A stretch of DNA of 32,061 nucleotides, from positions 1 through 32,061 of the forward strand of contig NZ_LITM01000001.1 in NCBI RefSeq assembly GCF_001275675.1, written 5' to 3'. Numbering within the stretch: the first letter of the stretch is position 1; each line of letters begins with the position of its first letter. Of the stretch, positions 1 through 32,061 are shown piece after piece. Made by a program: the position numbers and the translations under genes. A model generated the notes under the pieces. The model made no database searches. It saw only the letters and a program-made list of their open reading frames with translations, and was not told the DNA's origin. Origin of the DNA: Lysinibacillus sp. FJAT-14745. GTDB taxonomy: Bacteria; Bacillota; Bacilli; Bacillales_A; Planococcaceae.

Positions 1-77
1 CCGAACACGGAAGTTAAGCTCTTTAGCGCCGATGGTAGTTGGGGGCTTCCCCCTGTGAGAGTAGGACGTCGCTAGGC
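1..77 (+). rRNA. rrf: 5S ribosomal RNA, 3' part (cut by window edge)
   Basis: The first 77 bases match the 3' two thirds of Bacillaceae 5S rRNA, from CCGAACACGGAAGTTAAGC through GTGAGAGTAGGACG to the closing CGCTAGGC. The 5' part lies outside the window. This is the last gene of an rRNA operon transcribed into the window, and a hairpin terminator follows at once. Confidence 0.95.
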
Positions 78-81
78 GCAA

Positions 82-119
82 AAAGTCGCTGCTGATAAGC
101 TCAGTAGTGGCTTTTTTTT
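82..119 (+). terminator. Terminator of the rRNA operon
   Basis: AGTCGCTGCTGA and TCAGTAGTGGCT form a 12-bp stem (two G-U pairs) with a five-base loop, followed by eight T residues. It starts about five bases after the 5S end. Confidence 0.85.
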
Positions 120-155
120 ATATTTCAAAAGAATATTAAATAATATCAATATATA

Positions 156-192
156 AGAGACATTTCAACCAAGTGATTGGTGAAATGTCTCT
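156..192. terminator. Hairpin between rRNA operon and acyl-CoA synthetase, probable bidirectional terminator
   Basis: AGAGACATTTCA (156-167) pairs perfectly with TGAAATGTCTCT (181-192), and the loop can extend the stem with CCAA/TTGG. It lies between two convergent transcripts, just past the stop codon of the minus-strand gene. T-rich sequence flanks both sides, but there is no clean T run. Confidence 0.6.
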
Positions 193-203
193 TTACTATT
201 ATT

Positions 204-1781
204 TTATACAGTTGCTGCTCGTAGCTCTATACGACGAATCTTCCCAGAAGTTGTTTTTGGTAGTTCATCAATAAAGACAATACTACGAGGATATTTATAA
301 GGTGCTGTTAATGCTTTAACGTGCTCCTGTAGTTCTTTTGTTAACTCGTCCTCATCACGGTCTCTAAAGCTTTCACGTAAGATGACAAAGGCTTTAACAA
401 TATGTCCTCTAATTTCATCGGGTGCTGCAACTACAGCACATTCTTGGACAGCCTCATGTTTATTTAAAGCATCCTCTACCTCAAATGGCCCAATTGTATA
501 ACCTGATGAAATAATGATGTCATCTCCTCGACCTTCAAACCAGAAATAGCCGTCTTCATCGCATTTGGCTTGGTCACCAGTAATATACCAATCTCCTCGG
601 AAGGCAGCTTGTGTACGTTCAGGCTCACGATAGTACTCTTTAAATAGTGCAGGAGATGATTTGTGTACTGCAATATCTCCAACTTCTCCAATCGGTGCCT
701 CGTTGCCCTCATGATCGATAATACGGACAATATTACCTGGGGTAGGAACACCCATTGAACCCGGACGTAACTCAGTATTTTCAAGTGTGCCGATTAATAA
801 AGTATTTTCCGTTTGGCCATAGCCATCGCGCACTTTAAGACTAAAGTTGTTCATAAATGTTTCGATGACTGGTCGATTTAATGGTTCACCAGCAGAAACA
901 GCGCTACGTAGAGAAGATAGATTATAGTCTTTTAAATTATCAAGCTTCGCCATAATTCGATATTCCGTTGGAGTACAGCATAAAACATTGACCTTTTCAT
1001 CTTGAAGCAGTTGAAGGTATGTTTTTGCATCAAATCCTCCGTGATATACAAATGCAGTTGCGCCCAGCATAATAGTCGATAAAAATGGGCTCCAAATCCA
1101 TTTTTGCCACCCTGGAGCTGCAGTAGCCCAAACTAAGTCACCTTCACGGACACAAAGCCATTGAGAAGCGGCTGTTCTAATATGTGCATATCCCCATCCA
1201 TGTGAATGGACAACACCTTTTGGCTTGCCAGTGGTGCCAGATGTATAAGAAAGAAATGCCATATCGTCTCTTTTAGTAGCAGCTGCTGTAAATGTATCTG
1301 GTTGTGTACTTGCCAATTCATCTAAAGATGTCCAATCACCTGTATCAGTACCTATAACCAATTTATTATTCAAAGCCTCTACTGAAGAAGTAATACGATC
1401 TATCTCACTAGTGAACGCTTCATAGGCAATTACTGCCCTTGCAGAAGAGTGCTCCATACGATACTCTAAATCACTTGCACGTAACATTTCTGAACATGAA
1501 ATAGGAACAATTCCAGCCTTTAGACAGCCAAGAAAGACAAAATAAGCCTCAGGCAGACGTGGAATAATAACTAATACGCGATCCCCTTTTTGAAGCCCCT
1601 TCTTCGTCAAGGCGTGCGCGTATTGATTCATTTTTTGAACAAGTTCAACATAGGAAATTGTTCGGCGATCCTGTTGAGTATTTAACCATCGTAGTGCTTG
1701 ACGATCGCTATCGTAAGAAAATTTCTCCAATTCCTCTGTAATATTATAGAATTCTGGTGCAATTAAATCGTTTGTTACCAT
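204..1781 (-). CDS. AMP-forming acyl-CoA synthetase
   Basis: This 525-residue protein belongs to the ANL adenylating superfamily. It should activate a carboxylic acid to an acyl-AMP and then an acyl-CoA in the cytoplasm. Visible motifs are the P-loop SYTSGTTGKPKG (178-189), YGQTE (321-325), the adenylate-binding YITGD (399-403), the hinge region FEGRGDD (416-422) and the C-terminal catalytic lysine in TSGKIRR (Lys514). Length and order fit the medium-chain/acetyl-CoA-synthetase-like branch (AcsM/MbcS-like, used for short or branched acids in Firmicutes). The substrate cannot be read from the sequence. The ATG has a strong GGGGGAGGAATG ribosome site. It is monocistronic and convergent with the rRNA operon. 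Confidence 0.93.
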   Translation of the reverse strand: MVTNDLIAPEFYNITEELEKFSYDSDRQALRWLNTQQDRRTISYVELVQKMNQYAHALTKKGLQKGDRVLVIIPRLPEAYFVFLGCLKAGIVPISCSEMLRASDLEYRMEHSSARAVIAYEAFTSEIDRITSSVEALNNKLVIGTDTGDWTSLDELASTQPDTFTAAATKRDDMAFLSYTSGTTGKPKGVVHSHGWGYAHIRTAASQWLCVREGDLVWATAAPGWQKWIWSPFLSTIMLGATAFVYHGGFDAKTYLQLLQDEKVNVLCCTPTEYRIMAKLDNLKDYNLSSLRSAVSAGEPLNRPVIETFMNNFSLKVRDGYGQTENTLLIGTLENTELRPGSMGVPTPGNIVRIIDHEGNEAPIGEVGDIAVHKSSPALFKEYYREPERTQAAFRGDWYITGDQAKCDEDGYFWFEGRGDDIIISSGYTIGPFEVEDALNKHEAVQECAVVAAPDEIRGHIVKAFVILRESFRDRDEDELTKELQEHVKALTAPYKYPRSIVFIDELPKTTSGKIRRIELRAATV

Positions 1782-1974
1782 GTGAACATTCCTCCCCCAA
1801 ACAAATTTAATAGAAAATTCATAAAACTATTTTCATTTTAACAATTACAATAATATACAGCAAGAATATTCTGTACATAAAATAGAAATATTAGATTTAA
1901 TAGAGAACTATTAGGTTTCGGCTTAATGTAAAGGAAAGTTTCGACAAAAAATATAAAAATTTTCACAAAAAGTA

Positions 1975-2002
1975 TTGCATAATTTATAATGCTTGCTATA
2001 AT
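1975..2002 (+). promoter_or_regulatory. Sigma-A promoter of the tRNA cluster
   Basis: TTGCAT (1975-1980), a 16-bp spacer and a perfect TATAAT (1997-2002) end about 48 bases before tRNA-Asn. The upstream stretch is A/T-rich, which would suit a strong stable-RNA promoter. Confidence 0.75.
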
Positions 2003-2049
2003 AATAAATGTACTTGAGAGGTTTTAAAAACCAAATTGAATAGTATTGT

Positions 2050-2126
2050 TCCGAAGTAGCTCAGTTGGTAGTAGCACCTGACTGTTAATCAGGTTGTCGC
2101 AGGTTCGAGTCCTGCCTTCGGAGCCA
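2050..2126 (+). tRNA. tRNA-Asn (GTT)
   Basis: The acceptor stem TCCGAAG/CTTCGGA closes a cloverleaf with anticodon loop CTGTTAA between CTGA/TCAG arms, a T arm with TTCGAGT, discriminator G and encoded CCA. It is the first of six tRNAs on this strand. Confidence 0.95.
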
Positions 2127-2184
2127 TTTTTTTGCTCATTTTTAAGATAATGATGTTATACATATAAAAAATTATAAAAAAGTG

Positions 2185-2213
2185 TTGCATTGAAAAGGAA
2201 GTAATGTTAATAT
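2185..2213 (+). promoter_or_regulatory. Second sigma-A-type promoter inside the tRNA cluster
   Basis: TTGCAT (2185-2190), a 17-bp spacer and TAATAT (2208-2213) lie in the 117-base gap between tRNA-Asn and tRNA-Glu, 30 bases before tRNA-Glu. The gap is far longer than the others in the cluster. I infer that tRNA-Glu and the following tRNAs can be transcribed independently. Confidence 0.6.
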
Positions 2214-2243
2214 AAATATTGTCTTCTTTGAGACATAAGAAAT

Positions 2244-2318
2244 GGCCCCTTGGTCAAGTGGTTAAGACACCGCCCTTTCACGGCGGTAACACGGGTTCGA
2301 ATCCCGTAGGGGTCACCA
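2244..2318 (+). tRNA. tRNA-Glu (TTC)
   Basis: GGCCCCT pairs with AGGGGTC. The anticodon stem CCGCC/GGCGG holds loop CTTTCAC with anticodon TTC. The T arm has GTTCGAATC, and CCA is encoded. Confidence 0.95.
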
Positions 2319-2391
2319 TTTTCAAAGCGTTGTAGTAATGCAAAGGCTTAAAAAGAAAATAAACTGTGAAGAAATAAACACCTGTTTCCAT

Positions 2392-2467
2392 GGAGGATTA
2401 GCTCAGCTGGGAGAGCATCTGCCTTACAAGCAGAGGGTCGGCGGTTCGAGCCCGTCATCCTCCACCA
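2392..2467 (+). tRNA. tRNA-Val (TAC)
   Basis: GGAGGAT pairs with ATCCTCC. The anticodon loop CTTACAA sits between TCTGC/GCAGA, the T arm has GTTCGAGCC, and CCA is encoded. Confidence 0.95.
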
Positions 2468-2481
2468 TAATGTGTTATTTC

Positions 2482-2565
2482 GGAGGGGTAGCGAAGTGGC
2501 TAAACGCGGCGGACTGTAAATCCGCTCCTTAGGGTTCGGCGGTTCGAATCCGTCCCCCTCCACCA
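2482..2565 (+). tRNA. tRNA-Tyr (GTA)
   Basis: This is an 84-base class II tRNA. GGAGGGG pairs with CCCCTCC, the anticodon loop is CTGTAAA between GCGGA/TCCGC, a long variable arm follows, and CCA is encoded. Confidence 0.95.
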
Positions 2566-2582
2566 GTTTTTTTATAAATGAT

Positions 2583-2657
2583 TGGGGTATAGCCAAGCGG
2601 TAAGGCAACGGATTTTGATTCCGTCATGCCTAGGTTCGAATCCTAGTACCCCAGCCA
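2583..2657 (+). tRNA. tRNA-Gln (TTG)
   Basis: TGGGGTA pairs with TACCCCA. The anticodon loop TTTTGAT lies between ACGGA/TCCGT. Discriminator G is followed by encoded CCA. Confidence 0.95.
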
Positions 2658-2669
2658 TTATTATTTTTT

Positions 2670-2742
2670 GAGCCATTAGCTCAGTTGGTAGAGCATCTGA
2701 CTTTTAATCAGAGGGTCGAAGGTTCGAGTCCTTCATGGCTCA
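2670..2742 (+). tRNA. tRNA-Lys (TTT), CCA not encoded
   Basis: GAGCCAT pairs with ATGGCTC. The anticodon loop CTTTTAA lies between TCTGA/TCAGA, and the T arm has GTTCGAGTC. After discriminator A the DNA reads CTT, so unlike its five neighbours the gene lacks an encoded CCA, which must be added after transcription. Confidence 0.93.
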
Positions 2743-2781
2743 CTTTTATAAAATAAAGTGTAACATTAACTACAGATACTA

Positions 2782-2814
2782 ATCTCTTGCTGAAAACAGC
2801 AGGAGATTTTTTTA
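2782..2814 (+). terminator. Terminator of the tRNA cluster
   Basis: ATCTCTTGCTG and CAGCAGGAGAT pair around an AAAA loop, followed by seven T residues, 40 bases after tRNA-Lys. Confidence 0.85.
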
Positions 2815-2914
2815 TGCTCCATTTAATTGTATAAATATTCATGAAATTGTAAGGTTGAGCCAAGTAGGATGTAGGCTTTACAATAGTCTTATAACTTAAA
2901 GGGGGTATGAAAAG

Positions 2915-3817
2915 ATGAATAAACTAAATATTTCTATTATTGGGGTACCAACTGATTATGGGCAAACTCGCAGAGGGGTAGATATGGGGCCGAGTGCTAT
3001 CCGTTACGCAGGTGTTGTAGAACGCTTAGAAGCTATTGGGCATGTAGTACATGATCAAGGGGATATACGTGTTAGTCAAAAGCAAGGTACTATTGTTGAT
3101 AAACAGCTACTTAATTTAGAGGAAGTTATCGATGTAAGTACATCCTTAGCAAACAGTGTAAATGAAGCAATTGAACAAAAGGAGTTTCCGCTTGTACTTG
3201 GTGGCGACCATAGCATTGCTATTGGCACACTTGCAGGGCTTGGTGAGCATTATAAAAATTTAGGTGTTATTTGGTTTGATGCGCATGCTGACCTAAACAC
3301 ACCTGAAACGACACCGTCTGGCAATATACATGGTATGCCGTTAGCTGTAAGCATTGGGCTCGGTCATGAACGCTTAGTGAAAATTCGTAATAATGTACCA
3401 AAAATTAAACCTGAAAACGTCATTATTATTGGAGCACGTTCCGTAGATCCAGGAGAACGTGAATTAATAAGTCAGCAAGGAATCAAAGTGTATACAATGC
3501 ACGAGGTAGATCGTCTTGGAATGACACGTGTAATGGAAGACGCTCTTGCTTATTTAAGAGAGCGTAATGTAGATGGTTTGCATTTATCGCTGGATTTAGA
3601 TGGGTTAGATCCACTTTATACTCCAGGAGTTGGAACACCTGTACCTGGTGGTATTACATATCGAGAAAGCCATTTGGCGATGGAGATGCTTCAGGAATCA
3701 GGTATGTTAACATCTGCTGAATTCGTTGAGGTTAATCCAATTTTAGATGAAAAGAATAGAACAGCTGATGTTGCGGTAGCGTTAATGGGCTCCTTATTTG
3801 GTGAAACCCTAGTTTAA
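2915..3817 (+). CDS. rocF: Arginase
   Basis: Arginase hydrolyses L-arginine to ornithine and urea with a dinuclear manganese centre in the cytoplasm. The 300-residue length is typical. All metal-ligand motifs are present: GGDHS (97-101, His99), DAHAD (122-126), the SLDLDGLDP region (Asp227 and Asp229) and Glu272 in VEVNP. The substrate loop GNIHGMP is at 136-142. A GGGGG ribosome site precedes the start; an earlier ATG eight bases upstream reads only three codons. The gene is monocistronic between the tRNA cluster and sigW. No RocR/AhrC operator was recognised. Agmatinase is unlikely given the loop and length. Confidence 0.95.
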   Translation: MNKLNISIIGVPTDYGQTRRGVDMGPSAIRYAGVVERLEAIGHVVHDQGDIRVSQKQGTIVDKQLLNLEEVIDVSTSLANSVNEAIEQKEFPLVLGGDHSIAIGTLAGLGEHYKNLGVIWFDAHADLNTPETTPSGNIHGMPLAVSIGLGHERLVKIRNNVPKIKPENVIIIGARSVDPGERELISQQGIKVYTMHEVDRLGMTRVMEDALAYLRERNVDGLHLSLDLDGLDPLYTPGVGTPVPGGITYRESHLAMEMLQESGMLTSAEFVEVNPILDEKNRTADVAVALMGSLFGETLV

Positions 3818-3885
3818 AGAAATTTGACAAAAAATTGCCTATTGCCACAATGTATAAAAATTATTTGCTATAATTAATAACAAAA

Positions 3886-3912
3886 TGAAACTTTTCTTAT
3901 CGATGGGCCGTA
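3886..3912 (+). promoter_or_regulatory. ECF (SigW-type) autoregulatory promoter of sigW
   Basis: TGAAAC (3886-3891), a 17-bp spacer and CGTA (3909-3912) match the known SigW consensus, 38 bases before the sigW start. This is the expected arrangement for positive autoregulation of the operon. Confidence 0.85.
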
Positions 3913-3950
3913 AAGTATAAGACAGTTGTAAAGGTGGAGAAATCAACACA

Positions 3951-4514
3951 ATGGATGCGTTAGTAAACAAGAAAATAAAACAAGTGCTTAAAGGCGATCA
4001 AAACGCATTTGCAGATATTGTGAGTCTCTATCAGCACAAACTGTACCAAGTATGCTATAGGATGTTAGGGAACAAACAAGAATCTGAGGACATTGCACAA
4101 GAAGCGTTTGTTCGTGCCTATATGAACTTGCATACTTTTGATCAGAAAAGAAAATTTTCAACGTGGCTTTATCGCATAGCGACAAACCTTTGTATAGACC
4201 GCATTCGAAAGAAAAAGCCGGATTACTATTTAGATGCGGAAGTAGCTGGTACAGAAGGGCTAGATATGTATTCGCAGATCGCAGCAGATGACCAGCTACC
4301 AGAGGAACAGATAGAGCAAATGGAATTACAAGATCGCATTCAATTTGAGATTGGACGTTTGCCGGATAAATATCGTTCAGTTATAGTATTAAAATATATT
4401 GAAGAATTATCATTACAGGAAATTAGCGAGATTTTAGATATGCCTCTTGGAACGGTGAAAACGAGGATTCACCGCGGACGTGAAGCATTACGTAAGCAAT
4501 TAAACAATCTGTAG
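3951..4514 (+). CDS. sigW: ECF RNA polymerase sigma factor SigW
   Basis: This 187-residue group 4 sigma factor has region 2 (about residues 25-90, with DIAQEAFVRAY and FSTWLYRIATN) and region 4 (about 125-185, ending with the helix-turn-helix LGTVKTRIHRGREAL). In Bacillus, SigW directs the response to cell-envelope stress and antimicrobial peptides. Identity as SigW, rather than another ECF factor, rests on the downstream RsiW, the SigW-like promoter and the following cdaA-cdaR-glmM order, all as in B. subtilis. A GGTGGAGA ribosome site precedes the ATG. The stop is 12 bases before rsiW, so the pair is co-transcribed. Confidence 0.95.
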   Translation: MDALVNKKIKQVLKGDQNAFADIVSLYQHKLYQVCYRMLGNKQESEDIAQEAFVRAYMNLHTFDQKRKFSTWLYRIATNLCIDRIRKKKPDYYLDAEVAGTEGLDMYSQIAADDQLPEEQIEQMELQDRIQFEIGRLPDKYRSVIVLKYIEELSLQEISEILDMPLGTVKTRIHRGREALRKQLNNL

Positions 4515-4526
4515 GAGGGAAGCGTC

Positions 4527-5153
4527 ATGAATACTTGTCCAGAGCATGTAATAGACTATATCCATGATTATTTAGATGGTGACATTAGTCGCGAGCATGA
4601 GCAAGAGTTAAAACGACATTTGCATACATGCAGTGATTGTAAACAATTGATGCAGGAATTAAGTGAAACAATCGCCTTTGTGAAGAGTGCTTCCCACATT
4701 ACAGCGCCTCCGCATTTTGAAGAAGCCGTGATGGCTCGTTTACCGAAACCCAAAAGTCGTGTAGGTATGCAAAAGTGGATTCGCCGGCATCCATTCTTTG
4801 TGGCAGCAGCAGTTTTTTGTTTATTCATGAGTGCAACTTTACTAGGTAGTTTCATGGATGACCAACATTTTTCCGTGACCAAACAGAAGAACCTAGTTGT
4901 TGATGGTCAAACGGTTATTGTGCCAAAGGGAGAAGTTGTAAAAGGCGATATTGTTGTTAAAAATGGTGATTTAATTGTTGAAGGTGAAGTGGATGGCAAT
5001 GTCACTGTTATTAATGGACAGTATATGGCATCTTCAGCAGTTGTTTCAGGAAAAATAGAAGAAATTGACGAAGTATTCGAATGGCTTTGGTATACGATTA
5101 AAAGTTCAGTGAAGTCTGCTGTAACATTCGAAGAGAAGCAAGCAAGCAACTAA
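4527..5153 (+). CDS. rsiW: Anti-sigma-W factor RsiW
   Basis: RsiW is a single-pass membrane protein that sequesters SigW until regulated proteolysis (PrsW, RasP, ClpXP in relatives) releases it. The 208-residue protein has the N-terminal zinc anti-sigma motif His31-x3-Cys35-x2-Cys38. One hydrophobic segment (about 88-108) follows a basic WIRRHP stretch. The extracytoplasmic half, with repeated VVKGDIVVKNGDLIVEG-like beta motifs (about 120-170), is typical of RsiW. A GGAGG site lies before the ATG, 12 bases after sigW. Confidence 0.95.
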   Translation: MNTCPEHVIDYIHDYLDGDISREHEQELKRHLHTCSDCKQLMQELSETIAFVKSASHITAPPHFEEAVMARLPKPKSRVGMQKWIRRHPFFVAAAVFCLFMSATLLGSFMDDQHFSVTKQKNLVVDGQTVIVPKGEVVKGDIVVKNGDLIVEGEVDGNVTVINGQYMASSAVVSGKIEEIDEVFEWLWYTIKSSVKSAVTFEEKQASN

Positions 5154-5197
5154 ATAACACTCTATACGTCCTAATAGATAGTGCACGTGAGAGGCTG

Positions 5198-5228
5198 AAA
5201 GGTCTACTCTTTTGAGTAGACTTTTTAT
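5198..5228 (+). terminator. Terminator of the sigW-rsiW operon
   Basis: AAGGTCTACTC pairs with GAGTAGACTTT around a TTTT loop, ending in a T-rich tail. It separates rsiW from cdaA. Confidence 0.85.
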
Positions 5229-5238
5229 TTGAAAAAAG

Positions 5239-5265
5239 TTACATTTGATAAGAATGTGCTATACT
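5239..5265 (+). promoter_or_regulatory. Probable promoter of cdaA-cdaR
   Basis: TATACT (5260-5265) with an upstream TGTGC gives an extended -10 (TG-n). A weak -35, TTACAT (5239-5244, 15-bp spacer) or GTTACA (16-bp), lies upstream. Its position inside the 5' end of the longest open frame argues that the TTG at 5229 is not the cdaA start. Confidence 0.5.
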
Positions 5266-5306
5266 TAAATGTGTATGGATTCGCAATGAAAAGTGGGGGA
5301 TGCCAC

Positions 5307-6143
5307 GTGCAAATTATCGAACATTTCGCTAATTTAACACCTGTGAATATTATTATTAACTTATTAGATGTACTGCTCGTATGGTACGTTGTTTATAAAA
5401 TTTTAACCCTCATTCAAGGTACAAAGGCTGTCCAATTATTAAAAGGAATTTTCGTAATTATTATTGCACGCCTTGCTACAGAATTTTTAGGGTTAGAAAC
5501 GTTAGGTTGGTTGTTACAACAAGTCATCGATTTCGGTTTCTTGGCGATTATTATCATTTTTCAACCTGAAATAAGACGCGGTCTTGAACAAATTGGTAGA
5601 GGGAAGTTATTCCAGCGTTCAATTAGTCAAGTTGAAGAAGAACAGACAAGGCTTATTGAAGCTATGAAGAAATCTGTTAGTTATATGGCCAAACGTCGTA
5701 TAGGGGCGTTAATTTCTATTGAAAAAGAAACTGGTCTAAATGAATATATCGAAACGGGCATAGGTCTAAATGCTGAGATTTCATCTGAGTTACTGATCAA
5801 CATTTTTATCCCTAATACTCCGCTACATGATGGAGCAGTTATCATGCAGAAAGATAAAATATCGGCAGCAGCTTGTTATTTACCGCTTTCTGAGAGTCCG
5901 TTTATCTCAAAAGAGCTTGGGACACGTCACCGTGCTGCACTTGGCTTAAGTGAAGTGACAGATGCCATTACTATTGTCGTATCAGAGGAAACAGGTGCCA
6001 TTAGTATTACACTGAATGGTAATCTACATCGAAATCTTTCTTTAGAGGAATTCGAAGGACTGTTACGTAAAATGTGGTTCGGATCGGCACAGGAATCAAA
6101 TGCAGCCTCTAAGTTAACTTGGAGGGGGAAAAAGAATGGATAA
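5307..6143 (+). CDS. cdaA: Diadenylate cyclase CdaA
   Basis: CdaA condenses two ATP into the essential second messenger c-di-AMP at the membrane. From a GTG start (5307) the protein has 278 residues, close to the family's usual 273. Three membrane segments (about 13-33, 42-62, 68-86) precede the DAC domain, which carries DGA (175-177, in TPLHDGAVI) and RHR (207-209, in GTRHRAALG). The open frame runs up to TTG 5229, but a likely promoter lies in that stretch, and GTG 5307 has an upstream GTGGGGGA ribosome site. ATG 5286 is the alternative. The gene overlaps cdaR by eight bases. Confidence 0.93.
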   Translation: MQIIEHFANLTPVNIIINLLDVLLVWYVVYKILTLIQGTKAVQLLKGIFVIIIARLATEFLGLETLGWLLQQVIDFGFLAIIIIFQPEIRRGLEQIGRGKLFQRSISQVEEEQTRLIEAMKKSVSYMAKRRIGALISIEKETGLNEYIETGIGLNAEISSELLINIFIPNTPLHDGAVIMQKDKISAAACYLPLSESPFISKELGTRHRAALGLSEVTDAITIVVSEETGAISITLNGNLHRNLSLEEFEGLLRKMWFGSAQESNAASKLTWRGKKNG

Positions 6144-7212
6144 AATGATGGATAGCCCTTGGGTGTTACGAATCGTTGCGCTAATTTTAGCCTTATTGTT
6201 ATTTTTCTCCGTTCGTACTGAATCATCTCCTTCAAATAAAACAATAATGAGTGAGCAAACAGCGGTAATTCGAGATGTACCGGTAGATGTTTTTTATGAC
6301 GATAAGAACCTCATTGTAACAGGGATACCAAAGACGGTGAATGTTACGATAAAAGGTCCAATGACACTCGTTTTACAAGCTCAGGCGACGAAGGATTTTT
6401 CTGTATTTGCGGATTTGAGTAAATTACTTATAGGTCAGCATAATGTTAGGCTACAATACGAAAATCTTTCGGAGAAGCTACAAGTAACATTAGACCCTGC
6501 GATTGTAAAGGTAAACATTGAGGAAAAAGTCACACAGGAGTTTCGTGTTGACCCTGAGCTAAACACTCGTTTAATTGAAGAAGGATATATTTTAAATGGC
6601 ATGACTGCTAATCCTGCTACTGTGTATGTTACAGGAGCTAAAAGTGCAATTGAAAACATTAGCTATGTAAAAGCTACTGTAACGGGTGAAAAAGGCTTGA
6701 ATGAACCGTTTTCACAAGTAGCGGCGGTTAAAGTACTAGATCGTGATTTAAATAAGTTAGACGTGACGATTCAACCGGAAACTGTGAAGGTACAAGTCGA
6801 TATTGGAGCTTACAGCAGAGAGTTGCCGGTTGTGCTGAAGGAAATAGGGAAAACGGCGAATGGTATTACCGTCAACCAATTAACAATTAGTCCTACAAAG
6901 GTGAGAGTATACGGTAAAAAATCTAGCATAGATGCTTTAACTGCAATACCGTTAGAGGTTGACTTATCAAAAATTACAGAATCAAAAACTTATGAATTTG
7001 ATGTAAAATTGCCAGAAGGTGTGACAAAAATATCTGATCCAAAAATTAAAGTTAAAGCAGATATTACGAAGGTAGAGCAGGATAAAACAACGACAACAAC
7101 TACTACCCCTCCTGCTCCTACACCTACTCCTTCGCCACCTTCAGAGGAAACTAGCACTCCTTCTGATAACAACACGTCGCCTACTGAGAAAACAGAAGAT
7201 ATTGCTTCTTAA
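6136..7212 (+). CDS. cdaR: CdaA regulatory protein CdaR (YbbR-domain protein)
   Basis: CdaR is a membrane-anchored extracytoplasmic protein that binds and modulates CdaA. The 358 residues begin with one transmembrane segment (about 10-27, WVLRIVALILALLLFF). About three YbbR repeats follow (roughly 45-320), each with a PxTVxVxG-like strand (for example NPATVYVTG and SPTKVRVYG). The last 40 residues are a disordered Thr/Pro/Ser tail (T-run, APTPTPSPP). A GGAGGGGG ribosome site lies inside the end of cdaA, and the eight-base overlap suggests translational coupling. The tail may span peptidoglycan or be a linker; its function is unknown. Confidence 0.93.
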   Translation: MDKMMDSPWVLRIVALILALLLFFSVRTESSPSNKTIMSEQTAVIRDVPVDVFYDDKNLIVTGIPKTVNVTIKGPMTLVLQAQATKDFSVFADLSKLLIGQHNVRLQYENLSEKLQVTLDPAIVKVNIEEKVTQEFRVDPELNTRLIEEGYILNGMTANPATVYVTGAKSAIENISYVKATVTGEKGLNEPFSQVAAVKVLDRDLNKLDVTIQPETVKVQVDIGAYSRELPVVLKEIGKTANGITVNQLTISPTKVRVYGKKSSIDALTAIPLEVDLSKITESKTYEFDVKLPEGVTKISDPKIKVKADITKVEQDKTTTTTTTPPAPTPTPSPPSEETSTPSDNNTSPTEKTEDIAS

Positions 7213-7338
7213 TCAATAACTGACTATAATTTTATTTTGATTCAGTAGAGATTTCGTTCTCTATCGGTAAGGGTACTCATTTTCATGAAACATTAACGAA
7301 AAAAGTTGCTCAGGCTAAAATCAAAATACCCTATGCTA

Positions 7339-7374
7339 AATTTATCTGTGCTGATATACAAGCCCAGATAAATT
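7339..7374. other. Conserved-looking hairpin in the 296-bp gap before glmM
   Basis: AATTTATCTG...GC and GC..CAGATAAATT form a long imperfect stem around a ten-base loop, with no T run after it, so it is not a standard terminator. A TATAAT (7384-7389) follows without a good -35. The rest of 7213-7508 holds no gene. The gap is notable because cdaR and glmM are usually tightly linked; it may carry a glmM promoter and leader. Confidence 0.35.
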
Positions 7375-7508
7375 GCATGGGGGTATAATTACTAGTTACC
7401 AATGAATGAACGAAAATAAACTTTTCCAAAAGTAAGCGGACGAGCGGTCTAGTTGTCAGTGTAGACAAGCGTGACCACAGTCTTGCATTGAAGGAGAGAA
7501 TAATCAAA

Positions 7509-8861
7509 ATGGGTAAATATTTTGGAACAGATGGCGTCCGTGGCGTCGCGAATAGTGAATTAACACCGGAGTTTGCATTTAAGCTTGGCCGCGTAGGTGG
7601 CTATGTTTTAACGAAGGATGCAACTGACCGTCCAAAGGTTTTAATCGGTCGTGACACACGTATTTCAGGTGAAATGCTTGAAGGTGCACTTGTAGCTGGT
7701 CTTTTATCAATCGGAGTAGAGGTAATGCGTCTTGGTGTTATTTCGACGCCAGGTGTGGCTTACCTTACTCGAATTATGAGCGCAAATGCGGGCGTCATGA
7801 TTTCAGCTTCACATAACCCAGTTGCTGATAATGGTATTAAATTTTTCGGTCCTGATGGCTTTAAGCTAACTGATGCGCAAGAGGCCGAAATCGAAGCAAT
7901 ATTAGATGCACAAGAAGATACATTGCCACGTCCAATCGGGGCAGATTTAGGTTCTGTGAGCGACTACTTCGAGGGTGGACAAAAATATATTCAATACTTA
8001 AAACAAACAGTGACTGAAGAATTTGATGGCATCCATGTAGCATTAGATTGTGCCCATGGTGCTACGTCTTCACTAGCTACACACCTATTTGCAGATTTAG
8101 AAGCGGATATCTCAACGATGGGTGCCTCACCAACAGGCTTAAACATTAATGACGGTGTCGGCTCAACACATCCAGAAGGGTTAGCTAAATTTGTTACAGA
8201 AAAGGGTGCTGATGTTGGTTTAGCATTCGATGGCGATGGTGACCGATTAATCGCAGTAGATGAAAATGGTAAAATTGTTGATGGTGATCAAATTATGTTC
8301 ATCATTGGGAAGCATTTAAATGCTGTTGGTCGCTTGAAGAAGCAAACAATCGTTTCGACGGTTATGAGTAACATGGGCTTCTATAAAGCTGTTGAAGATA
8401 ACAAAATGCATAGTGTTCAAACAGCTGTAGGTGATCGTTATGTCGTGGAAGAAATGCGTGCTAATGATTATAATCTAGGTGGCGAGCAATCTGGTCATAT
8501 TGTTTTCCTTGACTTTAACACAACTGGTGATGGCTTATTAACGGGTATTCAGCTTGTCAACATTATGAAATCTACAGGTAAAAAACTGTCAGAGCTTGCT
8601 TCTGAGATGAAAATTTTCCCTCAGCGTTTAGTTAACGTACGTGTAACAGACAAGCATGCTGTGACGGAAAATGCAAAAGTTGCTGCAGTGATTACTGAAG
8701 TAGAAGCAGATATGGCTGGTAACGGTCGCGTGTTAGTGCGTCCTTCTGGTACTGAGCCACTTGTACGTGTAATGGTGGAAGCGGCTACAGAGGAAGACTG
8801 TGAGCGTTACGTAGAGCGTATAGCAGATGTTGTCCGTACTGAAATGGGCTTAACAGAATAA
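7509..8861 (+). CDS. glmM: Phosphoglucosamine mutase GlmM
   Basis: GlmM interconverts glucosamine-6-phosphate and glucosamine-1-phosphate on the way to UDP-GlcNAc for peptidoglycan. The 450-residue protein has the N-terminal FGTDGVRG (5-12), the phosphoserine loop ISASHNP (Ser101), the metal-binding DGDGD (241-245) and the C-terminal phosphate-binding [11 protein letters not shown]. The open frame extends to TTG 7488, but that codon lies directly before GAAGGAGAG, the ribosome site for ATG 7509. In relatives CdaA and GlmM form a complex. Here GlmM stands apart from cdaR by about 300 bases, so separate control is possible. Confidence 0.96.
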
Positions 8862-8870
8862 ATAGTAACT

Positions 8871-8948
8871 CTTCATTCAGTGGGTGATAAACACCTACTG
8901 AATGAAGGTTAACTCGATTTCCTTTAATAGGAGGTCGAGTTTTTTATT
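8871..8948 (+). terminator. Two consecutive hairpins after glmM; the second is the terminator
   Basis: CTTCATTCAGT (8871-8881) pairs with ACTGAATGAAG (8897-8907). It is followed by AACTCGATTTCC / GGAGGTCGAGTT (8911-8943) with a run of T. The first hairpin lacks a T run. Confidence 0.8.
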
Positions 8949-9073
8949 TTTTAGGATTCTGTACAAATGAAAGTGAAGAATAGAACGACATTGACCCAAC
9001 GGAAAAATGAATGTTTTCGAAGAGAATGGGAACAGTAGTACAGAGTCACAATTACAAGGAGTGTTATATTGCA

Positions 9074-9595
9074 ATGGCTAAAATTGCTACAGTGATTACT
9101 AATATGTTTGAGGACGCTGAATATACGAGTCCTAAAGGAGCATTAGAAGCGGCAGGTCATGAACTAATAACGATTGATACGACAGCAGGCATTGAAGTTG
9201 AAGGTAAGCATGGAGAGAAAGTAAAAATTGATAAAGGAATCGATGAGGTAAATGCTTCAGAATTTGATGCATTGTTCATCCCAGGTGGTTTTTCTCCTGA
9301 TATATTACGTGTAGATGATCGTGTTGTGGCATTTGTAAAGGAGTTTATGGATGAGATGAAACCAACCTTTGCTATTTGTCACGGACCTCAATTACTCATT
9401 ACAGCAAAAACATTAAATGGTCGTGACGCAACGGGCTACAAATCAATTCGAGTAGATTTAGAAAATGCAGGTGCGATATTCCATGATGAGGAAGTGTTTG
9501 TTTGCCAAAAACAATTAGTAACGAGTCGCACACCGGAGGATCTACCAGCATTTAATCGAGAAATTGTAAAATTATTGGAGAGTAAAGAAGGCTAA
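9074..9595 (+). CDS. DJ-1/PfpI family protein (YraA-like)
   Basis: This 173-residue protein has the DJ-1/PfpI (class I glutamine amidotransferase-like) fold, with the nucleophile-elbow cysteine in AICHGPQ (Cys102) and an N-terminal Glu/Asp pair in FEDAEYTSP. It is close in length and pattern to B. subtilis YraA, a general stress protein linked to repair or degradation of carbonyl-damaged proteins; exact activity is uncertain. The open frame extends to 9011, but ATG 9074 has an AAGGAG site and matches the family length. It is monocistronic with its own terminator. Confidence 0.88.
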   Translation: MAKIATVITNMFEDAEYTSPKGALEAAGHELITIDTTAGIEVEGKHGEKVKIDKGIDEVNASEFDALFIPGGFSPDILRVDDRVVAFVKEFMDEMKPTFAICHGPQLLITAKTLNGRDATGYKSIRVDLENAGAIFHDEEVFVCQKQLVTSRTPEDLPAFNREIVKLLESKEG

Positions 9596-9597
9596 GC

Positions 9598-9632
9598 TGA
9601 AAAGGCACAAGTGAATTTGCCTGTGCCTTTTA
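9598..9632 (+). terminator. Terminator of the DJ-1 gene
   Basis: AAAGGCACA (9600-9608) pairs with TGTGCCTTT (9621-9629). Confidence 0.8.
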
Positions 9633-9636
9633 TGTT

Positions 9637-9745
9637 TTAACTTCTTTCAGCAATTATTTTCTGTAGCGAAAGCAAAGCGACAGGTACAGAAGTCTCCCAC
9701 ATCTATAGTGGTGAGATAAATGCAAATTACGTCGTGTTGGCCTAA
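9637..9745. repeat. Dispersed repeat copy (TTAACTTCTTTCAGCA family)
   Basis: The block opens with TTAACTTCTTTCAGCA and continues with CTGTAGCGAAAGCAAAGCGACAG. Related openings occur near 22427, 27489 and 29211, and the second motif recurs near 29307. The block ends with a small hairpin, TCTCCCAC...GTGGTGAGA. No gene lies in 9633-9870; open frames there lack ribosome sites. It may be the relic of a mobile element. Confidence 0.5.
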
Positions 9746-9875
9746 AGCATCCTACATCAAAGGAAAACCACATCGTATTTTTAATAAGAATATCAAGAAA
9801 ATGCTTATTGCAGATTATTTGTCTACTTTTCGTCACTAAAAAGTAGGGTAAATAGGTGTTTTTTATAACGAAAAT

Positions 9876-9904
9876 TTGACGTACAGCATATGATTGAGTA
9901 TGAT
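9876..9904 (+). promoter_or_regulatory. Sigma-A promoter of the glmS transcript
   Basis: TTGACG (9876-9881), a 17-bp spacer and TATGAT (9899-9904) lie about 85 bases before the ribozyme cleavage site. It is the only good promoter in the gap. Confidence 0.75.
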
Positions 9905-9974
9905 AGTGAAGTTGAATATGAGGTCCGACCTTATCATTTAACGAGCGCATAAGGAGGGAAGAAAGCGCAAAATC

Positions 9975-10160
9975 GGAAAACAATTATAGCGCCTGAGCTG
10001 GAGAAATTGGACGAAACGATCTTCAGCAGACGAGGTGGAGGTTTATCGAGAATTCGGCGGATGCCTCCCGATCGACATACCCGATTGTCACTTTTCATTT
10101 TGAAAGCATTTGAGTGATCAAATGTACAGAAAATGGAGAAGGTATAGTTAAAGCAATAGA
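9975..10160 (+). ncRNA. glmS ribozyme (GlcN6P-activated self-cleaving riboswitch)
   Basis: The leader contains AGCGCC at 9988-9993. Downstream come the conserved core strings GACGAGGTGGAGGTTTATCG and GGCGGATGCCTCCCG, as in Bacillus glmS ribozymes. By analogy, cleavage falls between A9988 and G9989. The P3/P4 helices run to about 10160; the 3' edge is approximate. In the family, glucosamine-6-phosphate activates cleavage and the downstream message is degraded by RNase J. About 190 bases separate the ribozyme from the glmS start, and I see no other element there. Confidence 0.93.
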
Positions 10161-10349
10161 TAAATAGAGAAACCTCTCGTATCGAATGTAATTATTCAGA
10201 CGGCTGAATGAGTGTTGATAATATGTATGTATTTGTATGCTTATTTTATAAAAAATTAAGCATAGCTTTTACATTCATAAAAAAATTCGATAGGTTGAGG
10301 TCTAGTTTGTCATTGCGTCAAATTGACAATATCGGAGGATAAGAAATTT

Positions 10350-12152
10350 ATGTGTGGAATTGTAGGATATATTGGTGAATCAGATGCAAAGGAAATCTTA
10401 TTAAAAGGTTTAGAGAAACTAGAGTACCGTGGCTATGACTCAGCGGGTATTGCAGTACGTAACGAAGAAGGTGTAACAGTCTTTAAAGAAAAGGGGCGTA
10501 TTGCAGATTTACGTGACGCAGTGGACGAGGACGTTGCAGCAAAAGTGGGTATTGGTCATACACGTTGGGCAACTCATGGTGTGCCAAACCGTTTGAATGC
10601 ACACCCTCACCAAAGTACGTCAGGACGCTTTACGCTAGTACACAACGGGGTTATTGAAAACTATCATTTATTACAAAAAACATATTTAAAAGGGATTCCG
10701 ATGAAATCTGATACAGATACAGAGGTCATCGTGCAATTAGTAGAGCTATTTGTGAAAGAAGGTTTAAGCACTACTGAGGCGTTCCGTAAAACTTTATCTT
10801 TATTACACGGTTCTTACGCATTAGCTCTTATAGATGCAGAAGCAGCTGATACAATTTTCGTTGCGAAAAACAAATCTCCACTTTTAGTAGGTGTTGGTGA
10901 AGACTTCAATGTTGTAGCTTCAGATGCGATGGCGATGCTACAGGTAACAGACCAATATGTGGAGCTACACGATAAAGAGGTCGTAATCGTACACAAAGCT
11001 AGCGTTGAAATTACAAAGTTAGATGGGTCAATAGTAGAGCGTGCACCATATACAGCAGAGCTTGATATGAGCGATATTGAAAAAGGTACGTACCCTCATT
11101 ATATGCTAAAAGAAATGGATGAGCAGCCAACAGTTATTCGTAAAATCATTCAAGCATACGAAGGTGAGAATGGCGAATTAACAATTGACGCTACTATTTT
11201 AGAAGCATTACAAGCAGCAGACCGTTTATATATTATTGCAGCCGGAACAAGCTATCACGCAGGTCTAATTGGTAAGCAATATTTCGAAAAAATGGCTGGT
11301 ATTCCAGTGGAAGTTCATATTTCAAGTGAGTTCGGCTACAATATGCCATTACTTTCAGAAAAACCGTTGTTTATCTTTATTACACAATCAGGTGAAACAG
11401 CAGATAGCCGTCAAGTACTTGTGAAAATTAAAGAGCTTGGTTATCCAACATTAACAATTACAAACGTACCTGGCTCTACACTATCACGTGAAGCGGATCA
11501 TACACTTTTATTACATGCAGGCCCAGAAATTGCAGTAGCTTCTACAAAAGCCTATGTAGCACAAGTAGCTGTACTTGCTCTAGCAGCATATGTAACTGCG
11601 AAAGCTAATGGCAAAGGCTTAGAATACGATTTAAAACAAGAGCTTGCGATTGCGGCAAACGGTATTCAAACAATTATCGATTCAAAAGATGTATTAGAGG
11701 ATATCGCAGAGGACTACTTAAAAATCGCACGCAACGCATTCTTCATCGGCCGTAACATAGACTTCTATGTTAGCCTTGAGGGTGCCTTGAAGCTAAAAGA
11801 AATCTCTTACATTCAAGCAGAAGGTTTTGCAGGTGGTGAGTTAAAACACGGTACGATAGCCTTAATCGAAGAAGGTACACCAGTGTTTGCTCTTGTAACA
11901 CAAGAAGCAGTAGCATTAAACATCCGTGGTAACGTCAAAGAGGTAGCTGCACGTGGAGCATACCCATGCATTATTGCAATGGCTGGCGTAGATGAAGACG
12001 GTGACCGTTTAATTATCCCTCATGTTCATGAATTATTAACACCACTTGTATCTGTAGTGCCATTACAGTTAATTAGCTATTATGCAGCACTACACCGTCG
12101 CTGTGATGTGGATAAACCACGTAACTTGGCTAAATCGGTGACTGTTGAGTAA
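10350..12152 (+). CDS. glmS: Glutamine--fructose-6-phosphate aminotransferase (isomerizing)
   Basis: GlmS makes glucosamine-6-phosphate from fructose-6-phosphate and glutamine, the first committed step of UDP-GlcNAc synthesis. The 600-residue protein starts MCGIVGYIG, and the Cys that becomes N-terminal after Met removal is the glutaminase nucleophile. This fixes ATG 10350 (ribosome site CGGAGGATAAG) over the TTG at 10323. The glutaminase domain spans about 1-230 with [11 protein letters not shown]. Two SIS sugar-isomerase domains follow (about 285-425 and 455-590), and the C terminus [12 protein letters not shown] carries the conserved catalytic lysine. Expression is controlled by the ribozyme in its leader. 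Confidence 0.97.
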
Positions 12153-12169
12153 TTGTTGAGTTAGAGTTC

Positions 12170-12512
12170 ACATGTGTTGAATGACAACAAAGTCGGGTAC
12201 TGAGATTCAACGATATGTTAGGCAGTCGAATAAATTAAAATCATATAAAAAACTCGATCCGTTATAAATGGATCGAGTTTTTTATTGCAATTATTGTAAA
12301 TGTCATTTAAATGTTGTTATGAAAATTTCCTGAATCAAGCTCTATATTAGAGATAAGAAAAACTGTCAGTTATTCAACTAATGGCGCAGTCTAGTGGGAT
12401 AAACTGTCAGTTATAGAGAACACTGAATATGAGGTGCTTTTCTTATGAAAAAAGTTCTTATGTTAATTATTGCTATTTCTCTTTTTACCGTTTTAACAAA
12501 AACTAAAGCAAT
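12170..12512 (+). repeat. Long direct repeat, copy A (partner at 18735-19076)
   Basis: From ACATGTGTTGAATGACAAC to the codons for TKTKA, this 343-bp stretch is nearly identical to 18735-19076, with roughly ten differences and one net indel by eye. It starts 18 bases after the glmS stop and includes the glmS terminator, a leader with two AACTGTCAGTTAT motifs, and the signal-peptide codons of a secreted protein. Homology stops abruptly at 12512. Confidence 0.92.
12247..12286 (+). terminator. Terminator of glmS
   Basis: AACTCGATCC (12251-12260) pairs with GGATCGAGTT (12270-12279), with A and T runs on either side, so it could work in both directions. It lies within direct repeat copy A. Confidence 0.85.
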
Positions 12513-12531
12513 CGTTTATAATAAAGATTGA
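12445..12531 (+). pseudogene. Truncated copy of the secreted-protein gene at 19009
   Basis: ATG with a GAGGTGC site encodes a hydrophobic signal-like peptide whose first 22 codons match the start of the gene at 19009 (one Val/Gly change). After KTKA the sequence switches to unrelated DNA and stops after 28 codons. The break coincides with the junction of two different repeats at 12511, so this is a decapitated copy left by a rearrangement. Confidence 0.8.
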
Positions 12532-12630
12532 TAATTTGTAATAAAGTTTGATAAAAATCATCTCTTTAGTTATCCTTTGAGATGATTTTTTTATTGGACA
12601 TTTATGTTAAAACTGATGTTTATCTTGTGA
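12511..12630 (+). repeat. Second direct repeat, copy A (partner at 22953-23069)
   Basis: ATCGTTTATAATAAAG through GTTTATCTTGTG matches 22953-23069 with more divergence than the 342-bp repeat (about one difference in eight to ten bases by eye, plus indels). It carries a terminator (12553-12593). It abuts the 342-bp repeat with no spacer. Confidence 0.8.
12553..12593 (+). terminator. Terminator inside the second repeat
   Basis: AAATCATCTC pairs with GAGATGATTT, followed by T residues. The partner copy has the same hairpin with compensating changes (CACCTC/GAGGTG). From here to 13020 I see no supported gene; short open frames at 12699 and 12746 lack ribosome sites. Confidence 0.7.
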
Positions 12631-13020
12631 ATAATTTCTTCCAATCCTTCCACCGTATGGTCCACTTTATCAAACGAACTTAACAATTTACCAAATGATT
12701 GCTATTCAACGCTCTCATAAAATTGGCGTCAAGAATATTAAATGAATGGAAATTACTGGTGAGGGTAGAATGGAATTTGTGGTATTATATAGTGAGCGAA
12801 GAAACAAGAATAAAGTTTTCCGACGAGCTTCGCAAACAATCGAAATTACCAATAGAGGGTCCTGCCGACAAAATGCTACAGACCTAATTACTGTAAGACA
12901 CTTTTTGGAAGGATAAATCAGTTCCTACTTTTATAGAATAGGCTGATATGGTATTTACTTAGGTTATAGTAACAGCTAGGTTTTAATAGCTGAGAATTAA
13001 AAGGAGAGATTTCATTATTT

Positions 13021-14589
13021 ATGTTTAAAAATTTTTTTGGAAAGTGCTTAGTAACTTTTTTTGTTTTACTTTTACTTATCCCTGTTTTTACAAATCAAAA
13101 GGCTACAGCTAATTCACTACCTCAAAATGAAATGCGTGCAGCCTGGATTGCAACAGTATCTAATATTGATATGAAGGCAGGTATGAGTAAAACCCAATAT
13201 ACTCAATGGGTTCAAAGTACCTTAGACAAATTAAAAGCTGATAACTTTAATACAGTTATTTTTCAAGTTAAGCCATTAAATGATGCACTGTACCCGTCTA
13301 AGCTTGCTCCATGGTCATCGTATATAACAGGCAATACACAAGGGACCAATCCGGGTTTTGATCCATTGCAAATAATGCTGGACGAAGCACATAAGCGAGG
13401 ATTAGAACTTCATGCTTGGGTAAACCCATATAGGGTCACTATGCCATCGCAATCTTTGTCTAATCTTGCTGCCGATAATGTAGCCCGTAAAAATTCTAAT
13501 TGGGTAGTGAAATACGGTAAACAATACTATTTAGATCCTGGTTTGCCGGAAGTTCAAAATTACTTATTATCAACCATAGAAGAATTAGTAAGCAACTATG
13601 ATATCGACGCTGTACATATGGATGATTACTTCTATCCTTATAAAATAAAAGGAGAGACTTTTCAAGATCAACAAACTTTTAAAAAGTATGGTGGCTCATT
13701 CAATAATATTGAAGACTGGCGCAGAAAAAATGTTAATCAATTAGTAAAAAAGGTTTATGCAAGCATTAAGGCAATTAAACCTCATGTTCAATATGGAATA
13801 TCTCCGTTTGGAATTTGGCGAAACAAAGGGCAAGATTCTACTGGTAGTAACACGAATGGAATGAGTAACTACGATGATATTTATGCTGATACAAGACAGT
13901 GGATTAAAGATGGAAGTATCGATTATATTGCTCCTCAAATCTATTGGTCCAGAAATAATAAAGCAGCAAATTACTCTGTTTTATTAGATTGGTGGGGAAG
14001 TGAAGTTCAAACGTACGCAAAAGTCCATCCTGTTAATCTATATATTGGCATGGCCAATCATAAAGTTGGAAATGATCCTGATACTGCATGGAATAATAAG
14101 ACGGAACTTATCAGCCAAGTAATCGCCAACAGAGCAAATAAAAATGCTCAAGGACAAATGCATTTTTCTCTAAGAAGTATTAACAATAACGCTCTTGGAT
14201 ATGCTTCTTATCTAAATCAGCAACTATACAATTATAAAGCTTTAACACCTACAATTTATTGGAAAGGCTCTGCAATACCTTTATGTCCAACTGATGTTAA
14301 ATTGAGTAAAGAGTCTTTCGGCATGAAGCTTACTATTACAGATGAAAATAGTACTCAACCAAGGAAATATGTAATATACCGATTTGATGGAACAAAAGAA
14401 GAATCATATGAAGACGTTAAAAATATAGTAGACGTGGTTTATAACACACAAGGTAATACTGTTTATGTAGATACTATTGCAAATAATAGTAAAGTATACA
14501 CATATGGTATAAAGTCTATATCTGCTACAGGTGTGGAAAGTAAAACTGCTTTTGTTCTAAAAGACGGAATTCCTTACCAACACCAATAG
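13021..14589 (+). CDS. Secreted glycosyl-hydrolase-10-like (GHL10/YngK-type) protein, C-terminally truncated
   Basis: The 522-residue protein has a signal peptide (residues 1-30, ending QKATA). A TIM-barrel domain of the GHL10 (DUF187) family follows at about 35-385, with MRAAWIATVSN, LHAWVNPYR, DAVHMDDYFYP and GISPFGIWR as landmarks. A fibronectin-like segment lies at about 420-515. Family members are thought to act on cell-wall or polysaccharide glycans; the substrate is unknown. The frame ends KDGIPYQHQ, but one base shifted, the DNA continues LPTPIEPTPEGPEQLEKP and then SLH-like sequence. A one-base loss near 14572 therefore removed a linker and surface-anchoring domains. The product is probably released rather than wall-bound. 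The start has an AAAGGAGAG site with long spacing. Confidence 0.82.
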   Translation: MFKNFFGKCLVTFFVLLLLIPVFTNQKATANSLPQNEMRAAWIATVSNIDMKAGMSKTQYTQWVQSTLDKLKADNFNTVIFQVKPLNDALYPSKLAPWSSYITGNTQGTNPGFDPLQIMLDEAHKRGLELHAWVNPYRVTMPSQSLSNLAADNVARKNSNWVVKYGKQYYLDPGLPEVQNYLLSTIEELVSNYDIDAVHMDDYFYPYKIKGETFQDQQTFKKYGGSFNNIEDWRRKNVNQLVKKVYASIKAIKPHVQYGISPFGIWRNKGQDSTGSNTNGMSNYDDIYADTRQWIKDGSIDYIAPQIYWSRNNKAANYSVLLDWWGSEVQTYAKVHPVNLYIGMANHKVGNDPDTAWNNKTELISQVIANRANKNAQGQMHFSLRSINNNALGYASYLNQQLYNYKALTPTIYWKGSAIPLCPTDVKLSKESFGMKLTITDENSTQPRKYVIYRFDGTKEESYEDVKNIVDVVYNTQGNTVYVDTIANNSKVYTYGIKSISATGVESKTAFVLKDGIPYQHQ

Positions 14590-14896
14590 AGCCAACACCT
14601 GAAGGGCCAGAGCAACTAGAAAAACCTGTAGACCCAAAGCCTAATATTACATTCAACGATATCTCCACGAAAACTGGGCTAAGGACATGATTGAAGACAT
14701 CGCAGCTCGTGGTATTATCACAGGCTATCCAGACTGCACGTTTCGACCGAATGAACCAAGCACATTCTAGGACGTTCCAACAACACATTGGAGCTATGAC
14801 TATATTGCCGCACTAGCATATAACGGCATTGCATTGGGTTACAACGGTAATTTCAGACAAAATCAAGCAGTGACACGTGTACAATTCGTGGCATGA
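14574..14896 (+). pseudogene. Decayed SLH (S-layer homology) anchor of the preceding gene
   Basis: In one frame, 14574-14690 encodes a proline-rich linker (LPTPIEPTPEGPEQ). In another, 14666-14896 encodes ENWAKDMIEDIAARGIITGY and then, after TAG at 14768, THWSYDYIAALAYNGIALGY and QAVTRVQFVA. These are SLH repeats, which bind pyruvylated secondary wall polymer. The remnant shows two frameshifts, one stop and a missing stretch between the two SLH halves. It was evidently the C terminus of the upstream hydrolase. Confidence 0.8.
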
Positions 14897-14913
14897 AATA
14901 ATCACAACGAAGC

Positions 14914-14958
14914 ACTATACAAAATTCAAGTTTCAGAATTTTATATAGTGTTTTATTG
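14914..14958 (+). terminator. Terminator after the SLH remnant
   Basis: CACTATACAAAATTC pairs with GAATTTTATATAGTG (one G-U), followed by TTTTATTGT. Confidence 0.8.
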
Positions 14959-14999
14959 TACGCTTTGAAAACCTTCTGCTCTGCAGGGGACTATCAGTG

Positions 15000-15102
15000 A
15001 ACGAAGGAATATACGGAACTGACTAAAGAATTATTAAACACAATTTACGAAGAGAATCAAGGCGAGGCAAGTGAACGAATGATGAGAGGGATGGGAAAAT
15101 GA
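15000..15102 (+). pseudogene. C-terminal fragment of an unknown gene, overlapping the DUF2785 start
   Basis: The frame just after a TGA reads TKEYTELTKELLNTIYEENQ and ends MMRGMGK with TGA overlapping the next ATG (ATGA). This charged tail and coupled overlap look like the end of a real upstream cistron whose body is lost. The family is not recognised. Confidence 0.4.
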
Positions 15103-15944
15103 GCGATATAAGGACCAAATTGATGTTGGATTTGCAAAGAATTGAGAAGGATGAGTATCAGTTACGCGAAGGTGAGAAGCATCAAGATTTCTTACCTTTG
15201 TTACTTCAATATATTGGCGATCCTCAGCCAGAATTACGGGATAACCTGATATATCCGATGTTTTATATGTGGATTAAGGAAGAGAATAGGTTTAGTGAAG
15301 AGGAGTTGCGTAGCCTCTTAACTGTTCTGACTGATGAGAACCATTTGTTCTATAATATTGGCAACGAGGATGATCAGTCAGTTTTTACAAGGACGTTCTC
15401 TGCCTTACCTATCGCTTTGATTGTGCAACGCCACAGACAGAATCCATTTTTCAATCAAGCGGAAATTGAGCAATTGATGCATGCAATGCTCCGTTATTAT
15501 AAAGAGGAGAAGGATCTGCGAGGTTACCTTTCAGTAGGAGGCTGGGCTCACAGCGCGTCTCACGGTGCGGATGTTTTTGTCGAGCTGGTGCAGTGCGAGG
15601 AGAGCAGCGTCGCAATGCTGCGTGAGGTACTTGTCGCTATTTCTGGCATGCTTCATAATGGTAGACACATTTTTAGCGATGAGGATGATGAGCGGTTGGT
15701 CAACATCGTGGATACGATGATTGACAAAGAGTTACTTCCACATCAAGAAATCGCTGATTGGATTAGCGGCTTAGCGCAATGCTGCCATTTGCCGAAAAGT
15801 CGCAGTCAGGTGATTGCTCGCGTGAACAGCAAGAATTTTTTACGCAGTCTCTATTTCAGAAGGGGACAAGATAGCCGAGGGAATGCGCTTAACATTGTCA
15901 TGCTTGGTACTGAGGCAAAATTGAACAGGTTTTCTATCAGTTAA
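15099..15944 (+). CDS. DUF2785 domain-containing protein
   Basis: A 281-residue soluble, helix-rich protein whose pattern fits DUF2785. Visible landmarks are DNLIYPMFYMWI (about 49-60), an acidic NEDDQSVFTRTF turn and the family hallmark GGWAHSASHGADVFVELV (146-163). Family members are bacterial proteins of unknown function with a HEAT-like helical repeat look. The start follows GAGAGGGATGGGAAA and overlaps the stop of the preceding fragment. A few GC-rich codon stretches (about 15540-15620) differ from neighbours, hinting at acquisition. The next element is an IS end 10 bases after the stop. Confidence 0.75.
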   Translation: MSDIRTKLMLDLQRIEKDEYQLREGEKHQDFLPLLLQYIGDPQPELRDNLIYPMFYMWIKEENRFSEEELRSLLTVLTDENHLFYNIGNEDDQSVFTRTFSALPIALIVQRHRQNPFFNQAEIEQLMHAMLRYYKEEKDLRGYLSVGGWAHSASHGADVFVELVQCEESSVAMLREVLVAISGMLHNGRHIFSDEDDERLVNIVDTMIDKELLPHQEIADWISGLAQCCHLPKSRSQVIARVNSKNFLRSLYFRRGQDSRGNALNIVMLGTEAKLNRFSIS

Positions 15945-15952
15945 AGGATTAG

Positions 15953-16116
15953 TGGGGCTGTCCCAAAAGCCATGGAAAATTTGCTGAGGGATTGCCCCTT
16001 TTTATGTCAAGAAAAACAAAAAGAAACCATCCTTTGGTAAAATGGAAGTGCCATCCACAACGCACAAAAGGAGAGGCAAGTACTGCGATACATAGAAATG
16101 TGTATGTCACCAAATT
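15953..16116 (+). mobile_element. Left end of an IS1182-type insertion sequence (fragment)
   Basis: GGGGCTGTCCCAAAAG at 15954 resembles the terminal repeat of IS1182-family elements. About 110 bases later an AAAAGGAGAGGC ribosome site is followed by a short frame (IHRNVYVTKL) that looks like the first codons of such a transposase, with the start codon replaced. The frame stops where group II intron sequence begins. No right end was found downstream. The family assignment is from memory of the terminal repeat and is tentative. Confidence 0.45.
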
Positions 16117-16662
16117 GTGAGGTTAGATGTGGGTGAGTAAGACTAGCAAATATGAAAATCCATGATACGTTACAGGCGTATGAATGCTAACAGGCTTACA
16201 GGAAGCACCTAAGTTCATTCTATAATAGATATAATTCAACATTGTAAGCTGATAACGTGGAGGGCTTACTCCCCTAAGAAACGTTGACAAGGAAAGCAAT
16301 AAAGATACTAGTTACTGTATAACTTGCCTTTATATCAGTGAAAGTGGTGGCACAGTACCGTTGAAGCGTGTAATGAACGTGGAGGGATAGCCACTAGACT
16401 AATGAAGAATTACTTAATCATGCTTGGCAAATCTTTATCGGTTAATAAGGTTCTCGTGAGACTAAAAGAGGTTCACCTTCCAAGGGAGGCACCAACTTAT
16501 TGAAACGGAAGAATTGAGATATAGAAGGTATTTTGATATCAGAAGTGTTGATGATTAATTGAATTGGATTAGTTGGAACGCCGTATGCGGTGAAAGTCGC
16601 ACGTACGGTGTGGACAGGGGGAAAAGTTGGCGATAACTTCAAAGGCTTACCTATCTGTATTA
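16117..16662 (+). mobile_element. ORF-less group II intron (ribozyme remnant)
   Basis: A 34-base domain V is unmistakable at 16578-16611. It has an eight-base lower stem ACGCCGTA/TACGGTGT with a CGC catalytic triad, a two-base bulge, an upper stem and a GAAA loop (TGCGGTGAAAGTCGCA). A domain VI-like stem (AAGTT/AACTT) follows, so the 3' end is near 16660. The 460 bases upstream are the hairpin-rich type of domains I-III and contain no reverse-transcriptase frame. GTGAG at 16117 is a candidate 5' splice site. Edges are approximate; whether it still splices is unknown. Confidence 0.8.
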
Positions 16663-16762
16663 ATAAGGTGTTTGTTTTATCATTAAACAATAAAGATAGA
16701 TGATCAAAGAAAAGAAGTAATACAATTTAATATTAGTTTCGATAAACCGCAGCGTAAGATAA

Positions 16763-16802
16763 GAAAAAGCCATTCCCTCCACAAGCGGAGAGAATGACTT
16801 TC
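16763..16802 (-). terminator. Terminator of the HEAT-repeat gene
   Basis: Read on the minus strand, CATTCTCTCCGC pairs with GTGGAGGGAATG (mismatch tolerated), followed by GCTTTTTC. Confidence 0.75.
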
Positions 16803-16826
16803 CTTCATAAATTGCAAAACTACTGA

Positions 16827-17255
16827 TTATAGTTTTGCCCAACGTTCCTCTAACCAGTTCATAAATTGTACACCTTTGTCGCCTTCATACGCATCAAAGA
16901 CATCTAAACGCATACGTTTTAGTTTATCCGCAAAGTCTGCCACTGTATGGTCCTTCGGCAAGCTCTTTTTCACCCGCAGGAAAATTTTGTCTGTGCCTTT
17001 GATAATATCAAAACGTGCAGGTGATGGCTTCTCTACGTCCTCACCAAACGCCGCGAGTGCTTCATAGGCTGCTAATTGCACCTTGTTGACAGTATCATGC
17101 TGCATACGATTTTTTAATAAATCTATGATTTTGTCATGTTGATAAGCCGATAACATTTCGACTGCGTCTAAACGCTCTCGCCAGCTAGACGTATAATTGG
17201 CCTGTTTTTTTAATGTTTCATACTGCTCAGGTAATGCTGTTTCAAACTGTTTCAA
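16827..17255 (-). CDS. HEAT-repeat domain protein, function unknown
   Basis: The 142 residues are predominantly helical. One HEAT-like repeat pair is visible at about 22-75 (WRERLDAVEMLSAYQHDKII and NKVQLAAYEALAAFG). The charged C-terminal half ends GVQFMNWLEERWAKL. Start is TTG at 17255, supported by an AGAGGTG site seven bases upstream; no ATG gives a better fit. It is monocistronic with its own terminator. HEAT repeats are protein-binding scaffolds; no partner is evident. Confidence 0.75.
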   Translation of the reverse strand: MKQFETALPEQYETLKKQANYTSSWRERLDAVEMLSAYQHDKIIDLLKNRMQHDTVNKVQLAAYEALAAFGEDVEKPSPARFDIIKGTDKIFLRVKKSLPKDHTVADFADKLKRMRLDVFDAYEGDKGVQFMNWLEERWAKL

Positions 17256-17536
17256 GTAATTGCACCTCTTTTTTTAACTAGAGGAAAAATGAATTCTTCT
17301 TCTGCTTCTCTTATTATACGTTGTCTGGGTGAAAATAGCGATGAATCGCTGGTAAGGATATATATAGAAAATGGAAACTAACTACATTAAGGTGAACCGT
17401 ATTATAAGTATGTACTATTCTTTATTAGATTTGCTTTTCTTATTAAACAAACGGTGCATTAGTTCAATAAGAATTAAACAACTTTATTATCGCTTTACAT
17501 CAGAAAAATGCGGATTTACAACGTTACGCACTTTAT

Positions 17537-17568
17537 GTTACCAAACGACGCTTTGGTAACCTTATTTT
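17537..17568 (+). terminator. Hairpin with T-rich tail upstream of the 17618 gene
   Basis: GTTACCAAA pairs perfectly with TTTGGTAAC around CGACGC, followed by CTTATTTTTG. There is no clear upstream gene in 17256-17536, so it may end a small transcript or act as an attenuator. Confidence 0.45.
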
Positions 17569-17617
17569 TGATTCCACACACCAGTTGAGTTAGGATTTTC
17601 TAGAGGAGTGAAGATAT

Positions 17618-17962
17618 ATGGGACAACTTTGTTATAGTGATTTTGAACTTGTTAAAGAAACCGAAACGGATGGTTTTATTTACGGTGAAATAACTGACCA
17701 TTTTTACTTTGAAAATGGGGGTGCTTGCATTTCTGGAGATGGGTTTGTTCAAGCCCCAGACGGTAGTAGAGCAGGCATAATATGGGGACTAGAAAAAGAA
17801 CCTTCAATATCTGTTTGTATAGAGCCAGAAGAAGATAGATGGGGCGTTTACGAAATAGGGTTTATCAAACCTATAAAAACAATGGATGACTTAATCGTAA
17901 ATTTTAGAGCTGTTTTGCCACTGATAAAAGAAGCCTATCAAAATGCATATTCAACAAAATAA
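17618..17962 (+). CDS. Small hypothetical protein
   Basis: This 114-residue acidic soluble protein was not recognised. It has a beta-rich N-terminal half (FIYGEITDHFYFENGGACIS, PDGSRAGIIWGLE) and ends in an amphipathic helix (RAVLPLIKEAYQNAY). The pattern would suit a small beta-alpha protein, possibly an immunity-type or phage-derived protein, but nothing in the sequence proves this. A GAGGAGTG ribosome site precedes the ATG, and a terminator follows at 18024. Confidence 0.65.
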   Translation: MGQLCYSDFELVKETETDGFIYGEITDHFYFENGGACISGDGFVQAPDGSRAGIIWGLEKEPSISVCIEPEEDRWGVYEIGFIKPIKTMDDLIVNFRAVLPLIKEAYQNAYSTK

Positions 17963-17984
17963 ATATGCATTTCACATTGAATAA

Positions 17985-18012
17985 ACGTTCCCAAATGAAA
18001 GTTAGGGAATAC
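17985..18012 (+). repeat. 28-bp direct repeat, copy 1
   Basis: ACGTTCCCAAAT..AAAGTTAGGGAATAC matches 18636-18663 at 27 of 28 positions. TTCCC and GGGAA within the unit can pair. The two copies flank the minus-strand gene at 18085-18519. Confidence 0.85.
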
Positions 18013-18023
18013 CCCCCACAAAG

Positions 18024-18056
18024 AAGCACCCATTCAACTAAATAGGTGCTTTTTTC
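18024..18056 (+). terminator. Terminator of the 17618 gene
   Basis: AAGCACC pairs with AGGTGCT, followed by TTTTTT. Confidence 0.75.
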
Positions 18057-18084
18057 ATAAATTTTAAATTGGTATCATGTGATT

Positions 18085-18519
18085 TTATTGATGTTTCTTT
18101 ACTTTCAGGTGGTGTACTCTACTTTCAAACTCTACATAGGAATTATTTACTTGTGAAACATTTTGGTTTTGAAATGTTTGGTTGCTGTTACCAGTTATAA
18201 ATATTGGCACAATACATAATGGACAACTACCATCATCTTCAATCATAGAACCACATAGCGAGCAATACTTGTTTTCAAGCTCAACTGTTTGATTAACTTT
18301 GTCCTCCAAAAGATGTAATTCCAATGAAGACTTCAAATCGTTAGGATTAGTTATTGCTAATGATTTTTCTTTCAAAAAATCATTAAATACTGTTGCAAAT
18401 AAAGAGGTCTTTATTGGAACAGTATTCATTTTGCTATTTGTAAAAATATCTGATAAACGATTGGAGCCATCTTTTTTTAGGGTGCTAAGGTAATTACTAT
18501 TTCCTAATTGAATATTCAT
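18085..18519 (-). CDS. Hypothetical protein with a small zinc ribbon
   Basis: The 144 residues were not matched to a family. A CxxC...CxxC zinc-ribbon knuckle (CSLCG and CPLC, about residues 86-102) sits between a helical N-terminal region and a polar Asn/Gln-rich C-terminal tail (NSNQTFQNQNVSQVNNSY). It has no signal peptide or membrane segment. The ATG follows AGGAGGTTATA. The gene and its promoter region are bracketed by two copies of a 28-bp repeat, so it may have arrived as a unit. Confidence 0.6.
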   Translation of the reverse strand: MNIQLGNSNYLSTLKKDGSNRLSDIFTNSKMNTVPIKTSLFATVFNDFLKEKSLAITNPNDLKSSLELHLLEDKVNQTVELENKYCSLCGSMIEDDGSCPLCIVPIFITGNSNQTFQNQNVSQVNNSYVEFESRVHHLKVKKHQ

Positions 18520-18635
18520 TATAACCTCCTAATATGTAATATATTTACTTTTTATATCGGTCATTGTTTACTTTCTTGTACAACAGTTTAGTTGATTATT
18601 ACGTTTACTTAAGCTATACAATCCCATTCCAAATA

Positions 18636-18663
18636 ACGTTCCCAAATCAAAGTTAGGGAATAC
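18636..18663 (+). repeat. 28-bp direct repeat, copy 2
   Basis: Partner of 17985-18012 with one difference (G to C). It lies upstream of the minus-strand zinc-ribbon gene. Confidence 0.85.
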
Positions 18664-18734
18664 ACGAAAAAGGCAGGAATGTTAAGAAATCAACGTTTCT
18701 CGAGGTGCTTTTGATCAAACTTTATTTCAAAGCT

Positions 18735-19076
18735 ACATGTGTTGAATGACAACAAAGTCGGGTACTGAGATTCAACGATATGTTAGGCAGTCGAATAAAT
18801 TAAAATCATATTAAAAACTCGATCCGTTATAAATGGGTCGAGTTTTTTTAGCGATTATTGTAAATGTCATTTAAATGTTGTTATGAAAATTTCCTGAATC
18901 AAGCTCTATATTAGAGATAAGAAAAACTGTCAGTTATTCAACTAACGACGCAGTCTAGTGGGATAAACAGTCAGTTATAGAGAACACTGAATATGAGGTG
19001 CTTTTCTTATGAAAAAAGGTCTTATGTTAATTATTGCTATTTCTCTTTTTACTGTTTTAACAAAAACTAAAGCAAT
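18735..19076 (+). repeat. Long direct repeat, copy B (partner at 12170-12512)
   Basis: This copy carries the duplicate of the glmS terminator (18813-18850), the leader and the first 22 codons of an intact gene. Here the reading frame continues for another 213 codons, so copy B is the complete version of the downstream gene, while copy A is the one attached to glmS. Confidence 0.92.
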
Positions 19077-19716
19077 GATAAATGAATATGATGAAATTGC
19101 AAAGTCTGAGAAAGCGGATGTTACCCTTTATGCTAAAAAGATGAATGGAGTATATACAGACTTTAAAATTTATTTTCAAGGCGGTGTTCTTACAAGACCT
19201 TATTGGATGAATACAACTAGTCCTACTTGGTCACCTCAAATTATCTATGAGGACATCAATAAAGATGGGAAAAATGAGTTAATCATAATTTTGACCAAGG
19301 GTACTGGTACTGCGATATTAGAACGAGAAGTTCACGTTTTCCATATCCAAAATAAAAGAATAGGTAAGGAGCTTGTTGCAGTACCAGTTGAAGTGCTTGT
19401 TGACGACCCGATTGCAATAGTGTTAAAAAACGTAAAGACCGAGTTATTGCCTAACAAAGCAATCATTATTATTGGTAAAAAGAAATATACAATTGATACT
19501 AAACCTTTAAAAATTGATGCTGAACATTTATTTCCTGATATATACTTTGGAAATATTATCAACTTTGAAATAAACGACAATCAACTTATTGCGAACATCG
19601 GAGGACAAATTTCTCCAGCAGGTGGAAGTATAGGTGATATTCAAGTTACGTATATGCTTAAGGATAAAATGTATCAAGCAAAATCAATTGAATTCAAACC
19701 AGGTTTTGTAAGATGA
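19009..19716 (+). CDS. Secreted protein with a VCBS/FG-GAP-like calcium motif, function unknown
   Basis: The 235 residues start with a signal peptide (about 1-22, MKKGLMLIIAISLFTVLTKT). A short DINKDGKNELIIILT motif (about 84-98) follows, of the calcium-binding beta-propeller-blade type seen in VCBS/FG-GAP proteins. The rest is beta-rich with no enzyme motif. A GAGGTGC site lies before the ATG. The leader and signal sequence are duplicated at 12170-12512. It is convergent with cotH (nine-base gap), with no obvious terminator between. A spore- or envelope-associated role would fit the neighbourhood but is a guess. Confidence 0.7.
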   Translation: MKKGLMLIIAISLFTVLTKTKAMINEYDEIAKSEKADVTLYAKKMNGVYTDFKIYFQGGVLTRPYWMNTTSPTWSPQIIYEDINKDGKNELIIILTKGTGTAILEREVHVFHIQNKRIGKELVAVPVEVLVDDPIAIVLKNVKTELLPNKAIIIIGKKKYTIDTKPLKIDAEHLFPDIYFGNIINFEINDNQLIANIGGQISPAGGSIGDIQVTYMLKDKMYQAKSIEFKPGFVR

Positions 19717-19725
19717 TGCAACAAC

Positions 19726-20817
19726 TTAATCTAATGAATCTAATTTCCCTCTTATATATTTCGCCCGTGCTTCAATATAATCCAATATATACTCTGGTTC
19801 CTTATCAAATAAATGGATATCGTTTTTTTTATACGGATCTTTTTGAATATAAGGTCTTATTAAATTATGCATACCTTGTATTTTCGGTTTCAAATAGTCT
19901 ACATTAAATTGGTTGTTTAAAATAACCTTTAGCAAGTTTTTGTATTGACGTCGAAATGTTTTTACGTCGAGAATTCTTGCGGTAAGCGTATTAAATCCTT
20001 CGATTCGTAAATAGTCTTCCTCCATCACTTTCCCGTTTACATCCCTTCCCCATGTTGCATCGTAATCCCACGGGATGACTTCGAATTGCCTAGTTTCGCT
20101 ATTTTGGTATAATGCGTAATTATGAACAAAACCATCAAAATTTTGGGTGAAAACAGCGCCAGCCAACCAGCTAAGATATTGATTAACATTGATGTATTTC
20201 ACAATTTCATTTTCAAATTCAGCCTTTGAAAGGGTATTAATTTCAATAATCATTTTTTGTAAATGAAATTCATCTTGTTCTGTCCCATATTTTAGTTCAT
20301 AGCCAGCCTTAAGCGATTTCTTTACTTCTTTATCAAGATCACTCATCAACGAAAAGTTAGCATCGCCATCAACCGCATAGAATAATGGTCCTTGTGGTAG
20401 TTGTCGATTCTTAAGGAAATACTCATCCACTGATTCTAATTCTAAATAAAGCCCCTCATTTTTCCCATTCAATTTCATATTTACAAATTGGGACTTTGGC
20501 GATAAGCACCCTATTTCATTGAAAAAATCGAGCGATAGTTTATTTCTTAATAGAGAAGGATCTTTATATTCTGCGTTGATATGAATTTCTTTGGTATTTC
20601 TATACGTACTTGGCTTAATAAACGAAATGTGATACGACTTCTTTCGAAAATCCCGGATATGGGAGCCACGATAAGCGATATCAATATCATACTTTCTTTT
20701 GTTAATCGTTAGCTTGGCAGGGATAGGATCGTCACACCATATATCTTTTCGAAGTTCACTTAAATCTAAAGGATGAATAAAAAGATGATATTCAGGTATT
20801 ATTATGCCGTTAAACAC
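19726..20817 (-). CDS. cotH: Spore coat protein kinase CotH
   Basis: CotH is an atypical secretory-type protein kinase that phosphorylates serines of CotB and CotG in the spore coat. The 363-residue length matches B. subtilis CotH. Conserved stretches include IAYRGSHIRDFRKKSYHISF (47-66), NAEYKDPSLLRNKLS (81-95), NFDGFVHNYALY (226-237) and the metal/catalytic IPWDYDATWGRD (248-259). The start is GTG at 20817 with a GAAAGGAAAG site. It is divergent from a Ser/Arg-repeat gene (cotG-like), the same layout as cotG-cotH in B. subtilis, so kinase and substrate are neighbours. Expression in the mother cell under SigK is expected from the family. Confidence 0.93.
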   Translation of the reverse strand: MFNGIIIPEYHLFIHPLDLSELRKDIWCDDPIPAKLTINKRKYDIDIAYRGSHIRDFRKKSYHISFIKPSTYRNTKEIHINAEYKDPSLLRNKLSLDFFNEIGCLSPKSQFVNMKLNGKNEGLYLELESVDEYFLKNRQLPQGPLFYAVDGDANFSLMSDLDKEVKKSLKAGYELKYGTEQDEFHLQKMIIEINTLSKAEFENEIVKYINVNQYLSWLAGAVFTQNFDGFVHNYALYQNSETRQFEVIPWDYDATWGRDVNGKVMEEDYLRIEGFNTLTARILDVKTFRRQYKNLLKVILNNQFNVDYLKPKIQGMHNLIRPYIQKDPYKKNDIHLFDKEPEYILDYIEARAKYIRGKLDSLD

Positions 20818-20927
20818 GCGAATTCTTTCCTTTCATTTTTAAATTATTCGTATAAAACAAAATGTAAGATTCCACAAAAAGATATAGAGTTTATATTCTC
20901 CTTTCGAAAACTATGCGATTGACTCTA

Positions 20928-20954
20928 ACATCTTTAGTGCAACCTCATATATTA
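20928..20954 (+). promoter_or_regulatory. Possible SigK promoter of the cotG-like gene
   Basis: CATATATTA (20946-20954) fits the SigK -10 pattern CATAnnnTA, with an AC 16 bases upstream (20928). It is about 95 bases before the cotG-like start. The match is short and could be chance, but SigK control is expected for cotG. Confidence 0.35.
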
Positions 20955-21048
20955 CGATTAGGGAAAGAAATGTGCAGAGGCATGGGTTTGATTCTTTTGA
21001 AAAAGGAATCTACCTTCTTTCTCTAATAAGATGAAAGGAGGTTTGAAT

Positions 21049-21411
21049 ATGCCACTAATACGGAAGGCAGTAGCAATTGCTAACAACTCAGGGTTAGGTC
21101 ACTTCATGTACCAGGATCCTATTAGTAACGAACGATGCACGAGCAGGGTACGCCGAACTTCACGAAACCAGCGACGCACGAGCAGGGTACGCCGAACTTC
21201 ACGAAACCAGCGACGCACGAGCAGGGTATGTCGAACTTCGCGAAACCAACGATGCACGAGCAGGGTACGTCGAACTTCACGAAACCAGCGACGCACGAGC
21301 AGGGTACGTCGAACTTCACGAAACCAGCGACGCACGAGCAGAGTACGCCGAACTTCGCGAAACCGGCGACGCAAGAGCAGTAACTCCTTTTGGAATGACT
21401 TATTTTTTTAA
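21049..21411 (+). CDS. CotG-like spore coat protein (Ser/Arg 13-residue repeats)
   Basis: The 120-residue, very basic protein has a unique N terminus (MPLIRKAVAIANNSGLGHF). Six tandem 13-residue units of the type RRTSRVRRTSRNQ follow, then a short tail (SSNSFWNDLFF). Such Ser-rich basic repeats and the position divergent from cotH are the hallmarks of CotG, the substrate of CotH. ATG 21049 follows AAAGGAGG; the in-frame ATG at 21031 precedes that site and is not the start. Two other frames across the repeats are also open, but differences between units are mainly silent in this frame (CGC/CGT, TCA/TCG, CAG/CAA, AGG/AGA), which supports this reading. Confidence 0.82.
   Translation: MPLIRKAVAIANNSGLGHFMYQDPISNERCTSRVRRTSRNQRRTSRVRRTSRNQRRTSRVCRTSRNQRCTSRVRRTSRNQRRTSRVRRTSRNQRRTSRVRRTSRNRRRKSSNSFWNDLFF
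21135..21374 (+). repeat. 39-bp tandem repeats within the cotG-like gene
   Basis: Six units of 39 bp, each containing GCACGAGCAGGGTACG and CGAACTTCACGAAACCAG with few changes, encode the 13-residue repeats. The absence of stops makes several overlapping frames open on both strands. Confidence 0.9.
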
Positions 21412-21491
21412 AAACTTCAATCGATTTTTCGCCATCTGAAGAGTAAATGTCACTAAATGTTATTTAATGGACTATTGAGTGTGACTGTATA

Positions 21492-21528
21492 TAAAGTTAA
21501 CTAGTTCTTACTAGTTAACTTTTTTTGT
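21492..21528 (+). terminator. Terminator of the cotG-like gene
   Basis: AAAGTTAACTAGT pairs perfectly with ACTAGTTAACTTT around TCTT, followed by a T run. Confidence 0.9.
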
Positions 21529-22426
21529 TGTTATTCCTATCGAAGTCCAAGGTTGAAAGAAAAGTCAAAGGTCAGCTGAGGTTGGTTCCGTCTGATCTCT
21601 TCATTTATGTATATTCTTCTGGATGAATTGTTATCGTTGTGTATTACATAACATCTATCAGAATTGTATAAATCACTGTAGCCTATCCACTTTTCTCGTT
21701 AAAACCAGAAATTTTAAAAAAGATTTCTTGAACGGCGTGACCCGTCACGGGATTCGCCTATAGATTCTCCTATTCCTTTGCTCTAGGAAAAGCGGGAAAC
21801 ATTCGATGTCTTACATTAAAATGCATTGGATTTAACACTTTTTACCGCCCTTCTTAGGGTATAGTAAAGGATATGTTAAATTAATGAAGAAGATTAGACT
21901 AAGACCCATATTTGAGGTCTTTGCATGGTTTGCATGGAACGATTTTGGATTGATCCGTAAATCGCCACCTATACAACTACTCTCCAATTGCCACTTAAGT
22001 AACGCTCAACAGCTTATAATTTATATTCGGCAGTATATTTAACCATAGAAAAACTGCACTTCCTATTGTTAGATAGTGTTTAACAATAGGGGTCACTTCA
22101 ATCCTGTGTTTATATGCAGGATTTTTTCTTTTTCCACAATAGAGGTAGTGACAGAATTACTATCATAGACCGCACCTCTGTTAGAAATGAAACATTCAAC
22201 TTGAAAAAACTTAGAAATTACAATTAACGTTTTTAATACATAGGAAAAGAGATAAGAAAGTTATAATTTTCATGATGTTTAGGTTTTAGGTAGTTACTTC
22301 TAGAGTCTCTTCACGTGGCAAGCACACTGTTAGCTTTCTCCAGTGCTTGTCGTGCCTAAAAGGGCAAAAGTATTTTTAGTGGTAAAAATTAGTGTGCATA
22401 TAAACATAAAAAAAATACAAACTAAT
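21529..22426. other. Gene-poor interval with several hairpins
   Basis: I see no supported gene in this 0.9 kb. A 52-codon frame from 21883 (MKKIRLRPIFEVFAWF) lacks a ribosome site. Structured spots are a G/C-rich hairpin near 21733-21760 (GGCG..CGCC with GTGACCCGTCAC), CCTATTGTTA/TAACAATAGG (22062-22092), a terminator at 22097, and GGCAAGCAC/GTGCTTGTC (22317-22352). Confidence 0.4.
22062..22132 (+). terminator. Hairpin pair ending in an intrinsic terminator, no gene upstream
   Basis: CCTATTGTTA pairs with TAACAATAGG. 3' of it, AATCCTG pairs with CAGGATT followed by a T run (22097-22132). With no protein gene in the preceding 500 bases, this could end a small RNA. Confidence 0.55.
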
Positions 22427-22510
22427 TTTAACTTCTTGCAGCGGGTGTCCAAACACCCACTGCAGGAAGTTAAAGCCTCCGGCACGCAATTATGCCGAGG
22501 CATAATTGAT
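22427..22510. repeat. Two adjoining perfect palindromes before tlp
   Basis: TTAACTTCTTGCAGCGGGTG and its near-perfect complement (ending CTGCAGGAAGTTAA) form a stem of about 20 bp (22427-22472). CAATTATGCC / GGCATAATTG (22485-22507) forms a second one. The outer words TTAACTTCTT..CAGC and GGCATAATTGAT recur at 27489-27520, and the first recurs at 9645, marking a dispersed family. Confidence 0.75.
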
Positions 22511-22533
22511 TGTAAAAATTTTAGGAGGTTAGC

Positions 22534-22770
22534 ATGACTAATTCAAGACACTCGAAACCAGATGATAGATCCGATAACGTTGAACGAATTCGTGATATCG
22601 TTAAGAACACTGAAGAAAAACTTCATGAAGCGGAAATTAGTTTGGAATTTGCGGACCCTACGCAAAGTGAAATGATTAAAGAGAAAAATAAGCGGCGTCA
22701 AAAATCAATTGAAGGATTAAAAGAAGAAATGAAAGATGAAATGGCAGCACGTAAAAAAGGAGAAGTGTAG
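22534..22770 (+). CDS. tlp: Small acid-soluble spore protein Tlp
   Basis: The 78-residue hydrophilic, Lys/Glu-rich helical protein carries the Tlp signature KPDDRSDNVERIRDIVKNT (8-26) and ends EEMKDEMAARKKGEV. Tlp is a thioredoxin-like-named SASP made in the forespore. An AGGAGG site seven bases before the ATG fixes the start. The gene is monocistronic and immediately preceded by two strong palindromes. Forespore (SigG) control is known for the family; no clear SigG promoter was picked out. Confidence 0.92.
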   Translation: MTNSRHSKPDDRSDNVERIRDIVKNTEEKLHEAEISLEFADPTQSEMIKEKNKRRQKSIEGLKEEMKDEMAARKKGEV

Positions 22771-22951
22771 AACTGGCTTTCAAAAGATGGAGATTTATTT
22801 GATGGTGCAGAGATAAATATCTATCCTCAAGGTTCATTAAGTATTAGTACAACTGTTAAACCACTAGCTTCTTTTTCGCGAATGTTTTTGCATAACGTAA
22901 GAATACGGGTTTCAAGAAATCTGGACTTTTTTGTAACTAGCTTTAAATATT
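22771..22951 (+). pseudogene. Fragment resembling a SMODS/CD-NTase nucleotidyltransferase
   Basis: In frame directly after the tlp stop, the DNA reads NWLSKDGDLFDGAEINIYPQ, then GSLSISTTVKP, before losing similarity. The YPQGS...T.VKP string is typical of the nucleotide-binding loop in cGAS/DncV-like nucleotidyltransferases (CBASS and relatives). No start, no catalytic Asp pair and no partner genes remain. The call rests on one short motif. Confidence 0.4.
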
Positions 22952-22952
22952 G

Positions 22953-23069
22953 ATCGTTTATAATAAAGAATGATAATTTGTAATAATGTTTAATAAAAAT
23001 CACCTCTTTAGTTATTTTGAGGTGATTTTTTAATGGATATTTGTGTTAAAATTGATGTTTGTCTTGTGG
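22953..23069 (+). repeat. Second direct repeat, copy B (partner at 12511-12630)
   Basis: ATCGTTTATAATAAAG through GTTTGTCTTGTG parallels 12511-12630. The hairpin AAATCACCTC/GAGGTGATTT (22998-23029) has compensating changes relative to its partner, consistent with a maintained terminator. Confidence 0.8.
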
Positions 23070-23389
23070 ATTATTATATAATGAGCAATTATCATGAATG
23101 TTATTTATGTAAATGTGCGGTTAAGTATCATGATGAACTTCCAATGGTTGTGAATGGCCTGTTCCTGATTAATGTTACGATTATTTATGAGGGAAGAAAA
23201 TCATGTAGTCTAACTTTAATTGTTTTATTGATATCAGTTTCAATGGTGGAGATATTCGATTTTACCGTTATTGGTACGTGGACAACAAAAAATACATAGT
23301 TATGTATTGGATAATTTTGACTCATCACCAAAAGTTGTGGATGTCATTTGTTAAAACGTATGCCATGTATATAAGTTGATCTTCGTTCC

Positions 23390-23478
23390 GACTGGACGAC
23401 CCCTTGGGGATTAGCGGCTCATCGGACGCCCCCAGGGAAGCGCTCAGCTGGAACGGAAATCAACCACACGTTTTGGTG
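23390..23478 (-). repeat. GC-rich intergenic repeat (copy, minus orientation)
   Basis: Read on the minus strand, CGCTTCCCTGGGGGCG..GAGCCGCT resembles 31999-32061 (CGCTTTCCTGCGGGCG..GAGCCGCT). Its outer part, AACGGAAATCAACCACACGTT, recurs at 28810-28831. G/C content stands out against the AT-rich surroundings. From 23070 to 23390 I see no supported gene; an 88-codon frame at 23033 lacks a ribosome site. Confidence 0.6.
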
Positions 23479-23519
23479 AAGAGCAATAATTTTAACTAGA
23501 TGAAAGCGAAGAGGAAAAT

Positions 23520-24959
23520 ATGAGAAAAAAAGTTATTTTATCATTAATGTTAATGACATTTCTTTCTGCTGTAGAAGGAACAATTATTAGTACAGCTATC
23601 CCTCGTATAACGAGTGATTTGTCAGGAGTCGAACTTGTTAGTTGGGTATATGCAATTTATATGCTTGCCACAGCTGTTTCGACTCCAATCTACGGGAAAC
23701 TGGCTGATTTATTCGGTCGTAAAAAAGTTTTACTTATCGGAGCTACAATATTTTTAGTTGGCTCTGCACTTTGCGGTGTCGTTACATCGATGGAACAGCT
23801 TATCGTCTTTCGTGCCCTTCAAGGTCTAGGTGCTGGTGCTATTATGCCAATAACAATGACAATCATTGGTGACTTATATAGCGAAGTGAAAGATCGTGCA
23901 AAAGCACAGGGGTGGATTAGCGCTGTTTGGGGTATCTCTGGTGTTATCGGACCGTTAGTTGGCGGATTTTTAGTCGATTCCCTTTCTTGGCGTTATATCT
24001 TCTTCTTAAACGTTCCATTTGGAATTATCGCCTGCATAATGATTGTCATTTATTATAAAGAATCTATTAAGCCTGCTAAGCATCATATCGACTATCTTGG
24101 TGCAACAGTCTTCTCTTTAAGTGCAATCGCTCTACTATACGCGTTATTAACAGGAAGCAGTAAGCAAAACTGGGGTGACATGACGATTATTGGTCTCTTA
24201 ATCTTTGCAGCTGTTTCATTCATTATTTTCTTATTCATTGAGAAAAAATCTCCGGAACCATTAATTCCGCTAGCACTTTTCTCTAACCGTACATTATCTA
24301 CTATTAATATACTAACTCTTATTTCTGGTGCAATGATTATTAGTATTACAATGTATCTTCCGATTTGGAGCCAGGGTGTATTAGGAAAAAATGCGACAGA
24401 CGCCGGACTCGTTTTAATGCCACTTCCTGTTATGTGGACAGTTGGCACTATTTTTTCAGGTAAATTAGTTGGTAGCTTAAATACGAAACAAATCATTCTA
24501 CTTGGAGCTAGCGTTCTTTCGGTTGCTGCCTTTTCATTATTTACATTGTCGACAGATTCACCAGCATTCCTCATTTATGTTGCAGTTGGATTATTCGGTT
24601 TAGGAATGGGGCTTATTACACCTATCTACATGGTAACAATTCAAGCGGCCGTTCCAAATCAGACGCGCGGGACTGCAATTGGCTTAAACACATTTATCAA
24701 TACGTTTAGTCAAACGTTAGGAGCTGCAGTTTTCGGGGCGATGTTCAACACGATGATTCATGCACGCGGTATTAAAAACCTTGATCTTGTAACTTCTGGT
24801 GAACATGAAGGAACGACAGCAAACGTAGTAACCGAATCGCAAGAAGCATTAGCTTCAAGTGTACATTTTATTTATATGGGTACTTTTATATTAGCACTAG
24901 TAACTTTAGTAATTGTTTGGTTCTTATTAAAGCCATCCACACAAACTAGTGAACAATAA
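23520..24959 (+). CDS. MFS multidrug transporter, DHA2 (14-TM) family
   Basis: The 479-residue membrane protein has about 14 hydrophobic segments. The MFS motif A GKLADLFGRKKVLLIG follows TM2 (about 59-74). Motif B, RALQGLGAGAIMPI, is at about 99-112, and the drug:H+ antiporter motif C, WISAVWGISGVIGPLVGG, lies in TM5. TM1 carries the DHA2-type LSAVEGTIISTAIPRI. It should export toxic compounds using the proton gradient; the substrate is not predictable. Start ATG follows GAAGAGGAAAAT. No TetR/MarR regulator is adjacent. It is bounded upstream by a GC-rich repeat and downstream by broken genes, so lateral gain is plausible. Confidence 0.9.
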   Translation: MRKKVILSLMLMTFLSAVEGTIISTAIPRITSDLSGVELVSWVYAIYMLATAVSTPIYGKLADLFGRKKVLLIGATIFLVGSALCGVVTSMEQLIVFRALQGLGAGAIMPITMTIIGDLYSEVKDRAKAQGWISAVWGISGVIGPLVGGFLVDSLSWRYIFFLNVPFGIIACIMIVIYYKESIKPAKHHIDYLGATVFSLSAIALLYALLTGSSKQNWGDMTIIGLLIFAAVSFIIFLFIEKKSPEPLIPLALFSNRTLSTINILTLISGAMIISITMYLPIWSQGVLGKNATDAGLVLMPLPVMWTVGTIFSGKLVGSLNTKQIILLGASVLSVAAFSLFTLSTDSPAFLIYVAVGLFGLGMGLITPIYMVTIQAAVPNQTRGTAIGLNTFINTFSQTLGAAVFGAMFNTMIHARGIKNLDLVTSGEHEGTTANVVTESQEALASSVHFIYMGTFILALVTLVIVWFLLKPSTQTSEQ

Positions 24960-24974
24960 AAAATAATTACTATA

Positions 24975-25020
24975 AAAATAAGCTGTGAAGAGATTTTTCT
25001 TTATGGCTTATTTTTATTTA
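24975..25020 (+). terminator. Terminator of the MFS gene
   Basis: AATAAGC pairs with GCTTATT around a long loop, with TTTTATTT after it. Confidence 0.55.
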
Positions 25021-25132
25021 AACATGATTATAGGTCTAGGTTTAAAATATCTGTTGATTTATAAAAAATAAGGCTCATCACTATAACTTGGGGTTTACTA
25101 TATGAAAATTCAATAAATTTCCATTAAAGTAT

Positions 25133-25200
25133 AGAAAAAAAGTGAAAACTCACGTATCGTAATTGTTGCTGAGACAAACCACGAGAGGAGTTTTCACTTT
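25133..25200 (-). terminator. Perfect 13-bp inverted repeat with minus-strand T run
   Basis: AAAGTGAAAACTC (25139-25151) and GAGTTTTCACTTT (25188-25200) match exactly, with a 36-base loop. On the minus strand it is followed by TTTTC, so it could terminate minus transcripts. No minus gene precedes it, and it may instead be the terminal repeats of a lost element. Confidence 0.45.
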
Positions 25201-25204
25201 GTAC

Positions 25205-25679
25205 TCTAAGTTTATCAAATTAATTCTACCGTTACCACCCTTTTTTGAAATCGCTCTGGAGGAGGAGCCAACATCCTTAAATCATGCTTTAGGAGAAATG
25301 AATTTCTTACTAGAAGCCTATCAACAAACAAAAGAAGAATCCTATTTAGACGTAGCCAGAAATATGAGATGAGGTGTTGAAAACATCGGAGAAAAATGGT
25401 TACGAGAGAATGGGGATGTGTGGTATCAAGTGAATGGTGATTTCACTTTTGAAGGAACAGATTATTCTCTCTTGACGTTGGAAGATTTACTGAAGTCTCA
25501 ACAATCTTGGGAGGCAGTTGGAGAAAAACGAAGTGATATATTTGATCGACTCATTCGCTCCGAAAGCACATTATCTTGTGGAAAGCAAACAGGAAATTCT
25601 TCGGCCGGTAGGGAACGCTCTCATCAACCAAGGATTTGGGGATATCATAGAAGGATACAATAATATTCCTAAGTTCTAA
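25205..25679 (+). pseudogene. Broken enzyme gene fragment, possibly glucuronyl C5-epimerase-like
   Basis: One frame reads SLNHALGEMNFLLEAYQQT and KEESYLDVARNMR, hits TGA at 25370, then continues in the same frame with GVENIGEKWLRENGDVWYQV and LLTLEDLLKSQQSWEAVGEK. After a frameshift near 25562 it ends KQEILRPVGNALINQ...NNIPKF. The helical-barrel pattern resembles the C5-epimerase/glycosidase alpha-toroid class, but this is a weak guess. It lacks an N terminus. It has a premature stop and a frameshift and is clearly non-functional. Confidence 0.6.
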
Positions 25680-25687
25680 TAAGCCTC

Positions 25688-25837
25688 ATATGTTGTTTAA
25701 CAGGCGCTGGTCTTGGTCTTGGGCTTGCTATTGCAAATTGGATTATTGACAAACACCATGGCAAAGTAAAAGTACAAAGCAAAGTTGGAGTGGGAACATG
25801 CTGTGAAATCATTTTTCCAAAGAATCAAAAGCTATAA
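25688..25837 (+). pseudogene. C-terminal fragment of a sensor histidine kinase
   Basis: TGAGLGLGLAIANWIIDKHH and KVQSKVGVGTCCEIIFP match the G2 box and last strand of the HATPase domain of two-component sensor kinases. About 45 codons remain up to the TAA at 25835. The dimerisation, H, N and G1 boxes are missing, and no response regulator is nearby. Confidence 0.8.
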
Positions 25838-25938
25838 AACTTCCTGATAGACAAGCGTGTGAAGGCGAACACAGTTAGACAAGTTTCTAGCTTTTTAAAA
25901 TCATGAACGGTATGAACGATCCATTACCCCAACAAAGT

Positions 25939-25994
25939 AAAACCAAAACTACTAAGGAGCAATAAGTATGCCCTTTTTAGTTTTGGTTTTTTGT
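25939..25994. terminator. Terminator between the relics and the NSS gene
   Basis: AAACCAAAACTA pairs with TAGTTTTGGTTT around a 24-base loop, with T residues after it. It may end transcripts from the plus strand and possibly the NSS gene from the minus strand. Confidence 0.6.
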
Positions 25995-26052
25995 CTATAA
26001 AAGAAAGAAAGGTTAGCATTTCGATTCCCATGGTTCTAGGGTATTTTGTATT

Positions 26053-27390
26053 TTAAATTACGCCAATTACATTTAAAAATACGATAATAATTGCAATGGG
26101 TGCTATATAGCGAAGTAAGAATAACCATAATACAAATAATTTATAGCCTTTATTTTTACTTACACCCAGTTCTTTCATTAATACATCTTTCTTCATTTTT
26201 AATGGTACGAAGATCGCTACTAATAATACACCGAGTGGCATAAGAATATTACTTACTGTAAAGTCTGCTAAATCAAAGATTGTTTTTCCAAACAATTTCA
26301 CATCGCTTAATACGCCAAATGATAGCGCCGATGGAATCCCTACAACAAAGATTAGTAATCCGACCATCAATGCCATTTTTTCGCGTTTCCCTTTACCTTT
26401 TGTCGTTAAAGAGGCAACGCTAATTTCCAACATCGAAATTGCTGATGTTATAGTTGCAAAGAAAAATAGTAACAAGAAAATGATAAAGAAGAATTTTCCA
26501 AATGCCATTTTGCTGAAAATCGCTGGTAATACTATGAATAATAGACCTGGCCCTTGAGATGGTTCCATTCCAAATGCGAATACAACCGGGAAAATAGCAA
26601 GCCCTGCAAGCAATGTAATAACAAGTGTTAAACCGACGATAGAAAATGCGGAACGCGGTAAACTTTCTTCTTTCGGTAAGTATGAGCTATACGTTACCAT
26701 TACTCCGACACCGACAGATAATGAGAAGAACGATTGTCCCATCGCATATAAAATAACTTCAGATGTTACATGTGAGAAATCAGGCTGTAAGAAGAAACGA
26801 ACTCCTTCTCCAGCTCCGTCTAATGTAAGAGCACGAATTATTAAGACAAAGAATAAAACAAATAGTGCTGGCATGAAATATTTATTTACTTTTTCAACAC
26901 CGTTTTGCACACCTTTACTTACGATAAAAATTGTAATAAGAATAAATAATAGTTGTGATCCAACAGCTAAAAATGGATTGGAAATGATTTCACCAAAAGT
27001 TGCTTCGTACGCGCCATTTCCTTCCCATAGTCTACCTGTAATTGCATTCCATAAATATAATAAAATCCAACCTCCTACAACACTGTAGAATGAAAGCAAT
27101 ATGAAACATGTTACAATCCCTAATTTACCGAGCCCCGACCATAGTGTCTTAGGAGCAATATCTCTATATGCTTCAACAACCTCTTTTTGTGTACTTCTTC
27201 CAATTACAAATTCCGCCAATAATAATGGTAAACCAATTAATAAAGTAAAACCGATGAAAATAAGGAAGAACGCACCGCCACCTCCAATACCGGCCATATA
27301 CGGGAACTTCCAAATCGCACCAAGACCTATTGCTGAACCTGCTGCGGCTAAAATGAAACCTAATTTCGATGTCCATTGCTGTGATTTCAT
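26053..27390 (-). CDS. Sodium-dependent amino-acid transporter (NSS/SNF family)
   Basis: The 445-residue integral membrane protein has about 11-12 segments and the NSS signature [17 protein letters not shown] in TM1 (18-34). Its sodium- and substrate-binding unwound region in TM6 ([15 protein letters not shown]) is also present. The length fits bacterial 11-TM members (YocR/YhdH/MhsT type) that import hydrophobic or aromatic amino acids with Na+. An AGAGGAGATAAAG ribosome site precedes the ATG. The 660-base leader on the same strand is a T-box riboswitch whose candidate specifier is UUC, so phenylalanine or aromatic amino-acid uptake is the best inference. Confidence 0.92.
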
Positions 27391-27488
27391 CTCTTTATCT
27401 CCTCTCTTTTTCTAGTTCTTTATTTATGACAATTCGGTCTTTATACTATTGTTTTATCGTGACTCCTTTCTCATACAACCACTTCCTT

Positions 27489-27520
27489 TTAACTTCTTTC
27501 AGCAGAAGGCATAATTGATA
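27489..27520 (-). repeat. Short copy of the TTAACTTCTTTCAGCA repeat
   Basis: TTAACTTCTTTCAGCAGAAG is followed directly by GGCATAATTGAT. These are the two outer words of the structure at 22427-22510 with the interior missing. It lies between the last T-box terminator and the NSS gene. Confidence 0.6.
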
Positions 27521-27843
27521 TAAAAAACGCCCCTACGAAAACGTAGGGACGATAAAAATATCGCGGTACCACCCTAGTTATGAAGATACAACAAGAGTAA
27601 GACCTAAATAAAAAACGTCCCTACGCAAATACGTAGGGACGACAAAATATCGCGGTACCACCCTAGTTATGAAGATACAACAAGAGTAAGACCCGAATAA
27701 AAAACGTCCCTACGCAAATACGTAGGGACGATAAAATATCGCGGTACCACCCTAGTTATGAAAATACAACAAGAGTAAGACCTAAATAAAAAACGCCCCT
27801 ACGTGCATACGTAGGGACGATATATATCGCGGTACCACCCTAG
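27521..27843 (-). promoter_or_regulatory. Four tandem T-box antiterminator/terminator modules
   Basis: On the minus strand the T-box AGGGTGGTACCGCG occurs four times, at plus positions 27828-27841, 27740-27753, 27651-27664 and 27562-27575 (periods 88, 89, 89). Each is followed by a terminator of the type CGTCCCTACG/CGTAGGGACG plus a T run (27788-27820, 27699-27731, 27609-27642, 27522-27552). In each, CCCTA can pair either with TAGGG of the T-box (antiterminator) or inside the terminator, so all four keep the mutually exclusive switch. The modules share about 40 further bases (GTCTTACTCTTGTTGTAT). Only one stem I precedes the array. Confidence 0.92.
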
Positions 27844-28030
27844 TTGTGAAAAAAATTCTTCACCACTTTATTTGATAACGGTATTCTCTACCGTCTTCCA
27901 CTTCCTCACAACGTGTGATTTATGAAAGATGCTCCAGGTCGAAATTCATGATCATCTATATACTGATTCGCACCAACCATCAGCTCTCTGATATAGGGAG
28001 ATTTTCACTACTTAATCCTATCATTGCCCA
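27844..28030 (-). promoter_or_regulatory. T-box stem I-III region of the NSS leader, candidate specifier UUC
   Basis: On the minus strand the leader shows the T-box landmarks AGTAGTGAAAATCTCC, AGAGAGCTGATGGTTGGTGC, then GAATTTCGACCTGGAGC. Placing the specifier by its distance from GGAGC gives TTC (Phe); the plus-strand T-box at 28890 has TTC at the identical distance. A further stem, GACGGTA/TACCGTT, precedes the first T-box. The assignment by spacing is an inference. Confidence 0.8.
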
Positions 28031-28059
28031 AATATTAATTTTCCGAATTGATAATATCA

Positions 28060-28088
28060 TTTTTATCACACATTAAAAATAGAGTCAA
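28060..28088 (-). promoter_or_regulatory. Promoter of the NSS T-box transcript
   Basis: Minus-strand TTGACT (28088-28083), a 17-bp spacer and TAAAAA (28065-28060). The -10 is weak, but position and spacing fit. Confidence 0.5.
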
Positions 28089-28159
28089 CTAAATTTTTGA
28101 ATTTTTATACGGTTTTGTTTAACTTTATTTGTACTAGATGGTATAAATTCACTTATAAA

Positions 28160-28199
28160 AAATGAGGATCACTGCTGAGCAGAATCCTCATTTTTTTAA
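28160..28199. terminator. Terminator of the small membrane-protein gene
   Basis: AAATGAGGAT pairs with ATCCTCATTT around a 16-base loop, with A and T runs on both sides, so it is usable on either strand. Confidence 0.8.
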
Positions 28200-28708
28200 A
28201 AATTAATAGGGCTTAGCTTAATGAAAATACTACCAAATAAAATCTTTATTAGGCCATCTATTACAAAAAAGACGTCTAGACTTACGTTAGTAATGACTAA
28301 TCCTATAAATGCATTGATTATTAAAGCGATTGATAGAAAAAGCATTAATTTCCCATGCACCGGAATAAAAGGTAAGAAATGAACACCGACAGCTAAAATA
28401 ATTAATAGCCAGCAAGTTCTATAATCATCGGCAAAAAATTGAAAACTGACAAAAACTAAAATAGCTAATAAAAAAATTGAGAAATTTGACCACTTTTTTT
28501 GTTCCTGTGTTCCAGGACCGACTGCTAATTTCTCCCGGGTTTTAGGGCTTAATTGCCAAATCATACCTAGTACATAAACGATGGCAAAAGGCCAAATATT
28601 TGGATAGCCGTTATATTTTATTAAAAGTAAGAACATTGCTATGCCAGCAATGATTAGCCAAATCCCATTAATCTTTTGTCTAGGATATCTGTAGGTTTGT
28701 GTTTCCAT
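28196..28708 (-). CDS. Small multi-pass membrane protein of unknown function
   Basis: The 170 residues contain about five hydrophobic segments (near 15-31, 38-52, 75-92, 97-113 and 120-165), with a polar loop KTREKLAVGPGTQEQKKW at 56-73. The family was not recognised. The last codons reach into the terminator stem. A GGATGGAGA-like site lies before the ATG. It is transcribed toward the NSS T-box region but ends in its own terminator, so it is monocistronic. Confidence 0.7.
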   Translation of the reverse strand: METQTYRYPRQKINGIWLIIAGIAMFLLLIKYNGYPNIWPFAIVYVLGMIWQLSPKTREKLAVGPGTQEQKKWSNFSIFLLAILVFVSFQFFADDYRTCWLLIILAVGVHFLPFIPVHGKLMLFLSIALIINAFIGLVITNVSLDVFFVIDGLIKILFGSIFIKLSPINF

Positions 28709-28807
28709 ATTCTATTCTCCATCCTCGAATAATAAATTTCTAGAATAATATATCAAACTGAATTATATTTTTTTGTCATAATTTGTCGAAGTGATAAATA
28801 TACTAGC

Positions 28808-28835
28808 CGAAACGGAAGTCAGCCCCACGTTATGC
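28808..28835. repeat. Truncated copy of the GC-rich intergenic repeat edge
   Basis: AACGGAAGTCAGCCCCACGTT corresponds to AACGGAAATCAACCACACGTT at 23454-23474. Only this edge is present. Confidence 0.5.
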
Positions 28836-28857
28836 TGATACGCTTGAAATTAATTTA

Positions 28858-28885
28858 TTGACAATTCAAATAAAGGTACTATAAT
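28858..28885 (+). promoter_or_regulatory. Promoter of the plus-strand T-box
   Basis: TTGACA (28858-28863), a 16-bp spacer and TATAAT (28880-28885), both perfect hexamers. Confidence 0.85.
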
Positions 28886-28891
28886 AATTAT

Positions 28892-29207
28892 CAAGATTTG
28901 CATAACGAAAAATTGTTGATAACAATTTGGAGTATAAGAGTAAAAGTGTTGAAGAGAACTAGTAGTTTTAATGGAACTTACAGAAAGTGGCCGGGTGATG
29001 AGAGGCGCAAGGAAAGTTAAAATGAATTCATCTTGGAGCTGCGTACCGAACTTTAGTAGGCTACGACGGGTTTGCATCCGTAATCAATGCAGAGGTATCG
29101 CTTTTAGCCGTACCTATTGAGAAGAGTTATGTGAGTAGCTCTTAAATTAAGGTGGTAACACGTTCATACACGTCCTTTAGGTTGATTCCTAAAGGGCGTT
29201 TTTTTTA
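28892..29207 (+). promoter_or_regulatory. Complete T-box riboswitch, candidate specifier UUC
   Basis: The leader has stem I elements (AGAAAGTGGCCGGGTGATGAG, GCGCAAGG) and a specifier region ATGAATTCATCTTGGAGC with TTC five bases before GGAGC. A stem III (AAGAGTTA..AGCTCTT) leads to the T-box AAGGTGGTAACACG at 29149. The terminator CCTTTAGG/CCTAAAGG with eight T follows (29174-29206). AAGG of the T-box can pair with CCTTT, the expected antiterminator. The next gene starts 200 bases later, after repeat DNA, so the original target may have been displaced. Ile (ATC) is the alternative specifier. Confidence 0.88.
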
Positions 29208-29210
29208 TCT

Positions 29211-29365
29211 TCCTTCAGCAGAAGCGGGTGGTAAGATGAATGCGATGTGATTCTTTATATAGAGAAGCTCAGTCTAAGAACGTCACGTCCTGTGGCAATT
29301 TATCTGTAACGAAAGCGAAGCGACAGCTACAATTACGCCAAGGCAAAATTGATTTTTACTCTTAT
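29211..29365 (+). repeat. Dispersed repeat between the T-box and the S4 gene
   Basis: It starts TTCCTTCAGCAGAAGCGGG and contains CTGTAACGAAAGCGAAGCGACAG, which recurs at 9659-9681, and a GGCAAAATTGAT end like the GGCATAATTGAT at 22497 and 27508. It separates the T-box terminator from the downstream gene. Confidence 0.55.
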
Positions 29366-29407
29366 AGAACTTGCAATATTAATTCAATATTTAAGGAGTT
29401 GTATTGT

Positions 29408-29722
29408 ATGTTTTTAAAACTGGAAGAACAATTAGAGATGATTCAAAAGGGTGTAGGTAAGATCGTTAATGAAGGAGAGGTTTTGCCTGATAACATTCCC
29501 ACCATGTTAATAGAAATAGGAAAAGAATCTGTACTAGATATTATTCCATCATTAATTACTGAAGGATATATTAAAAGTAAAAGTGAATTTATGCGATTAA
29601 TGAAACAAAATGGTGTTTCTTTAAATGGGGAAAAACTTGTAGAAGATAATACTGACATAATATTAATGAATGATGAGGTTTTACAAATTGGGAAGAAACA
29701 ATTTATACGGTTTATAAAATAA
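29408..29722 (+). CDS. Free-standing S4 domain protein resembling the C terminus of tyrosyl-tRNA synthetase
   Basis: The 104 residues align in pattern with the end of bacterial TyrRS (TyrZ-like): a linker (NEGEVLPDNIPTMLIEI), then the S4 RNA-binding fold (EGYIKSKSEFMRLMKQNGVS, LNGEKL and LQIGKKQFIRF, about 50-103). The catalytic Rossmann domain and KMSKS loop are absent. ATG 29408 has its own AAGGAG site nine bases upstream, so it is expressed as a small protein and not merely a cut fragment. A longer frame from 29240 runs through repeat DNA and is rejected. The S4 fold binds structured RNA; a role in translation or regulation is inferred, not shown. Confidence 0.75.
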   Translation: MFLKLEEQLEMIQKGVGKIVNEGEVLPDNIPTMLIEIGKESVLDIIPSLITEGYIKSKSEFMRLMKQNGVSLNGEKLVEDNTDIILMNDEVLQIGKKQFIRFIK

Positions 29723-29787
29723 GGGAGTTAAGTAGAATATATTAAAGTGCAAAAAATGATAGATGGTTATTGTATGTTTAGAGGACA

Positions 29788-29999
29788 TTAAGAAAGCGTC
29801 AACCAAAATAAAACCCAATTATAAGTAATCACTTTATCACTAATAGCTTGGACATTAGGATTACAGTTTAGTTGTTCTTGCTCTTTTTTAGTGAATAATC
29901 TTTTCGTCATTTATTCCGCTCCGACATCTTTTTTCTCATTATAAACAAAAGTACCCTATAGGATAGACTTTTTTCTAAGTGTCTAACTTATAGGGACAG
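29788..29999 (-). mobile_element. Left end of an IS3-type element with truncated orfA
   Basis: On the minus strand, TGTCCCTATAAGTTAGACAC (29998-29979) looks like an IS3/IS150-type terminal repeat. About 90 bases later CGGAGCGGAATAA precedes ATG 29910. The 40-codon frame MTKRLFTKKEQEQLNCNPNV followed by QAISDKVITY matches the start of IS3-type orfA (RLFTKEEQ..L..NP.V..VS.KSITY). It loses similarity after NWVLF and stops at 29788. The rest of the element is gone. Confidence 0.65.
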
Positions 30000-30024
30000 T
30001 TTAAATTGAATCAGCTTTTTTACA

Positions 30025-31689
30025 TTAAATAGTGAATTTTTTCATTTCGTCTTTTAAAGCATCAGCAATAGTATCTAGGTCTTTAGATTTTTCAGAGATA
30101 GTCTCAATGCCTTTAAGCTGTTCATTTGCGGAAGCAGAAACTTGCTCTGTTCCTGCAGAAGTTTCTACGGCAGAAGCAGATATGTTTTGCACTGCACTAA
30201 TGATTTGCTCCTTGCGCTCATTCATCTCATGAGATAAATGTTTCACCTCTTGTGCCACTTCACTCGTTTGATCTAGAGCTACCTTTATTGTATTAAAGAT
30301 TTCGCTAGTATCCTCTGTAGCTTTTGCATTTTGTTCGACAATGCTAAGGCTCGTACTAATTTCCTGCACAGCGCTTTTAGAAATATCCTGAATTGCTGAG
30401 ATTTTATTTTTAATATCTTCAGTGGCAATGGATGTCTGTTCTGATAATTTTCGAATTTCATCAGCAACAACCGCGAAACCTTTACCGGCTTCACCAACGC
30501 GAGCTGACTCAATGGAAGCGTTTAGAGCCAATAAATTAGTTTGAGTTGCGATGTCTGTAATGGTATTGACAATACTTGATATATCAGATGAAGTTTTATT
30601 TACTTCTTGAACGATGTTGCTTACCTGTTGAGAAGATTCTCGATTTTTCTCTGACCAAATAGAGAGTTGGTTGATGGTTTCTACACCTTGATTACTTAAA
30701 TGATCAATATCCTCTGTCATAGAAGCAATTTTCTCTGTGTGCTCAATAACACGATCAATGTTTCCAGATAGTTGATTTAATTGTTCAGCACTTTTTTCTG
30801 TATCATGAGCTTGCTCTTCTGTAGCCTTTGCTATTTCATTAATGGCTGAGCTAATTTCATCAGTAGTACGTACCGTATCCTCTGCAATTTGAATAAGAAT
30901 CTTTGAGGAATCTGATAGCTCGGAGCTAGTTTTATGTATATTGACGGTAACACTCTTTAATGCCGATTGCATACCAGAGATACCTTTTGCCATAAGACCA
31001 ATTTCATCTTGATGATTTAATAGCTTCTCTAATTCTTGATTTTCGGTAAAGTCTAAGTTAGTAGTTTGATGAATGATATTTTCAAGATTTTTAATGGCAG
31101 TAACGATGCGACCAATAATCCACCACATTAAAGCACCTATAATGATAAAACTCACTATACCTGTAATAATCTGATAGCCTAGTACAGAGTCTGTAATAGA
31201 TTGAATACCGCTTTCAGGCACTCCAATATCAATTACTCCATAAAGCTTGCCGTCTTTATATATAGGTTCCATGATGTCATATGTCCAAATACCTTGAACT
31301 TCAGCATACCATCTCGTATATTGCTTTTTTCCGTGTTTAGCACCATCGATTGTGTATGCATCCTCATATGTTTTTCCTAATTTCTTTTTATCACTATGCG
31401 CCACAGCTTTTACATTGGTATCAATGACAATAGCATAAGTCACATTCTCTTGTTGTGCTTTTGACTCCACAAAATTTTGTAAAGAAGGGATGGGATCACT
31501 TTCAGAATTTAGTATAGTTTCTGCTTGTTTTGCGATTTCATAGACCTGTTCATTAGCTTTCTCAATTAAAACTTCTTTACTATTTTTGCCAACAACCCAT
31601 ACACTTAATACGGAATTAATTACAGATGACATTAACAATAAACTTAATGTAAAAAACAATAATCGTCGCTTAATGCTTTTGTTTTTCAA
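30025..31689 (-). CDS. Methyl-accepting chemotaxis protein
   Basis: The 554-residue transmembrane receptor has TM1 (about 10-33), an extracellular sensor of single-Cache type (about 40-165, with [19 protein letters not shown] and [13 protein letters not shown]) and TM2 (about 172-194). A HAMP region lies at about 195-250, and a long coiled-coil signalling domain has the hairpin tip [18 protein letters not shown] (380-397) and [15 protein letters not shown]. It relays ligand binding to CheA/CheW. The ligand is unknown; such sensors often bind small carboxylates or amino acids. The start is TTG at 31689, supported by AAAGGAGG. It is monocistronic, and no other chemotaxis gene is nearby. Confidence 0.93.
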
Positions 31690-31989
31690 ATAGTTTCCTC
31701 CTTTGAGTTTTATTGGAACTTTAAGCCTATGAAAAACTCAAATTTTAAGTATAGTATTATGTACTGAAGCAGGAATGTCAATAATGAATTGAGAGTCTTA
31801 TTGCTTAAGAAGTGACAGAGTGGAGTATAAAAGTCCTTTTGTTTTTCGATAACCTTATGGAGGTTAGAAAAGATCGGAAATACCTATTTTTGGAGTGTAA
31901 ACAGTGTTAGTTGTTTTAAATAGCCTCTCATTTAAAATTTATCAGGTGTGTTGATTAACCATTTTTATACATCCAAAGAGGCTAATTTC

Positions 31990-32061
31990 CGCTACGGGCT
32001 ACTCGCTTTCCTGCGGGCGAGCGTCGAGCCGCTTCCTCCGCTTCGCTCCGTGCAGGGTCTC
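31990..32061 (+). repeat. GC-rich intergenic repeat (cut by window edge)
   Basis: CGCTTTCCTGCGGGCGAGCG, GAGCCGCTTCC and CTTCGCTCCGTGCAGGGTCTC are typical of a GC-rich palindromic repeat scattered in Bacillaceae genomes. It is related to the minus-strand copy at 23390-23478. The stretch 31700-31990 upstream of the chemotaxis gene holds no gene that I can support. Confidence 0.65.

Follow-up and report, generated by a model that had tools for sequence, protein, structure and literature searches.

T-box riboswitches with duplicated terminator-antiterminator elements were reportedly described by Vitreschak et al. in 2008 (RNA 14:717). These leaders reportedly share with the one treated here a single specifier domain and more than one terminator/antiterminator unit; the present leader differs in its four intact copies, with two to four across species, and in a predicted bridge between modules. 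Partially tandem T-boxes, an element of the same kind, are mentioned in a 2020 review that calls their modes of action unknown, in a passage that gives neither an example nor a mechanism. Complete tandem T-boxes (PMC12452182), a type also seen in the leaders of Brevibacillus NSS transporter genes, likewise make several serial decisions, but in the accessible part of that source each decision has its own stem I, whereas in the present leader only the first module has one; complete units are also treated in the accessible text of PMC9481103. In the Bacillus cereus group, Wels et al. (2008, PMC2494555) reported a phenylalanine T-box ahead of an NSS gene, with the same specificity and transporter family as here; the accessible part of that paper makes no mention of repeated modules. 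No title or abstract among the literature matches listed mentions more than two modules or an inter-module bridge, which is weak evidence of absence given the poor coverage of subscription papers. An earlier note on this DNA had implied a novelty that is in fact smaller, as partially tandem T-boxes are in print and two-module leaders occur elsewhere in the phylum. The class is already known; what may be new is the predicted bridge, through which the decision of module 1 would be passed to module 2.

The leader lies on the minus strand of the window, a stretch of 32,061 nucleotides from Lysinibacillus sp. FJAT-14745. In a covariance-model search of that strand, a check the earlier note had suggested, RF00230 (Rfam) covers 27810-28033 (-) over its full model length, from stem I to the antiterminator of module 1, with 150.4 bits against a gathering score of 93, which identifies this segment as a T-box riboswitch. 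The specifier at 27941-27943 (-), read by eye and from the Rfam alignment, is UUC, a phenylalanine codon that suits an NSS transporter gene; as read by eye, it is unchanged across the leaders of the NSS relatives while the preceding base varies. Stem III of module 1 (27843-27866, -) folds at -6.6 kcal/mol. A possible promoter upstream (TTGACT and AAAAAT at a spacing of 18, 9/12, 28059-28088, -) is no better than chance, with one promoter-like site found and a shuffle mean of 3.0. No tRNA-Phe gene was found in the window.

Behind the single stem I, four decision modules follow one another on the minus strand. Tandem Repeats Finder reports an 89-base period at 27520-27852 (3.8 copies, 92% matches), and the T-box core GGGTGG starts at 27840, 27752, 27663 and 27574, giving spacings of 88, 89 and 89, in agreement with a previously proposed period of 88-89 bp. 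Module 1 (27788-27842) comprises a T-box/antiterminator, terminator T1 and a U-tract, and is followed by module 2 (27699-27754), which has no stem I, module 3 (27610-27665) and module 4 (27522-27576). Their terminator-like hairpins with U-tracts lie at 27819-27794 (T1), 27730-27705 (T2), 27641-27616 (T3) and 27551-27528 (T4); five terminator-like sites occur in 27380-28240 compared with a shuffle mean of 0.3, these four in phase and the fifth on the opposite strand. By folding, a UGGN bulge and an antiterminator that excludes the terminator are present in 4/4 modules. The antiterminators M1-M4, forced with the tRNA bulge open, have predicted energies of -7.5, -8.2, -8.2 and -9.7 kcal/mol, and the terminators T1-T4 of -18.5, -19.4, -19.4 and -17.6 kcal/mol. 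The modules are separated by linkers at 27755-27787 (linker 1, with a nested hairpin, z -3.63), 27666-27698 (linker 2, z -2.93) and 27577-27609 (linker 3, z -2.93), each complementary to the T-box of the module that follows. RF00230, Tandem Repeats Finder and folding together bear out the proposal that one specifier is followed by four modules, each of them intact, and an NSS transporter, and the locus is confirmed as a phenylalanine T-box with a single stem I and four discriminator modules ahead of this gene.

No stem I was found in modules 2-4, where RF00230 scores reach just 30.9 bits (over model positions 183-216) and 33.6 bits, and there is no room for one, since a period of 88-89 nt compares with a model of 219 positions. 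Assignment as a complete tandem T-box was rejected on these scores. With several antiterminator/terminator units following a single stem I, the leader belongs to the T-boxes with duplicated terminator-antiterminator elements, as that class is reportedly defined.

The regulated gene (26053-27390, -) encodes an NSS-family sodium-dependent transporter of 445 aa (Pfam SNF, 5.2e-54). Its closest solved chain is 4us3 (E 1.6e-110), presumably MhsT, a hydrophobic amino acid transporter. When ten loci were compared with the window (pieces longer than 150 bases, E at most 1e-10), DNA similarity began at about 28068-28114 and ended at about 26036-26054. Because it stops at both edges, the leader and transporter gene look like one unit placed at varied sites, and 26036-28108 resembles a regulatory cassette whose two parts travel together. 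In the flanking sequence compared, no match longer than 150 bases was observed among the ten loci, even between Lysinibacillus species. The Paenibacillus loci share 94-95% protein identity with the window, a value that points to horizontal transfer.

Several other features of the window were observed. A second T-box leader at 28940-29180 (+) scores 107.3 bits with RF00230, and its specifier by eye is also UUC. In the ORF that follows it (29240-29722, +), the match to tyrosyl-tRNA synthetase is confined to the C-terminal region (TIGR00234 positions 306-403) and, at 29.4 bits, falls below the cut-off. The leader looks intact, and the ORF is apparently what remains of a tyrS gene. An ORF of 126 aa at 21031-21411 (+) consists mostly of a 13-residue repeat rich in Arg and Ser (period 39 bases, 6.4 copies, 92% matches) and has no Pfam match. 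A group II intron domain match at 16576-16660 (+), with 62.7 bits, is possibly a remnant; no intron protein was recognised among the listed nearby ORFs of at least 100 aa, one of which was profile-searched.

Relatives of the transporter were taken as the best 80 of 343 loci, and among these all eight with at least 86% identity bear several modules. Four modules are found in the window leader, in G001 and in Lysinibacillus xylanilyticus, and three plus a decayed one in Lysinibacillus KCTC 33748 and L. sphaericus SDF0037; Lysinibacillus BPa_S21 has four plus a decayed one, with a longer gap ahead of the fourth. Paenibacillus NAIST15-1, P. alvei and Priestia taiwanensis have three modules, and Paenibacillus albiflavus, G392 (module 1 antiterminator, -9.6 kcal/mol) and Bacillus infantis (66% identity) have two. 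These 12 leaders span Lysinibacillus, Paenibacillus, Priestia, Bacillus and one further genus and together hold 40 modules. Folding finds 37 of these intact, with two to four intact modules per leader; four is the maximum among the leaders examined. At locus L036, an insertion with an inverted repeat, seen by eye at about 2613-2757, lies between modules 3 and 4, so that the spacing is 222 rather than 89; the terminator of a fifth module is missing. Within the genus a close ortholog (93-100%) is present in 6/32 genomes and the array in exactly those six; within the family the array occurs in 6/261 genomes, all six Lysinibacillus. The five Brevibacillus loci (L040-L044) all have two complete T-boxes instead. 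By motif search, the T-box core was found in 14 of the best 80 of 343 loci and not in the other 66, a search that overlooks at least one T-box (L046); the Rfam scan covered 17/80 of these loci.

The earlier note had raised a recent slippage or recombination expansion as a possible origin of the array and had argued against sequencing error. Loops and linkers differ among the four window copies, and the nearest module to window module 4 is the fourth one of another species (G001, distance 0.023), which together argue against an assembly artefact. A recent expansion in one strain is contradicted, as comparison of copy number in related genomes found no single-module leader among the 12, and the last module is common to another species. 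The last copy probably predates the split between the species of the window and G001, with some homogenisation since. Slippage and recombination would account for at most a part of the pattern, namely that copies are gained, lost and homogenised.

A rival idea is that the array is neutral, with slippage and recombination making and eroding modules, module 1 alone mattering and the extra copies being tolerated. Consistent with this, copy number varies, 3/12 leaders carry a decayed extra copy, which in each case is the last of its array, and in L. xylanilyticus modules 2 and 3 are each other's nearest. At least two intact modules are nonetheless kept in 12/12 leaders examined. Extra modules show a mean distance of 0.096 to others of their own leader and of 0.138 to those of different leaders. 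Conservation was measured on 35 modules of 11 leaders (the 40 modules minus the three decayed and the two of B. infantis), 24 of them extra. Among these 24, variable columns number 0/15 in the core and 0/9 in the shared arm, beside 17/26 in the linker before the core; the module finder tolerated up to three core mismatches, so the invariance of the core was not imposed by the search. In the helices tested (small hairpin, antiterminator, terminator and linker), no pair changed on both sides relative to the commonest type, and the T-box strand is invariant. The invariance of functional columns beside variable linkers speaks against neutrality, as does the finding that in other families two-module leaders precede other genes, and an extra working terminator would be unlikely to be neutral for the gene. 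Neutrality of the extra copies is on this evidence quite improbable.

Multi-module leaders were also sought more widely. A motif pair with a gap of 58-88 bases was found in 8/398 genomes of a class sample, and a pair of the narrow motif GGTGGNACCGCG in 9/398 genomes of a phylum sample, while a wider motif found leaders with at least two modules in 16/398 genomes of the latter, the own genome being counted each time; reversed-pattern controls gave 0 matches for the narrow-pattern searches and 3 for the wider pattern. In the own genome, the exact motif GGTGGNACCGCG occurs in just 12/30 T-box loci. All specifiers read with this motif were Phe, Tyr or Trp. A rule that such leaders are aromatic only was dropped, since the wider motif adds Ser and Arg leaders: by eye, the specifiers of 19 leaders of the phylum sample are Phe (5), Tyr (6), Trp (3), Ser (4) and Arg (1), so that 14/19 are aromatic. 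Ten leaders from the phylum were folded, among which the contig end truncates module 2 of L197, module 2 of L201 is without a U-run and that of L205 is weak (-8.5). Three modules are present in one leader of G990, and no four-module leader was found outside the NSS leaders among the phylum and family matches listed. In the family of G539 (41 genomes), 11 genomes carry the motif pair, in 14 leaders, 13 of which precede an apparent DAHP synthase or chorismate mutase, as named from the translations. Seven of the 14, DAHP synthase leaders (L143, L145, L146, L180, L183, L185, L186), appear on reading to have two complete Tyr T-boxes and one extra module, and are read as three decisions of mixed type; Rfam confirms the two complete T-boxes in both searched genomes of these seven.

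From the observed architecture and conservation, and from the predicted energies, we infer as a tentative best explanation that the leader functions in the cell as a T-box responding to tRNA-Phe, in which a single reading domain serves four working discriminators arranged in series, the decision being relayed by bridges. More specifically, the tRNA reading of module 1 may be copied along the terminators in an RNA relay, where an opened gate would open the next and a leaked gate would leave the next armed; this is rather doubtful. When phenylalanine is replete, M1 would fold into T1, and polymerases that leaked through would meet T2, T3 and T4, so that leakage would fall multiplicatively. During phenylalanine starvation, uncharged tRNA-Phe on stem I would hold M1 in the antiterminator form. 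Left free, the T1 3' arm would then pair with the emerging 5' arm of M2, with the linker pairing with the T-box of M2 inside. This bridge hairpin would pre-empt T2, and should not itself terminate, as 13-15 nt lie between the end of its arm and the next U-tract. The 3' arm of T2, now free, would act likewise on M3, and so onward, such that one tRNA would open all gates and leaks would be re-tested at each following gate.

Folding of the window leader is consistent with these steps. With M1 locked, modelled in RNAfold by leaving the antiterminator strand out of the fold, a long bridge hairpin is predicted, in which the 3' arm of T1 pairs with the 5' arm of M2 and encloses the pairing of linker and M2 T-box. 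Its energy once the M2 arm has emerged is -34.6 kcal/mol, and when T2 is complete the bridge is still the minimum (-40.9 vs -36.5 kcal/mol for T2 plus the separately folded rest). In the three window steps, 15, 15 and 13 bases separate the end of the bridge arm from the next U-tract, and short added pairings in the fold, which might affect termination, end 0-9 nt before it. The M3 to M4 step is a near tie, with the bridge in three fold set-ups and the terminator in one, depending on where the locked part is cut. Minimum-energy folding of this kind leaves out kinetics, tRNA and proteins.

The same prediction was made for 22 module pairs from 10 NSS leaders, one pair being skipped. With antiterminator i locked, the bridge forms at arm emergence in 21/22 pairs and is the final minimum in 18/22, the next terminator being the final minimum in 4/22; once terminator i has formed, so does the next one in 22/22. 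With shuffled linkers the bridge wins 51% of the time on average, as against the native 18/22, and with weaker energies (native mean z -2.68). Since so many bridges form even with shuffled linkers, bridging would be partly an automatic by-product of repeated arms. The linker:T-box hairpin also beats shuffled linkers (mean z -2.71 over 23 NSS linkers), a mean that includes two poor samples, the third linkers of L032 (before a decayed module, z -0.95) and L111 (an overlong cut, z -1.22). The diverged linkers of Priestia taiwanensis are still complementary (z -3.82 and -2.01).

A second set of 30 leaders, including the distant NSS leaders L149 and L049, gave a bridge at emergence in 24/28 pairs counted (three skipped) and as the final minimum in just 7/28. 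Linkers complementary to the T-box were rejected as a general feature, as those of other leaders are near random (mean z -0.38, 4 below -1.645; 34 linkers from 33 leaders that include two distant NSS leaders). In set B (24 pairs), terminator arms cross-pair slightly better than permuted ones, with 29/5000 permutations as low, a result given no weight because composition is uncontrolled and L149 and L049 are among the strongest. Because the second set mostly loses the final bridge and its linkers are not special, the relay is best supported, as a prediction, in the close NSS family, and is unproven elsewhere.

The main rival to the relay is hand-over of the tRNA 3' end. Here, the same uncharged tRNA-Phe would stay bound at stem I, and refolding of M1 into T1 once the polymerase had passed would free the tRNA 3' end for M2, M3 and M4 in turn, so that the aminoacyl end would be read afresh at every module, making a serial proofreading gate. 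Each extra module retains a complete UGGU bulge, and in most a small hairpin precedes the T-box; T1 exceeds the bare antiterminator in stability by about 11 kcal/mol; and the tethered 3' end has, by a worm-like-chain estimate, an effective concentration of 0.72 mM for 60 nt and 0.13 mM for 180 nt. For glyQS, the accessible part of PMC6197855 gives a life of more than 24 s for fully bound tRNA and about 4 s for anticodon-only binding, with 3'-end docking at more than 10 per s, a rate that would favour hand-over. At the polymerase speed of 40-50 nt/s given there, each module takes about 2 s, so one tRNA could outlast the array. The same source describes release of the 3' end from the antiterminator as very slow, which counts against hand-over when compared with about 2 s per module, and in the locked-M1 fold the linker is predicted to occlude the T-box of M2. 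Hand-over appears unlikely on these grounds.

The earlier note had proposed that read-through needs either hand-over or several uncharged tRNAs, in the latter case with each extra module taking its own from solution to give a steep threshold. The need for several tRNAs is unproven, as folding predicts that the decision is passed without further tRNA. Complete tandem T-boxes are expected to use two tRNAs in the accessible part of a 2025 survey (PMC12452182), and serial independent draws would steepen the response. Modules 2-4 are however without stem I, and any free tRNA, assumed to be at about 1 uM in the cell in the accessible part of PMC6197855, would have to compete with a tethered one at about 0.1-0.7 mM, which makes a second free tRNA an unlikely competitor. 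Independent tRNAs are very improbable.

A toy model illustrates how the rivals would differ, with read-through (p=0.8) and leak (q=0.1) both assumed. Under the relay, OFF expression falls as q^n and ON is kept. Hand-over likewise lets OFF fall as q^n, but ON, at first 0.8, is down to 0.41 with four modules. Independent tRNAs make the response steeper. If the tRNA is stuck on module 1, OFF is tight and ON drops from 0.8 to 0.001. This last case corresponds to the proposal that modules 2-4 are back-up terminators only, the gene being nearly silent, with tRNA staying on M1 and T2-T4 passed by leakage. Strong terminators, a single stem I and the tight OFF state of the model would fit such a role, but given the loss of ON with n, under the assumed values, it is difficult to see why selection would keep T-boxes intact in the extra modules, and this proposal is decidedly improbable.

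The NSS leaders offer a natural series of two, three and four intact modules with the same kind of reading domain and gene, which makes testable whether one tRNA opens several gates and what each added gate buys. If the relay is true, this riboswitch would pass a decision on by RNA structure, with no need to bind its ligand again, transmitting a state along the transcript, and it may provide a design principle for low-leak synthetic switches.
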